This document shows positions 1-64,000 of a DNA stretch of 64,000 bases, one piece after another; positions within the stretch are counted from its first letter, which is position 1; every line of letters begins with the position of its first letter. The notes below the pieces were generated by a model that saw only the letters and a program-made list of their open reading frames with translations, had not been told where the DNA came from and searched no databases. The translations under genes were made by a program, and so were the position numbers. Location: assembly GCF_014840935.1 (NCBI RefSeq), contig NZ_CP062005.1:1178001-1242000 (forward strand), read 5' to 3'. This stretch comes from Halomonas sp. YLGW01 (lineage in GTDB: Bacteria; Pseudomonadota; Gammaproteobacteria; Pseudomonadales; Halomonadaceae).

Positions 1-299
1 TCGAGGCGCTGGACGCCGAGCCGGTGTTCTGTGATCTCGACGGCGCCGAGCTCGATCCCCAGACCCGCTATGTCTACCACGGCGAGGCGCGTCGTTTCAG
101 TGCGCTGACCTCAGGCGACAACCGTGGCCTCGATGGCCGCACCCTCAGGCTGCTGGAACAGGGCGACTGGGCGGCGCCAGGACTCGCCGCGCCGGCGCGC
201 TCGCTGGCGCGGGCCGCTCTGGCGCCGCTGCTCGGCTCGCGGCCCCTCAGGGCTCGCGAGCTGATGCAGCAACTGGCCGCATGCCGCCGTTCCGGCTGA
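1..299 (+). CDS. recO: DNA repair protein RecO, C-terminal fragment
   Basis: The frame is open from the left edge (codon phase begins at base 3) and ends in TGA at 297-299. About 98 residues remain. They include a run reading [16 protein letters not shown] near the end, which matches the C-terminal helix of RecO (typically LG.RPLKSREL). RecO loads RecA with RecF and RecR during recombinational repair. Its place directly before pdxJ is the usual gammaproteobacterial order (era-recO-pdxJ-acpS). The N-terminal OB fold and most of the Zn region lie outside the window. Identity rests on the C-terminal motif and on synteny. Confidence 0.85.
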
Positions 300-354
300 T
301 ATCCTGCCCCTAGCGTTCGACTCACCCCTGATTACCCACTGGAGAGGCTGTCTC

Positions 355-1179
355 ATGCATCCCCCTCGTATCCTGCTCGGCGTCAACATCGATCACATCG
401 CCACCCTGCGTCAGGCCCGCGGCACCCGGTTCCCCGACCCCGTTCAGGCGGCCCTGCTCGCCGAGGAAGCCGGGGCGGATGGCATCACCGTGCACCTGCG
501 GGAAGACCGTCGTCATATCCAGGAGCGCGATGTCAGGCTCCTCGCCGAGGTGCTGAACACCCGCATGAACCTCGAGATGGCGGTGACGCCGGCGATGATT
601 GAGCTGGCCGAGGAGATTCGCCCGGCCCATGTCTGCCTGGTGCCGGAAAAGCGCGAGGAGCTGACCACCGAGGGCGGACTCGACGTGGCCGGGGCGCGCG
701 AGACCATCGCCGCCGCCTGTGCGCGTCTGGCCGCGGTCGGCTGCGAGGTGTCGCTGTTCATCGATCCCGAGCCCGAGCAGATCGAAGCGGCGCGGGAGGT
801 CGGTGCGCCGGTGATCGAGCTGCACACCGGGGCCTATGCGGAGGCAGTGGGCGAAGAGGCCCATCGCGAGCATGCCCGTCTGTCGGCGGCCACCGAGATG
901 GCGCTGGAGCTGGGGCTGGTGGTCAACGCGGGGCATGGCCTGCACTACCACAATGTTGAGGCGATCGCCGCCATTCCGGGGCTCACCGAGCTGAACATCG
1001 GCCATGCGATCATCGCGCGTTCGCTGTTCGTGGGGCTCAAGGAGGCCGTGGCGGAGATGAAGCGCCTGGCGATCGCCGGCCAGGAAGCCGGCCTGGTGGC
1101 GGCGATGGAAGCCCACGATCATGATCATGACCACGCGCATGACCATGACCACCATGGTCATGAGCACGGTGAGGGCTAG
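355..1179 (+). CDS. pdxJ: Pyridoxine 5'-phosphate synthase PdxJ with His/Asp-rich C-terminal tail
   Basis: PdxJ condenses 1-deoxy-D-xylulose 5-phosphate with 3-amino-2-oxopropyl phosphate to make pyridoxine 5'-phosphate, the last committed step of de novo vitamin B6 synthesis in the cytoplasm. The product is 274 aa, beginning with the PdxJ signature [35 protein letters not shown] and [16 protein letters not shown] follow in family order. Family members usually end near 240-250 residues. Here about 25 extra residues of alternating His and Asp follow (DNA about 1108-1176). The start ATG follows GGAGAGG. acpS starts 5 bp after the stop, so the two are very likely co-transcribed. Confidence 0.97.
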
Positions 1180-1501
1180 TCGGCATGATCCTGGGGATCG
1201 GCACCGATATCGCACGAGTGGCCCGCTTCGAGGCCGCCATGGCGCGCCACGGCGAGCGCTTCGCGGCGCGCCTGCTCGGGGCGCATGAGCAGGCTCGGCT
1301 TGCCGAGCATGGGCAGCCCGCCGCCTACCTGGCCAAGCGCTTCGCCGCCAAGGAGGCCTTCGTCAAGGCGCTCGGCACCGGCATGCGAGAGGGCATGCGC
1401 TGGGGCGAGATTCAGGTGGTCAACGACCGTCTGGGCCGGCCCGCGCTCAGCCTGTCGGGCCAGGCCCAGGTGCTAGCCGAGCGCCTGGGCGTGACCGGCC
1501 T

Positions 1502-4288
<2,787 letters not shown>

Positions 4289-4406
4289 GCACAACTCTCT
4301 AGCGACATCGTTTTCATGCAGTATGCCACAGCCTTTGCCCATCCCTGTCACCGCGACACGCCCGGCGATATAATGCGGTAAAAGACTTTTCCAGAAGGAA
4401 GGTTAG

Positions 4407-5303
4407 ATGCAGTTTCCCACGCTCGAGGATGTGGTTGGCAACACCCCGCTGGTGCGCCTGAAGCGCATCGCTGCCGGACGCAACAACACGCTGCTGGCCA
4501 AGCTCGAGGGCAACAATCCGGCCGGCTCGGTCAAGGATCGTCCGGCCCTGTCGATGATCAGTGAGGCCGAGGCCCGCGGCGAGATCGCCCCAGGCGATAC
4601 CCTGATCGAGGCCACCTCCGGCAATACCGGCATCGCGCTGGCCATGGCCGCCGCCATGAAGGGCTATCGCATGGTGCTGATCATGCCCGACAACGCTTCC
4701 AGTGAGCGCAAGCAGGCCATGGCGGCCTTCGGCGCCGAGCTGATTCCGGTCACCCGGGAGCAGGGCATGGAAGGGGCGCGGGATCTGGCCGACACCATGA
4801 TTGCCAATGGCGAGGGAAAGCCCCTCAACCAGTTCGCCAACCCCGACAATCCCCTGGCGCACTACCGCACCACCGGGCCGGAGCTGTGGCGCCAGACCGA
4901 GGGAACCATCACCCACTTCATCAGTTCGATGGGCACCACCGGGACCATCATGGGCGTCTCGCGCTATCTCAAGGAGCAGAATCCCGAGGTGCAGGTCATC
5001 GGCCTGCAACCCGAGGACGGCGCCAGCATCGCCGGCATCCGTCGCTGGCCCGAGGCCTACCTGCCGAGTATCTTCGAGCCCGCCCGAGTCGATCGGGTGA
5101 TCGATATCGGCCAGGCCGAGGCCGAGCAGCAGATGCGTCGCCTGGCGCGGGAAGAGGGCATCCTCGCCGGAGTCTCCTCCGGTGGCGCCCTGGCCGGTGC
5201 GCTGAAGATTGCCGAGGAAGTCGAAGACGCGGTGATCGCCTTCATCGTCTGCGATCGCGGCGATCGCTATCTTTCCACCGGCCTCTTCGCCCCGGAGCAA
5301 TAG
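4407..5303 (+). CDS. cysM: Cysteine synthase B (O-acetylserine sulfhydrylase B)
   Basis: A PLP enzyme making cysteine from O-acetylserine and sulfide or thiosulfate. The protein is 298 aa. The PLP lysine is K43 in NNPAGSVKDRPA and the phosphate/substrate loop SGNTG lies at about 71-75. IAGVSSGGALAGALKIA supplies the second glycine-rich loop. The short length and NPAGSVKDRPA motif favour CysM over CysK. The ATG follows AGAAGGAAGG. It stands between gacS (divergent) and rlmD (1 bp after its stop), the standard pseudomonad order. Confidence 0.95.
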   Translation: MQFPTLEDVVGNTPLVRLKRIAAGRNNTLLAKLEGNNPAGSVKDRPALSMISEAEARGEIAPGDTLIEATSGNTGIALAMAAAMKGYRMVLIMPDNASSERKQAMAAFGAELIPVTREQGMEGARDLADTMIANGEGKPLNQFANPDNPLAHYRTTGPELWRQTEGTITHFISSMGTTGTIMGVSRYLKEQNPEVQVIGLQPEDGASIAGIRRWPEAYLPSIFEPARVDRVIDIGQAEAEQQMRRLAREEGILAGVSSGGALAGALKIAEEVEDAVIAFIVCDRGDRYLSTGLFAPEQ

Positions 5304-5304
5304 G

Positions 5305-6765
5305 ATGGCGATGCTAGGCAAGCGGCGCTCGCCGAGACCGGCCACCCGGAAACCCTCGTCCACCCGCCCGACTCCGCCCGCTGCGGATGAGGGCGTGACG
5401 ATCCTGCGGCTCGCCCACGACGGGCGAGGCGTGGCCCGCGATGCGGCCGGCAAGACCCTGTTCGTGGATCGTGCCCTGCCCGGTGAACGGGTCGAGGTGG
5501 CCGTGCACAAGAGCCGCCAGCGCTTCGACGAGGCGCATGTGCGCGAGGTGCTCAAGGCCGCCCCCGAGCGAGTGACGCCGACTTGCCCGCATTTCGGCGT
5601 CTGTGGCGGCTGTGATCTCCAGCATCAGACCCTCGAGGCCCAGCGTAATCACAAGCAGCAGGTGCTGGTCGAGCAGCTGGCGCGCCAGGGGCTTGAGCTC
5701 GAGCAGTCGCCCGACCTGCTGGCCGGCGAGGGTCTGGGCTATCGGCGCCGCGCCCGGCTCGGGGTCAAGGTGGATGCCGAGGGTAGTATCCATCTGGGCT
5801 TCCGCGCCCGAGGCAGCCATCACCTGATCGACATGACCGCATGTCCGGTGCTGGTGCCGGCCCTCGAGGCCTTGCTGTCGCCGCTGCGCGAGCGGCTCGC
5901 GACCCTCGATGCACCGCGTCAGGTGGGGCATCTTGAGCTGATCGCAAGCGATGCCGGCGTCTGTCTGGTGGTGCGTCAGCTGCGCGATCAGCCGGCCGAT
6001 GCCAAGCACTGGAACGCCTTCGCCGCGGCCCACGGGCTGTCGCTTGGCTGGCTGGTCGGCCGCGAGACGCCGCGTCTCGAGTGGCTCACCGAGGCGCCGG
6101 ATCTTCACTACGGCCTGACGCTGTCCGACTCTGGACAGGCGCCTGGACAGGAGCCTGAACAGGAAAAGACGCGCGAGCTGGTGCTGGGTTTCGCCCCGGG
6201 CGACTTCCTGCAGGTCAATGCCGAGGTCAACCAGTGCCTGGTTGATACCGCCCTTGCGTGGCTGGCGCCTCAGGCCGGTGAGCGGGTACTCGACTGCTTC
6301 GCCGGGGTGGGCAATTTTAGCCTGGCGCTGGCCGCGCGCACGGGTGAGGTGACCGGCGTGGAGGGGAGTCCCAGGATGGTCGAGCGGCTGGCCGCCAATG
6401 CCCGGCGCAACGGCTTCGCGGGGATCACCGCCCGCCAGGCGGACCTGAGTCGCGAGGATCAGGCCCGTGCGCTGCTGGCCGAGACCGAGTGGGACCTGGT
6501 GGTGCTGGACCCGCCCCGGGAGGGCGCCGAGGCCCTGTCCCGCCGGCTGGCCACCTCCCGAGTCTCGCGGATCCTCTATGTCTCCTGTGACCCGGCAACC
6601 CTCGCCCGGGACGCGGCCCACCTGGTGGCCGGTGGCTACCGGCTCAAGCGTGCGGCGGTCGCCGACATGTTTGCGCAGACGGCCCACCTCGAGGCCGTGC
6701 TGCTATTTGAGCACCCCGAATTTCCTGCGTCCGCGGCGACGCCGGCGCAGATGCCAAAGGAGTGA
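5305..6765 (+). CDS. rlmD: 23S rRNA (uracil-1939-C5)-methyltransferase RlmD
   Basis: A SAM-dependent methyltransferase that makes m5U1939 in 23S rRNA. The 486 aa hold a basic N-terminus, a TRAM domain (about 28-88), the four [4Fe-4S] cysteines C94, C100, C103 (CPHFGVCGGC) and C180, and a Rossmann methyltransferase domain with LDCFAGVGNFSLALA. The catalytic loop is YVSCDPATLARD, with nucleophile C428. It starts 1 bp after cysM. Its 3' end carries the AAGGAG Shine-Dalgarno for relA. Confidence 0.95.
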   Translation: MAMLGKRRSPRPATRKPSSTRPTPPAADEGVTILRLAHDGRGVARDAAGKTLFVDRALPGERVEVAVHKSRQRFDEAHVREVLKAAPERVTPTCPHFGVCGGCDLQHQTLEAQRNHKQQVLVEQLARQGLELEQSPDLLAGEGLGYRRRARLGVKVDAEGSIHLGFRARGSHHLIDMTACPVLVPALEALLSPLRERLATLDAPRQVGHLELIASDAGVCLVVRQLRDQPADAKHWNAFAAAHGLSLGWLVGRETPRLEWLTEAPDLHYGLTLSDSGQAPGQEPEQEKTRELVLGFAPGDFLQVNAEVNQCLVDTALAWLAPQAGERVLDCFAGVGNFSLALAARTGEVTGVEGSPRMVERLAANARRNGFAGITARQADLSREDQARALLAETEWDLVVLDPPREGAEALSRRLATSRVSRILYVSCDPATLARDAAHLVAGGYRLKRAAVADMFAQTAHLEAVLLFEHPEFPASAATPAQMPKE

Positions 6766-6771
6766 AGCACC

Positions 6772-9051
6772 ATGGTGAAGGTGCGTGATGACCAGCCGCT
6801 GACCGATGACGGCGCGGTGGATCTCGAGCAATGGCTGGCTCGCCTGGGCGAGGAGGCCTTGCTGACCGATGTCGGACGACTGCGCGAGGTCTGCGAACTG
6901 GCTCGCCGGTTGGCCGACGAGGCGAGCCAGGCTCAGCAGCTCGGGCTTGGCAATGGCTCGAGCTATCGCATGGGCCTGGAAATGGCGGACATCCTCGGTG
7001 AGCTCAAGCTCGATCAGACCGCTCTGGAAGCCGCCGTCCTGTATCGCTCGGTGCGCGTTGGGCTGATCTCGGTTGAGGCCATCGAGAAGCGCTTCGGCAA
7101 GGAAGTCGCCAGCCTGATCGAGGGCGTGCTGCAGATGGCGGCGATCAGTCATCAGGCGCTGCCCAGTCAGGACATGACCCAGTACAACCAGCAGGACAAC
7201 TTGCGACGCATGCTGGTGACCATGATCGACGACGTGCGGGTCGCACTGATCAAGATCGCCGAGCGCACCTGCGCCCTGCGCCAGGTCAAGGACTCCACTC
7301 GCGACAAGCGTCTGCGAGTGGCCCGCGAGGTGTTCGACATCTATGGCCCGCTGGCGCATCGGCTGGGCATCGGCCATCTCAAGTGGGAGCTCGAGGACCT
7401 GTCCTTTCGCTATCTCCACGAGGCCGAGTACAAGTCGATCGCCAAGCAGCTCGCCGAAAAGCGTCTCGACCGGACCCGCTACATCAACGATGTGGTGGGC
7501 ACGCTCAAGGAGCTGCTGGAAGCGCAGGGCATCCACGAGTACGACGTCGACGGCCGTGCCAAGCATATCTACTCGATCTGGCGGAAGATGCAGCGCAAGC
7601 ACATCGACTTCTCCCAGGTCTATGACGTGCGGGCGGTGCGTATCCTGGTGCCCCGGGTAGCCGACTGCTATACGGCGCTGGGCATCGTCCACTCGCGCTG
7701 GCATCACGTGCCTCACGAGTTCGACGACTACATCGCCAATCCCAAGAAGAATGGCTACCAGTCGCTGCATACCGCGGTGATCGGTCCCGAGAACAAGGTG
7801 CTCGAGATTCAGATCCGCACCTTCGCCATGCACGAGGAAGCAGAACTCGGCGTCTGTGCTCACTGGCGCTACAAGGGCCACGACACCAAGGCCAAGAGCC
7901 GCAGCTACGAGGACAAGATCGCCTGGCTGCGCCAGGTGCTCGAATGGCAGGAGGAGGTCGGCGGCTTCGGCGACCTGCGCGAGGAACTCTCAAGCGACGT
8001 GGCACCGGACCGCATCTACGTCTTCACCCCCGACGGCCATGTCATCGATCTGCCGCGGGTCGCCACGCCGATCGACTTCGCCTACCGGGTGCACACCGAG
8101 ATCGGTCACCGCTGTCGTGGCGCCAAGGTCAACGGTCGCATCGTACCGCTGACCTACGAGCTCAAGACCGGCCAGCAGATCGAGATCCTCACGGCCACCA
8201 AGGGCGGCCCCAGCCGCGACTGGCTCAACCCCTCGGTGGGCTTCGTGCGCACCTCTCGGGCGCGAGCCAAGATCCAGGCCTGGTTCAAGCAGCAGGCCCG
8301 TGGCCAGAACCTCGAGGAGGGCAAGGCGCTCTTCGACAAGGAGATGAAGCGCCTCGACGTCGAGGACATCGACCTCACGACCCTGGCGCAGAAGGTCAAC
8401 TACACGACCCCCGAGGACATGTATGCGGCCATCGGTGCTGGTGATCTGCGCATCGGTCAGGTGCTGCATCAGGCGCAGCAGCTGTTCGGCGAGCACGATG
8501 ACCAGGAGCAGCTCGACCGGCTGTTGGCCAAGCCGCGCCGCGAGAAGCAGGCCGCCGGTGGCCAGGACATCACCGTGCTGGGGGTGGGCAATCTCAAGAC
8601 CAGCATGGCCAACTGCTGCCACCCGGTGCCCGGCGAGCAGATCGTCGGCTTCATTACCCAGGGGCGCGGCGTCACCGTGCACCGCCAGGACTGCCCGAAC
8701 ATCCTCCAGCTGCGCCTCGACGAGCCCAAGCGTATCATCGAGGTGGAGTGGGGCGAGCGGGCCGCGACCCGCTATCCGGTGGATATCGAGATCGAGGCCT
8801 GGGACCGTTCGGGCCTCCTGCGGGATGTCACCGGCGTGTTGGGCAACGACAAGGTCAACGTGCTCTCGGTGAACACCCAGACCGATGAGGTCGAGGGCCT
8901 GGCGAGAATGACCATTACCCTCGAGGTCGATGGACTGGAGACCCTGGGGCGGCTGTTCTCGCGCATCCAGCAGCTCTCCAACGTGCTCGATGTCAAGCGC
9001 CTGAGAAGCGGTGCCAAGGGCAAGGCCCGTGGCAAGGGAGGGCGCTCATGA
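6772..9051 (+). CDS. relA: GTP pyrophosphokinase RelA, (p)ppGpp synthetase I
   Basis: Ribosome-associated synthetase that makes (p)ppGpp from GTP/GDP and ATP on amino-acid starvation. The 759 aa run in family order: an N-terminal pseudo-hydrolase domain, synthetase domain (motif NGYQSLHTAVIGP), TGS domain (IYVFTPDGHVIDLPR), a helical/zinc-finger region with the NCCHPVPGE motif, and a C-terminal ACT domain (DRSGLLRDVTGVL). The hydrolase segment reads LYRSVRVGLISVEAIEKRFG where SpoT has the HDxxED metal motif, so the protein should be synthetase-only. That separates RelA from SpoT. ATGA overlap with mazG (9048-9051) indicates coupled translation. Confidence 0.96.
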   Translation: MVKVRDDQPLTDDGAVDLEQWLARLGEEALLTDVGRLREVCELARRLADEASQAQQLGLGNGSSYRMGLEMADILGELKLDQTALEAAVLYRSVRVGLISVEAIEKRFGKEVASLIEGVLQMAAISHQALPSQDMTQYNQQDNLRRMLVTMIDDVRVALIKIAERTCALRQVKDSTRDKRLRVAREVFDIYGPLAHRLGIGHLKWELEDLSFRYLHEAEYKSIAKQLAEKRLDRTRYINDVVGTLKELLEAQGIHEYDVDGRAKHIYSIWRKMQRKHIDFSQVYDVRAVRILVPRVADCYTALGIVHSRWHHVPHEFDDYIANPKKNGYQSLHTAVIGPENKVLEIQIRTFAMHEEAELGVCAHWRYKGHDTKAKSRSYEDKIAWLRQVLEWQEEVGGFGDLREELSSDVAPDRIYVFTPDGHVIDLPRVATPIDFAYRVHTEIGHRCRGAKVNGRIVPLTYELKTGQQIEILTATKGGPSRDWLNPSVGFVRTSRARAKIQAWFKQQARGQNLEEGKALFDKEMKRLDVEDIDLTTLAQKVNYTTPEDMYAAIGAGDLRIGQVLHQAQQLFGEHDDQEQLDRLLAKPRREKQAAGGQDITVLGVGNLKTSMANCCHPVPGEQIVGFITQGRGVTVHRQDCPNILQLRLDEPKRIIEVEWGERAATRYPVDIEIEAWDRSGLLRDVTGVLGNDKVNVLSVNTQTDEVEGLARMTITLEVDGLETLGRLFSRIQQLSNVLDVKRLRSGAKGKARGKGGRS

Positions 9052-9926
9052 GCGAGCGCCACGGCCTCGATGACCTGCTGACCCTGATGGCGGTGCTGCG
9101 CGATGCCGAGCAGGGCTGCCCGTGGGATCTCAAGCAGGACTGGGACACGATCGTGCCGCACACCCTCGAGGAGGCCTATGAAGTCGCCGATGCCATCGAG
9201 CGCCGGGCCTTCGACGAGTTGCCGGGCGAGCTGGGGGATTTGCTGTTCCAGGTGGTCTACTACAGCCAGTTCGGTCGCGAGGAAGGGCGCTTCGACTTCC
9301 ATGACGTGGTGCACACCCTGACCGCCAAGATGCTCCGGCGCCATCCCCATGTCTTTCCCGATGGCACCCTGAGCTCACGCCGCGGCAATGCGAGTGCCGC
9401 CGAGATCGAGAGCGCCCAGGCCCCTGGGCTTGACAACATCAATAGGCGCTGGGAGGCCCTCAAGGCCGAGGAGCGCACCGAGCGTTCGGCGCATTCGGTG
9501 CTCGATGACGTGCCCCGCAACCTGCCGGCGCTGTCCCGCGCCGCCAAGCTCTCCAAGCGGGCCGCGCGGGTCGGCTTCGACTGGCCCGATCACCGCGGCG
9601 TGCTGGACAAGATCCGCGAGGAACTCGACGAGGTCGAGGAGGCACTGGCCGCAGGCGATCATGAACACGCCGGCGAGGAAGTAGGCGACCTGCTGTTCGC
9701 GGTGGTCAATCTCGCCCGTACTCTCAAGACCGATCCCGAGCAGCGCCTGCGCGGCACCAACGCCAAGTTCGAGCGACGCTTCCGCCATGTGGAGTCGGCC
9801 CTGGCCGCCGAGGGCAAGGCGCCGGGCCAGGCCGGCCTCGAGGACATGGAGCATCATTGGCAGGCCGCCAAGGTGCTTGAAAAGAATGGCGAGGCGCTTG
9901 AAAAGAACGGCGAAACGTCGGCCTGA
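9048..9926 (+). CDS. mazG: Nucleoside triphosphate pyrophosphohydrolase MazG
   Basis: Hydrolyses NTPs or dNTPs to monophosphates and PPi; in E. coli it also lowers ppGpp, which suits its place directly after relA. The 292-aa protein contains two tandem MazG helical domains. Their acidic Mg-binding helices are visible as EEAYEVADAIE (first copy) and EELDEVEEALAAG (second copy). RAAKLSKRAARVGFDWP marks the linker to the second domain. The C-terminus ends in two near-identical 21-bp DNA repeats (9876-9896 and 9897-9917) encoding LEKNGEA/LEKNGET, beyond the usual family end. The start overlaps the relA stop by 4 bp. Confidence 0.95.
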   Translation: MSERHGLDDLLTLMAVLRDAEQGCPWDLKQDWDTIVPHTLEEAYEVADAIERRAFDELPGELGDLLFQVVYYSQFGREEGRFDFHDVVHTLTAKMLRRHPHVFPDGTLSSRRGNASAAEIESAQAPGLDNINRRWEALKAEERTERSAHSVLDDVPRNLPALSRAAKLSKRAARVGFDWPDHRGVLDKIREELDEVEEALAAGDHEHAGEEVGDLLFAVVNLARTLKTDPEQRLRGTNAKFERRFRHVESALAAEGKAPGQAGLEDMEHHWQAAKVLEKNGEALEKNGETSA

Positions 9927-10060
9927 TGGCCAGCAGGATCGCTCGCCAGACGAACAGGACACGGCGCTCGCGCGCCCGAGGAAAGACATCTCATCGCGGT
10001 GCGGGAGTCGCCATTGCAGTAGCGGGTCAACAATTCCAATAGCCGACAGGAGGGATGTCT

Positions 10061-12709
10061 GTGAGCGACGATCTGCATGAATCTTTGCGAGAAAATGTCC
10101 GTGTGCTGGGCGATAGCCTGGGGCGAACCATCGCCGATGATCTGGGCGAGGGCTTCGTCGACAAGATCGAGTCCATCCGCGGCCTGGCCAAGCGCGGCCG
10201 GCAGGGCGATCCCGAAGGGCGCCGCGAGCTGATCGAATACCTGCGTCGGCTGCCGGATCGCGATCTCTTGCCGGTCACTCGGGCCTTCAACCAGTTCCTC
10301 AATCTCGCCAATATCGCCGAGCAGCACTACCGGGCGCGCTTTCGCCGTGTCGAGGACTACAAGCCGGGCTCCCAACCCGAGCTTGGCGAGCTGATCGCCC
10401 GGGCACGCAAGGCCGGCCACTCGCCCCGCGAGCTGGTCGAGTCGCTGGCCAGCATGCGGGTCGAACTGGTGCTGACGGCCCATCCTACCGAGGTCATTCG
10501 CCGCACCCTGATCCAGAAATACGACGCCATCGACGACTGCCTGACCGGGCTCGAGTCGACCGTCGACTCGCCGGAGAAGGTGTCGCGGGTCCATGGCCGG
10601 CTGGAAGAGCTGATCAGCCAGGCCTGGCATACCGACGAGATCCGTCACGAGCGTCCTACTCCGGTCGACGAGGCCAAGTGGGGCTTCGCGGTGATCGAGA
10701 ACTCGCTGTGGCAGGCGGTGCCCGATTTCCACCGCGACCTCGACAGCCTGCTGCTCGACGCCGCCGGCGAGCGCCTGCCGCTGGATGCCGCGCCGCTGCG
10801 CTTCGCTTCATGGATGGGCGGCGATCGCGACGGCAACCCCAATGTCACCGCCAAGGTCACCCGCGAGGTCCTGCTGCTGGGTCGCTGGATGGCCGCGGAT
10901 CTGTATCTGCGCGATCTCGACCAGCTCAAGGCCGAGCTGTCGATGTGGAAGGCCAACAGCGCCCTGCGCGCCGAGGTCGGTGATGCCCCGGAGCCCTATC
11001 GGGAACTGCTCAAGCGCCTTACCGCTAAGGTCGAGGCCACCCGCGACTGGGCCAAGGCCGGCCTCGACGGCGAGCCCCACGAGGGCGGGCCGATCATCGA
11101 ACATCGCGATCAGCTTTATGCGCCGCTGCTGGCCTGCTACCGCTCGTTGTGCGATGTCGGCCTGGATACCATCGCCAACGGCGTGCTGCTCGACACCCTG
11201 CGCCGGGTCGCCGTGTTCGGCGTCACCCTGACCAAGCTGGATCTGCGTCAGGAATCGACCCGCCATAGCCAGGTGTTCGACGAGCTGACCGACTACCTGG
11301 GCCTCGGCCACTATCAGGACTGGGATGAAGAGCAGCGCCAGGATTTCCTGCTCGGTGAGCTTGAGTCCCGTCGGCCCCTGATCCCGCGGCGCTGGGAGTG
11401 CTCCGGCGAGACCCGCGAGGTCATCGACACCTTCCGGGTGATCGCCTCCGAGCAGCGCGAGGCGCTCGGGACCTACATCATCTCCATGGCCGGTCAGCCG
11501 TCCGATGTGCTGGCGGTGGCGCTGCTGATGAAGGAGGTCGGCGGCGACGTGGCCCTGCCCATCGCGCCCCTGTTCGAGACCCTGGATGACCTCAACCGGG
11601 CCGGTGACGTCATCGACCGGCTGCTGGCGCTGCCGGGCTATCGCCGCCTGGCCGGCGACGAGCAGGAGGTGATGATCGGTTACTCCGATTCGGCCAAGGA
11701 CGCCGGCCAGCTGGCCGCCGCCTGGGCCCAGTATCGGGCCCAGGAGACCCTGGTCGAGGTCTGCAAACGCCGTGGGGTGGATCTCACGCTCTTCCATGGT
11801 CGCGGTGGCACCGTGGGCCGCGGGGGCGGTCCGGCGCACGCGGCGATCCTCTCCCAGCCGCCGGGCTCGGTGAATGGCAGTCTGCGGGTCACCGAGCAGG
11901 GGGAGATGATCCGCTTCAAGTTCGGTCAGCCGGACATCGCCCTGCGCTCGATGGAGATCTATGCCTGCGCGGTGCTCGAGGCGACGCTGCTGCCGCCGCC
12001 GTCTCCCGAACCCGCCTGGCGGGAGGAGATGGATCACCTCGCCGAGGTGGCTCATAAGGCCTATGTGGGCGTAGTGCGCGAGAATTCGGACTTCGTGCCC
12101 TATTTCCGCGCGGTGACGCCGGAAGGGTCCTTGGGGCGGCTGCCGCTGGGCTCGCGACCCACCAAGCGACGCCAGGACGGCGGCGTCGAGACCCTGCGCG
12201 CCATCCCCTGGATATTCGCCTGGACCCAGACCCGCCTGATGCTGCCGGCCTGGTTAGGCAGCGGCGAGGCCTTCGTCCAGCGCTTGGCCGAGCCCGGAGG
12301 CCTCGAGCGGTTGCAGGAAATGCGTAGCCGCTGGCCCTTCTTCGGCACCTATCTGGACATGCTGGAGATGCTGTCCGCCAAGGCCGATATCGACATCGCC
12401 GCCTACTACGAGCGGCGGCTGGTCGACGAGCCGGGGCTGCTGGAACTGGGCGCAGAACTGCGCGGTCGCTTCACGAAACTGCAGGCGGCGCTGCTCGATA
12501 TCCTCGACCAGCAGGAGCTTCTGGAGAACACGCCGCTGATTCACCAGGCCATCGAGGTGCGTAATCCCTATATCGACCCGCTGCATGGCCTGCAGGCCGA
12601 GCTCTTGCAGCGTAACCGGGATGCCGATGGCGCCATCAGCCCGTCGCTGACCCGTGCCTTGATGGTGACCATGGCGGGCATTTCCGCGGGGCTTCGCAAC
12701 ACGGGGTAA
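10061..12709 (+). CDS. ppc: Phosphoenolpyruvate carboxylase
   Basis: Anaplerotic enzyme fixing bicarbonate onto PEP to give oxaloacetate. The 882-aa chain shows VLTAHPTEVIRRT (catalytic His), MGGDRDGNPNVTAKVT, FHGRGGTVGRGGGP, and the C-terminal RNTG end typical of PEPC. I chose GTG at 10061 because the perfect AGGAGG at 10048-10053 touches the upstream in-frame ATG at 10055 but sits 7 nt from this GTG. The 134 bp between mazG and ppc should hold its promoter. It appears monocistronic and is followed by a strong hairpin at 12761-12790. Confidence 0.95.
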   Translation: MSDDLHESLRENVRVLGDSLGRTIADDLGEGFVDKIESIRGLAKRGRQGDPEGRRELIEYLRRLPDRDLLPVTRAFNQFLNLANIAEQHYRARFRRVEDYKPGSQPELGELIARARKAGHSPRELVESLASMRVELVLTAHPTEVIRRTLIQKYDAIDDCLTGLESTVDSPEKVSRVHGRLEELISQAWHTDEIRHERPTPVDEAKWGFAVIENSLWQAVPDFHRDLDSLLLDAAGERLPLDAAPLRFASWMGGDRDGNPNVTAKVTREVLLLGRWMAADLYLRDLDQLKAELSMWKANSALRAEVGDAPEPYRELLKRLTAKVEATRDWAKAGLDGEPHEGGPIIEHRDQLYAPLLACYRSLCDVGLDTIANGVLLDTLRRVAVFGVTLTKLDLRQESTRHSQVFDELTDYLGLGHYQDWDEEQRQDFLLGELESRRPLIPRRWECSGETREVIDTFRVIASEQREALGTYIISMAGQPSDVLAVALLMKEVGGDVALPIAPLFETLDDLNRAGDVIDRLLALPGYRRLAGDEQEVMIGYSDSAKDAGQLAAAWAQYRAQETLVEVCKRRGVDLTLFHGRGGTVGRGGGPAHAAILSQPPGSVNGSLRVTEQGEMIRFKFGQPDIALRSMEIYACAVLEATLLPPPSPEPAWREEMDHLAEVAHKAYVGVVRENSDFVPYFRAVTPEGSLGRLPLGSRPTKRRQDGGVETLRAIPWIFAWTQTRLMLPAWLGSGEAFVQRLAEPGGLERLQEMRSRWPFFGTYLDMLEMLSAKADIDIAAYYERRLVDEPGLLELGAELRGRFTKLQAALLDILDQQELLENTPLIHQAIEVRNPYIDPLHGLQAELLQRNRDADGAISPSLTRALMVTMAGISAGLRNTG

Positions 12710-12760
12710 ATCCTTGCCTGGGAGTTCTCGGTCGGCGGTTTATCCGACGCCTTCGCAAGC

Positions 12761-12790
12761 CTGGCGGTGCGAATCCACTCGCACCGCTAG
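12761..12790 (+). terminator. Hairpin downstream of ppc
   Basis: Stem CTGGCGGTGCGA pairs with TCGCACCGCTAG (12 bp with one G-U) around a 6-nt loop, ATCCAC, 52 bp after the ppc stop. No T-run follows, so it may be a 3'-end stabilising hairpin or a Rho-type boundary rather than a classical intrinsic terminator. Confidence 0.55.
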
Positions 12791-13118
12791 GCGGCCCGGA
12801 TGAACCTTCGTCACAGCGTCACTTTGTCCTTTCTTCCCTTCTTCCTTGCTTCCTTTCCATCCCTCTCACCTTCCTATGGCCGCTCGACTCATGCGTCATG
12901 TCGGGGAGCTCTGGGATCTCGTCTTGTCATGTCGCTTTTCCTGATATCCCGGCCACGGCAGCTCGAATCCCTGAATCCTGATCCGTGCCTATAGTACCTT
13001 TCACTAAGAGAGTGGGGCTTGACGCTGTGTGGCGGCTGGCGCAAGCTGATCAGTAATCAAACGGCCGTATGAAAATGCAGTCGGGCACCGGCATCCAACC
13101 CTGTGTGGAGATTCGTGG
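12791..13118. other. Long intergenic region before fadBA
   Basis: About 330 bp without a convincing gene. It contains a pyrimidine-rich stretch (about 12822-12870) and a TATAGT hexamer at 12990 that could be a -10 box without a clear -35 partner. TTGACG occurs at 13019. The fadB start is preceded by TGGAG at a good distance. I see no operator I can assign to a known fatty-acid regulator. A 64-aa open frame at 12800-12994 has Ser/Pro-rich composition and no sign of being real. Confidence 0.4.
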
Positions 13119-15335
13119 ATGATCTATCAAGGCAAGGCCATTGCGGTGGCGAGTGACACCAATACCGGGGGCGAATCCATCGCCACCCTCACCTTCGATC
13201 TGGAGGGTGAGTCGGTCAACACGCTGTCCAGCGCGGTGGTCACCGAGCTTGGCGAGGCGGTCGAGGCCATTGCGGCGACCCATGGCCTGTGCGGTCTGGT
13301 GATCGAAAGCCGCAAGGACGCCTTCATCGTCGGCGCCGACATCACCGAGTTCCATGGCCTCTTCCAGAAGGGTGAGGACTACCTGGTCGAGATGAACCTG
13401 AAGGTGCATGACATCTTCAATGCCATCGAGGATCTGCCGTTCCCCACCGTCACCGCCATCAACGGCCTGGCGCTGGGCGGCGGCTTCGAAGTCACCCTGA
13501 CCACCGATTTTCGCGTCATGGCCGACAGCGCCAAGATCGGCCTGCCCGAGACCAAGCTCGGCATCCTGCCCGGCTGGGGCGGTTGCGTGCGCCTGCCGCG
13601 GCTGATCGGTGCCGATAACGCCATCGAATGGATTGCCGGCGGCACCGAGCACCGCGCCGACGCCGCCCTCAAGGTCGGCGCCGTGGATGCGGTGGTGCCC
13701 GGCGAGCGCCTAGCGGCCGCCGCCCGGGATATCCTGGCCCGCGCCCATGCCGGCGAGCTCGATTACCGGGCTTGGCGTGTCGAGAAGACCTCGCCGCTCA
13801 GGCTCGATGCCATCGAGCAGATGATGGCCTTCGAGACCGCCAAGGGCTATGTGGCCGGCAAGGCGGGCCCGCACTATCCGGCGCCCATCGAGGCCATCAA
13901 GGTGATCCAGAAGGGCGCCGGCGAAGGGCGGGAGCGCTGCCAGGCCATCGAGGCCAAGGCCTTTGCCAAGCTGGCGCTGACCGATGTCTGCTACAACCTG
14001 GTCGGGCTCTTCATGAATGACCAGGTGGTCAAGAAGAAGGGCAGCCAATACGCCAGGCAGGCGCGACCGGTCAATCAGACCGCCGTGCTGGGGGCCGGCA
14101 TCATGGGCGGCGGCATCGCCTACCAGAGCGCCTCCAAGGGCACGCCGATCCTGATGAAGGACATCAAGGACGACGCCATCGAGCTTGGCCTCAAGGAGGC
14201 GCGCAAGCTGTTCACCAAGCAGGTCGAGCGCAAGAAACTGACCACCGAGACGATGGCCGAGAAGCTCACCAACATTCGCCCGACGCTGTCCTACGGCGAC
14301 TTCGGCCACGTCGATCTGGTGGTCGAGGCGGTGGTCGAGAACCCCAAGATCAAGGATGCGGTGCTCACCGAGGTGGAAGGGCAAGTCGGCGAGGACACCA
14401 TCCTCACCTCTAACACCTCGACCATCTCCATCACTCGCCTGGCCGAGAACCTCAAGCGTCCCGAGAACTTCTGCGGCATGCACTTCTTCAACCCCGTGCA
14501 TCGCATGCCGCTGGTCGAGGTGATCCGCGGCGAGAAGACCTCTGACGCCGCCGTGGCCGCCACCGTGGCCTACGCCCGCGCCATGGGCAAGACGCCGATC
14601 GTGGTCAACGACTGCCCGGGGTTCCTGGTCAACCGCGTGCTCTTTCCCTACTTCGGTGGCTTCAGCCTGCTGGTCGAGCAGGGCGCCGACTTCCGCCGGA
14701 TCGACAAGGTCATGGAGACGTTCGGCTGGCCGATGGGCCCCGCCTATCTGCTCGATGTGGTGGGCATGGACACCGCGGTGCACGCCAATGCCGTGATGGC
14801 CGAAGGTTTCCCGGACCGCATGGCTCAGGGAGGAAAGAATGGCGGGAAAGCCGCCATTCAGGCGATGTACGAGGCCGAGCGCCTGGGCCAGAAGAACGCC
14901 AAGGGCTTCTACGCCTACGAGGAAGACAAGAAGGGCAAGCCGAAGAAGGTCGAGGACGAGGCGGCGCTGTCCCTGGTCAATGACGTCGCGACGGGAACCA
15001 AGGACTTCTCCGACGAGGAGATCATCGCCCGCATGATGGTGCCGCTGTGTCTGGAGACCGTGCGCTGCCTGGAAGACGACATCGTCGCCACCCCGGCCGA
15101 AGCCGACATGGCGCTGATCTATGGCATCGGCTTCCCGCCGTTCCGGGGCGGCGCGCTGCGCTACATCGACGCCATGGGCCTGGACGCCTTCGTCGCCCAG
15201 GCCGAGCGTCTGACCGAGGAACTGGGGCCGCTCTACGCCCCCACCGACAAGCTGCGCGCCATGGCCAAGGCCGGCGAGCGCTTCTATTCCGATGCCGCGA
15301 CGTCCAGCGCTAATTCCAGCCATAAGCCGGCCTGA
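13119..15335 (+). CDS. fadB: Fatty acid oxidation complex alpha subunit FadB
   Basis: Multifunctional beta-oxidation enzyme with an N-terminal enoyl-CoA hydratase/isomerase and a C-terminal L-3-hydroxyacyl-CoA dehydrogenase. Seen in the 738 aa: the crotonase oxyanion and active-site regions ([27 protein letters not shown]), the NAD-binding [14 protein letters not shown] near residue 327, and the dehydrogenase signature [34 protein letters not shown] and [13 protein letters not shown] follow. The ATG follows TGGAG by 8 nt. fadA begins 27 bp downstream; together they make the alpha2-beta2 complex. Confidence 0.97.
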
Positions 15336-16541
<1,206 letters not shown>

Positions 16542-16595
16542 CGGAAATACCAGCAGCGCTCGGGCTGGCCTCTCGCCATCAGGCCCTGAACGAAG

Positions 16596-16622
16596 AACGG
16601 CACCCTTAGGGGTGCCGTTTTT
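16596..16622 (+). terminator. Intrinsic terminator of fadBA
   Basis: AACGGCACCC and GGGTGCCGTT form a perfect 10-bp stem around TTAG, followed by TTT. It lies 55 bp after fadA and could also serve the convergent flavoprotein gene on the minus strand, whose side reads AAAAACGG before the stem. Confidence 0.9.
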
Positions 16623-16640
16623 CATGGTGGTGAAGTAGGC

Positions 16641-17105
16641 TCAGAGAATGCCGGCGTCGAGTCCGGCCGCGAGGTAGAGCCCCAGTTCCTCGACCTGGTC
16701 GGCGAAGCCGTCCTGCCAGTCGCCCCGCAGCATCAGCGGCTCCTGTACCCACCGCCAGCGCAGCCCGGTGACGATCGACTCCACGGCTCGGCGGGTGCCG
16801 GTGCCGTCATAGCCGGCGCGCACATAGAGTGCGCAGGGCAGCCCCTGCTTCTCCTCCAGCACGGGGTAGTAGCTACGATCGAAGAAATCCTTCAAGGCGC
16901 CGCTCATGTAGCCGAGGTTCTCGGGGGTACCGAGCAGCAGGGCATCGCAGGCGCGAATATCGTCGGGGCCGGCGTCGAGGGGCGCCTTGACGATCACCTC
17001 GATGTCCTCGAGGTCCGGGTGGCGCGCGCCACATGCGGCGGCCTCGCGTAGGCGCCGGGTATTGGGGGAGGGTGCATGGGCCACGATCAGCAGTCGTTTG
17101 GTCAT
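16641..17105 (-). CDS. Flavodoxin/NAD(P)H:FMN-reductase-like protein
   Basis: A 154-aa single-domain flavodoxin fold. The N-terminus RLLIVAHAPSPNTRRL gives the phosphate-binding loop after beta-1. LLLGTPENLGYMSGALKDFFDR is the WrbA/NQO-type isoalloxazine loop. Such small proteins usually reduce quinones or flavin; the substrate cannot be told here. It is the last of three minus-strand genes (LysR, DUF488, this one), 63 bp after the DUF488 gene. Confidence 0.8.
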   Translation of the reverse strand: MTKRLLIVAHAPSPNTRRLREAAACGARHPDLEDIEVIVKAPLDAGPDDIRACDALLLGTPENLGYMSGALKDFFDRSYYPVLEEKQGLPCALYVRAGYDGTGTRRAVESIVTGLRWRWVQEPLMLRGDWQDGFADQVEELGLYLAAGLDAGIL

Positions 17106-17168
17106 GAGGGGCAGGGTGCCAGTCGGCGAGCCGTCGGGCCAGGGACACGTGGGTGGGCGGTCGCAGGC

Positions 17169-17627
17169 TCAGGCGTTGGACGGGGGCTCGGCCGCATGAT
17201 CGGTCGGCAGCGACGCCGCGTAGCAGGGTGGGGAGCTGAGGGCCGTGCCCTCGGCCTCCTGGTCTTCCTCGTCAAGTGCTTCGAGCAGCGCCTCGCGCAG
17301 GATCGGCAGCTGGGACTGCTCCAGGTCGCGAGCCGCGGACAGCAGGGTCAGCCGGCCCTGGCGGGCCAGGCGCATCAGCGGCAGCAGGCAGTCCTCGGCA
17401 TCCGCCATCTCCCAACGATAGCGGCGAGTGAAGACCGCATGGCTAATGCGGCCCTGGTGCCAGTCACGGCGCAGGCCATTGGAGGGCGAGGCATCCCGGT
17501 ACCAGTCGGTCAGTGCCAGGGTGTCGCGGCGCTTGCCCCGCGGCCAGAGGCGATCCACCAGCACCCGCGCGCCGTCGTCGGCCTCCGGCTCGGCATAGAT
17601 GCGCTTCAGCTGAATGTCATGGCGCAT
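17169..17627 (-). CDS. DUF488 family protein
   Basis: 152 aa. The motif ARVLVDRLWPRGKRRDTLALTD, followed by WYRDASPSNGLRRDW, is diagnostic of the DUF488/YeaO family, whose biochemical role is unsettled. The start at 17627 is supported by AGGAG 9 nt upstream. The frame stays open further upstream inside the LysR gene, but that part is out of frame with LysR and not credible. The C-terminal 30 residues, after EALDEEDQEAEG, look disordered. Confidence 0.8.
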   Translation of the reverse strand: MRHDIQLKRIYAEPEADDGARVLVDRLWPRGKRRDTLALTDWYRDASPSNGLRRDWHQGRISHAVFTRRYRWEMADAEDCLLPLMRLARQGRLTLLSAARDLEQSQLPILREALLEALDEEDQEAEGTALSSPPCYAASLPTDHAAEPPSNA

Positions 17628-17706
17628 GGTAAACCACTCCTGTCGGTGGCCAGGAAGGCCATACATCGTCAAGCATGGCCAGGTCATAGGCAAGTCATAG
17701 GAAAGA

Positions 17707-18600
17707 CTAGCCAGCCCCTCCTTCCCCTGCCACATACTCGAGCGATTCCAGCGAGTCGGTGCCGGTGACGATGGCCTCCAGCTCGTCGCAGAAGGCGGTG
17801 AAGGCATCGCTCGTGTGCCCCGGGGTGCGATGCAGCTCGATCTCCACATGCCCAAGCGGGGGCAGGCCCTCGTCGTCGCCGACGATGCGGCAGCCTTCGG
17901 GGACACTGCGCGGCGTCTTGACGGTCGCCGCCAGGCCCGCCTGCACCGGCAGGTTGATGCCGGTGGGCGACTGGCTGGAGTAGCGCACGTCCCAGCGTCG
18001 CTCGGTCGCGCCCAGCGCCGCGAAAGCATGGGCGCGGAAGGTGCAGCCCTCCGGGTTCAGGGCCAGCGGCAGGGCGTCCCAGTCATCAAGCGAGCAATCC
18101 TCTGCCACCACCCACACCAGCGGCTCGCGGCCCAGCAGCCGGCCGGTCTGTGTCGGACTGTGGCGCACCACCAGAGCGGCGTCCAGCAGACCCTCCTGAA
18201 AGTCATGCACCAGCGAGCCACTGATGCTGCAGATGACCTCGAGGCGCACCTCGGGGAAGCGGGCGGCGAAGCGGGGCAGCAACTCGGGCAGGTAGGTGCT
18301 GGCCTGCTCCTCCGAGGTGCCCAGCCGAATCAGCTCGCCCTGGCGATCCACCCCCATTACCCGGCGCGCCTCGTCCTCCAGCTTGAGGATATGACGGGCA
18401 TAGGGCAGCAAGCGACCTCCCGGAGCGGTGAGTACCACGCTGCGGCTGGTGCGTTCGAACAGTGATTCGCCCATCTGATCCTCGAGCCGCTTGATCTGCA
18501 GGCTGACGGCCGACTGGGTGCGATGCAGCACCTTGCCGGCGGCACTGAAGCCCTCGCATTCGGCTACCGTGACGAAGGCACGGAGCAGGTCGGTATCCAT
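17707..18600 (-). CDS. LysR-family transcriptional regulator
   Basis: 297 aa. The N-terminal winged helix-turn-helix reads FVTVAECEGFSAAGKVLHRT with QSAVSLQIKRLEDQMG, and a LysR substrate-binding domain follows from about residue 90. It is transcribed divergently from the dioxygenase-M24-MMSDH cluster across a 109-bp AT-rich gap, the classical layout for a LysR activator of the neighbouring catabolic genes. The assignment to that cluster is inference; the inducer is unknown. Confidence 0.9.
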   Translation of the reverse strand: MDTDLLRAFVTVAECEGFSAAGKVLHRTQSAVSLQIKRLEDQMGESLFERTSRSVVLTAPGGRLLPYARHILKLEDEARRVMGVDRQGELIRLGTSEEQASTYLPELLPRFAARFPEVRLEVICSISGSLVHDFQEGLLDAALVVRHSPTQTGRLLGREPLVWVVAEDCSLDDWDALPLALNPEGCTFRAHAFAALGATERRWDVRYSSQSPTGINLPVQAGLAATVKTPRSVPEGCRIVGDDEGLPPLGHVEIELHRTPGHTSDAFTAFCDELEAIVTGTDSLESLEYVAGEGGAG

Positions 18601-18709
18601 GATCTATGAGCCCCTGCAATGCATTTTATCTTAACCATTCATTTCTATTATTAAACTCGCCTCACTACCCTGTCCATACGTTATTGGAACAAGTCAGGAG
18701 CAACCCCTC
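18601..18709. promoter_or_regulatory. Divergent promoter region LysR / dioxygenase cluster
   Basis: The only intergenic space between the two divergent units. Bases 18621-18656 are conspicuously AT-rich (TTTTATCTTAACC, then CTATTATTAAAC) against the GC-rich surroundings. AGGAG at 18697-18701 is the ribosome-binding site of the dioxygenase. I cannot place -35/-10 boxes or a LysR T-N11-A site with confidence. Confidence 0.5.
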
Positions 18710-19591
18710 ATGCAAGGCACCGCCATGCAGGAAGACGATACCGCACTCTATGGTCTGATCGATCTCGAGCGTTATCCCATCGACCGGCTGGACGGCGAGC
18801 GGGGGCGCGAATTGATCGCCGAATGCCGTGAGCAGCTGGGTCAGGACGGCTGCGTGGTGCTCAAGGGGTTCGTGCCCGATGAGGCTCTGGCGCGGCTCGA
18901 GCGCGAGACCGAGCGGCTGTCGCCGGAAGCTCACTACAACCAGACCGAGACCAACCCCTATAACAGCGATGCCGACCCGAGCCTGCCGGCCAGCCACCCC
19001 AAGAACCGCTTCGACGATCGCACCAACGGCTTCGTCGCCGGTGACCGCATCGACAGCGATACCATCATTCGCCAGGTCTATTCAGACCCCGGTTTCCAGC
19101 AGTTCATCGCAAGCGTGGTGGACATGGACGAGATCCATCAGTATGCCGACCCCCTGGCCGACCTGGTCGTCAATGTGCTGCGGGAGGGCTGCCAGCATCC
19201 CTGGCACTACGACACCAACGAATTCATCGTCACCATGATGACTCGCCAGTCCCACGGCGGCGGGCGCTTCGAATACGCCCCGGGCATCAGGAGCCCCGAA
19301 GGCGAGAACTTCGACGAGGTCGAGCAGGTCATCGACGGCGACCGCTCGCGGCTCAAGTCTCTCGATCTTCAGCCGGGTGATCTGCAGGTGTTCTTCGGCC
19401 GCTATTCGCTGCACCGGGTGACCCCGGTAGAGGGCGATCGCGAGCGTCACACCGTGATCTTCGCCTATGCCAAGGAGCCGGGTTTCATCGGCCGCCCCGA
19501 GCGTGCGAAGCGCATCTTCGGGCGCATGGCGCCGGTGCACGAGTGCCTGCTCGAGGAAGGCATGCAGCGCAGTGACAGCCTGGCCGACTAG
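18710..19591 (+). CDS. Fe(II)/2-oxoglutarate-dependent dioxygenase (PhyH/ArpA-like)
   Basis: 293 aa. The C-terminal half carries the facial triad expected of this superfamily: H166-x-D168 in PWHYDTNEFIVTMM, and distal H235 in RYSLHRVTPVEG. Arg244 or R246 is positioned to bind 2-oxoglutarate. The preceding QPGDLQVFFG strand is typical of phytanoyl-CoA-dioxygenase-like proteins. Such enzymes hydroxylate small metabolites in the cytoplasm. The EctD (ectoine hydroxylase) signature is not visible. The start has AGGAG 9 nt upstream. It heads a cluster with an M24 enzyme and a semialdehyde dehydrogenase, so an opening hydroxylation of an unknown substrate is plausible. Confidence 0.8.
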   Translation: MQGTAMQEDDTALYGLIDLERYPIDRLDGERGRELIAECREQLGQDGCVVLKGFVPDEALARLERETERLSPEAHYNQTETNPYNSDADPSLPASHPKNRFDDRTNGFVAGDRIDSDTIIRQVYSDPGFQQFIASVVDMDEIHQYADPLADLVVNVLREGCQHPWHYDTNEFIVTMMTRQSHGGGRFEYAPGIRSPEGENFDEVEQVIDGDRSRLKSLDLQPGDLQVFFGRYSLHRVTPVEGDRERHTVIFAYAKEPGFIGRPERAKRIFGRMAPVHECLLEEGMQRSDSLAD

Positions 19592-19603
19592 CCTGGCTGC
19601 GCT

Positions 19604-19692
19604 CGGTCATACGGCGTTAAAAATCGGCTCAAATTGCTCATTTACCACGATGTAAACTCCGCTTTATCGCCGATTTCCGCCTTGTCTGACCA
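19604..19692. repeat. Long imperfect inverted repeat between dioxygenase and M24 gene
   Basis: GGTCATACGGCGTTAAAAAT is mirrored by the complement of ATTTCCGCCTTGTCTGACC, continuing inward through ATCGGC/GCCGAT to TTTAC-cacgat-GTAAA at the tip. The whole 89-nt element folds as one long bulged hairpin. It could act as an intra-operon terminator or attenuator, an RNA-processing site, or a dispersed repeat. I recall similar intergenic hairpins in marine gammaproteobacteria but cannot verify this here. Confidence 0.65.
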
Positions 19693-19749
19693 TCGCTCGC
19701 CGACGCCTAGTTCAGCTACAGACCATCATTTCTTTAAAAGAGAGACGCC

Positions 19750-21033
19750 ATGAGCATCGTCGACTTCGACAACCTGACCGATAACGAACCCGCCTCCATT
19801 CCGGTGGTGCCCTCCGCTCCGATGGCCAACGGCGACAGCATTCCCACCGCCTTCGACCCGGTGCAGCTGCGGGCCGGGCGCCTCAAGCGCCTGCGTCAGA
19901 TGATGGCCGAACAGGGCTACGCCGCCGTGGTGCTGTTCGATCCCTATAACCAGCGCTATGCCACCGGCTCGCGCAATATGTTCGGCTATTTCCTGCGCAA
20001 CTCCACCCGCTACATCTATGTGCCGCTCGAGGGCCCGGTGATCCTCTTCGAGTACCCGGGCAGCGCCCACGTCTCGACCTGGCTCGAGACCATCGATGAA
20101 TCGCGCACTTCCAAGGTGGTGTGGTCGGCGGTGAACCAGCGCGACAACATGTCGTCCGACCCCTTCGGCATCGAGATCGCCGAACTGATGGAGGAACATG
20201 GCCGCGGCAACAAGAAGATCGGCCTTGACCGCTGCGCGCTGAACCTGGCCCGCTCGCTGGAGGCCCAGGGCCTCGAGGTCTTCGACTGCATGCAGGACAC
20301 CCTGCATTGCCGTCGCATCAAGACCCCGGAAGAGATCGCCTGCCTGGCCCAGTCGATGGCAGGTTCAGAGGCCGCAGTGGCGGAAGTGGAAGCCGCTATC
20401 AAGCCGGGCATCAGCGAGACCGAGCTGTTTGCGACCCTCTACGGTAACGTCATCAAGCAGGGCGGGGAGTTCATCGAGACGCGGCTCTTGTCCTCCGGCC
20501 CGCGCACCAACCCCTGGTTCAACGAGGCAAGCGACCGGGTGGTGCGCCCGGGTGAGCTGATCGCGCTGGACACCGACACCATCGGCTGCCACGGCTACTA
20601 CTCCGACTTCTCGCGCACCTTCCATGTCGGGCCGGGTCGCCCCAGTGGCTACCAGCAGAGCCTCTACCAGATGGCCTATGACCAGGTGCACCACAACATG
20701 GGGATTCTCAGGCCGGGCATGAGCTATCGCGAGATCGCAGAAAATGCCTGGAAGATTCCCGAGCGCTTCCTCGACCGCCGCTATCCGTCGATCATCCACG
20801 GCGTCGGCATGCACGGCGAGACGCCGCTGGTCGCCCACCACATGGACTTCGACCGCTTCTCGAAGGACGGCATCCTCGAGCCCGGCATGGTGGTCTCGGT
20901 GGAGAGCTACATCGGCGAGGTCGGCGGCGCCGACGGCGTCAAGCTCGAGGAAGAAGTGCTGGTCACCGAGACCGGCATCGAGAAGCTCTCGCGCTATCCG
21001 TTCGACGAGGCCCTGCTCGGCCGCCAGGTCTGA
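19750..21033 (+). CDS. M24 metallopeptidase-fold enzyme, DddP-like
   Basis: 427 aa with an N-terminal creatinase-type domain and a pita-bread catalytic domain. Likely metal ligands are D274/D276 (ALDTDTIG), D286 (YYSDFSRTF), H350 (IHGVGMHGETP), E385 and E400. GGEFIETRLLSSGPRTNPWF and GEVGG before the last ligand closely resemble what I recall of DddP, the M24-type DMSP lyase. DddP's catalytic Asp, six residues after the metal His, is Gly356 here, so classical DMSP lyase activity is doubtful. It could instead be a C-N or C-S hydrolase/lyase on a betaine-like substrate. An Xaa-Pro peptidase label would be too generic. It is followed 86 bp later by the dehydrogenase. Confidence 0.75.
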   Translation: MSIVDFDNLTDNEPASIPVVPSAPMANGDSIPTAFDPVQLRAGRLKRLRQMMAEQGYAAVVLFDPYNQRYATGSRNMFGYFLRNSTRYIYVPLEGPVILFEYPGSAHVSTWLETIDESRTSKVVWSAVNQRDNMSSDPFGIEIAELMEEHGRGNKKIGLDRCALNLARSLEAQGLEVFDCMQDTLHCRRIKTPEEIACLAQSMAGSEAAVAEVEAAIKPGISETELFATLYGNVIKQGGEFIETRLLSSGPRTNPWFNEASDRVVRPGELIALDTDTIGCHGYYSDFSRTFHVGPGRPSGYQQSLYQMAYDQVHHNMGILRPGMSYREIAENAWKIPERFLDRRYPSIIHGVGMHGETPLVAHHMDFDRFSKDGILEPGMVVSVESYIGEVGGADGVKLEEEVLVTETGIEKLSRYPFDEALLGRQV

Positions 21034-21119
21034 TCAAACTTGCGTCGCTTTTCCCACGGGGCGAGCGGCGCGCCTTACCCGATCCCGAGAACACGACCCA
21101 AGGTTGGAGTCATCCCCAG

Positions 21120-22607
21120 ATGCATACCCTGAACCACCTTATCGCCGGTGAAGCCGTCAGCGCCGAGCGCACCATCGAGGTATTGAACCCGGCCACCGCC
21201 GAGCCGGTGCGTCGCCTGGCCATGGCCGACGGTGCCACCGTCGGGCGCGCCATCGAAGCCGCCCGAGAAGCCCAGCCCGCCTGGCGCGATATGCCGCCGG
21301 CCAAGCGCGCCCAGGTGATGTACCGCTTCAAGACCCTGCTCGAGCGTGACGCCGACGAGATCTGCGCGTTGGTCAGCGAGGAGCACGGCAAGGTGCTGGA
21401 AGACGCCATGGGTGAGCTCAAGCGCGGCATCGAGAACGTCGAGTACGCCTGTGGCGTGCCGGAGCTCTTGAAGGGCGAGTATTCCCACAATGCAGGCCCC
21501 GGCATCGATACCTGGTCGAACCACCAGCCTCTGGGCATCGTCGCCGGCATCACGCCCTTCAACTTTCCGGCCATGGTGCCGCTGTGGATGTACCCGATGG
21601 CGCTGGCCTGCGGCAATGCTTTCATCTTGAAGCCCTCCGAACAGGCGCCGTCGGCTGCCGTGAAGATGGCCGAACTGCTCGACGAGGCCGGCCTGCCCAG
21701 GGGACTCTTCAGCGTGGTGCACGGCGATCGCGAAGCCGTCGACGCGCTGATCGAGGCACCTGAGGTGAAGGCACTGAGCTTCGTCGGCTCCACCCCGGTG
21801 GCGCGCAAGATCTACGAGGGCGGCACTCGGCAGGGCAAGCGCGTGCAGGCCCTCGGCGGGGCCAAGAACCATGCCGTCGTGCTGCCGGATGCGGATCTGG
21901 ACAACGCCGCCAGCACCCTGATCGGCGCCGCCTACGGCAGTGCCGGCGAGCGCTGCATGGCGATCTCGGTGGCCGTGTGCGTGGGTGATGACACCGCCGA
22001 CGCCCTGGTCGAGCGCCTGGCCGCTCAGGCCCGCGAGCTCAAGATCGGCCCGGGCACCGAGAAGGGCCTCGACATGGGCGCGCTGATCAACGCCGGTCAG
22101 CGCGACAAGGTCGCCGGTTACATCGAGCAGGGCGCGGCCGCCGGCGCCGAGCTGGTGGTCGATGGCCGCCAGCACCCGCTGGTCGAGGGATCAAAGGGCT
22201 ACTTCCTCGGCGCGACCCTGTTCGACCGGGTCACCCCAGAAATGAGCATCTACCGAGACGAGATCTTCGGCCCGGTGCTGTGCGTGGTGCGCGTCGAGAC
22301 CTTCGAAGAAGCCATCGCCCTGATCAATGCCCACCAGTACGGCAACGGCACCTGCGTGTTTACCCGCGATGGCGAGGCCGGGCGCCGCTTCAGTGATGCC
22401 ATCGAGGTCGGCATGGTCGGCATCAACGTGCCGCTGCCGGTGCCTGTGGCCTTCCACAGCTTCGGCGGCTGGAAGGACTCGCTATTCGGCGACCTGCACG
22501 CCTACGGCCCGGATGCGGTGCGCTTCTATACCCGCCGCAAGTCGGTCTCCCAGCGCTGGCCCAAGCGCAGTGCCCAGGAGAGCGCCCAGTTCAGCTTCCC
22601 CTCCTGA
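21120..22607 (+). CDS. mmsA: Methylmalonate/malonate-semialdehyde dehydrogenase (CoA-acylating)
   Basis: 495 aa, ALDH superfamily of the MmsA/IolA type. Seen: GITPFNFPAMVPLWMYPMA, the nucleotide loop FVGSTPVARKIYE, GGAKNHAVVLPDA, and catalytic C279 in GSAGERCMAISVAV. The family converts methylmalonate semialdehyde to propionyl-CoA, or malonate semialdehyde to acetyl-CoA, with NAD and CoA. DddC of DMSP pathways belongs to the same family. Placed after the DddP-like gene and a dioxygenase, it probably finishes a short catabolic route yielding a three-carbon semialdehyde. No mmsB or valine-catabolism genes are near. A strong terminator follows. Confidence 0.88.
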   Translation: MHTLNHLIAGEAVSAERTIEVLNPATAEPVRRLAMADGATVGRAIEAAREAQPAWRDMPPAKRAQVMYRFKTLLERDADEICALVSEEHGKVLEDAMGELKRGIENVEYACGVPELLKGEYSHNAGPGIDTWSNHQPLGIVAGITPFNFPAMVPLWMYPMALACGNAFILKPSEQAPSAAVKMAELLDEAGLPRGLFSVVHGDREAVDALIEAPEVKALSFVGSTPVARKIYEGGTRQGKRVQALGGAKNHAVVLPDADLDNAASTLIGAAYGSAGERCMAISVAVCVGDDTADALVERLAAQARELKIGPGTEKGLDMGALINAGQRDKVAGYIEQGAAAGAELVVDGRQHPLVEGSKGYFLGATLFDRVTPEMSIYRDEIFGPVLCVVRVETFEEAIALINAHQYGNGTCVFTRDGEAGRRFSDAIEVGMVGINVPLPVPVAFHSFGGWKDSLFGDLHAYGPDAVRFYTRRKSVSQRWPKRSAQESAQFSFPS

Positions 22608-22638
22608 GCGACCTGACCGGCTGATAGTGGCTGGAATC

Positions 22639-22671
22639 ACGCCCGCCCCGGCCTGCCGGGGCGGGCGTTTT
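22639..22671 (+). terminator. Intrinsic terminator after mmsA
   Basis: ACGCCCGCCCCGG pairs perfectly with CCGGGGCGGGCGT (13 bp) around CCTG, followed by TTT. It closes the dioxygenase-M24-MMSDH unit. Confidence 0.9.
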
Positions 22672-22823
22672 GGTGGGCGGGTACGGCGTGATGTCCGCGT
22701 CCACGAGACGGCTTGCCGGTCAGGGAGCTCGGCACGGTGATCTCGCGGGGGGCGCTACACTTCAGGTATGGTGTCCCCGATGATGCCCTCGGGGCGCAGA
22801 CAGCCTGGTGTCGGGGAGCGACA

Positions 22824-23522
22824 ATGACGGGAGATCCGAAGCGCAGGTGGGCAGCCCTGTTAGCAGCGTTGGCACTGGCGCTGCTCGTCACCCTTGGCGT
22901 GTGGCTGTACCAGATGGGGTTCTTCCAGGTGGCCCGACTCGAGCGGCTAAGCGAGGAGCTGGGGCTCTGGGGGCCGCCGATGCTGGCCGGGGTGATCGCG
23001 CTGTCGGTGGTGGTCGGGCCGATTCCGACCATGGTGGGCAGCCTGGCGGCGGGCATGCTCTACGACCCGCTGCTGGCCTTTCTGCTCAGCATGGTGGGCG
23101 CCCTGGCGGGGGCCTGTATCAGCTTCTGGATCGCTCGCCTGCTGGGGCAGCCGCTGATCGAGCGGTACTTCCATGGCCACCTCGCGCTGTTTCCTCTCTG
23201 CCCTGAGCCGCTGCTCTTCGGCATGGTGGTGGTCGCACGGCTTATACCGGTGATGTCCTTCGCCCTGATCAGCTATGCCGCCGGGCTTACCGCCCTCTCG
23301 ACATGGCGGTTCCTGCTCGCCAGCGCCCTGGGCATGTCGCCCATGACACTTCTCTACGTGATGGCCGGGACCGGCCTCGCCCGTGACAGCGCCTGGGCGA
23401 TGATCGGCGGTATCCTCTTTCTGGGGCTGCTGCTGACCCTGCCGGCGCTGGTGGATGCGGGCTGGGTGCCCTTGCCCAGGCGTTGGCGGGAGCTTATCCA
23501 CCACCTGCGACACCCTCGGTGA
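22824..23522 (+). CDS. TVP38/TMEM64 (VTT/DedA-type) membrane protein
   Basis: 232 aa with about six hydrophobic helices. The first is ALLAALALALLVTLGVWLY near the N-terminus. The VTT-domain feature is VVGPIPTMVGSLAAGMLYDP followed by a second re-entrant-like segment, FGMVVVARLIPVMSFALISY. The family acts in membrane-lipid handling or ion tolerance in the inner membrane; its precise role is unknown. The start MTGDPKRRW was preferred (GGGGAGCG 3-8 nt upstream) over an in-frame ATG at 22713 that would add a non-hydrophobic, unconserved-looking 37-residue leader. Confidence 0.8.
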   Translation: MTGDPKRRWAALLAALALALLVTLGVWLYQMGFFQVARLERLSEELGLWGPPMLAGVIALSVVVGPIPTMVGSLAAGMLYDPLLAFLLSMVGALAGACISFWIARLLGQPLIERYFHGHLALFPLCPEPLLFGMVVVARLIPVMSFALISYAAGLTALSTWRFLLASALGMSPMTLLYVMAGTGLARDSAWAMIGGILFLGLLLTLPALVDAGWVPLPRRWRELIHHLRHPR

Positions 23523-23671
23523 TGGCGCAGGGCACCGGCTGCCTTCACCGTGTTCGGGCCTGGCCAGGATCTCGCATTTCACCGCGTCGCGCTTAACGAG
23601 AGCGCGGCAGGCCATGGTGAGGGCCGGCTATCATCGCGGCCATCGTCTGCCGTCACACAAGGAAGTTCTCC

Positions 23672-24067
23672 ATGCCCGTCATTCTCTACGTGCTGTTCGC
23701 CGTTTCGCTGCTGCCGATCCTGCTGGCCTGGGCAGGCGCGGCCTATCGGATTCGCCAGCTGGGCACGCTGGACAACCGGCATCCCCGGGCGCAGCAGGCC
23801 CGCCTGACCGGCGCCGGGGCCCGAGTCCAGGCGGCGCAGGCCAACGCCTGGGAGTCGCTGGGCGTGTTTACCGCGACTTGTGTGATTGCCCTGGCGGCAG
23901 GCGTCGAGCTGGAAAGCCTGACACCGGCGGCGTGGCTGTTCCTTGTGTGCCGGCTGCTTCATCCGCTGCTTTACGTCTTTAACCTCGCCTGGTGGCGGTC
24001 CGGCGTCTACGCTCTGGGCATGCTGTGCTGTGGCTATATCGTCTGGCGAGCGGCGACTCTGAGCTGA
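23672..24067 (+). CDS. MAPEG family membrane protein
   Basis: 131 aa with four transmembrane helices (about 4-24, 62-79, 84-104, 108-125) and the MAPEG-like pattern NRHPRAQQARLTGAGARVQAAQANAWESL, with Arg and Gln/Asn in the first cytoplasmic loop. The family includes microsomal glutathione transferases; bacterial members like this one are uncharacterised. AAGGAAG lies 7-8 nt upstream of the ATG. Monocistronic by spacing. Confidence 0.85.
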   Translation: MPVILYVLFAVSLLPILLAWAGAAYRIRQLGTLDNRHPRAQQARLTGAGARVQAAQANAWESLGVFTATCVIALAAGVELESLTPAAWLFLVCRLLHPLLYVFNLAWWRSGVYALGMLCCGYIVWRAATLS

Positions 24068-24177
24068 CCTTGAGCTGAATGGCCGAGTCGCTCGAGCCTG
24101 CACCATCATTCGCGCGGATCGAGCTGTTCGCCCTGGGGTTGCGAGATGATGATCGTCTACTAGAGGAGGAGGCCGCC

Positions 24178-24594
24178 ATGACCCCTCGAATCAGCATGAT
24201 CACTCTGGGCGTTCGCGATCTGGCAAGCTCGGTCCGCTTCTATGAGCAGGGCCTCGGCCTGCCGCGGATGGCTTCGCCCCCTGAGGTCGCCTTCTTTCCC
24301 CTCAACGGCAGTTGGCTTGGCCTGTATGGCCGCGAGGCCCTCGCCGAGGACGCCGGCGTGCCGGCCGAGGGGAGCGGTTTTCGTGGCGTCGCCTTGGCTC
24401 ACAACCTGGCCTCCGAGGTGGAGGTCGATGAGCTTCTCGCCCAGGCAGTTGCCGCCGGCGCCACCCTCATCTAGCCTGCCCAGAAGGTCTTCTGGGGCGG
24501 CTATTCCGGCTACTTCGCCGACCCCGACGGCCACCTGTGGGAGGTAGCCTACAACCCCTTCTGCTGGATCGGCCCAAGCGATGATGTTTCCTAA
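24178..24594 (+). pseudogene. VOC/glyoxalase-family gene interrupted by an in-frame TAG
   Basis: The frame from ATG 24178 encodes a VOC domain (MITLGVRDLASSVRFYEQGLG; EVAFFPLNGSWLGLYGRE) but hits TAG at 24472-24474. The same frame then continues PAQKVFWGGYSGYFADPDG and HLWEVAYNPF to TAA at 24592-24594. That segment is the C-terminal beta-alpha-beta-beta-beta unit with its metal-ligand Glu. The usual residue at the stop is Lys or Gln, so one base change (AAG or CAG to TAG) explains it. The truncated 98-aa product would lose the last metal ligand. Either a recent pseudogene, a sequencing error or readthrough. Confidence 0.8.
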
Positions 24595-24717
24595 GGCATT
24601 TCGCTACGGGCCGCGCCCCGAGTGCTGCCCGCCTGTAAAGGAGGGGGCGCCGTGAATCGACGCGCCAGGACGTCAGGTCAGGGGCGCTTAAGCGTTGAAC
24701 AGCTTCAGGGGATCAGG

Positions 24718-25455
24718 ATGATGATCCGTTACGCTCTCGCGTTGTTTGCTCTTATGGTGCTGGTCGCGCCTTCCGTTCGTGCGGAGCAGATCATTGCTGC
24801 CAGCTATGCCGAGCCGGTCGCACGCTACGGGCATTATGCCCTTGGCCGGCCCCATGAATACGCGCGTTTGGTAGCGACTACCGACACTGGGCGAGAAGTG
24901 GTGCTGGAGTTGCCCATGGAGGAGGTGTTCGAAGACCTGGCCCCGCGCCTCGTGCAATTGGCGGATCAGGCGCCCGCGGCATTGCTGGTCATTGTCAGTT
25001 CGCGAGACAGCGGGTCGCGGCTGGCGCTGGTCGGCCTGGATGGATCTCGGCTGGCGATAGTGGCGCAGTCGGCCCCGATCGGTATGACGAACCGTTGGCT
25101 TAACCCGGTCGGTGTCGCCGACCTGAGTGGCGAGGGTGAGGCAGAGATAGCCGCGGTAACGACACCCCACATAGGCGGCGTGCTGAGGGTCTACCGACAT
25201 AGCGGTGAGCGCTTGGTAGAGATCGACTCGCTGAGCGGGTTCTCAAATCATGTCTATGGCTCCCCAGAGCTGGATCTTTCCAGGCCCTCGATGATCGATG
25301 GGCGCATGCAGCTGTTGGTGCCCGACGCTAGGCGGCAGATTGTGCGCGTCATCATGCTGAGTGACGGGGAGCTGGTCGAAACCGATCGTTGTCTCTTTAG
25401 CGAGCCGATTACGGGCCCGGATGCGCTGGATGAGTGCGAGCGCCGTCTACATTAG
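24718..25455 (+). CDS. Exported FG-GAP/VCBS-like protein of unknown function
   Basis: About 245 aa. The N-terminus MMIRYALALFALMVLVAPSVRA is a clear Sec signal peptide with cleavage after A-x-A-like VRA. The mature part includes NPVGVADLSGEGEAEIAAVTTPHIGGVLRVY, an FG-GAP-type calcium-binding blade motif, so a small beta-propeller-like periplasmic protein is likely. The start is 24718 or 24721 (AGGGGA at 24707-24712 suits either). I do not recognise a specific family. It is not obviously in an operon. Confidence 0.65.
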   Translation: MMIRYALALFALMVLVAPSVRAEQIIAASYAEPVARYGHYALGRPHEYARLVATTDTGREVVLELPMEEVFEDLAPRLVQLADQAPAALLVIVSSRDSGSRLALVGLDGSRLAIVAQSAPIGMTNRWLNPVGVADLSGEGEAEIAAVTTPHIGGVLRVYRHSGERLVEIDSLSGFSNHVYGSPELDLSRPSMIDGRMQLLVPDARRQIVRVIMLSDGELVETDRCLFSEPITGPDALDECERRLH

Positions 25456-25671
25456 TTTCATGATCCCTGACAACCTCGTGAAGGCGTCCACTGCGGCCTG
25501 CTGACCTGATGCCAAGGCGTCGAAGGGCGGGGCGATCTATTCTTGAGTGAGGCTCGGCGACCATGGCTGGTGTCATGGCGCCTGCATTGGTGAGCGTGAC
25601 GCGAAGGGTCGCCGCGGCGGCCAAGTGCCTGCACGTGCCGATAATGGCGCTCACACAATAGAGGAAGGCAG

Positions 25672-25953
25672 ATGACAACGCTGATCGTGTTTCACGAAGT
25701 CGAAGATGGCGAATGCTGGGCGAAGGCCTGGAAGAAAGGGCCGGGCAGCCGGCACGAGATGTTCGCCCAGATCGGTGTCAGCGCTCGCACCTTCAAGAAC
25801 CCCGAGCACCCGAACTCTGTAGGGCTGATTCTGGAGGTGCCGGACATGGCGCGCTTCCAGTCCTTCATGGCCTCCGACGAGGCCAAGCAGGCCATGGAAG
25901 AGGACCGCCTGAAGGTCGACACCATGCGGATGCTCGGTGAGTTCACGCCCTGA
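25672..25953 (+). CDS. Small conserved hypothetical protein (dimeric alpha/beta-barrel-like)
   Basis: 93 aa beginning MTTLIVFHEVEDGECWAKAW, with pattern VGLILEVPDMARFQSFMASDEAKQAME. The beta-alpha-beta arrangement and the motif of a strand followed by a helix that counts substitution-tolerant Ala/Lys are reminiscent of dimeric ferredoxin-like barrels (ABM/DUF1330 type). AGGAAGG precedes the ATG by 5 nt. The function is unknown; the neighbours are unrelated singletons. Confidence 0.65.
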   Translation: MTTLIVFHEVEDGECWAKAWKKGPGSRHEMFAQIGVSARTFKNPEHPNSVGLILEVPDMARFQSFMASDEAKQAMEEDRLKVDTMRMLGEFTP

Positions 25954-26165
25954 TGCGGCGATGTCTGGGGGCTTCGGGTGGCTGGGTCGGATGGATGGGC
26001 CGGGGTCAGGTTCCGCTGGGGCGTCTTGGCTGGGTAGCGTCTCGGCGTTGTGCTACGGGTTGAATAACGCGCCCTCGACCATCATTTCCTCATGCAGCGC
26101 CGTCGCGTGATCGATGGCGTCTGATGCCGTTTTCCTTGATATCCATCCGACAGGAGGTTGTCCTC

Positions 26166-26642
26166 ATGGCCTTTGCACCCTCGAGCATGCAGCTTACCAG
26201 TTCTGCTTTCGCCGCCCACGGGGCAATTCCCGCCAAACATACCGGGGAAGGGGAGAACGTGTCTCCGGCTCTTGAATGGACGGACGCGCCTGAAGGCACC
26301 AAGGCGTTCGCGGTGATCTGCCATGACCCGGACGCACCGCTGGTCCAGAACGGCAGCTACGGCTTCGTGCACTGGCTGCTCTACAACCTGCCGGCCGACA
26401 CGACGTCCCTGGGGGAGGCCACCACGGTGGGTACCCGTGGTGTCAACGATACCGGCAACATCGGCTACGGCGGGCCCATGCCGCCGGAAGGCCATGGCGT
26501 GCACCTGTACTACTTCTGGGTGCTGGCGCTGGATGCGCCGACCGAGCTGCCCGAGGGTCTGACCCTGCCGGAGCTTCTCACGGAGCTTGAACCGCACCTG
26601 CTGGGCATGAACCGCCTGGTTGGTACCTACCGCCGCGACTGA
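26166..26642 (+). CDS. YbhB/YbcL family (PEBP, Raf-kinase-inhibitor-like) protein
   Basis: 158 aa. Typical bacterial PEBP motifs are present: IPAKHTGEGENVSPALEW, the CHDPDAP ligand-pocket segment, GFVHWLLYNLP, GYGGPMPPEGHGVHLYYFWV. AGGAGG at 26152-26157 sits 8 nt before ATG 26166, which fixes the start. Cytoplasmic (no signal peptide). Physiological ligand and role are unknown. Confidence 0.9.
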   Translation: MAFAPSSMQLTSSAFAAHGAIPAKHTGEGENVSPALEWTDAPEGTKAFAVICHDPDAPLVQNGSYGFVHWLLYNLPADTTSLGEATTVGTRGVNDTGNIGYGGPMPPEGHGVHLYYFWVLALDAPTELPEGLTLPELLTELEPHLLGMNRLVGTYRRD

Positions 26643-26680
26643 ATGGCTTGCCCCGTCCGTCAGGGCGGTCCCTCCCCATG

Positions 26681-26716
26681 AGCCGTGGTGCAGGCGTCAC
26701 CGCACGCGCCACGGCT
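26681..26716. terminator. Inverted repeat between convergent ybhB-like and thioredoxin-like genes
   Basis: AGCCGTGG and CCACGGCT pair over a 20-nt loop that can itself pair partly (GTG/CAC). It lies in the 76-bp convergent gap; a short T-tract is lacking. A weak bidirectional terminator is likely. Confidence 0.5.
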
Positions 26717-26718
26717 GT

Positions 26719-27267
26719 CTATTTCCACTTGATGTTGCAGCCAATCGCCGGCCGCTGATCCGGGTCCGGGGCCTCGCCCGAGAGCACCGCATCGGCGGCG
26801 GCCCGCAGGTCCTTGCCGGTCACCGGCAGGTCCTGGCCGGGGCGACTGGCGTCGAACTGGCCGCGGTAGGCCAGCCGGTGGTCACGGTCGTAGAGGAAGA
26901 AGTCCGGCGTGCAGGCGGCGCCGAAGGCGCGGGCCACCTTCTGGGTCTCGTCGACCAGATAGGGGAAGGTATAGCCGCGCCGCCTGGCTTCCTCGACCAT
27001 GCGCTCGGGGCTGTCGTCAGGATGTGCCATCGCATCGTTGCTGTTGATGGCGACGATCTCGAGGCCGTGGTCGTGATACTCCTGAGCGAAGTCGGAAAAC
27101 GCATAGGCGATGTGCTTAACGAAGGGGCAGTGGTTGCAGAGGAAGGCCACCAGCACGGGGCTGTCCTGAAACTGCTCACTGCTGATCGGCTGGCCGTGGG
27201 CATCTCTGAGGTGAAAGGCGGGCAGAGGGCTGCCCAATGCGACCATCTTTGACGGGGTGAGCGACAT
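26719..27267 (-). CDS. Thioredoxin-family (AhpC/TSA-like) protein
   Basis: 182 aa with a thioredoxin fold. The redox motif is CNHCPFVKHI at about residues 44-48, after the strand VLVAFLCNHC. CTPDFFLYDRDHRLAYRGQFD gives the cis-Pro and later strands. No signal peptide, so cytoplasmic. This family (often annotated as thioredoxin family or alkyl hydroperoxide reductase-like) has no assigned substrate. GGAGAGGGG precedes the ATG. Confidence 0.85.
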   Translation of the reverse strand: MSLTPSKMVALGSPLPAFHLRDAHGQPISSEQFQDSPVLVAFLCNHCPFVKHIAYAFSDFAQEYHDHGLEIVAINSNDAMAHPDDSPERMVEEARRRGYTFPYLVDETQKVARAFGAACTPDFFLYDRDHRLAYRGQFDASRPGQDLPVTGKDLRAAADAVLSGEAPDPDQRPAIGCNIKWK

Positions 27268-27397
27268 GGCAATCCCCTCTCCTGATCCGTGGATGAATAA
27301 AGGCGGTACTGAGCCATCCTTTCAGCGTAGCAAACTCATCGCCGCGCTGGCTCGCGTATGGCTGATCTGCGTCAGTAGCTGCAACAATGTCCTGGAC

Positions 27398-28300
27398 TCA
27401 GCTGCCGCTCAGACAGTTCGGCAGGCTGTCACGCAGGGAGCGGGGAATGATGCCCAGGTCGGTAAAGGTGCCGACACCCTCGCCGACGATGTTGTCCTGT
27501 GCCAGCAGCGCCAGCTGGTCGTGGGTCAGCGGCGGGCGGGGCAGGGGAGAGAACAGCGTGGCGAGAGCGTGCCACACCGGCCAGGGCACCGGCACCAGCG
27601 GGTGTTCGCGGCGCAAGTGAGCCATCACCAGGGTGAGGATGTCGCGATAGCGCATCACGTCCTCGCCGCCCAGCTCGAAGAGCCGCCAGGCCGGCGGACG
27701 CGGGCCCATGATGTTCCCCACCGCGCGGGCGACATCCCCCACATGGACCGGCTGCAGGCGGGTCTCGCCGCGGCCGAACAGCGGGATCGCCGGCAGACGG
27801 GTGAGCGTCTCGAGGGTCGACAGGAAGGCGTCGCCGGGGCCGAACAGCACGCTGGGTCTCAGCAAGCTGGCCTTGGGAAATGCCCGGAGCACCGCGGCCT
27901 CGCCCCGGGCGCGGGCGCTGATATATCGGGAGGTCGAGTGCTCGTCCACGCCGATCCCGGAGACATGGACCAACCGGGTGATTCCGGCCTCGCGGGCGAG
28001 CCTGGCCAGGCGACCGGCCCCTTCCACGTGGATGGCATCGAAGCTCAGTCGGCGCGATTCCACATACAGGCTCACCGCATTCACCGCGCCGCTGGCGCCG
28101 GCCAGCGCCTCACGCACGCTGTCATCGTCGCGGATGTCGGCGCTGGAGAGGCTCAGCGGGTCGCCGTCGTCAATGCCACCGGGAAGGCGTGGCGTCCGGG
28201 CGACGATGCGCACGGCATGGCCGGCCTCCAACAGTTCGCGCACGATTGCCCGTCCCAGGAAGCCGGTACCGCCGAACACCGTGATAGGGCCGTCGGGCAT
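27398..28300 (-). CDS. NAD(P)H-binding SDR, complex I NDUFA9-like
   Basis: 300 aa, an atypical short-chain dehydrogenase. The N-terminal ITVFGGTGFLGRAIVRELLEAG is a Rossmann GxxGxxG motif. LVHVSGIGVDEHSTSRYISARARGE holds the Ser...Tyr-like region, with Y followed by SARARGE instead of the classical YxxxK. LLRPSVLFGPGDAF follows. Homologues are implicated in ubiquinone- or electron-transport-related functions. 26 bp separate it from the upstream FrnE-like gene, so the two are likely co-transcribed. Confidence 0.85.
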   Translation of the reverse strand: MPDGPITVFGGTGFLGRAIVRELLEAGHAVRIVARTPRLPGGIDDGDPLSLSSADIRDDDSVREALAGASGAVNAVSLYVESRRLSFDAIHVEGAGRLARLAREAGITRLVHVSGIGVDEHSTSRYISARARGEAAVLRAFPKASLLRPSVLFGPGDAFLSTLETLTRLPAIPLFGRGETRLQPVHVGDVARAVGNIMGPRPPAWRLFELGGEDVMRYRDILTLVMAHLRREHPLVPVPWPVWHALATLFSPLPRPPLTHDQLALLAQDNIVGEGVGTFTDLGIIPRSLRDSLPNCLSGS

Positions 28301-28325
28301 GGGGTCTCTCTCGTTCGACAGGGGA

Positions 28326-28976
28326 TCAGTCCATCAGATCGAGCAGCCGCTCCACGGCCAGCAGCAGCTGGCGGCGCGGCTGGGCGCCCTCGAGGATACC
28401 GGCATGCTCGCCGTTCAGCGAGAAGCGCAGGCCCGGCACGCCCTGAATGCCGAGCGCCTGCGCGGCCTGCTGGTCGGCGAGTACCCGCTCACGATATCGC
28501 CCCTCACCGAGCGCTGCCTCGAGCGATGCGCCATCCAGGCCGAGCCTATCGGCGACCGCGACCAGCGCCGCCGGGTCCGCCAGGTCCAGGCTGTCCTCGA
28601 AGAAGCCACGGAACAGCGCCGAGCGCAGGGTGTCGGCGGAGTTGAATTTTTCGATGGTGTTGGTGGCATCAACCTCTTTGGCCCAGGCGGTCGCCTCGTG
28701 GGCCAGCCGCGAGCGGGGCTGGATGCGCGGCAGACGCAGCGTCATGCCACGCTCTTCGGCCATGGGATACACGGCGCGGCCCCAGATGTCGTGGAGGTAG
28801 TCGCCGTCCGGCTCCAGTGTCGGCACGGGCTCCGGGCGCAGCTCGAAGGCCCGCCAGCGAATCTCGATTGCCTCACCGAAGCGTGTCTTGAGTGCCGCCA
28901 GTTCAGGCTCTTCCAGATAGCAGAAGGGGCAGACGTAATCGCTGAACACATCGATGCTGATACGGGGTGTGCTCAT
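28326..28976 (-). CDS. DsbA-family oxidoreductase, FrnE-like
   Basis: 216 aa. DVFSDYVCPFCYLEEPEL has the CxxC motif CPFC at the N-terminus, and the C-terminal GIQGVPGLRFSLNG supplies the cis-Pro loop; a helical insertion lies between. No signal peptide is present, so it belongs to the cytoplasmic FrnE/2-hydroxychromene-isomerase-like branch rather than periplasmic DsbA. The start 28976 (MSTPRISIDVF) was chosen because GAGG precedes it and the upstream extension has no fold-compatible sequence. Confidence 0.88.
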   Translation of the reverse strand: MSTPRISIDVFSDYVCPFCYLEEPELAALKTRFGEAIEIRWRAFELRPEPVPTLEPDGDYLHDIWGRAVYPMAEERGMTLRLPRIQPRSRLAHEATAWAKEVDATNTIEKFNSADTLRSALFRGFFEDSLDLADPAALVAVADRLGLDGASLEAALGEGRYRERVLADQQAAQALGIQGVPGLRFSLNGEHAGILEGAQPRRQLLLAVERLLDLMD

Positions 28977-29100
28977 GGGATGCCTCATCGGAAAATATCG
29001 CGACACGATAGCTTGAGAGGCGGCGGTGGGCAAAGCCGTTGCTACCTGGCCGAGAGGCGGCGTGTCGCGTTCAGCGAGCCGTCCCAACGATCTCATGACT

Positions 29101-29292
29101 AGCCCTGCCGGGCGCTGGACTGGCCTGCGTAAGACGCGGAGGACCTTTGAGAATCAGTAGCCCCCAAGTTGACAGCAGGATGACATGGAATAGACTCTCC
29201 AGCCTTTTACTCATGCTGCATGGTTTCAGGCGTCACGCTTGGTGCCAGCATGGGTACTCATGGAGCTACATCGGCATCAAAAGAGGATTTTG
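29101..29292 (+). promoter_or_regulatory. Divergent intergenic region with candidate promoter for the YrbL-like gene
   Basis: The gap 28977-29292 separates two divergent genes. TTGACA at 29169-29174 and TAGACT at 29191-29196, with a 16-bp spacer, form a reasonable sigma-70 promoter pointing right. AGAGG lies 7 nt before the ATG at 29293. I see no PhoP box. Confidence 0.5.
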
Positions 29293-30015
29293 ATGCCTAA
29301 GGCTAGGAAAGGACGCACCTTGAAGAAGTATTCGATTCCCGACATCTCCCGCGGTTCTCCCCTCGTGCTCAGAAACAGCCTGCGGATCGGGCGGGGGAAC
29401 AAACGTGATTGCTATGTGCACCCTGATGACGCCGGTCAATGCATCAAGGTGCCGCGCCATCCGACGCGTCAAGATGAGTGCCAGGAGCAGAGCATCGTAG
29501 AGTGGCACTACATCAATCATCTCAAGCAGCGCTGCGTGCCCCTGGCTCACGTGATCGATTGCCATGGCTGGGTTTATACAAGCCAGGGGGTGGGGCTTGT
29601 CATGGAGCGTGTTCAGGACGATGACGGTGCTCCGGCCCTGACCCTGCGGGACGCCTTAATACAGCGCCGCATCAGCAGAGGTCAGATCGAACGCATGCTG
29701 GCGATATTGAAGGACTGGGCGATTGCGCATGCGATTGTGATTGCTGACCTGAATACGGATAACCTGATGATCCGGTCAGGGGAGACCGAGTCTGTCTTTG
29801 TGCTGGTAGATGGCTTCGGCAGCCGTAGGCCTGACTGGAAATTCTCGCTGTATCAAAAGCTCCCCTCCCTTTCCCGCTGGAAGACCAAGCGTCAATGGAA
29901 ACGTCAGGAAGTCACCCTGTTCAAGACTGTAGATGAAATATTGGCTGATCGTTGCGTCAATCGGCATTCTCCCGATGACGTGTCGACGCCAGCCTTGATT
30001 CGATCAGAACCTTAG
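29293..30015 (+). CDS. YrbL-family protein (kinase-fold-like)
   Basis: 240 aa resembling E. coli YrbL (PhoP regulatory network protein). Seen: GRGNKRDCYVHPDDAGQCIKVPR (glycine-rich loop plus Lys, like YrbL GTGRHRKCYAHPEDAQRCIK), GLVMERVQDDDG, and a catalytic-loop-like IADLNTDNLMIR. The Mg-binding region reads VLVDGFGSRR. Together these suggest a protein-kinase-like fold. Codon use and base composition are noticeably less GC-rich than the neighbours, and the gene is followed by a perfect CGCGTTT tandem repeat, so lateral acquisition is possible. Biochemical function is unknown. Confidence 0.82.
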   Translation: MPKARKGRTLKKYSIPDISRGSPLVLRNSLRIGRGNKRDCYVHPDDAGQCIKVPRHPTRQDECQEQSIVEWHYINHLKQRCVPLAHVIDCHGWVYTSQGVGLVMERVQDDDGAPALTLRDALIQRRISRGQIERMLAILKDWAIAHAIVIADLNTDNLMIRSGETESVFVLVDGFGSRRPDWKFSLYQKLPSLSRWKTKRQWKRQEVTLFKTVDEILADRCVNRHSPDDVSTPALIRSEP

Positions 30016-30016
30016 T

Positions 30017-30044
30017 CGCGTTTCGCGTTTCGCGTTTCGCGTTT
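30017..30044. repeat. Four perfect CGCGTTT tandem copies
   Basis: A 7-bp unit is repeated four times without a mismatch, starting 1 bp after the YrbL-like stop codon. The remaining sequence to 30274 holds no credible gene; it shows only scattered TTCCCTCGA-type short repeats. Confidence 0.9.
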
Positions 30045-30274
30045 AATGCATGTCTCGTGGGGCTTCCTTGCCCCGAATCGCTTTCTTCGAGCTCATTCCC
30101 TCGAAGGTCGTTACGCGGAATCCTTTCCTCGAGCGGGTTCCCTTGAGTTACTTTGCGTGAGTGTTCAAATTGCCAAGAGGCACCTCTTGCCTCTCACGGT
30201 CGCCACCGATGCGATGATGTCGCGCACTCACATCAATCAGGTGATGACCACCAATGGTCGGCGAGTAAGCCGGA

Positions 30275-30880
30275 TCACATATGCCGCTGCTTGCAGTTCA
30301 CCGCTGGGTTGAAGGGCTCGAGGTTGCCATGGGCATTCTCGCGCAGCCAGACATGCTGGTCGTAGTGGGGCGCGAAGCCGTGCGCCTCGTCGGCGGCCGT
30401 GGCCGGGTCATCGGCCATGGCATCCCAGCTGCGGCCAGCCAGGCTCGGCGGCTGGGTATGGCCCGCTGCCGCCCAGGCCTGCTCGAACACCAGGTTCTCC
30501 ACCCCGACAAGCACCAGGGAGCCGTCGTCCTGAGGCTCGTAGAGCAGGATGCCAGGGCTGTGGAAGTCGGTATGGATGCCGGTGCCCTCGACCCGTGGCT
30601 CGGTTACTGTGATGCCGAGCAGATCCGGGCGCAGGTAGTGGATGCCCATGCTGCCCAGTTCTGTTGGCATGCCATGGGCATCGGCGCGCACGCACTCACC
30701 GGAAGGCTCCGGTATATAGCCTTCTGCCAAGGCGACGTTGACGTCCTGGAAGCGGGCGGTGGCGGTACGGATCGATTCGATCAGGGCGGTGATGTCTTCG
30801 TGTTCGGGAGTGGTGGCGGTCGCTGGCCCAGCCATGGCGAGGCCGGTTGCGATCAGGCCACCCAGTACGATCCTATGCAT
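30275..30880 (-). CDS. Secreted hypothetical protein
   Basis: 201 aa with signal peptide MHRIVLGGLIATGLAMAGPATA. The mature part contains a DUF-like pattern GECVRADAHGMPTELGSMG and HYLRPDLLGI, then DFHSPGILLYEPQDDGSLVLVGVENLVF and a C-terminal HYDQHVWLRENAHGNLEPFNP. Several His and Asp residues suggest metal binding, but I do not recognise the family. AGGAGG 8 nt upstream fixes the start at 30880. A purine-rich tandem repeat on this strand lies about 85-150 bp upstream. Confidence 0.75.
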   Translation of the reverse strand: MHRIVLGGLIATGLAMAGPATATTPEHEDITALIESIRTATARFQDVNVALAEGYIPEPSGECVRADAHGMPTELGSMGIHYLRPDLLGITVTEPRVEGTGIHTDFHSPGILLYEPQDDGSLVLVGVENLVFEQAWAAAGHTQPPSLAGRSWDAMADDPATAADEAHGFAPHYDQHVWLRENAHGNLEPFNPAVNCKQRHM

Positions 30881-30963
30881 GTGTGTATCCTCCTCCCGCT
30901 TCTCATTTAATTGGATTGGAGAGACGGAAGTCTTTCGGTCAAGGGTTTTGCGGATCATGCATG

Positions 30964-31028
30964 CTCCCTCCTGCTCCCTCCTGCTCCCTCCTGCTCCCTC
31001 TTTCTCCCTCTCCTTCTCCTTCTCCTTC
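30964..31028. repeat. Polypyrimidine/polypurine tandem tract
   Basis: Three perfect 10-bp CTCCCTCCTG copies (30964-30993), then a degenerate fourth (CTCCCTCTTT) and CTCCTT runs to 31028. The strand is nearly pure pyrimidine for about 65 bp, interrupted by a G in each unit. It is upstream of the secreted hypothetical gene (purine strand sense) and lies in the 456-bp divergent gap 30881-31336, the rest of which shows nothing else I can name. Confidence 0.9.
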
Positions 31029-31336
31029 ACAGATAGGGGCAGTGGACGTGAGCGCAAAACGGACGACTGGATCCTGCGCTTCGAGCATGTTCTTTGAGAA
31101 TAGTGAGCTTCGAGGGCGCGTTCGTGCGGTTTTGATAGTGAATTGTGACCCCTTAAAGGTGAGCGTCCAGGATAGACAAGATGCTGAGTGCGGCTCATTC
31201 TCCTTGCCGGCGAACCTGAGTCACACTGCTTGTATGGGCTTGCATCTCGACATCCTCTGCCATCCCCGCACAGGCCTTGGCGCTCGCTGGCCGGGTGTGA
31301 CGGAGCGGCCACCATGCTCGCTATAGGAAAGCTGCG

Positions 31337-31798
31337 ATGAATGTCTCACTGGAAGCCATCACGAAGGATAACTGGGATCAGGTGGCACGCCTGACGGTGT
31401 CGGACGCGCAGCGCCAGTTCGTAGCGGAGAATGCCTACTCCATCGCCGAATCCTTGTTCAGCGAGCATAGCGTGGCGCGGGCGATCTGTGTCGGCGATGA
31501 GCCGGTGGGCTTCATCATGTATGAATCCCTGGCGTATGAAGGCACGCCGCGGGACTACAATATCTATCGCTTCATGGTGGACAGCGACTTCCAGCACTGT
31601 GGCATTGGCCGGCAGGGGATGCGCCTTACCCTGGACGCGCTCCTTAAGCAGGAGGGCGCGCAGCGCATCACGGTCTGTTATGTGCCCGGGAATGCAATCG
31701 CCAGCGACTTTTATGGCAGCCTGGGCTTTCGCGAGGTGGGGCTGAGTAGCGGCGGGGAGATGATCGCTGAAATCATCGCTCAATCGACGGATGCCTAG
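31337..31798 (+). CDS. GNAT-family N-acetyltransferase
   Basis: 153 aa. The acetyl-CoA-binding A motif is visible as FMVDSDFQHCGIGRQGMRL (Q/R-x-x-G-x-G), preceded by GFIMYESLAY and followed by VCYVPGNAIASDFYGSLGF. This pattern (PGN...FY..LGF) is like spermidine/diamine acetyltransferases of the BltD/PaiA type, but the substrate is not provable. AGGAAA precedes the ATG. Confidence 0.87.
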   Translation: MNVSLEAITKDNWDQVARLTVSDAQRQFVAENAYSIAESLFSEHSVARAICVGDEPVGFIMYESLAYEGTPRDYNIYRFMVDSDFQHCGIGRQGMRLTLDALLKQEGAQRITVCYVPGNAIASDFYGSLGFREVGLSSGGEMIAEIIAQSTDA

Positions 31799-31930
31799 TC
31801 GAGTGATGCATCGCCGTGTGAAACACCGCTGACTGACGCCTTTCCATACCGCTGCTAGGCTAACAACACCTGTTAAAGGCATACACCGGGCCATCCGGAT
31901 CGGTTGCCTGACCCTGATCGGAGGGTATCG

Positions 31931-33559
31931 ATGACCCAGACCGCCAGCAACACCGGCACCCCCCCTGGCGAAGGCGGCGAGAGTGATGGCGCCGAAGACT
32001 CCGTGGTCATGGAAGACACTCTTGCCCCGTTGCTGCTTCGCCGGGTGGGCATCGACACCTACCACGAGAATGTGGCCTATCTGCATCGAGACTGCGCGCA
32101 CTATCGCGCAGAGGGCTTCCAGGCGCTTTCGAAGCTCGAGGTGCGCGCCAACGGCCATCGGATCCTGGCGAGCCTCAACGTCGTGGATGATCCGGCTATC
32201 GTCGCTTGCCATCAGCTCGGGCTCTCCGAGGATGCCTTCAAGGCGCTTGGCGAAGCGGAGGGGCAGCCGGTCAGCATCTCCCAGGCCGAGCCCCCGGCCT
32301 CGATTCCGGCCCTGCATCGCAAGATCGCCGGCGAGCGATTGTCCCGCGAGGATTTCAACAACATCATTCGCGACATCGCCGAGCTGCGCTATTCGAAGAT
32401 CGAGTTGACCGCCTTCCTCGTGGCCTGCAGTCAGGGGGAGCTGGACCGCGAGGAAGTCTTCTACCTGAGCGATGCCATGAGTCGGATCGGGCGTCAGCTC
32501 GACTGGCATGAGCACCCGGTGGTCGATAAGCACTGCATCGGGGGCATTCCTGGCAACCGCACCTCGATGCTGGTGGTGCCGATCGTGGCGGCGCATGGCC
32601 TCTTGTGTCCCAAGACCTCATCGCGTGCCATCACCTCACCCTCGGGTACCGCCGATACCATGGAAGTGCTAGCCAAGGTGGACCTGCCCTTCGACGAGCT
32701 GGAAGAGATCGTGCGCACCCACCGCGGTTGCCTGGCCTGGGGCGGGACCAGCGAGCTATCGCCGGCCGATGACGTGCTGATCGCCGTCGAGCGACCGCTG
32801 TACCTGGATTCCCCGGGGCAGATGGTGGCCTCGATCCTGTCCAAGAAGGTGGCCGCCGGGTCGACACATCTGTTGCTTGATATTCCGATGGGGCCGCATG
32901 CCAAGGTGCGCACCATGGCCGAGGCGCGGCGCCTGCGTAAGCTTTTCGAATTCGTAGCCGGGCGCATGGGGCTGGTCCTCGATGTGGTGGTCACCGATGG
33001 CAGTCAGCCGATCGGGCGGGGCATCGGTCCGGTGCTTGAGGCCCGCGACGTGATGCGGGTGCTGACACATCATCCCGATGCGCCCAACGACCTGCGACAG
33101 AAGGCCCTGCGCCTGGCGGGGCGAATGCTGGAGTTCGACCCCGACGTGCGTGGCGGCGACGGCTTCGGCATCGCCCGGGATATCCTCGACTCCGGCCGGG
33201 CGCTGGAGAAGATGCAGGCGATCATTCGTGCCCAGGGCGAGATGCCGTTCGACCTGGACGATCCACCGCTGGCCCCCCACAGCTTCGACGTGATGGCTCC
33301 GAAGGCCGGGGTAGTGACGGCCATCGACAACCTGAAGCTGGCGCGCATCGCCCGCCTGGCCGGGGCCCCGAGGCCCGCGGGTGCGGGGGTCGATCTGCTG
33401 ACGCGCATCGGCGATACCGTAGAGGTCGGTCAGCCGCTGTACCGGGTCTATGCCGCCTATCATGCCGAGCTTGCCTTCGCGCATCAGTCCTGCGAGCGGG
33501 ACAACGGCTTCAGCATCGGCCGCGCGGACGAGATCACGAGACCGAACGTGGAGTTCTGA
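31931..33559 (+). CDS. AMP phosphorylase / thymidine phosphorylase-like enzyme
   Basis: 542 aa, about 100 residues longer than bacterial DeoA because of an N-terminal domain like that of archaeal AMP phosphorylase. The phosphorylase core shows [54 protein letters not shown] and [16 protein letters not shown]. Members phosphorolyse pyrimidine nucleosides, or NMPs to ribose 1,5-bisphosphate plus base. The next gene, a PRPP-synthetase homologue, overlaps in TGATG at 33557-33561, so ribose-phosphate salvage is the likely joint role. Start 31931 follows GGAGGG. The exact substrate is unresolved. Confidence 0.82.
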
Positions 33560-34488
33560 TGGATACCAGGCTTGTCTATTTCGAGGATGAAGCGGTTCCG
33601 GCGCGTCGCCTGGCCGAGGCGGCCGGGCTCGATGCGAGCGTCATCAAGCGCCATGACTTTCCCGATCAGGAGCTGCTGCTGACCCTGGCATCACCGCTTG
33701 ACGATGCCCTGCCACGGACGCTGGTGCTTTACAGAAGCCTCGATCGGCCCAACGACAAGCTGGTGGAACTGCTGCTGCTCGCCCGCCATGCCCGCCGGCT
33801 GGGCGTGACGCGGCTGGTGCTGGTAGCGCCATATCTCGCCTACATGCGCCAGGATATCGCCTTCCACGCCGGCGAGATCGTCAGTCAGCCGCTGATCGGT
33901 GCCTTTCTCGGCGAGCTTTATGATGCGGTGATCACCGTCGACCCCCATCTGCATCGCATCTCGCGCCTCGAAGAGGTGATGCCGGGGATTCAGACGCGGA
34001 CCCTCTCCGGGGCACCCAGGCTCGCGGCTCTGATCAAGGAGAAGCGCCGCAACCCGCTACTGATGGGGCCGGATGACGAATCGATCCAATGGGTCGAGGT
34101 GGCCGCCGCCACCACCGGCTTCGATCATGGGGTGTGTCACAAGGTGCGACATGGCGATACCCGGGTCGATATCGCGCTGCCGGATATCGACCTGCGTGGG
34201 CGTGAGGTGGTGCTGATGGACGATATCGCCAGTTCCGGCCACACCCTGGCCCGTGCCGCCGAGGCGCTGCTGGCCGCGGGAGCCGATTCGGTGGACGTGG
34301 CGGTGACCCATGCGCTCTTTGCCGGCGATGCCCTGGAGGTGATTCGCCGGGCCGGCGTCAACGAGGTATGGAGTACCGATAGCATCGCCCATCCCAGCAA
34401 CGCCGTGGCTATGGCGCCGACCCTTGGCAAGGCGCTGGGTGAGGTGCTGGGTGAGGTGCCGGGTGAGATGAAGAGCGAAGCTCAATAA
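33559..34488 (+). CDS. Ribose-phosphate pyrophosphokinase-like protein
   Basis: 309 aa with two phosphoribosyltransferase-fold halves. RHDFPDQELLLTL, VLVAPYLAYMRQDIAF (like Prs PYFGYARQDR), DAVITVDPHLHRISRLE, and the PRPP loop VVLMDDIASSGHTL at about 216-229 place it in the PRPP-synthetase family. It is divergent from housekeeping Prs: the flexible-loop KRR motif is not preserved as such (HKVRHGD). Translation is coupled to the upstream phosphorylase. The C-terminus consists of a 12-bp DNA repeat giving LGEVLGEVPGE. Confidence 0.82.
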   Translation: MDTRLVYFEDEAVPARRLAEAAGLDASVIKRHDFPDQELLLTLASPLDDALPRTLVLYRSLDRPNDKLVELLLLARHARRLGVTRLVLVAPYLAYMRQDIAFHAGEIVSQPLIGAFLGELYDAVITVDPHLHRISRLEEVMPGIQTRTLSGAPRLAALIKEKRRNPLLMGPDDESIQWVEVAAATTGFDHGVCHKVRHGDTRVDIALPDIDLRGREVVLMDDIASSGHTLARAAEALLAAGADSVDVAVTHALFAGDALEVIRRAGVNEVWSTDSIAHPSNAVAMAPTLGKALGEVLGEVPGEMKSEAQ

Positions 34489-34552
34489 GCGCGAGGCTCA
34501 ATAGGAGGGGCTCAATAGGAGGGGCTCAATAGGAGTGGCTCAATACGAGAGG
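34481..34552. repeat. 14-bp minisatellite (CTCAATAGGAGGGG-type), five copies
   Basis: One 16-bp copy (34481-34496, containing the stop codon of the PRPP-synthetase-like gene) followed by four 14-bp copies at 34497, 34511, 34525 and 34539, the second and third identical. It occupies the short gap between convergent genes. Confidence 0.9.
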
Positions 34553-34576
34553 CGGCACACCAGGCCGCGCTTATTC

Positions 34577-35026
34577 TCAGCTCAGTTCTCCGTTCAGTTC
34601 TCCGTTCAGTTCACCATTCAGGGTGGCGAGAATACGCCGTGAATCGCCTTGGTCGCGATGCTCGCCGAGCCACACCCCCTGCCAGGTGCCGAGGGCCAGG
34701 CGCCCGTCGCGCACCGCAAGTGTCAGCTGGGTGCCGAACAGGCTGGCACCGATATGGCCGGGCATATCGTCCGGCCCTTCCATGGTGTGACGGAAGAACG
34801 GCAGATCGCCAGGGGCGATATGGCGCAGGAAGGCGTCCATGTCGTGGCGTACGTCGGGATCGGCATTCTCGTTCAGGGTCAGCGAGGCCGAGGTATGCAG
34901 TAGCTGCAGGTGCACCAGGCCGATACCGAGGCCGGACAGGCTCTCAAGGGCATTCTCGATCTCGTGAGTGATCAGATGAAAGCCCCGCGAACGCGGGGCG
35001 AGGCGAATCTCGTGCTGTTGCCACAT
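34577..35026 (-). CDS. YjbQ/UPF0047 family protein
   Basis: 149 aa. The UPF0047 signature is present: LVHLQLLHTSASLTLNENAD, DVRHDMDAFLRHIAP and LALGTWQGVWLGEHRD. E. coli YjbQ can complement a thiamine-phosphate synthase defect, but the true function is open. The C-terminus is made of three 12-bp repeats (34584-34619) encoding NGEL units beyond the normal family end. Start 35026 lies 3 bp from the stop of the upstream lipoprotein gene, so they are co-transcribed. Confidence 0.88.
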   Translation of the reverse strand: MWQQHEIRLAPRSRGFHLITHEIENALESLSGLGIGLVHLQLLHTSASLTLNENADPDVRHDMDAFLRHIAPGDLPFFRHTMEGPDDMPGHIGASLFGTQLTLAVRDGRLALGTWQGVWLGEHRDQGDSRRILATLNGELNGELNGELS

Positions 35027-35028
35027 GG

Positions 35029-35997
35029 TCAGCGGGCCTCCTTCGGGAAGAGTGCGTCGAGTCTGGCGTTGGCCGTGTCCTGCCACTTGCCCGGCAGGCG
35101 GGCGGCCTGCTCGAGGGCAGCGCGGGCGTCCTGCTCCTGGCCCTGAGCATGAAGCGTCAGCCCCAGGTTGAGCCATGCGGCGGCAAGCTCGGGGTCGTGC
35201 AGGGTGGCGAAGCGAAAGGCATTGGCGGCACCGGCTCGGTCGCCGCTTGAGTAGCGGGCATTGCCGAGCCCGAACCAGCCCATGGCGAGTCCCGGGAAGC
35301 GTTGGGTGAGCGCCTCCCAGCTGGGCCGCAGCGCTTCGGCGCCTTGCACCCGCTCGGCATCGCCGATAGCGGTGAGCGCCGCTTCGGCGGAGATGCCGGG
35401 AGGAATCTCGCCGGGCGGTAGGGCGACCATCGCCCAGCGGTCGCTGCGTGCCCAGGTGGCATCGAAGGTGGAGAGCGCCATGTCCTGATGGGGCTTGAAG
35501 CCGGTGTGCAGCCGGATCGTTTCCTTGTCGAGGTCGTAGCCGGTCGCCACGGCGTAATGCCACAGGGGGGCGATCGGCAGCGACAGGTTCTGCATCACTA
35601 CTACCGGATGATCGGCGGCCAGCGTCTGGAGCAACGCCTCGATGTCATTGTCGAGCACGAAGGGAACGCGCCCCTGGCGGCGCACCGTGGCCAACATTTC
35701 CGGCTGCACGCTACCCTGCCGGTTGGGCAGGAATAGCTTGGGGATCAGGGCATCGACACCGATCTCGACGCCTGAGTCGTTGAGCACCATGGCCAGCGCG
35801 GCGGGGCCACATTGGTAGTCGCGTTGGCCAAAGAAGGGCACGCCCTCGATGCTCACCTGGGGCGGGATATCGAGCCGCTCGGGGCTCGAGATGCGGGGCG
35901 TGCCGGCACAGCCCGCCAGCAACATGAGGCAGAGGACACAAAGCAGAACGCCCGCAGTGCGGGCGTTCGGCGTGTGCCAGATAGCTTGGCGTGTCAT
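35029..35997 (-). CDS. PA2778-type lipoprotein: C39-like cysteine peptidase with TPRs
   Basis: 322 aa. The signal peptide ends in the lipobox LLAGC (C30). A C39-like papain-fold domain has the nucleophile C63 in GQRDYQCGPAALAMVLN and the probable catalytic His147 in LWHYAVATGYD. Residues about 215-310 form TPR-like helices (AMGWFGLGNARY; LAAAWLNLGLTLHAQG). It matches the PA2778 family cysteine peptidases, always next to a PA2779-type gene as here. It is presumably anchored in an envelope membrane; its substrate is unknown. The start (35997) follows the upstream stop by 4 nt, suggesting coupled translation. Confidence 0.87.
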   Translation of the reverse strand: MTRQAIWHTPNARTAGVLLCVLCLMLLAGCAGTPRISSPERLDIPPQVSIEGVPFFGQRDYQCGPAALAMVLNDSGVEIGVDALIPKLFLPNRQGSVQPEMLATVRRQGRVPFVLDNDIEALLQTLAADHPVVVMQNLSLPIAPLWHYAVATGYDLDKETIRLHTGFKPHQDMALSTFDATWARSDRWAMVALPPGEIPPGISAEAALTAIGDAERVQGAEALRPSWEALTQRFPGLAMGWFGLGNARYSSGDRAGAANAFRFATLHDPELAAAWLNLGLTLHAQGQEQDARAALEQAARLPGKWQDTANARLDALFPKEAR

Positions 35998-36001
35998 GCG
36001 A

Positions 36002-36403
36002 TCAGCGCGTGAACGGATAGACATTGGTCAAGCCCAGGATGTCGGTGACCAGCAGGATCACGAACACCGCGAACAGGGCGCCGACCACGCTGGCACCGGC
36101 CGGCATCTCGTCGAGCTGATTGGCCATCTGAGCCACTTCCTCATCGGACAGTGCCGCGACACGGGCCTGCACTTCTGCCGGCTGGACGCCTTGCAGCAGC
36201 AGCTGCTGCTGAACGTCTTCGCGAGCCAGGAGGTCATTGATGCGTTCCCGGTCGGCGGCCACTTGCGAGGCGCTGAGAGCATCCTGCGTCGAGATCAGGT
36301 CGCCGGCCGGTGCGGTCTGCACCGAGGCCACAGCGGGCAGGCTTCCCAGTACCAGGAAGGCGATCAACAGCGGGCTAATGACGCGAGCGAGTTTCTTCAT
36401 CAT
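36002..36403 (-). CDS. PA2779-type small membrane protein
   Basis: 133 aa. Signal-like N-terminus MMKKLARVISPLLIAFLVLG, a charged helical middle (LISTQDALSASQVAADRERI; EVQARVAALSDEEVAQMANQ) and a C-terminal transmembrane helix ASVVGALFAVFVILLVTDILG. Matches the PA2779 family partner of PA2778. AAGGA 7 nt upstream supports 36403. The invariant pairing suggests it is substrate, chaperone or anchor of the peptidase; that is inference. Confidence 0.87.
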   Translation of the reverse strand: MMKKLARVISPLLIAFLVLGSLPAVASVQTAPAGDLISTQDALSASQVAADRERINDLLAREDVQQQLLLQGVQPAEVQARVAALSDEEVAQMANQLDEMPAGASVVGALFAVFVILLVTDILGLTNVYPFTR

Positions 36404-36671
36404 GGAATGATCCTTATAGCGGAATTGGCTTTTGGCTTCTTCTTGATGGTCCGAGACATCCAAGTCATGGGAACGATCTTGCTACACGCGATGCGCCCCC
36501 AGTATAGGGGGAGATGACGATGATTTTCATGCCCTTTTTGGGCATGGAAGCGCCAGGATTTTTCATACCGGCACGCAAGGGCGCCGGCATCAAGCCCAGC
36601 CGTCCCTGATAGCGGCCTCATCTAGTCTTATAGATAAGGCTTACTTCACTTGCTTGGTGCACTTTGACAGA
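36404..36671. other. Divergent intergenic region, PA2779-type / HPP genes
   Basis: About 270 bp with no gene I can support. It contains a short palindrome, CATGCCC-tttt-GGGCATG (about 36529-36546), and several AT-rich runs that could hold promoters for both directions. TATAGA at 36630 is a possible -10 box for the HPP gene without a clear -35. Confidence 0.4.
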
Positions 36672-36696
36672 CTCCTGCACTCTTTTTGTGCAGGGG
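36672..36696 (+). promoter_or_regulatory. Hairpin enclosing the HPP-gene Shine-Dalgarno
   Basis: CTCCTGCAC pairs with GTGCAGGGG (9 bp, one G-U) around TCTTTTT. The right arm contains AGGGG, the ribosome-binding site of the GTG start at 36704. When folded, the site would be hidden, so this could be a translational control hairpin; alternatively the T-rich loop is coincidental. Confidence 0.5.
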
Positions 36697-36703
36697 CGAG
36701 TGA

Positions 36704-37234
36704 GTGAAGACGTATCTCTCGAAAATGCGTGGCGAGCCCATCCAGCGCCCCCGGGCCTGCTGGCGGGATGCGCTCTGGTCCTGGGTCGGCGCCTTCGCCG
36801 GCATGCTGGCCATCAGCTGGCTGAGCGCGCACTGGCTGACCAGCCAGCTGCTGATCGTGGGCTCCTTCGGGGCGACCTCGGTGCTGATCTATGCCGTCCC
36901 GGCAAGCCCCCTGGCGCAGCCCCGCAATGTGCTGCTCGGCAGCATGCTCTCGGCCATGGTGGGGGTGGGCTGCTTCCAGCTGCTGGGGGCAACCGCGGTA
37001 GCCGTGGCGCTGTCGGTGTCGCTGGCCATCCTGGTCATGCAGCTGACCCATACCGTGCACCCACCTGGGGCCGCCGCGGGGCTGATCGCGGTCATCGGCG
37101 GGCCTGAGGTCCACGGGCTGGGCTGGTGGTATCCGCTGATGCCGGTGGGCATCGGCTGTGCCCTGATGCTGGGGGTGGCGATTCTTATCAACAACCTGGC
37201 GCGCCACCGGCGCTATCCGGTCCATTGGCGCTGA
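36704..37234 (+). CDS. HPP-family integral membrane protein
   Basis: 176 aa with four to five hydrophobic helices and the family's diagnostic HTVHPPGAAAGLIAVIGG motif. FGATSVLIYAVPASPLAQPRN is the other conserved loop. Some HPP proteins in cyanobacteria and plastids transport nitrite; bacterial ones are mostly uncharacterised. GTG start with AGGGG 7-8 nt upstream, inside a hairpin. Confidence 0.88.
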   Translation: MKTYLSKMRGEPIQRPRACWRDALWSWVGAFAGMLAISWLSAHWLTSQLLIVGSFGATSVLIYAVPASPLAQPRNVLLGSMLSAMVGVGCFQLLGATAVAVALSVSLAILVMQLTHTVHPPGAAAGLIAVIGGPEVHGLGWWYPLMPVGIGCALMLGVAILINNLARHRRYPVHWR

Positions 37235-37255
37235 GCCGGCGGTCTTTCACCGATC

Positions 37256-38098
37256 TCAGCGGTGGCCGGCCATCAAGTCGCGTACCAGCGGGGTGTCGGC
37301 GTCGCGATGGGTGGGCAGCTCGAAGCGCGCCCGGGCGATGGCGGTGCGTGACAGCCTGGCCTCGATCAACATCTCGCGATCCTCGGCCAGCGCCAGGATC
37401 TCGCCCCGCGGACCGAGAATCCGCGAGCCACCCCAGAAATGGCTCCCGCCCTCGGGGCCGAAGCGATTGGCCATGATCACTGGGGTACCGTAGGTCATGG
37501 CATAGAAGTGCAGGTTGACGGCCCAGTTCTGCTCGTTGGAGAAGTCGTCGCTGACGATGCCCGAGGCCGAGTTGATCGGCGCGCAGAGCACCGTGGGCCT
37601 GGCCAGCAGGGCGGCATGCACCAGCCCCGGGTTCCACAGGTCGGCACAGATCAGCGAGGTCGCGGACCAGCCAGGGCGCACGGGCACGTGGGTCAGTTCG
37701 CTACCGTGGGTGAAGAGCTTGCCTTCCTCCAGGCCACCGTAGGTGGGCAGGTTGAGCTTGCGGTGCACGGCCTGGAGCTCGCCATGCTGGAGGATCGCCA
37801 GGGCGTTGTAGTACTCGCCGGGGCTCGCCTCCTCGACGAAGCCCACCACCACCTGCATCTCGCCGGCTTCCCGGGCGAGCTCCGTCAGGCGCGGATCATG
37901 AGCCGGGCAGGCCAGTTCGATCACCTGGTTTCCCAGGCCGTAGCCGGTCAGCGACAGCTCGGGAAAGACCAGCAGCTCAAGCCCTGTGTGGTGGGCCTTG
38001 GTGATCATCTCGCGGTGGCGCTCGAGGTTGGCATCGACATCGCCCAGGGTGGCGTTGATCTGGGCGGCGCCGACGCGCAGGTGATCCTGATAGTGCAT
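37256..38098 (-). CDS. Nitrilase-superfamily carbon-nitrogen hydrolase
   Basis: 280 aa. The Glu-Lys-Cys triad is visible in LLVFPELSLTGYG (Glu), VHRKLNLPTYGG (Lys) and SLICADLWNPG (Cys). The superfamily hydrolyses amides, nitriles or N-carbamyl compounds in the cytoplasm. The sequence alone does not fix the branch; an aliphatic amidase or NAD-synthetase-type glutaminase-like substrate are both possible. It stands alone between the HPP gene and the solute importer. Confidence 0.87.
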   Translation of the reverse strand: MHYQDHLRVGAAQINATLGDVDANLERHREMITKAHHTGLELLVFPELSLTGYGLGNQVIELACPAHDPRLTELAREAGEMQVVVGFVEEASPGEYYNALAILQHGELQAVHRKLNLPTYGGLEEGKLFTHGSELTHVPVRPGWSATSLICADLWNPGLVHAALLARPTVLCAPINSASGIVSDDFSNEQNWAVNLHFYAMTYGTPVIMANRFGPEGGSHFWGGSRILGPRGEILALAEDREMLIEARLSRTAIARARFELPTHRDADTPLVRDLMAGHR

Positions 38099-38262
38099 GG
38101 TCGAGTCTCGCTATCGGGTGAACGAAGGGGTGACAGGAAGTGGGGGCAATGAGCCATCGCCGCGGATCTTCGCAGGCGCATGGCGGTGCTTCAAGGCGCG
38201 CTCGAACGGGGCAAGATGTGTCATCTCGGGCAGGCTCGCGATTGCGTCGGGGGTGGATGCAA

Positions 38263-38289
38263 GAAAGGCCGCCCTCGGGGCGGCCTTTC
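38263..38289 (-). terminator. Terminator of the compatible-solute importer operon
   Basis: GAAAGGCCGCCC pairs with GGGCGGCCTTTC (12 bp) around TCG. On the minus strand it lies 40 bp after the last binding-protein gene and is followed by CTT. Strong, and probably bidirectional. Confidence 0.88.
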
Positions 38290-38328
38290 AGATAGCGAAT
38301 GTCCAGCGCGTGGCGCCCGGCGGCTCGC

Positions 38329-39213
38329 TTAGATCAGATCATGCTTCTCCAGGAAGCTTTCGGCGACGCGCTCGATGGTTTCGCGCTCCACGTCCACCCG
38401 GGCGTTCAGGGCGGCCATGGTCTGGTCGTCGAGCAGACCGGAGAGGGTGTTCAACTGCTCGGCGAGCTGAGGGTTGGTCTCGAGGACATCCTCGCGGACC
38501 ACGGGCGTCAGCGAGTAGGCGGGGAAGAAGTCCCGGCTGTCCTCGAGCACCCGGAAGTCGAAGGCCGGAACGCGACCGTCGGTGGAGAACACCAGGCCGA
38601 CATCGACGTTGCCGTCGCGCAGGGCGGAGTAGATCAGGCCGGTATCCATGCGGACGATGTCATCACGACCGACACGGAACTCATAGGCCTGCTGTAGCGG
38701 GCGCCAGCCGTCCTTGCGGGAGTAGAATTCGGTGTCCAGCCCGAAGGTCAGGGACTTGTCCTCATTGATCGCCTGTGACAGGTCGTCCAGGGTTTCGATG
38801 CCCATTTCCTCGGCGGTATCGTCGCGCATCGCCAGGGCATAGGTGTTGTTGGCGGCGGAGGGCTCCAGCCAGATGATGCCCTTGTCGGCATCGAGTGCCT
38901 TGACGCGCTCGTAGGTGGCGTCCGCCGATAGGGTCTCGTCGATGTCGTTGTAGACGATCAGCGAGGTGCCGGTGTATTCCCAGTACAGGTCGACCTGGCC
39001 GTTCTCCTGGGCCTGGCGCAGCACGCTCGAGCCCATGCCGTCGCGCTTCTCGATGTCGTAGCCGAGGTCATCGAGGTACTGGCTGGTCATGCTGGAGAGA
39101 ATGAGTTGCTCGGTGTAGTTCTTGCCACCTACGGTGAGTTCGCTGGCGTGGGCGGTGCCGACCAGCAGGGCCGAGGCGAGGCCCAGATGGGTGAGGTATC
39201 GCTGCAATCGCAT
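38329..39213 (-). CDS. OpuC/OsmX-type substrate-binding protein (copy B)
   Basis: 294 aa with signal peptide MRLQRYLTHLGLASALLVGTAHA. The mature protein begins LTVGGKNYTEQLILSSM and contains VDLYWEYTGTSLIVYND and DVGLVFSTDGRVPAFDF, the hallmarks of OpuCC/ProX-like choline/betaine-binding proteins (OpuAC family). It is about 70% similar by eye to the copy just upstream (39311-40192), a recent tandem duplication. Periplasmic partner of the two permeases and ATPase upstream. Confidence 0.92.
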   Translation of the reverse strand: MRLQRYLTHLGLASALLVGTAHASELTVGGKNYTEQLILSSMTSQYLDDLGYDIEKRDGMGSSVLRQAQENGQVDLYWEYTGTSLIVYNDIDETLSADATYERVKALDADKGIIWLEPSAANNTYALAMRDDTAEEMGIETLDDLSQAINEDKSLTFGLDTEFYSRKDGWRPLQQAYEFRVGRDDIVRMDTGLIYSALRDGNVDVGLVFSTDGRVPAFDFRVLEDSRDFFPAYSLTPVVREDVLETNPQLAEQLNTLSGLLDDQTMAALNARVDVERETIERVAESFLEKHDLI

Positions 39214-39252
39214 TTGCGGAGTCCTCTTCCAGAAATGAGACGTTACCCTGAC

Positions 39253-39295
39253 ATGCCGGCCGCCGAAGGCCAGGTGGCGGCTCGGCGGCCGGCAT
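39253..39295 (-). promoter_or_regulatory. Intergenic hairpin between the two binding-protein genes
   Basis: ATGCCGGCCGCCG and CGGCGGCCGGCAT (13-bp perfect stem) with a 17-nt loop, in the 97-bp gap between the duplicated genes. Likely an mRNA-processing or stabilising hairpin, or a partial terminator tuning the expression of the second copy. Confidence 0.6.
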
Positions 39296-39310
39296 TTGGT
39301 CAGGTGGTGA

Positions 39311-40192
39311 TCACAGCAGGTCGTGTTCCTTGAGGAAGCCTTCGGCGACACGCTCGATGGTCTCCTTGTCGACGTCGACCTGGGCGTTGAGGCCGGACAT
39401 GGTTGCATCGTCGAGCAGGCCGGAGAGCTTGTCCATCTGGGCCTCGAGCTCGGGATTGGCCTCAAGGGTCTCGGCGCGCACCACCGGAGTCAGGGCGTAG
39501 GCCGGGAAGTAGTTCTGGTCGTCTTCGAGCACCTGGAAGTCGAAGGCCGGGATGCGACCATCGGTGGCGAACACCAGGCCGACGTCGACCTGGCCGTCGC
39601 GCAGCGCCTGGTAGACCAGGCCGGAGTCCATGCGTTTGACGTCGCCGCGGCCGACGCGGAAGTCATAGGCCTGCTGCAGCGGGCGCCAGCCGTCCTCGCG
39701 AGCATAGAACTCGGCATTCAGGGCGAAGGTCAGGCCCTCGTCGTCGTTGACCGCCTGGGCCAGGTCGGACAGCGTCGCGATGCCGCGCTCCTGGGCATCA
39801 TCTTCGCGCATGGCCAGGGCGTAGGTGTTGTTGGCGTCGGAGGGCGCGAGCCACACCAGCCCCTTCTCGGCATCGAGTTCCTTGACCCGCGCGTAGGTCT
39901 CCTCGGGCGACAGGCGCTCGGTGACGTCGTTGTAGTTGATCAGCGAGGTGCCGGTGTACTCCCAGTAGAGATCGATCTGGCCATTCTCCTGGGCCTGGCG
40001 CAGCACGGCCGAGCCCATGCCGGAGCGCTGCTCGACGTCATAACCCAGGCCGTCGAGGTACTGGCTGGTCATGCTGGCCAGGATCTGCTGCTCGGTGAAG
40101 TTCTTGCCGCCGACCACGATCTCGTTGGCCTGAGCGGTGGCCATGGTGCTGGCCAGTGCCGCGCCGGAAAGCAGGGTCATCAAGGTTTTCAT
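39311..40192 (-). CDS. OpuC/OsmX-type substrate-binding protein (copy A)
   Basis: 293 aa, signal peptide MKTLMTLLSGAALASTMATAQA. Mature start IVVGGKNFTEQQILASM; DLYWEYTGTSLINYND and LVFATDGRIPAFDFQVLEDD follow. This is the ancestral-looking copy, directly after the permease gene (96 bp). Binds quaternary-ammonium or similar compatible solutes in the periplasm; the ligand cannot be read from sequence. Confidence 0.92.
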   Translation of the reverse strand: MKTLMTLLSGAALASTMATAQANEIVVGGKNFTEQQILASMTSQYLDGLGYDVEQRSGMGSAVLRQAQENGQIDLYWEYTGTSLINYNDVTERLSPEETYARVKELDAEKGLVWLAPSDANNTYALAMREDDAQERGIATLSDLAQAVNDDEGLTFALNAEFYAREDGWRPLQQAYDFRVGRGDVKRMDSGLVYQALRDGQVDVGLVFATDGRIPAFDFQVLEDDQNYFPAYALTPVVRAETLEANPELEAQMDKLSGLLDDATMSGLNAQVDVDKETIERVAEGFLKEHDLL

Positions 40193-40288
40193 GGAGTCGC
40201 TCCTTGTTGTGAAGTGTCAGTCGTGCGTCTTGCTATGGGTCGAGCGTCCCTGCCTGCCGAGTCGCTGCCAGGCAGTGGATCGCACGAA

Positions 40289-41020
40289 TCAGGCCCGGCT
40301 CGGGTTCACCCCGCGCGGGACCATCAGGAAAGCGGTGACAGCGATGAGCATGTCGACCGCGACTGCCAGCAGTGCCGTGGGAATGGCGCCAGAGAGCATC
40401 ATCACCGGGTCATAGAGGTCGATGCCGGTGAAGATCAGCTCGCCAAGGCCGCCGGCTCCGATCAGGAAGGCCAGCGGCACGGTGCCGACGTTAATGGCCA
40501 ACGCCGTGCGGATGCCGGCGAAGATCACGTATAGGGCATTGGGTAATTCGACCCGTAGCAGGCGCTGGGTCGGCGACATACCGATGCCCGCCGCGGCTTC
40601 CATGAGGGCCGGCGAGACGCCCTTGAGGCCCGTGTAGGTGTTGCGGGTGATCGGCAGCAGCGTCGCCACGAAGAGCCCGAACACTGCCGGCACGGTGCCG
40701 ATGCCCAGGAAGCTCATCGACAGCGCCAGCACCGCAAGCGTCGGGATGGTGGTGCCCACGTTGAGCACCTGCATCGCGGATTCCGCGACCTTTTCCATGG
40801 TGGGGCGCGACAGCAGGATGCCCAGCGGGATGGCGACGAGGATCGCCAGGCTGCCGGAGATGGCGGTCAGCCATAGATGCTGCACGGCCAGGTACTGGAT
40901 ATCGGGCAGGTAGAAGATGAAGTCGTCGATCACGCCGCTGGACTGGCTCCACACCCCGGCCATGAAGACTACCACCAGCACCAGCAGGCGCATTGCCCCA
41001 GAGAGGTTCAGCGTCGGCAT
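40289..41020 (-). CDS. OpuC/OsmU-type ABC permease (second)
   Basis: 243 aa with about six transmembrane helices and the BPD permease EAA-like loop ALMEAAAGIGMSPTQRLLRVELP. VLNVGTTIPTLAVLALSMSFLGIG is characteristic of OpuCB/OpuCD-type permeases. It starts 3 bp after the ATPase stop, so it is translationally linked. Forms the channel with the 42265-42930 product. Confidence 0.92.
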   Translation of the reverse strand: MPTLNLSGAMRLLVLVVVFMAGVWSQSSGVIDDFIFYLPDIQYLAVQHLWLTAISGSLAILVAIPLGILLSRPTMEKVAESAMQVLNVGTTIPTLAVLALSMSFLGIGTVPAVFGLFVATLLPITRNTYTGLKGVSPALMEAAAGIGMSPTQRLLRVELPNALYVIFAGIRTALAINVGTVPLAFLIGAGGLGELIFTGIDLYDPVMMLSGAIPTALLAVAVDMLIAVTAFLMVPRGVNPSRA

Positions 41021-41023
41021 GGC

Positions 41024-42202
41024 TTACTCCTTGTGGGCCGGTGACAGCGATGCTGCGGCATCCGGAGTGGCTTCGTCTCGCGAGTGAGCCCGGTAGCGGG
41101 AGCCCAGGTGGTGGGTGATCGCCCGCTGGGTGATCTGGCCGACGATGCGGCCGTCGTCGTCGACGCAGGGTACCCAGGTCATGTCATTGGCAAACATCAG
41201 CGAGGCGACCTTGCGCAGATCGTCGTCGAGGCTGACCACCACCGGCACGCTCTGGAAGTGATCGCGGCAATGGCCCTTGGTGGTGCGGGCCACGGCGGCG
41301 TTGATGATGCCCACCGGTTGGCGTTTGTTGTTCACCATCACGATGCTGTTCAGATAGCCATATGCTTCGATCCGGTTCAGCGCGGTGTCGAGGGTGTCGT
41401 CTGGGCGCACTAGGCCGATCTCGTCGCTGGCCAGGTCGCGCACCTTTACCAGGTTGAGGCGCTTGAGCGCCCGATCCTCGCCGAGGAAGGATTCGACGAA
41501 GTCGTTCTTGGGCGCGGCCAGCAGCTCATCGGGCTCCGAGTACTGCACCAGTTTGCCGGCACGGAAGATGGCGATGCGGTCGCCCATCTTGATCGCTTCG
41601 TCGATGTCGTGGCTGACGAACATGATGGTCTTCTTGAGGTCCTGCTGCATCTTCAGGAACTCGTCCTGGATCACCGCCCGGTTGATCGGGTCGATGGCGC
41701 CGAAGGGCTCGTCCATCAGCATCACGGGCGGGTCGGCGGCCAGCGCCCGAGCCACGCCGATGCGCTGCTGCTGCCCGCCGGAGAGCTCGCTTGGATAGCG
41801 CTTGAGGAAGGCATCCGGCTCCAGGGCGATCATGCGCATCATCTCCCGCGCACGCTCCCGGTACTTGGCCTTGTCCCAGCCCAGCAGCTTCGGCACCACG
41901 GTGATGTTCTCCTCGATGGTCATGTTGGGGAACAGACCGATCTGCTGGATCACGTAGCCGATGTTGCGGCGCAGGTCCTGGGTGTCGAGGCTGCTGGTGT
42001 CCTCGCCGTTGATGAACACCTTGCCCGACGTTGGGCGAATGATGCGGTTGATCATCTTCAGGGAGGTGGTCTTGCCGCAGCCGGAGGGGCCGAGCAGGAT
42101 GCAGATCTCGCCGCTCGGCACCTCCATGCTGATGTGGTCGGCGGCGGTCACGGCCCCTTTGGGCGTGTCGAAGACCTTGGTCAGGTTGTCGAGTCGAATC
42201 AT
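41024..42202 (-). CDS. OpuCA/OsmV-type ABC ATPase with C-terminal CBS domains
   Basis: 392 aa. Walker A GPSGCGKTTSLKM (residues 38-50), signature LSGGQQQRIGVARALAADPP, Walker B LMDEPFGAID; the ABC transporter ATPase domain extends to about 245. Two CBS motifs follow (about 255-375: RPDDTLDTALNRIEAYGY; LDDDLRKVASLMFANDMTWV), as in OpuAA/OpuCA where they sense ionic strength. This fits an osmotically regulated solute importer. Cytoplasmic, membrane-associated. Confidence 0.94.
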   Translation of the reverse strand: MIRLDNLTKVFDTPKGAVTAADHISMEVPSGEICILLGPSGCGKTTSLKMINRIIRPTSGKVFINGEDTSSLDTQDLRRNIGYVIQQIGLFPNMTIEENITVVPKLLGWDKAKYRERAREMMRMIALEPDAFLKRYPSELSGGQQQRIGVARALAADPPVMLMDEPFGAIDPINRAVIQDEFLKMQQDLKKTIMFVSHDIDEAIKMGDRIAIFRAGKLVQYSEPDELLAAPKNDFVESFLGEDRALKRLNLVKVRDLASDEIGLVRPDDTLDTALNRIEAYGYLNSIVMVNNKRQPVGIINAAVARTTKGHCRDHFQSVPVVVSLDDDLRKVASLMFANDMTWVPCVDDDGRIVGQITQRAITHHLGSRYRAHSRDEATPDAAASLSPAHKE

Positions 42203-42264
42203 GTAGCGGTCCTTGTCGGGTCTGCAGCCTTTTCAGGTCGACTGAGAGTGGCGCGGATGACGGT

Positions 42265-42930
42265 TCAGGCAGTGGTGGCGGCGCGCTCCATGCCCTTGGG
42301 CGTCAGGCGCTTCTGCAGCGCCAGCAGTGAATAGTCGACGATGATCGCCAGCACGCTGACGGCCACGGCGCCGAGGATCAGCTGGCGAGGATCGGACTGT
42401 GAAATGCCGCGGCTGATGAAGGTGCCGAGCCCCCCGGCGCCGATGTAGGCGGCGATCGCCATGACGCCGATATTGAGCACCACGGCGGTGCGCACGCCGG
42501 CCATGATCACCGGCACGGCGAGCGGTATTTCGACCATGCGCAGGCGCTGGTTTTGGCTCATGCCGATGCCGCGAGCGGCCTCGCGAAGGGCCGGGTCGAC
42601 GTTGTTGATGGCGGTATAGGTGTTGCGAATGATCGGCAGCTGCGAGTAGAGCAGTACCGCAATGACCGCCGGCATGTACCCGATACCCTGACCGATGATC
42701 GACAGGATCGGGATCATGATGCCGAACAGCGCGATGGAGGGGATCGTCACGATGATCGAGGCGATGTAGAGCACGGTCTTGGCGGCGCGTTCGTTCTTGG
42801 TGATGGCGATGCCGATCGGCACGCCGGTCAGGGTCGCGATGCCGACCGCGACGCCCACCAGGGAAATATGCTCGACCGTGCGGGTCAGCAAGAGCTCCAG
42901 GTTGTCCAGAGCATATTGAAGCAGTTCCAA
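42265..42930 (-). CDS. OpuC/OsmU-type ABC permease (first)
   Basis: 221 aa, six helices, with the EAA-like loop ALREAARGIGMSQNQRLRMVEIP. The gene starts with TTG at 42930: AAGGAG lies 7 nt upstream and no in-frame ATG fits. First gene of the five-gene minus-strand operon permease-ATPase-permease-SBP-SBP (42930 to 38329). Confidence 0.92.
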   Translation of the reverse strand: MELLQYALDNLELLLTRTVEHISLVGVAVGIATLTGVPIGIAITKNERAAKTVLYIASIIVTIPSIALFGIMIPILSIIGQGIGYMPAVIAVLLYSQLPIIRNTYTAINNVDPALREAARGIGMSQNQRLRMVEIPLAVPVIMAGVRTAVVLNIGVMAIAAYIGAGGLGTFISRGISQSDPRQLILGAVAVSVLAIIVDYSLLALQKRLTPKGMERAATTA

Positions 42931-43345
42931 GCGACGTCTCCTTGATGATGGTGTCTCAAGGCCGGCAGGGGCTGACCGGCCCGGCAGGTCGGGGGATCAT
43001 GCCACGGCGCGCCCCGAGAAGTACGTGGACAGGGGTGCCGGCGCGGGAACGCGCAATAGCTTAGCAGAGCCAAATAGCCGTTTGTTATTGATTTGCATGA
43101 TGATCCAAAATGCCAGTTATTGAAGATGCTGATGTGGCCTTGCCTCCTGCATGGTCTTATCTCTTGCATGGCCTTGAAGGGGAAGGGCGCCTGCCGAAGG
43201 GTGGCGGGACGCCGCATGGGCGAGAGCATCGCCGCTCGTCCTGGTCCGGGCAGGTGTACGGGCATCGTCATCATCGAGCATTGGCGCCCGGGGCGCGGGT
43301 CGGGAAGGGCGAGCAGACGCTGGCGGGACGAGTGTCTTTCTCCGT
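42931..43345. promoter_or_regulatory. Upstream region of the importer operon
   Basis: About 415 bp between the importer (minus strand, starting at 42930) and the holA terminator. Bases 43065-43130 are AT-rich and most likely contain the operon promoter on the minus strand; I cannot pick the -35/-10 pair with confidence. No gene is supported; open frames here are short and lack ribosome-binding sites. Confidence 0.35.
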
Positions 43346-43376
43346 AAAAGATGACGGCGCCCCGCGGGGCGCCGTC
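43346..43376 (-). terminator. Terminator after holA
   Basis: A perfect 24-nt palindrome, GACGGCGCCCCG/CGGGGCGCCGTC, at 43353-43376. On the minus strand it is followed by ATCTTTTAC, giving the T-run. It closes the leuS-lptE-holA operon. Confidence 0.88.
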
Positions 43377-43408
43377 TCGGTCGGATGGGGCCCGCCAGGC
43401 GGCGAGGC

Positions 43409-44467
43409 TCAGCCGACCTTGTAGGACTGCGGCGACTCCGCCAGCAGGCCACGGCCGCCGGCAAGCGTCAGCGCCAAGTCGTGCAGGCCATCCCACAGTG
43501 GTACGGCGCTGGCGCCCTTGATGGCCAGATCGAGGCGCTGGGAGAACATCAGCAGCTTGTGCAGACGCTTGACCGGCAGCCGGTTCAGGGCCTGCTGGTA
43601 GGCGGGACGCCGCTTGTCGAAGATCGGCGGTTTCTGGGCCTTGCAGGCATGCTCGAAGCTCTGGCCCTGGTCGAGGTGCTGGTAGAGCGAGAGCAGGGTG
43701 CGCAGCTCACGGGTCAGCGCCCATAGCACGATGGGGGCTTCGAGCCCCTCGCGCTGCAGGCTCCTGAGGATCCGCGAGGCACGCTCGCGCTCGCCGCGCA
43801 GGCAGGCATCGCTCAGGGTAAAGACATCGTAGCGGGCGCTGTCTTCGACGCCCTGGGTGATCGATGCCACATCGAGGCGGGCACCCCGTGGCATCAGCAG
43901 GGCGAGCTTCTGCAGCTCCTGATCGGCGGCCAGCAGGTTGCCTTCGGTGCGCTCGCCGAGCAGGCGGGCGGCCTCCATGTCCATGCTGAGGCCATGGTGG
44001 CTGGCGCGGTCGCGCATCCAGAAGCCGAGACGCTGGTGATCCACCGGCCATACCGGCACGAAGAGCCCGGCCTTGTCCAGTGCCTTGAACCACTTGCTCT
44101 GCTGCTGCCGGCGATCGAGCTTGTCGGCCATGATCAAGAGCACGTTGTCGCTGCCCTTCATCTGCTCGGCGTAGGCCTCTAGGGCCTTGCCGCCTTCCTG
44201 GCCGGGCGCCTGGCCGCCTAGGCGCAGCTCGATGAGCTTCGACGAGGCGAACAGCGACAGGCTGGCGGCGGACTCGGTGAGCCGCCCCCACTGGAAGCCG
44301 TTCTCGACGTGCAGTACTTCGCGTTCCTCGATGCCGGCATTGCGCGCCGCCGCACGCACCGCGTCGCAGGCCTCCATGTGGAGCAGGGGCTCGTCGCCTG
44401 AGACGATCACTACCGGCGGCAGGCCCTTGGCCAGCGCCGGGGGGAGTTTGTCGGGAAAGACTTTCAT
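43409..44467 (-). CDS. holA: DNA polymerase III delta subunit
   Basis: 352 aa, clamp-loader subunit that opens the beta clamp. Family segments include VIVSGDEPLLHMEACDAVRA (N-terminal Walker-like P-loop remnant), LIELRLGGQAPG and the C-terminal collar region ALTRELRTLLSLYQHLDQG. It lies 10 bp after lptE in the conserved leuS-lptE-holA order. GGAG lies 5 nt before the start. Confidence 0.94.
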   Translation of the reverse strand: MKVFPDKLPPALAKGLPPVVIVSGDEPLLHMEACDAVRAAARNAGIEEREVLHVENGFQWGRLTESAASLSLFASSKLIELRLGGQAPGQEGGKALEAYAEQMKGSDNVLLIMADKLDRRQQQSKWFKALDKAGLFVPVWPVDHQRLGFWMRDRASHHGLSMDMEAARLLGERTEGNLLAADQELQKLALLMPRGARLDVASITQGVEDSARYDVFTLSDACLRGERERASRILRSLQREGLEAPIVLWALTRELRTLLSLYQHLDQGQSFEHACKAQKPPIFDKRRPAYQQALNRLPVKRLHKLLMFSQRLDLAIKGASAVPLWDGLHDLALTLAGGRGLLAESPQSYKVG

Positions 44468-44477
44468 GGCGACTCCG

Positions 44478-44993
44478 TTACTGCTCGGCCAGTGGCCTCA
44501 GCCGCTCGATCAGCCGACGAGCGGCTGTCTCGTACAGGCGCTCTCGGGCATTGCGGCGGCTATCGTCCTGGGCCAGCAGGTCGTCGTCGTTGACGGTGAC
44601 CGTTTCGCTGACCTCGAGGGTCTGCTGGTCGAGCAGATAGGCGTCGTTGGCCTGGCGCTGCACCGAGAAGGGTGCCCTCAGAGTGAGCTCGATATCATGG
44701 CTGGTGCCGGCGGATAGCCCCTGCTGCGTCTCGCTGATGGTCCCGCGCCCCAGATTGAGGCGCAGGGCCGCCTGGTCGTCGACCCGGGTGCCGGCCCGGG
44801 TCAGCGTCTTGCGCACCGCGGTGGCGAGGTCGTCATCGGCACCGGCCAGGGCCAGCGCCGGCAGGGCGGGCAGCGACTCGCCGTAGCCCCGCAGCTGAAA
44901 GCCGCAGCCGCCGAGGCCAAGCCCCAGTGTGCCGATGGCGGTCGCGCCCAGCGCGACCCTCAGTCCCTGCTTGAGAAAGCGGCGGCGTTGCAT
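44478..44993 (-). CDS. lptE: LPS-assembly lipoprotein LptE, with Tat-like signal
   Basis: 171 aa. The lipobox LGLGGC (C30) is followed by the family start GFQLRGYGE. LptE plugs LptD in the outer membrane and helps deliver LPS. The signal reads MQRRRFLKQGLRVALG, with RRRFLK matching the twin-arginine consensus RRxFLK, unusual for LptE, which is normally Sec-exported. The start 44993 follows AAGGA. It lies 13 bp after leuS and 10 bp before holA. Confidence 0.9.
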   Translation of the reverse strand: MQRRRFLKQGLRVALGATAIGTLGLGLGGCGFQLRGYGESLPALPALALAGADDDLATAVRKTLTRAGTRVDDQAALRLNLGRGTISETQQGLSAGTSHDIELTLRAPFSVQRQANDAYLLDQQTLEVSETVTVNDDDLLAQDDSRRNARERLYETAARRLIERLRPLAEQ

Positions 44994-45006
44994 GATTGAT
45001 TCCTTT

Positions 45007-47607
<2,601 letters not shown>

Positions 47608-47810
47608 TTACCTTGTAGCGTCGGTGGCGAAGAGCAAGGGACTTTCCCGCGTGATCATGCTCGCGCGATATATGGCGCGAAAGGCTTGCTGGCACGGGAA
47701 GATAGCGTCTAAATGGGGATCAAGCATACCGCAGCGGGGCCTGAGCAGGTAGGGGCTCCGTGCTTGGTCAGAGCAAGGCCAGAGCAAGGAAGGTCACAAA
47801 GGAGGCTCAC

Positions 47811-48335
47811 ATGAGCGATCAGGACAAGCATTCGGACCATCGCCTGCGCGAGGGCTATGAGCGTCTTCTGGCGCGGCTTCAGGACGGCGCCAAGGAGCTG
47901 TCGTGGGAGAACCTGCAGAAGGAGCTCGATGAGGCGGTGGATTTTGAGGCGGAGGTCGAGGACTACACCCGCGACGAGCTGTCGCTACTGCGCGCCTGGG
48001 TCGAGCGCGACCTCAAGGACCTGCGCCACTACCTGGCGGCCGGCGGCGAGGGCGTGGCCAGCTGGCTTGGTATCGATCTCGACGTGCTGTCGCGGCGCAT
48101 CCGTGAGGCGCTGTTCTCGATCGCCGACCGCACCGTGATCGATCGGGTGCGCTTCGAGGACGACCTGGAGGCGGCTCGCGCCGACTACTGCGAAGGCGAG
48201 ATGGTCGCACCGGGTCTCTTGAGCTGCGTGCACTGCGGCGCCGAGGTGACGCTTGGCGAGGTGGCGCGCCTCGAGCCTTGCCACCAGTGCGGGCATCGTT
48301 ATTTCTCTCGCGGGCCTCAGGTCGGCACTCACTGA
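47811..48335 (+). CDS. Zinc-ribbon protein YbeL (DUF1451)
   Basis: 174 aa. An alpha-helical, acidic first part is followed by the zinc ribbon CVHCGAEV...CHQCGHRYF near the C-terminus. Homologue of E. coli YbeL, also found next to leuS-lptE-holA. Function unknown. AAGGAGG lies 8 nt before the ATG. Confidence 0.88.
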   Translation: MSDQDKHSDHRLREGYERLLARLQDGAKELSWENLQKELDEAVDFEAEVEDYTRDELSLLRAWVERDLKDLRHYLAAGGEGVASWLGIDLDVLSRRIREALFSIADRTVIDRVRFEDDLEAARADYCEGEMVAPGLLSCVHCGAEVTLGEVARLEPCHQCGHRYFSRGPQVGTH

Positions 48336-48351
48336 GCTGGCCTGGCCGGCG

Positions 48352-49755
48352 TCAGCCCAGCCTGGCGATCACGCCGATCGCCAGGCAGACCCCCAACGAC
48401 ATGACCAGGGCATAGATCAGGTTGTGGCGCATCATCAGCCCGCCACTGGTGCCATAGCGGCCCTGCAACGACAGGTTGATCCCCGATAGCGGGCCGATGG
48501 CCGCACCCACCGCCCAGGCGCTCAGTGCCACCACCCCGACCAGGGTGTGGTTGGCGCCGTCCAGGTCCAGCAGCGAGGCCAGGGTCGAAATGCCGATGAT
48601 CGGGTGCAGGCCGATTACGGCGCTTGAGACGATGGCCAGAAAGCTGAGGATGGCTTGCCCCGCCCCGAAGTGCTCAAACAGCACCCACTGACTGCCGGTG
48701 GCCGCATCGATGAAGGTCGAGAGCCCCTGGGTGAAGAGTCCTGCCGCCAAGAACAGCGAGATCTCGCCGCGCATCGCCGGCAGTCGCTCCCGGGTATGCT
48801 GCATCATCCGCTTCGATGTAAAGGTGATGCCGCGGGGCAGGTTGGCGGCGAGCGCCGTGGCCGGCAGCAGGAAGGTGATGATGCTGACGATGGACAGCGC
48901 AGGCGTCAGGCCGTAGTGAAAGCCAAGCACCAGCACCGCGAGCCCCACCGGCATCAGCAGGTTGCGCGGGGCCAGCGAGACTCCCGGCACCTCGGCAAGA
49001 TCGAAGCGCCGTGCCAGCTCGAGGCGCGTCAGCACGCCGGAGAGCGCTGCCAGGGGTACCCCGGCGGCGAGTACGAGCGCGAAGTCGAGCCGGGGGGCCA
49101 GGCCCATGGCCACGCCCATGGCGGCGAAGAACGGTGACCAGAGCGCGGCGCTGGAGAGCCCTCGATTGAGGGTCAGCAGCTGCGGCAGGCGCAGGCCGTC
49201 GGCGCGCTTGAGCTGATCGCCGATCAGGAACACCGAGGACAGGTTGAGGATGGCCCCGAGCAGGTGAACGCTCAGCCAGGTGGTGATCACACCCCGCCCC
49301 CCGTGGTTCTGGGTGCCGGGCGACGGCGGGGCGCGGTTGATCAGGCCGATGAAACTGACCCCGACCAGCATGGCGACCACGAAGGTGTTGGCGTCCAGCA
49401 CGCTTTTCCAGGCGAGCTCTGCGCCATAGATGCCTCGGCTGATCGCCAGCAGCGTCGCCCCGATCACCGCCAGCGCGCCTACCTGGCGGCGGTTGCGGGT
49501 GGGGATATCGACCCACAGCAGGGCCACCGCCAGCCAGAACGCCACGCCGACCAGCGGCGCCAGGGCGGAGAGGCCGGCCAGGCGCGACACCTGCAGCGCC
49601 AGGCCGAGGGCGATGATGAGCCCCGCCAGCCGCTGCCTTCCGCTGATCAGGGGGCGAGCAGGCGCAGGGACGGACGGGGCCTCAGCCTCTGATGAAGAAG
49701 AGGATGACGAAGAGGGCGACGGCGAGGCGGGCGGCATGGACGCGTATCCGGGCAA
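48352..49755 (-). CDS. Uncharacterised ion-transporter-superfamily membrane protein
   Basis: 467 aa with about eleven to twelve hydrophobic helices, e.g. LAGLIIALGLALQVSRLAG and VGLAVLVLGFHYGLTPALSI. NLSSVFLIGDQLKR and HPIIGISTLASLLD resemble the GntP/ArsB/NhaD-type (IT superfamily) layout, with paired re-entrant regions. I do not recognise a specific family or substrate. The start is uncertain: ATG 49755 or 49737; both precede a serine-rich low-complexity stretch (SPSPSSSSSSSSEAEAP) in front of helix 1. Convergent end with ybeL, 16 bp apart. Confidence 0.7.
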   Translation of the reverse strand: MPGYASMPPASPSPSSSSSSSSEAEAPSVPAPARPLISGRQRLAGLIIALGLALQVSRLAGLSALAPLVGVAFWLAVALLWVDIPTRNRRQVGALAVIGATLLAISRGIYGAELAWKSVLDANTFVVAMLVGVSFIGLINRAPPSPGTQNHGGRGVITTWLSVHLLGAILNLSSVFLIGDQLKRADGLRLPQLLTLNRGLSSAALWSPFFAAMGVAMGLAPRLDFALVLAAGVPLAALSGVLTRLELARRFDLAEVPGVSLAPRNLLMPVGLAVLVLGFHYGLTPALSIVSIITFLLPATALAANLPRGITFTSKRMMQHTRERLPAMRGEISLFLAAGLFTQGLSTFIDAATGSQWVLFEHFGAGQAILSFLAIVSSAVIGLHPIIGISTLASLLDLDGANHTLVGVVALSAWAVGAAIGPLSGINLSLQGRYGTSGGLMMRHNLIYALVMSLGVCLAIGVIARLG

Positions 49756-49830
49756 AGCTAGGCATCCTAGGCAAGCCCGGCGGCCTCGGCAAGCGGCGGC
49801 CAGGGGACTGCCCGGGTCAGCTTTGCTGCC

Positions 49831-50754
49831 TCAGGCGAGCGGGGTCGGCAGCGCCCAGCGTCGCGCCTCGTCCGTGCGCGCGGCATCGAGCTTCGCCATC
49901 ATCGCCCGGGTGGCATTCGAGAGCGTGCGGTTGCGATGCACCAGATAGCCCAGCGGGCGCTCGATGGGGCGATGATCGATCGGCAGGACATGGAGGTCGT
50001 CGTCGATCATGCTCTCTGGGAGCACGCTCCAGCCGAGCCCGATCGAGGCCATCATCTTCAGCGTCTCCAGGTAGTTGGTCGACAGCCCCACCTTCACGTT
50101 CAGCGCCTCGCGGGAAAAGGTCTCCAGCACGATGCCGCGGGTGAAGGTCAAGGGGCCCGGCAGCACCGCAGGATGGGCGGCCAATGCCGACATGGAGAGC
50201 CGCTCATGCCGTGCAGCGTGCTGGGCAAGAGGGTGATCCTTGCCACAGACGAAGCGCAGCCGGTCGATCCATACCGGCACCACCGTGAGCTGGGGGTCGG
50301 GCACCGGGGCCAGGGTGACCACGGCCATTTCCAGGCCGCCATCGAGCACCCCCTGATAGGCCTGTTCGGAATCCAGGAAGCGCAGGTCAAGATCCGCCGC
50401 CGGGTGGTCACGGGTAAAGGCCTTGAGCAGGGGCGGCAGCCGGTGCAGGCCGATATGGTGGCTGGTGGCCAGCGTCAGGCTACCGGCCACGTCGCCTGCG
50501 AGGTTCGATAGCGCCCGGCGGCTGTCGTCGACCATCAGCAGGATCTGCCGGGCCCGGGGCAGCAGCAGGGCGCCGGCTTCGGTGAGGGTGACGCGGCGGC
50601 CGATGCGATCGAAGAGGCGCGATCCCACCTGATCCTCGAGGGTGGCGATGCGCTTGCTGACCGCGGGTTGCGTCAGGTGCAGCTGCTCGCCGGCCAGCGA
50701 AAAGGACCCGTAGTCGGCGACGGCCAGGAAGGCCTGCAGGCTTTGGGTGTCCAT
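49831..50754 (-). CDS. LysR-family regulator, divergent from leuC
   Basis: 307 aa. Helix-turn-helix FLAVADYGSFSLAGEQLHLT with QPAVSKRIATLEDQVG; the effector domain follows from about residue 90. GAGGAG lies 6 nt before ATG 50754 and rules out a longer form. Divergence from leuCD suggests control of leucine synthesis, as for LysR regulators next to leuC in pseudomonads; the inference is positional. Confidence 0.92.
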   Translation of the reverse strand: MDTQSLQAFLAVADYGSFSLAGEQLHLTQPAVSKRIATLEDQVGSRLFDRIGRRVTLTEAGALLLPRARQILLMVDDSRRALSNLAGDVAGSLTLATSHHIGLHRLPPLLKAFTRDHPAADLDLRFLDSEQAYQGVLDGGLEMAVVTLAPVPDPQLTVVPVWIDRLRFVCGKDHPLAQHAARHERLSMSALAAHPAVLPGPLTFTRGIVLETFSREALNVKVGLSTNYLETLKMMASIGLGWSVLPESMIDDDLHVLPIDHRPIERPLGYLVHRNRTLSNATRAMMAKLDAARTDEARRWALPTPLA

Positions 50755-50844
50755 GGGCGGCTCCTCAAACGATAGCGGTGATGGGGTTCTGGGCAGCGTC
50801 AGGTGCCTCATGGCTTGGCGCAAGTCGCGTCATGCCGGCCTGGT

Positions 50845-50859
50845 ATTCCAGCATGGAAT
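50845..50859. promoter_or_regulatory. Palindromic operator candidate
   Basis: ATTCCA-GCA-TGGAAT, a perfect 6+6 palindrome with a T-N11-A core, in the LysR-leuC divergent gap, immediately before an AT-rich stretch. Plausible LysR recognition site. Confidence 0.55.
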
Positions 50860-50880
50860 TAATAACATAAATAACATGAA

Positions 50881-50909
50881 TTGATTTTATGTGTAGGGCG
50901 CCCTAGTCT
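50881..50909 (+). promoter_or_regulatory. Candidate leuC promoter
   Basis: TTGATT (50881-50886), a 17-bp spacer and TAGTCT (50904-50909), starting 21 bp downstream of the palindrome's right edge. This spacing would let a bound LysR protein act as activator. Confidence 0.45.
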
Positions 50910-50999
50910 CGGTGCCATGGCAACGACGCCTGAGATGCCAGCGGCGTCCGGCGCGGCACGATCAATCAGAGGGCGAACTCAGCCCCGTGGAGGAGAGAC

Positions 51000-52445
51000 A
51001 TGGCAGGCCAGACGCTTTACGACAAGCTGTGGTCACAGCACCTGGTGAAGGAGCGCGATGACGGCACTGCGCTGATCTACATCGACCGCCAGCTGCTGCA
51101 CGAAGTGACCTCGCCGCAGGCCTTCGAGGGACTGCGCCTGGCCAAACGTCAGCCGTGGCGTCTGGATGCCAACCTCGCCACCCCCGATCACAATGTGCCG
51201 ACCACGGTTGTCGAGCGCGCCGAGGGCAATGCCGGCATCAAGGATCCAGTATCGCTGATCCAGGTGCAGACCCTGGATGACAACTGCGAGGCCTTCGGTA
51301 TCGAGGAGTTTCGCATCAACGACGCCCGCCAGGGCATCGTGCACGTGGTTGGCCCGGAGCAGGGCGCGACCCTGCCGGGCATGACGGTGGTCTGCGGTGA
51401 TTCTCATACCGCCACCCACGGCGCCTTCGCGGCGCTGGCTCATGGTATCGGCACCTCAGAGGTCGAGCACGTGCTGGCCACCCAGTGCCTGCTGGCGCAG
51501 AAGATGAAAAACATGCAGGTGCGGGTCGAGGGCTCGCTCGGCACCGGCGTCACCGCCAAGGACGTGGTGCTGGCGATCATCGGGCGCATCGGCACTGCCG
51601 GCGGCACCGGCTATGCCATCGAGTTTGCCGGCAGCGCGATCCGCGAGCTGTCCATGGAAGGCCGCATGACGGTCTGTAACATGGCCATCGAGGCGGGTGC
51701 CCGGGTCGGTCTGATCGGCGTCGATGACACCACCATCGACTATCTGCGCGAGCGCCCCTTCGCGCCTCAGGGCGAGCAGTGGGAGGCCGCCGTGGCTGAC
51801 TGGCGAAGCCTGGTCTCCGATGACGATGCCGCCTTCGACAAGGTGGTGACGCTCAAGGCCGAGGACATCGAGCCGCAGGTCAGCTGGGGCACCAGCCCCG
51901 AGATGGTCACCGGCATTTCCGGCGAGGTGCCCGACCCCGCCGAGGCGACCGACGATACCGTCAAGGGCAGTCATGCCCGGGCGCTCGAGTACATGGGGCT
52001 TTCGGCCAAGCAGAAGATCACCGATATTCGCCTCGACAAGGTGTTCATCGGTTCCTGCACCAACTCGCGCATCGAGGACCTGCGCGCGGCGGCCAAGGTC
52101 GCCCGTGGCCGCAAGGTCGCCGATTCCATCATGCTCGCCATGGTGGTGCCGGGCTCCGGGCTGGTGAAGCGCCAGGCCGAGGACGAGGGGCTCGACAAGA
52201 TCTTCACCGAGGCGGGCTTCGAGTGGCGCGAGCCGGGCTGCTCCATGTGTCTGGCCATGAACGCCGACAAGCTCGGCGCCGGCGAGCATTGTGCCTCGAC
52301 CTCGAACCGTAACTTCGAAGGCCGTCAGGGCTATGGAGGGCGTACCCACCTGGTCAGCCCGGCGATGGCCGCCGCGGCCGCCATCGCCGGCCACTTCGTG
52401 GATGTCCGCCAGTTCGATGTGGAAAGCCAGCCCCAGGAGGCCTGA
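51000..52445 (+). CDS. leuC: 3-isopropylmalate dehydratase large subunit
   Basis: 481 aa, aconitase-type isomerase of leucine synthesis (2- to 3-isopropylmalate). The [4Fe-4S] ligands are C353 ([12 protein letters not shown]), C414 and C417 (GCSMCLAMN). [18 protein letters not shown] and [12 protein letters not shown] follow the family. AGGAGAGAC precedes the ATG. leuD begins 3 bp after the stop. Confidence 0.97.
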
Positions 52446-52448
52446 ACC

Positions 52449-53117
52449 ATGCACAAGTTTGAACGTCAGCAGGGTCTGGTGGCGCCGATGGATCGCGCCA
52501 ACGTCGATACCGACCTGATCATCCCCAAGCAGTTCTTGAAGTCGATCAAGCGCACCGGCTTCGGCGTCAACCTCTTCGACGAGCTGCGTTACTTGGACGA
52601 GGGCTACCCGGGCCAGGATGTTTCGCAGCGTCCGCTCAACCCGGATTTCGTCCTCAATCAGCCGCGCTATGAAGGCGCCAGTGTGCTGCTGGCCCGGCGC
52701 AACTTCGGTTGCGGCAGCTCCCGGGAGCATGCGCCCTGGGCATTGGAGGACTTCGGCTTTCGCGTGGTCATCGCGCCGAGCTTCGCCGACATCTTCTACA
52801 ACAACGCCTTCAAGAACGGCATCCTGCTGGTGACCCTTGAAGAAGACGTCATCGAGCGGCTGTTCCAGGAGGTCGAGGCCAGTGAAGGCTATCGCCTGGA
52901 CGTCGATCTCGAGCATCAGCGCATCACCACGCCGGCCGGCGAGATCCTCGAGTTCGAGGTCGATGCCTTCCGCAAGCACTGCCTGCTCAACGGCCTCGAC
53001 GATATCGGCATCACCCTGCAGGATGAAGACGCCATTCGTGACTTCGAGGCCAGGCACCGGGCCGCGCGTCCCTGGCTGTTCCGCGAGCCTGCGGGCACAC
53101 CGGCGGCCAAGGCCTGA
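52449..53117 (+). CDS. leuD: 3-isopropylmalate dehydratase small subunit
   Basis: 222 aa swivel domain that pairs with LeuC. Signature segments [39 protein letters not shown] and [18 protein letters not shown] are complete. AGGAGG lies just upstream within the leuC end. A 214-bp gap rich in hairpins separates it from leuB. Confidence 0.97.
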
Positions 53118-53144
53118 GGCTGAATCGACCCAACGCCAGACTTC

Positions 53145-53270
53145 GGCCCGGTGCGCCGGGCCAACCTCCCAGCATCGACGCTGGACACTGAAGAAGAGGG
53201 ATGCCCTCAAGGGCACACGCGCAGGGAAGCGCCATCTTCTTTTCGTCAGGCGGAGGCGCTTCGCCTGACG
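53145..53270 (+). promoter_or_regulatory. Hairpin-rich leuD-leuB gap with two mutually exclusive stems
   Basis: Stems in order: GGCCCGG/CCGGGCC (53145-53162) and CCAGC/GCTGG (53169-53184). Then stem A, GAAGCGCC (53226-53233) with GGCGCTTC (53255-53262), and stem B, CGTCAGGCG (53244-53252) with CGCCTGACG (53262-53270). Stem B is followed by TTTCC. A and B overlap, so only one can form, which is the layout of an antiterminator/terminator switch. No leucine-rich leader peptide is present, so the signal is unknown, and chance is possible. Confidence 0.5.
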
Positions 53271-53331
53271 TTTCCATCACCGAATGACCGGGTCCGCCAT
53301 GCGGGCCCTTTTGCCAAGAGAGCCATAGCAC

Positions 53332-54411
53332 ATGAGCCGCAAGATTCTCGTTCTGCCGGGTGACGGCATCGGCCCGGAAATCACCCGCGAGGCCGTCAAG
53401 GTCCTCAAGGCCTGTCAGGCCGCTGGTCTTGACGTCGACATCGAGGAAGGCCTGGTGGGCGGGGCGGGCTATGACGCCCACGGCGAACCGCTGCCGGCGG
53501 TGACCCTGGAGCAGGCCCGCGGCGCGGACGCGATCCTGCTTGGGGCGGTAGGTGGGCCGAAATGGGACAAGCTCGACGACATCAGCAAGCGTCCGGAAAA
53601 GGGCCTGCTGGGGCTTCGCAAGGAGCTTTCACTGTTCGGCAACCTGCGTCCCGCGCTTCTGTATCCTCAGCTCGCGGAGGCCTCGAGCCTCAAGCCCGAG
53701 GTGGTGTCCGGTCTCGACATCATGATAGTGCGCGAGCTCACCGGCGGCATCTACTTCGGCCAGCCGCGCGGCATCGAGGAGCGCGACGGCCAGCGGGTGG
53801 GCTTCAACACCTACGTCTACTCCGAGGCCGAGATCGAGCGCATCGGCCGGGTGGCCTTCGAGATGGCCAGCAAGCGCGGCGGCAAGCTGTGCAGCGTCGA
53901 CAAGGCCAATGTGCTAGAGGCCACCATGCTGTGGCGCGAGGTCATGGAGCGGCTGGCGCCGGAGTATCCGGACGTCGAACTCTCCCACATGTACGTCGAC
54001 AACGCTGCCATGCAGCTGGTGCGCGCGCCCAAGCAGTTCGATGTGATCGTCACCGGTAACATGTTCGGCGACATTCTCTCCGACGCCGCCGCCATGCTCA
54101 CCGGCTCGATCGGCATGCTGCCCTCGGCCTCGCTGAATGCCGATGGCCAGGGCATGTACGAGCCCTGCCACGGCAGTGCGCCGGATATCGCCGGTCAGGG
54201 CATCGCCAATCCGCTGGCGACCATTCTTTCGGTGGCGATGATGCTGCGTTACTCGCTCAATGAGGCTGCGCTGGCCGAGCGCATCGAGGCGGCCGTGGGC
54301 AAGGTGCTGGATGAGGGGCTGCGCACCGCGGATATCGCCTATCCGGGTACCCGCCAGGTCTCCACCGGCGAGATGGGAGACGCCGTGCTGGCGGCCTTCG
54401 AGGCGTCGTGA
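53332..54411 (+). CDS. leuB: 3-isopropylmalate dehydrogenase
   Basis: 359 aa; oxidative decarboxylation of 3-isopropylmalate with [31 protein letters not shown], the substrate Arg-rich region [18 protein letters not shown] and the metal/cofactor segment [17 protein letters not shown] are intact. [14 protein letters not shown] lies near the C-terminus. It has its own upstream hairpin region. Confidence 0.97.
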
Positions 54412-54456
54412 GTGTCGATGCATTAATCCGTAAGTGTTTGAAATAAAGTTGAAAGC

Positions 54457-54481
54457 CGGCCCCGTCTGCGCGTCGGGGCCG
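54457..54481 (+). terminator. Hairpin after leuB
   Basis: CGGCCCCG/CGGGGCCG (8 bp) around a 9-nt loop, 46 bp after leuB. No T-run directly follows (TGTCGTG), but TATACT at 54489 is a possible -10 box for asd. Confidence 0.5.
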
Positions 54482-54525
54482 TGTCGTGTATACTTGTTGG
54501 CTAATTCTTTTTTGGAGGACTTCAC

Positions 54526-55638
54526 ATGTTGACAGTCGGTTTCGTGGGTTGGCGTGGCATGGTGGGCTCTGTGCTCATGCAGCGCATGCAGGAAGACAAT
54601 GAGTTCGCCGGCATCGAGCCGGTGTTCTTCACCACTTCCCAGGTCGGTCAGCCCGGGCCCGATGTCGGCGTGGACGTGCCCCCGCTCAAGGATGCCTTCG
54701 ATCTGGACGCCCTCAAGGCGCTTGACGTGGTGGTCACCTGCCAGGGTGGTGATTACACCGAGAAGGTCTACCAGGACCTGCGCCAGGCCGGCTGGAAGGG
54801 CTACTGGATCGACGCCGCCAGCACCCTGCGCATGGCCGATGACGCCACCATCGTGCTCGACCCGGTCAACCGCGACGTCATCGATGAGCAGCTTGCGCGC
54901 GGCACCAAGACCTTCGTCGGCGGCAACTGCACGGTCAGCCTGATGCTGATGGGCCTGGGCGGCCTGTTCGAGGCCAACATGATCGAGTGGATGACCTCGA
55001 TGACCTACCAGGCGGCCTCCGGCTCCGGTGCCAAGCACATGCGCGAGCTGCTCAATCAGATGGGTGGACTGCGTGACAGCGTGGCCAGCGAGCTGGCCGA
55101 TCCGGCGAGTGCGATCCTCGACATCGACCGTAAGGTCACCGAGACCATGCGCGGTGCGAGCTTCCCCACCGAGAACTTTGGGGCGCCGCTCGCCGGCAGC
55201 CTGCTGCCCTGGATCGACAAGCCGATGGAGAACGGCCAGAGCAAGGAAGAGTGGAAGGGTGGCGTCGAGACCAACAAGATTCTCGGTCTGGGCGACAACC
55301 CGACTCCCATCGATGGCCTCTGCGTGCGCATCGGTGCCATGCGCTCCCACAGCCAGGCCTTCACCATCAAGCTCAAGCAGGATGTGCCGCTCGACGAGAT
55401 CGAGGACCGTCTGGCCAAGCACAACGAGTGGGTGCGTGTCATCGCCAACGAGAAGGACGCCACCATCGATGGCCTGACCCCGGCCGCCGCGACCGGCACC
55501 CTGAACGTGCCAGTGGGTCGCCTGCGCAAGCTGGCCATGGGCGGTGAGTATCTGTCCGCCTTCTCGGTCGGCGATCAGCTGCTGTGGGGTGCCGCCGAGC
55601 CGCTCAAGCGCATGCTGAAGATCCTCCGCGAGCAGTAA
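54526..55638 (+). CDS. asd: Aspartate-semialdehyde dehydrogenase
   Basis: 370 aa; reduces aspartyl phosphate with NADPH, feeding lysine, threonine, methionine and diaminopimelate. [18 protein letters not shown] (Rossmann GxxGxxG), the catalytic Cys in [14 protein letters not shown], and [10 protein letters not shown] are visible. Strong GGAGG lies 7 nt before the ATG. It is followed by an excellent terminator, so it is transcribed apart from fimV. Confidence 0.97.
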
Positions 55639-55661
55639 GAAGCTTCGCCACGGCCGTTTCC

Positions 55662-55690
55662 AACGCCTCCCTTCGGGGAGGCGTTTTTTT
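55662..55690 (+). terminator. Intrinsic terminator of asd
   Basis: AACGCCTCCC/GGGAGGCGTT (10-bp perfect stem), TTCG tetraloop, T-run of seven. Textbook. Confidence 0.97.
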
Positions 55691-55908
55691 GTCGGGTCAG
55701 AGGTGGGGCCGTGCGAGGTCACGATCTGCGTTCTTCGCCAACGTTGAATGCGTGGCCTGCTTTGTCTTGTCGGCGCCTCCCGGTGAGCGGAAAGTGTGAG
55801 TACAATTAACCCATTATTCGATGATTAGGTTGTCGTGACTCATACTGATGTTTGAATATCTTGATGTATGGGTCCGTTGCCCCCGACACCTGCGAGGCCA
55901 TTGTCGCC

Positions 55909-58566
55909 ATGAACCGCAAGTTTTCTCTGCTCATCCTGATGTCGCTTTCCGCTCTCAGTTCGCCAAGCTGGTCGCTGGGTGTGGGAGACGCGCGAGTGTC
56001 CTCGGCGTTGGGGGCACCTCTCGAGGCCACGATTCCGCTGACGGACACCCAGGGCGTATCGGCGAAGGCGCTGACGGCCCGCCTGGCCGATGTCGCGGCA
56101 TATCGTCGTGCCGGGCTCGAGCGCAGCCTGTGGCTCGAAGGGCTGGAAATGACGGTCATTCCGCAAGTGTCGGGGCTGGCAGTCAAGGTGCGCTCCCGGC
56201 ATCCGGTGAGTGATCCCTATCTCGATCTGCTGGTGGAGCTCGACGGCCCGAGTGGGCGTCAGCAGCGCCAGGTCACCCTGCTCTTCGATCCTCCGGGGTT
56301 TGGCTCGCAGTCGGCCGGCGCCGCGACATCCGGCGCGTACAGCCCTGAGCAACCCCGCCGCCAGGGCACGGTAGCGAGCCTGCCGCCCGCGACTCCCCGA
56401 GAAACGCCACGGGAAGGCGGGGAAACATCCTCCCGAGGCGCCGGCTACGTCGATGTCGGCGATACCCTGTGGAGCGTTGCCGAGCGGCTGCGCCCGGGGG
56501 CAGGCATCACCATGCCGCAGATGATGATGGCGCTGCTGGGTGCCAACCCGGATGCCTTTTCGGGCGGCAACATCAACCGCCTGAAGGCAGGTCATGTGCT
56601 GGAGGTGCCCTCCCGGGAGCAGATTCTGGCGCGCGCACCGCAGGAGGCCAAACAGCAGATGCAGGCGCATAATCGTGCCTTTTCCCGAGGTGAGCCGCTG
56701 CCCATGATGGCGTCCCCTTCGACGCCCGCACCGACCGGTGTGAATGCGCCCGACGGCTCGACGGATGCCGCCGCTGAGGTGGCCTCGGGCAGTCCTGATG
56801 GTCAGGAGCCGACGGTCGCCGACGCCGATGTCGCTTCCGAATCCACGGCTCGGCTCGAGGCCGATACGGCCTCTGACGAGGCGGCCGATCAGCCGCGCCT
56901 GACCCTGCTGACCGATGCCGAGGTTCAGGCCGAGGCGGTGGACACGGTGTCCAGCGAGCAGAGTGATCGTCTCGATCGCATGGAAGAGCGGCTCGAACAG
57001 AGTCAGCAATCGTTGGCGGCCATGCGTGCCGAACGCGAGGAGAACAGCGCCGAACTGGCCTCGCTGCGCGAGGAGGTCGCTCGCCTACGCGATTCCTTGT
57101 CGAGTATGGCGGCGAAATTGGCGTCATCGGCTGCGCAGGCAGAAGCGTCGTGGGCGGGATCCGGCTTCGTCGATCGTTATCTGATGCCCCTGTGGGCCAC
57201 GCTCAGTCAGGCGGGTCGCACCCTGTCGGGGCAGCTGGCTGCTGGTGGTCTGGCCGTCTTGCTGGCGCTGTGGCTGCTGGTGCGTCGCCGTCGAACGTCA
57301 AACCCTGCCAGGGATGAGGCGTCCGGCGCTGGCCTAGTCGAGGGCGAGGACGCGGCAGCAACGACCCTTCAGGGCGATGACAAGCCGGCGCATGGCGCAT
57401 CGAAGCAGGGCGAGGCGCTGATGCCTCAAGCCGAGTCCGTCAGTGAGGCCGACATCTTCATGGCCTACGGACGTTACGAGCAGGCTCAGGCCATGATCGA
57501 GGAGGGCCTCGCAGCCGAGCCCGAGCGCTATGACCTGCGACTCAAGCTGGTCAAGGCGCTGGTGGAACAAGGAAAGTGGCAGTCGGTGCATGCCGAGGCC
57601 GAACGCCTGGCGGCAGATGACGATCCGGCGCGTCAGTCGGAGTTGGTGCGCTTGCTGGCCCGTGAACCCCGGGCGCCGTCGGATGGGGCAGGGCGCGTGG
57701 CGGAGATCGATGCCGATCAGCGGGAAACGACACCTGATACCACAGCCTCCAATGAACCTGGTGAAGAAGAGAGCCGAGCCTTCATCGATTCCGGTATCTC
57801 GCTGGCACCCGTGGAGTCGGCATCGGCCTTGCGTCCTCCCATCGAGCGTGAGCCGATGGCCTTCGATGATAAGCCCCAGCCTGCTCGCCCCTCCTGGCAG
57901 GAGGGCGAGGACGTGACCCCGGAAGAGATTGGCGAAGCGTTGCACAAGGCTTCGGTCGCCGCGCCGGAGGAGCAGGATGCCGAGCGAGACGTGCCACTGG
58001 AGATGGGCGCTGCGGCGTCTGCCGAAGAGGGTGATGCCGAAAGGGAGCGAGAGGCCGTCGAGAGCCGGTCGGCCGATTACGATGCGACGACACCGGTCCC
58101 CGGCGATGGCGAGGCGTCGCCCGAGAGCGGGAGCAATGTGATCGATTACCGTCCGCCGCCCCTGGAGCTGGAGACGGACACGCCCGAAGAAACGCCCATG
58201 CAGCCCAGCGTGGAGTTCGCATCGGAGGGGGGGCAGTCAGAAGAGTCGTCCGCCTTGGGGGAAGAGGCGGACAGCGATCTGGCCCAGCTGCTGCGAGGAG
58301 AGGGTCGAGGCTCTCGTATGGACGCCTTCGGTGCCGGCGATGAAGACTGGGAGATCGAGGAGGTAGCTTTCGAGCCGCTGCATCTGGATAATGAGCGACC
58401 TGCCGATTCCCCGTCGGAGTCTCGGGCACTGGTCGGTCAGGCCGAAGCGCGCCTCGAACAAGGTGATCATGCCCAGGCACGCGACCTGCTGGACCGGGCT
58501 CTGGAAGAAGGGGATGGCGATATCCGCGAGCAGGCCAAGCGCATGATCGCCCAGCACAACCTATGA
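55909..58566 (+). CDS. fimV: FimV/HubP-type polar peptidoglycan-binding protein
   Basis: 885 aa in the FimV layout: signal peptide (MNRKFSLLILMSLSALSSPSWS), a FimV N-terminal domain, LysM at about 179-235, a coiled coil (about 347-405), a transmembrane helix LAAGGLAVLLALWLLV (about 443-460), then FimV TPR region (ADIFMAYGRYEQAQAMIEEG) from about 511. Next is a very acidic Glu/Asp-rich linker (about 600-800), and finally the FimV C-terminal domain (QAEARLEQGDHAQARDLLDR, about 843-880). FimV organises the cell pole and, in Pseudomonas, type IV pilus and motility. Position between asd and truA is diagnostic. Start ATG 55909; an earlier TTG at 55852 would spoil the signal peptide. Confidence 0.93.
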   Translation: MNRKFSLLILMSLSALSSPSWSLGVGDARVSSALGAPLEATIPLTDTQGVSAKALTARLADVAAYRRAGLERSLWLEGLEMTVIPQVSGLAVKVRSRHPVSDPYLDLLVELDGPSGRQQRQVTLLFDPPGFGSQSAGAATSGAYSPEQPRRQGTVASLPPATPRETPREGGETSSRGAGYVDVGDTLWSVAERLRPGAGITMPQMMMALLGANPDAFSGGNINRLKAGHVLEVPSREQILARAPQEAKQQMQAHNRAFSRGEPLPMMASPSTPAPTGVNAPDGSTDAAAEVASGSPDGQEPTVADADVASESTARLEADTASDEAADQPRLTLLTDAEVQAEAVDTVSSEQSDRLDRMEERLEQSQQSLAAMRAEREENSAELASLREEVARLRDSLSSMAAKLASSAAQAEASWAGSGFVDRYLMPLWATLSQAGRTLSGQLAAGGLAVLLALWLLVRRRRTSNPARDEASGAGLVEGEDAAATTLQGDDKPAHGASKQGEALMPQAESVSEADIFMAYGRYEQAQAMIEEGLAAEPERYDLRLKLVKALVEQGKWQSVHAEAERLAADDDPARQSELVRLLAREPRAPSDGAGRVAEIDADQRETTPDTTASNEPGEEESRAFIDSGISLAPVESASALRPPIEREPMAFDDKPQPARPSWQEGEDVTPEEIGEALHKASVAAPEEQDAERDVPLEMGAAASAEEGDAEREREAVESRSADYDATTPVPGDGEASPESGSNVIDYRPPPLELETDTPEETPMQPSVEFASEGGQSEESSALGEEADSDLAQLLRGEGRGSRMDAFGAGDEDWEIEEVAFEPLHLDNERPADSPSESRALVGQAEARLEQGDHAQARDLLDRALEEGDGDIREQAKRMIAQHNL

Positions 58567-58573
58567 TGAGCCG

Positions 58574-59518
58574 ATGCCCCTTTTCGAGTCCCTTGATGAC
58601 AAGCATCCCCTTGCTGGCCGCCTGGCCATGGGGGTCGAGTATGACGGCAGCCACTACTGTGGTTGGCAACGCCTGAAGCAGGCCCCCTCGGTGCAGGGGG
58701 CGCTCGAGAAGGCCATGGCCCGCGTGGCCAATACGCCGATTACCGTGCACTGCAGCGGGCGCACCGACAGCGGCGTGCATGCCACCCGTCAGGTCGTTCA
58801 TTTCGATGCCCCGGTCCCGCGCTCCCAGAAGGCCTGGGTGTTCGGGACCAATGCCAACTTGCCGCGAGATATCGCCGTGCGCTGGATTGCCCCGGTGCCG
58901 GATGACTTTCATGCCCGCTTCCTGGCGCTGGCCAGGCGCTACCGCTACGTCATTCTCAATCAGCCCAGTCGGCCGGTGCTGGAGCGCGCCAATGCCACCT
59001 GGTGCCGCGACCCCCTGGATGTGCCGGCCATGCACGATGCCGCTCAGGCTCTGGTGGGCGAGCACGACTTCTCCAGCTTCCGCGCCGCCGGCTGTCAGTC
59101 CAAGACTACCCAGCGCCACCTGCACTTCATCGAGGTGCATCGCCACGGCCCGCTGGTGGTGGTCGATGTCCAGGCCAATGCCTTCCTGCACCACATGATT
59201 CGCAATATTGTCGGTGCGCTGATCACGGTGGGGCGCGGCGAGCAGGGGCGGGATTACCCGGCCCGGCTGCTGGCCCTGAAGGATCGCCGTCAGGGAAGCC
59301 CCACGGCACCGGGATGTGGGCTGCACTTCGTCGATTCGGTCTACGATGACGTCTACGACCTGCCCCGCGAGCCGTTGGGGCCGAATCTCTTGGCCTTCCT
59401 CGGCGAGTGGACCGGCGAGCGTGAGTTGCCGGACTGCCCGCTGGTGGATTTTCGTCGCACCCGCCCGACCCAGGCCTCGGTGCCGCCGGGCTACATCGAG
59501 GCGGGCAGGCCGGCATGA
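58574..59518 (+). CDS. truA: tRNA pseudouridine(38-40) synthase
   Basis: 314 aa. Catalytic Asp in SGRTDSGVHATRQV; GVEYDGSHYCGWQR at the start, and FLHHMIRNIVGALITVGRG as the C-terminal half. It isomerises U38-40 in the anticodon arm. The start lies 8 bp after fimV; TGA at the end overlaps the possible trpF ATG. Confidence 0.95.
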   Translation: MPLFESLDDKHPLAGRLAMGVEYDGSHYCGWQRLKQAPSVQGALEKAMARVANTPITVHCSGRTDSGVHATRQVVHFDAPVPRSQKAWVFGTNANLPRDIAVRWIAPVPDDFHARFLALARRYRYVILNQPSRPVLERANATWCRDPLDVPAMHDAAQALVGEHDFSSFRAAGCQSKTTQRHLHFIEVHRHGPLVVVDVQANAFLHHMIRNIVGALITVGRGEQGRDYPARLLALKDRRQGSPTAPGCGLHFVDSVYDDVYDLPREPLGPNLLAFLGEWTGERELPDCPLVDFRRTRPTQASVPPGYIEAGRPA

Positions 59519-60195
59519 GGGAGTCGCGTGCCATGCAAGTCGATCCGAAAACGAATCCCGTCATCCGACGCACGCGGGTGAAGATCTGTGGTCTGACTCG
59601 AGAGGAAGATGTCGATGCGGCCGTGGCCGCCGGCGCCGATGCGCTGGGCTTCGTGCTGTGGCCGGGGAGCAAGCGGGCCATCGACCTTGCGCGACTGGCC
59701 GAGCTGAGTGCTCGGGTGCCCGCCTTCGTGACCCGGGTCGGTCTGGTCGTCGATCAGGACCCTAAGCTGATCGAGGCGGCCTGCGAACACCTGGATCTGT
59801 TGCAGTTCCACGGCAACGAGGCCCCCGAGGCGTGCGGGCGCTTTTCCAGACCCTACATCAAGGCGCTGCGCATGCGTGACAGGATCGACCTGCAGGCGTC
59901 GGCGAGTGCCTATGGTCAGGCACGAGCGCTGCTGCTGGATGCCTACAAACCCGGGGTTCCCGGCGGTACCGGGGAGACCTTCGACTGGTCCCGTATCCCC
60001 GCAAGCCTGGCAAAACCTGTTATTCTGGCGGGAGGTCTGCACGCGATGAATGTCCAGCAGGCCGTGCGTGCGGTGCACCCCTTTGCCGTCGATGTGTCAG
60101 GTGGTGTCGAGTCGACACCCGGCATCAAGGCGGCCGACAAGATCGACGATTTCCTGCGTCAAGTCCTTACGACCTACCCATCCAAGTTCCAGTGA
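59515..60195 (+). CDS. trpF: Phosphoribosylanthranilate isomerase
   Basis: 226 aa TIM barrel of tryptophan synthesis. VKICGLTREEDVDAAVAAGA (catalytic Cys), LDLLQFHGNE, LLLDAYKPGVPGGTGETFDW (catalytic Asp), and LAGGLHAMNVQQAV and VDVSGGVESTPGIKAADKI bind phosphate. Two starts compete: ATG 59515, overlapping truA by 4 bp, or ATG 59533 with GAGGGAG 9 nt upstream. trpC, trpD and trpE are not in the window. Confidence 0.95.
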   Translation: MRESRAMQVDPKTNPVIRRTRVKICGLTREEDVDAAVAAGADALGFVLWPGSKRAIDLARLAELSARVPAFVTRVGLVVDQDPKLIEAACEHLDLLQFHGNEAPEACGRFSRPYIKALRMRDRIDLQASASAYGQARALLLDAYKPGVPGGTGETFDWSRIPASLAKPVILAGGLHAMNVQQAVRAVHPFAVDVSGGVESTPGIKAADKIDDFLRQVLTTYPSKFQ

Positions 60196-60213
60196 CCCTG
60201 TGAGGTGTCTTTC

Positions 60214-61428
<1,215 letters not shown>

Positions 61429-61454
61429 TCGTGGACCGCGACCAGGACAAGGGT

Positions 61455-62258
61455 ATGAACCGAATCGATCAACGCTTCGCCACGCTCAAGGCGCAGGGCC
61501 GCACGGCCCTGATCCCCTACCTCACCGCTGGTGATCCCGCGCCGCAGTATACCGTGGGCTTCATGCATGCGCTGGTCGAGGCCGGGGCGGACATCATCGA
61601 GCTTGGGGTGCCGTTCTCCGACCCCATGGCCGATGGCCCGGTGATCCAGAAGGCCTGCGAGCGGGCGCTCAAGCATGGCACCCGTCTCGCCCACCTGTTC
61701 GACATGGTGCGCGAGTTCCGCAGCCGGGACACCGAGACGCCGGTGGTGCTGATGGGCTACCTGAACCCCATCGAGCGCATGGGCTACGAGGCCTTCGCCG
61801 ATCAGGCCCGGGATGCCGGCGTCGATGGCGTGCTGACCGTCGACATGCCGCCCGAGGAAGCCGACGAGTTCGGCCCCGTGCTCAAGGCGCGTGGCCTGCA
61901 GTCGATCTTCCTGGTGGCCCCTACCACCTCGGCTGCCCGGGCCGGTACAATCAGCGCCCACGGCGAGGGCTACCTGTACTATGTCTCCCTCAAGGGCGTG
62001 ACCGGTGCCGCGACCCTGGACGTCGAGGACATCGATGCGCACCTGGCGCCGCTGCGCAAGCTCTCCGATCTGCCGCTGTGCGTCGGTTTCGGCATTCGCG
62101 ACGGTGCCACGGCGGCGGCCGTGGGCAAGGTGGCCGAGGGTGTCATCGTCGGCAGCGTGCTGGTGGGCCAGATCGCCGCCTGCGCCGACGAGCCGGCGGC
62201 CATCGCGCCGCGCCTCAAGGATATTCTGGGCGAGATGCGTCAGGCCCTGGACGCCTGA
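61455..62258 (+). CDS. trpA: Tryptophan synthase alpha chain
   Basis: 267 aa TIM barrel. [39 protein letters not shown] (catalytic Glu), [16 protein letters not shown] (Asp), and GVTGAATLD and [16 protein letters not shown] are in place. It cleaves indole-3-glycerol phosphate. AGGA 7 nt before ATG 61455 supports this start over GTG 61431. Confidence 0.95.
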
Positions 62259-62343
62259 CCCCGAGGCGCGCCTGGCGCGCAGCGTACTTTGAATCAATAC
62301 AGGCCCGGTCGCGCCGGGCCCCGCATGATGGAAACCTTCTGAT

Positions 62344-63294
62344 ATGAGCTGGCTAGACAAGATCGTGCCCTCCATGGGACGCATTCAGCGCAAGGACCGT
62401 CGCTCCAGCGTGCCCGACGGCCTGTGGCGCAAGTGCCCCAAGTGCGAGGGGGTGTTGTATCTCCCCGAGCTGGAAAAGCACCAGAGCGTCTGTCCCAAGT
62501 GCGACCATCATCTGCGCTTGACCGCACGCAAGCGTCTGGACTGGTTCCTCGATCAGGAGGGCCGCGAAGAGATCCAGGCCGACCTCCAGCCGGTGGACCG
62601 CCTCAAGTTCCGTGACTCGAAGAAGTACAAGGATCGCCTTAACGCCGCGCAGAAGAACACCGGCGAGAACGATGCCCTGATCGCCATGCGGGGCGAGCTG
62701 GATGGCGTGCCGCTGGTCGCCGTGGCCTTCGAGTTCAGCTTCATGGGCGGCTCGATGGGGGCCGTGGTGGGCGAGAAGTTCGTGCAGGCCGCGACGCGCT
62801 CCCTCGAGGAGGGCATTCCGCTGGTGTGCTTCGCCGCCTCCGGTGGCGCCCGCATGCAGGAGGCTCTGTTCTCGCTGATGCAGATGGCCAAGACCTCAGC
62901 GGCACTCGAGAAGCTCAAGCAGGCGGGCATTCCGTATATCTCGGTGCTCACCGACCCGGTCTACGGCGGTGTCTCGGCCTCGCTTGCGATGCTTGGCGAT
63001 CTCAATGTCGCTGAGCCCAATGCTCTGATCGGCTTCGCCGGCCCGCGGGTCATCGAGCAGACGGTCCGCGAGAAGCTGCCGGAAGGCTTCCAGCGCAGCG
63101 AGTTCCTGCTCGAGCATGGCACCGTCGACATGATCGTGCATCGCCAGGAAATGCGTGATCGACTGGGCGGTGTGCTGCGCAAGCTGACGCACCAGCCGGC
63201 CTCCGGCCAGCCGGAAAACGAGGAGCCGGATCTGGTCGACGAGGCCCAAGGCCTGGCCGAACCTGAGACCGACGACGTTAACCGCGAGGCCTGA
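62344..63294 (+). CDS. accD: Acetyl-CoA carboxylase carboxyltransferase beta subunit
   Basis: 316 aa. Zinc ribbon [20 protein letters not shown] plus CPKC near residues 31-53, then the carboxyltransferase core [40 protein letters not shown] and [20 protein letters not shown]. Works with AccA to make malonyl-CoA. Acidic C-terminal tail beyond residue 295. Classic trpBA-accD-folC order. Confidence 0.97.
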
Positions 63295-63305
63295 CACCCA
63301 CCGTC

Positions 63306-64000
63306 ATGAGCTCAGTCCAACCGCCATCTCCGCGGGTCACCGATAGCCAGCCCTCGACCCTCGAGGGCTGGCTCGAGCGCCTCGAGCAGCAGCATCCGGT
63401 CAGCATCGACCTTGGCCTCGAACGAGTGGCCAGGGTCGCATCACGCCTGGGGCTCGGCCCCGGAGGGGAAGAAGGTCAGCTGGCTGGCCGGGTCATTACC
63501 GTCGCCGGCACCAATGGCAAGGGCTCCACGGTGGCCATGCTCGAGGCCCTGGCACTCGCCCACGGGCTTAAGACCGCCACCTATACCTCGCCGCATCTGC
63601 TGCGCTACAACGAGCGCCTGCGCTTCGACGGCGAGGAGTCAAGCGACGCGACCCTGATCGAAGGCTTTGCCCGCGTCGAGGCGGCTCGTCTCGAGGGGGA
63701 GCCGGTCAGCCTGACCTACTTCGAGGCCGGCACCCTGGCCGGGCTCTGGGCCATCGCCCGGCACCGCCCGGATATCGCCATCCTCGAGGTGGGGCTGGGT
63801 GGGCGGCTGGATGCCGTCAACGTCATCGACGCCGATGTGGGGGTCGTGACCACCGTTGCACAGGATCATGCCGCCTTCCTGGGCACCGACCTCGAGGGGA
63901 TCGGCCGCGAGAAGGCCGGCATCCTGCGTGCCGGACGCCCAGCGGTGCTGGGCAGCGCGGCATTGCCGGCAAGCGTGCATGAGGTGGCTACCAGCCTGGG
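63306..64000 (+). CDS. folC: Folylpolyglutamate/dihydrofolate synthase, N-terminal part
   Basis: The frame is open from ATG 63306 to the right edge (232 codons). VITVAGTNGKGSTVAMLEAL is the P-loop of the Mur-ligase-like family; TYTSPHLLRYNERLRFDG and ILEVGLGGRLDAVNVIDADV match FolC, and TVAQDHAAFLG follows. Adds glutamates to folates. Starts 11 bp after accD. The C-terminal half is outside the window. Confidence 0.95.
   Translation, partial: MSSVQPPSPRVTDSQPSTLEGWLERLEQQHPVSIDLGLERVARVASRLGLGPGGEEGQLAGRVITVAGTNGKGSTVAMLEALALAHGLKTATYTSPHLLRYNERLRFDGEESSDATLIEGFARVEAARLEGEPVSLTYFEAGTLAGLWAIARHRPDIAILEVGLGGRLDAVNVIDADVGVVTTVAQDHAAFLGTDLEGIGREKAGILRAGRPAVLGSAALPASVHEVATSL

Follow-up and report, generated by a model that had tools for sequence, protein, structure and literature searches.

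A conserved HalD-fold dioxygenase/M24 metalloenzyme gene set in Halomonas with a possible role in betaine-type solute breakdown

In saline water, betaines and sulfonium osmolytes are a major currency of carbon and nitrogen, and they supply methylamines and dimethyl sulfide when they are degraded. Two groups of described enzymes are among the closest to the locus analysed here. In the HalD/BesD halogenases, Gly or Ala replaces the Asp iron ligand of 2-oxoglutarate (2OG) enzymes. For the M24-fold DMSP lyase DddP, the published description gives D295, D297, D307, H371, E406 and E421 as metal ligands and Asp377, invariant in DddP, as the proposed catalytic base (PMC4108388). We compared with these enzymes a four-gene locus in a 64,000-nt window of Halomonas sp. 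YLGW01 (NZ_CP062005.1, positions 1,178,001 to 1,242,000, forward strand), to which all coordinates refer:

17707-18600, minus strand: LysR-family regulator, divergent from the operon (Pfam HTH_1 and LysR_substrate)
18601-18709, no strand: putative AT-rich divergent promoter region (base composition)
18710-19591, plus strand: 2OG/Fe(II) dioxygenase with HalD/BesD fold and HxD iron motif (Pfam HalD)
19750-21033, plus strand: metalloenzyme of the M24 fold, a sister of DddP that lacks Asp377 (Peptidase_M24)
21120-22607, plus strand: CoA-acylating (methyl)malonate-semialdehyde dehydrogenase, MMSDH (TIGR01722)
22639-22671, plus strand: predicted intrinsic terminator 3' of MMSDH (13-bp hairpin into TTTT)

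A sequence-only reading of this DNA had described four genes in a unit-like layout, a LysR gene divergent across an AT-rich gap and a terminator after the last gene, and all three descriptions held up. The open reading frames, family matches and conserved layout support the four genes. In 100-base windows, GC was 0.39 at 18600-18699 compared with 0.60-0.69 in the non-overlapping flanks (18300-18599 and 18700-18999). The gap contained one sigma-70-like match, on the minus strand, which was no excess over shuffles. Downstream of MMSDH, the hairpin runs into TTTT at 22668-22671, and the 86-base stretch taken for folding gave a z of -2.4, equalled by 4 of 200 shuffles. The terminator scan also picked up this hairpin, with a scan total no higher than in shuffles, and it found no plus-strand terminator between the genes, which are separated by 158 bp (dioxygenase to M24) and 86 bp (M24 to MMSDH).

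Whether the neighbourhood recurs in other genomes, a check proposed in the same reading, was answered by a survey of 121 family genomes, 44 with and 77 without the dioxygenase. The M24 gene adjoined the dioxygenase on the same strand in all 44 orthologues, which rules out a chance neighbourhood, and the adjacency extended to 47 of 48 paralogues at 42-47% identity. Among 37 close named loci, M24 was present in 37, the divergent LysR in 35 and MMSDH in 24; one of the two loci lacking LysR is at a contig end. The four genes are thus a real cluster, with a layout conserved far beyond chance. MMSDH itself (661.8 bits against TIGR01722, cut-off 448.5) had been placed in the pathway. It does adjoin the pair in 25 of the 44 dioxygenase-positive genomes, but as it is not adjacent in the other 19, we rejected it as an obligatory part. 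Among the titles and abstracts listed by searches of an open-licence PMC library, none described the dioxygenase/M24 pair; an earlier description may exist elsewhere. The gene set is conserved but, apparently, so far undescribed.

The dioxygenase matched Pfam HalD (PF23169) with 59 bits (cut-off 26), and the top Foldseek matches of its AlphaFold model (pLDDT 90.7) were HalB, HalD, HalA and a BesD hydroxylase homologue. H166, D168, the distal H235 and R246 were invariant in 15 of 15 sequences; we take the first three to be the iron site and R246 to be the 2OG-binding Arg. The protein combines the HxD...H iron site and this Arg on a HalD fold, as a HalD-fold 2OG hydroxylase does, and because the HxD motif is carried on the HalD/BesD fold, we assign it to the hydroxylase type. 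A halogenase identity was rejected, as Asp168 is kept throughout the 15 sequences in place of the halogenase Gly or Ala.

The M24 protein (117 bits against Peptidase_M24) was nearer to DddP than to prolidases by sequence and fold; its closest solved structures were DddP, with 34-38% identity and a TM of 0.85. All six DddP metal ligands are kept and were invariant in 28 of 28 and 75 of 75 aligned sequences. However, it scored only 322 bits against the DddP model NF043017 (cut-off 600), whereas the control DddP from P. yeei scored 853. The Asp377 position is Gly356 in the window protein (Gly in 68, Asp in 5, Ala in 1 and Asn in 1 of 75 M24 sequences), and the position of Trp95, presumably a functional residue of DddP, is occupied by Tyr. 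As Asp377 is absent and the score lies far below the DddP cut-off, the earlier analogy with a DddP-like DMSP lyase fails as family membership. The ectoine hydrolase DoeA was likewise rejected (51.7 and 21 bits against cut-offs of 575 and 613).

The sequence-only reading had noted that the cluster lacks a transport gene. This is true of the four genes, but it missed an importer and an amidase that co-occur with them in Halomonadaceae and that lie, still within the window, ~15 kb further downstream (37256-42930):

37256-38098, minus strand: CN_hydrolase-family amidase (Pfam)
38329-39213, minus strand: OpuAC substrate-binding protein 2 (Pfam OpuAC; start codon assumed within a longer ORF)
39311-40192, minus strand: OpuAC substrate-binding protein 1 (Pfam OpuAC)
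40289-41020, minus strand: ABC permease (Pfam BPD_transp_1)
41024-42202, minus strand: ABC ATPase with CBS domains (Pfam ABC_tran, CBS)
42265-42930, minus strand: ABC permease (Pfam BPD_transp_1)

OpuAC binding protein, two permeases and a CBS-type ATPase together give the OpuC/OsmF composition, and the importer matches OsmF and ProX; the orthologue in locus L052, rather than the window copy, scored 176 bits against the OsmF equivalog cut-off of 400. At the ProX positions compared, which we take to be ligand-site positions, OpuAC protein 1 keeps K13, Y63, T66, Y111, R149 and Y214 and has Phe for Y190 and Asn for D109. The importer is predicted to take up a betaine-type solute, a zwitterion whose charged head is a quaternary ammonium or sulfonium group. 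The earlier suggestion of an osmolyte-like substrate fits these surroundings, as OpuAC, BCCT or ProU transporters also lie in the neighbourhoods of relatives.

Counted without regard to kinship, CN_hydrolase was present in 43 of the 44 family genomes that have the dioxygenase and in 1 of the 77 that lack it. It lay on the dioxygenase contig in 36 of the 43, within 30 kb in 32; because it was often more than 10 kb away (20 of the 36) and convergent with the dioxygenase (35 of the 36), we place it outside the operon. One genome (G491) has the dioxygenase/M24 pair, with CN_hydrolase not found. Importer, CN_hydrolase, LysR, dioxygenase and M24 also occur together, without MMSDH, in the alphaproteobacterium Fodinicurvata (L067), in Natronospirillum (L063) and in a gammaproteobacterium of another family (G692, L132/L133). 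The CN_hydrolase-importer unit is not bound to the pair throughout: of four genomes of other orders with CN_hydrolase, only one showed the pair, and five plasmid records (three Paracoccus, Shinella and Caballeronia; L118, L119, L121, L130 and L131) carry the unit in a retrieved stretch that contains neither dioxygenase nor M24. At distant dioxygenase loci, a betaine-type transporter was nearby in 10 of 19 with M24 compared with 0 of 23 without, a contrast favoured by transporter queries drawn partly from M24-bearing loci. Peptide-type SBP_bac_5 transporters occurred at 5 of the 42 distant loci, 4 of these with M24.

In S. meliloti, Rhizobium and Mesorhizobium, the surroundings of M24 relatives include importers of the OpuC or ProU type together with Rieske or MttB-family proteins, and no HalD-fold dioxygenase was found in these stretches. 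Two Rhizobium relatives sit between a GbcA-like Rieske oxygenase and a 4-hydroxyproline epimerase (in R. acidisoli, 419 bits against the GbcA cut-off of 670 and 583 bits against 376, respectively), together with ProU transporter, ALDH and DHDPS-family genes. In S. meliloti, Mesorhizobium and Pseudomonas MPC6, genes for MR/MLE enzymes lie no more than ~8 kb from M24. In three Paracoccus records, the CN_hydrolase-importer unit adjoins a Rieske oxygenase and a GlxA regulator.

Gene content, conservation, co-occurrence, predicted folds and active-site residues lead us to favour, by a modest degree, a model in which the four genes, as the catabolic half, and the importer/amidase unit, as the other half, form a conserved system that imports a betaine-type solute and degrades it oxidatively; its substrate class, step order and reactions are inferred. 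The importer would bring the solute in and the CN_hydrolase amidase would, at some stage, strip an amide or carbamoyl group. The dioxygenase would oxidise a C-H next to or near the charged nitrogen, by hydroxylation or oxidative N-demethylation, and the M24 metalloenzyme would then cleave the product by chemistry that cannot depend on the Asp377 of DddP. MMSDH, in loci that include it, would convert the malonate or methylmalonate semialdehyde so formed to acetyl- or propionyl-CoA, and LysR would control the operon. The two leading guesses at the substrate, a C3 betaine resembling beta-alanine betaine and a solute resembling proline betaine, are each rather improbable taken singly. Creatine, carnitine or gamma-butyrobetaine, homarine, trigonelline and N-acetylglutaminylglutamine amide were also considered, as purely speculative substrates; we know of no amide-bearing natural betaine that would suit the whole gene set. 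More tentatively, the HalD-fold 2OG dioxygenase and the base-less DddP-like M24 enzyme might represent a third route for opening quaternary betaines, without cobalamin or Rieske chemistry, in which the M24 enzyme and betaine importer are constant, whereas the partner for oxidation (2OG, Rieske or MttB-type) can be swapped, as can the amidase (CN_hydrolase, isochorismatase or amidase-signature).

Other readings of the locus have to be weighed against this. A reading of the M24 enzyme as a genuine DddP-type DMSP lyase, and of the operon as a DMSP-to-acetyl-CoA route, would agree with the DddP structures as nearest relatives, the six kept ligands and an MMSDH suited to the malonate semialdehyde of an acrylate route. 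We consider it unlikely given the low score beside the DddP control and the changes at Asp377 and Trp95; moreover, the one P. yeei DddP-annotated cluster examined had no HalD-fold dioxygenase in the stretch, and a search of the Halomonas genome with NF043017 found no DddP above the cut-off. A peptidase for proline-containing or modified dipeptides, with the dioxygenase modifying the freed amino acid, seems equally unlikely: M24 proteins are often prolidases, four distant pairs lie near SBP_bac_5 transporters and HalD-fold enzymes act on free amino acids according to structure titles, but the close group is accompanied by an OpuC/OsmF importer and the M24 protein is nearer to DddP than to prolidases.

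Somewhat less improbable is a proline-type pathway, in which the pair would have proline betaine or hydroxyproline betaine as its substrate and the prolidase-related M24 fold would recognise the ring. The epimerase-flanked Rhizobium relatives, the MR/MLE enzymes near M24 and the higher frequency of Pro_racemase genes in carriers (36 of 44) than in other family genomes (42 of 77) speak for it. Yet the Rhizobium M24s retain Asp at the 377 position and are only 36-39% identical, and MMSDH would be foreign to such a route. Because 8 of 44 carriers gave no Pro_racemase-family match at E 1e-30, hydroxyproline as the only downstream path is weakened, although an MR/MLE epimerase could substitute. Very unlikely, finally, is that the dioxygenase serves a small natural-product pathway as an amino-acid hydroxylase or halogenase: the HalD Pfam match and HalB/HalD/BesD fold would allow it, but the invariant Asp168 argues against a halogenase, and the identified neighbours are regulators, transporters and degradative enzymes.

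If the betaine-type model is true, a widespread set of DddP-like proteins do not act as DMSP lyases, with consequences for genome-based counts of DMSP degraders, and halophiles possess an oxidative route for betaines to which no enzyme has so far been assigned. The swapping of partners in rhizobia offers a direct means of guessing, and then testing, which reaction the M24 enzymes have in common.

Compared with known systems, the dioxygenase shares fold, sequence motifs and the HxD iron site expected of a hydroxylase with the HalD/BesD 2OG enzymes and the BesD hydroxylase homologue (7u6h, 6nie, 7jsd). Its identity to the solved members in the Foldseek list is 13-19%, and it differs from the group in its degradative gene context. 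With the DddP DMSP lyases of Roseobacter and Ruegeria (PDB 4b28, 4rzy, 4s00, 4s01), the M24 protein shares the fold, the six metal ligands and the Tyr366 position; it departs from them in lacking Asp377, in reaching about half the family cut-off score, and in being paired with a 2OG dioxygenase and, in Halomonadaceae, also with an OpuC-type importer. The MMSDH is above the curated cut-off of the CoA-acylating family and 5tjr-like in sequence, but the genome has four MMSDH-type genes in all, and the adjacency of this one to the pair is confined to part of the halomonads. The importer has the binding protein, two permeases, CBS ATPase and most tested ProX positions of the OsmF/OpuC/ProX systems and, unlike them, a linked CN_hydrolase and two binding proteins. 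Finally, at the Rieske (GbcA-like) and MttB-family quaternary-amine loci of rhizobia and Paracoccus, quaternary-amine transporters and GlxA regulators likewise accompany an M24 relative or the CN_hydrolase-importer unit, but no HalD-fold dioxygenase was found in the stretch, and a Rieske oxygenase or MttB-family protein takes the oxidative or demethylating role.

The four-gene unit of LysR regulator, 2OG dioxygenase, DddP-like M24 enzyme and MMSDH is conserved. ORF and profile searches bore out the four genes of the sequence-only reading, with family matches to LysR, HalD, Peptidase_M24 and MMSDH; its AT-rich gap between the divergent LysR and dioxygenase genes was confirmed by computed GC content, and its terminator after the last gene is present as a hairpin. 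The host genome comprises 3.45 Mb in one contig. In a first sample, a dioxygenase relative (threshold, E 1e-20) was detected in 31 of 390 genomes of the host's order; 30 loci were retrieved with 1.5-kb flanks, and 14 of these contained M24 (L001-L013 and L015, the latter at a contig end). To see whether the genes co-occur elsewhere, as had been suggested, we searched 121 genomes of the host's family (Halomonadaceae): all 44 dioxygenase orthologues (at least 73% identity) had an adjoining same-strand M24 gene, M24 adjoined 47/48 dioxygenase paralogues (42-47% identity), and 10/101 M24 matches stood without a dioxygenase. The match G417:C9, from searched genome G417, and eight M24 paralogue matches each count one in-frame stop; these matches may simply overrun the natural stop, as was seen at locus L085. 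Among the 80 best of at least 572 confirmed named dioxygenase loci, the nearest named relative listed was that of Onishia taeanensis (94% identity), in keeping with a halomonad host; the host's own records may be absent from this list. Within these 80, the 37 loci above 70% identity carried M24 in all cases, divergent LysR in 35 and MMSDH in 24, the single locus at 52-70% had both M24 and LysR, and the 42 loci at or below 52% had M24 in 19 and LysR in 11. MMSDH, counted as part of the cluster in the earlier reading, is present in the window but optional, as it adjoins the dioxygenase-M24 pair in only 25 of the 44 dioxygenase-positive family genomes; the host genome has four MMSDH-type genes, including the window copy. 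A C3 or branched C4 semialdehyde would suit MMSDH, yet the enzyme is optional.

That reading had also seen no transport gene in the cluster. Although this holds for the four genes themselves, an importer lies in the same window, beside a CN_hydrolase gene:

37256-38098, minus strand: CN_hydrolase gene of the host's own genome, inside the window

Next to it, extending to 42930, are the importer genes, which encode two OpuAC binding proteins, two permeases and an ATPase of the CBS type; 37256-42930 is likely one operon. Binding protein 1 of the window (39311-40192) keeps K13, Y63, T66, Y111, R149 and Y214 of ProX (chain 1sw2), with Y190 replaced by Phe and D109 by Asn; all of these are ligand-site positions. 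CN_hydrolase was found in 43/44 dioxygenase-positive (sole miss, genome G491) versus 1/77 dioxygenase-negative family genomes, the lone latter match being a fragment (Fisher p = 1.6e-30, with related genomes not independent). CN_hydrolase and dioxygenase share a contig in 36/43 family genomes and are convergent in 35, at distances of ≤5 kb in 9, ≤30 kb in 32 and >10 kb in 20. Among the 37 close named loci (80 best of at least 572), CN_hydrolase lay inside the fetched stretch in 17 and an OpuC-type binding protein (>45% identity) in 15. Beside the importer, L112 (14661-18661; genome G421) and L116 (10293-15059; genome G419) hold a second CN_hydrolase, a further OpuAC protein and, as read from translation, a large CocE/NonD-looking hydrolase. 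MmgE/PrpD-family genes recur near CN_hydrolase in L118 and L131 (annotated) and in L112 and L132 (read from translations). Elsewhere in the window, a nucleoside-phosphorylase-like gene (Glycos_transf_3, PYNP_C) and a PRPP-synthetase-like gene are paired at 31904-34488, a combination that resembles an AMP-phosphorylase route.

Outside the family, importer, CN_hydrolase, LysR, dioxygenase and M24 stand together without MMSDH in Fodinicurvata (L067), Natronospirillum (L063) and a gammaproteobacterium of another family (L132/L133), where MmgE/PrpD-like and GlxA-like genes, read from translations, join the set. The last is the exception among four other-order CN_hydrolase genomes: the pair was absent from the fetched stretch in three, one with importer and CN_hydrolase and two with CN_hydrolase only. 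Neither dioxygenase nor M24 was found in the fetched stretch around the CN_hydrolase-importer unit in five plasmid records (three Paracoccus, Shinella and Caballeronia). In three Paracoccus records, the unit has a Rieske oxygenase, GlxA and FAD oxidoreductases as neighbours. As the unit stands without the pair elsewhere, it also serves other pathways.

In annotated plasmids, the M24 clan lies in quaternary-amine loci with varying partners. The S. meliloti pSymA M24 (63% identity to the window M24) neighbours FAD oxidoreductase, MttB-family, GlxA regulator, isochorismatase, MR/MLE and Ldh-family genes, and its importer is of the same type as the window's (permease 70%, binding protein 56%). Two Rhizobium M24s have as neighbours a GbcA-like Rieske protein, whose score falls short of the GbcA cut-off, and a 4-hydroxyproline epimerase, and a Mesorhizobium relative sits with MttB; no dioxygenase relative was found in the four rhizobial M24 stretches (S. 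meliloti, two Rhizobium, Mesorhizobium). In Pseudomonas MPC6 the dioxygenase and M24 genes are both present, and MR/MLE and betaine ABC transporter genes lie farther along. A betaine-type transporter was near 10/19 distant dioxygenase loci with M24 and 0/23 without, a contrast drawn from unequal flank lengths and transporter queries partly taken from M24 loci. At L123 (9950-20783), where M24 is lacking, the genes after the dioxygenase relative encode an ABC transporter, FAD oxidoreductases and an MttB-family protein. Nocardia and Actinophytocola loci (L086, L099, L106, L107, L109) also have dioxygenase relatives without M24, adjoined by a gene from the same cluster as a Pfam carnitine-acyltransferase match and by a 271-aa protein with no Pfam match (Pfam scan of the L086 copies).

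The importer and the relatives' gene contexts suggest that the substrates belong to the betaine-type zwitterions. The dioxygenase model is confident (pLDDT 90.7), its closest solved folds are HalB, HalD, HalA, BesD and BesD's hydroxylase homologue, and H166, D168, H235 and R246 are invariant in 15/15 aligned dioxygenases. As a Rieske or MttB-type enzyme takes the dioxygenase's place in rhizobia, the most economical guess is that the dioxygenase would catalyse oxidation or demethylation beside a charged nitrogen. A hydroxyproline route would fit with a Pro_racemase gene being commoner in carriers (36/44 versus 42/77 non-carriers); as sole path it is weakened by the 8/44 dioxygenase-positive genomes in which no Pro_racemase match was found.

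DddP is the nearest fold to the M24 model (pLDDT 85.8; TM 0.85, 34-38% identity). PMC4108388 names the DddP metal ligands together with Tyr366 and Asp377. The ligands are invariant in 75/75 M24-clan sequences and position 366 is Tyr in 74/75; at position 377, 68 sequences have Gly, 5 have Asp, and Ala and Asn occur once each. As Asp occurs in four sister sequences (two Rhizobium, Mesorhizobium, Pseudomonas MPC6) besides the DddP control, one of them itself paired with a dioxygenase, Asp377 is not unique to DddP. In the tree of these 75 sequences, the S. meliloti and window M24s belong to the largest clade made up wholly of Gly sequences (support 0.945), which takes in 51 of the 68, while the other 17 lie elsewhere. 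Rhizobial and Pseudomonas M24s (L124, L126, L127, L122, L097) score 280-369 bits against the DddP model, for which the cut-off is 600, so DMSP-lyase counts that rely on similarity alone may be too high. No title or abstract among the matches listed from openly licensed literature describes the pair. Overall, we regard the system as what is probably a new form of betaine catabolic module.
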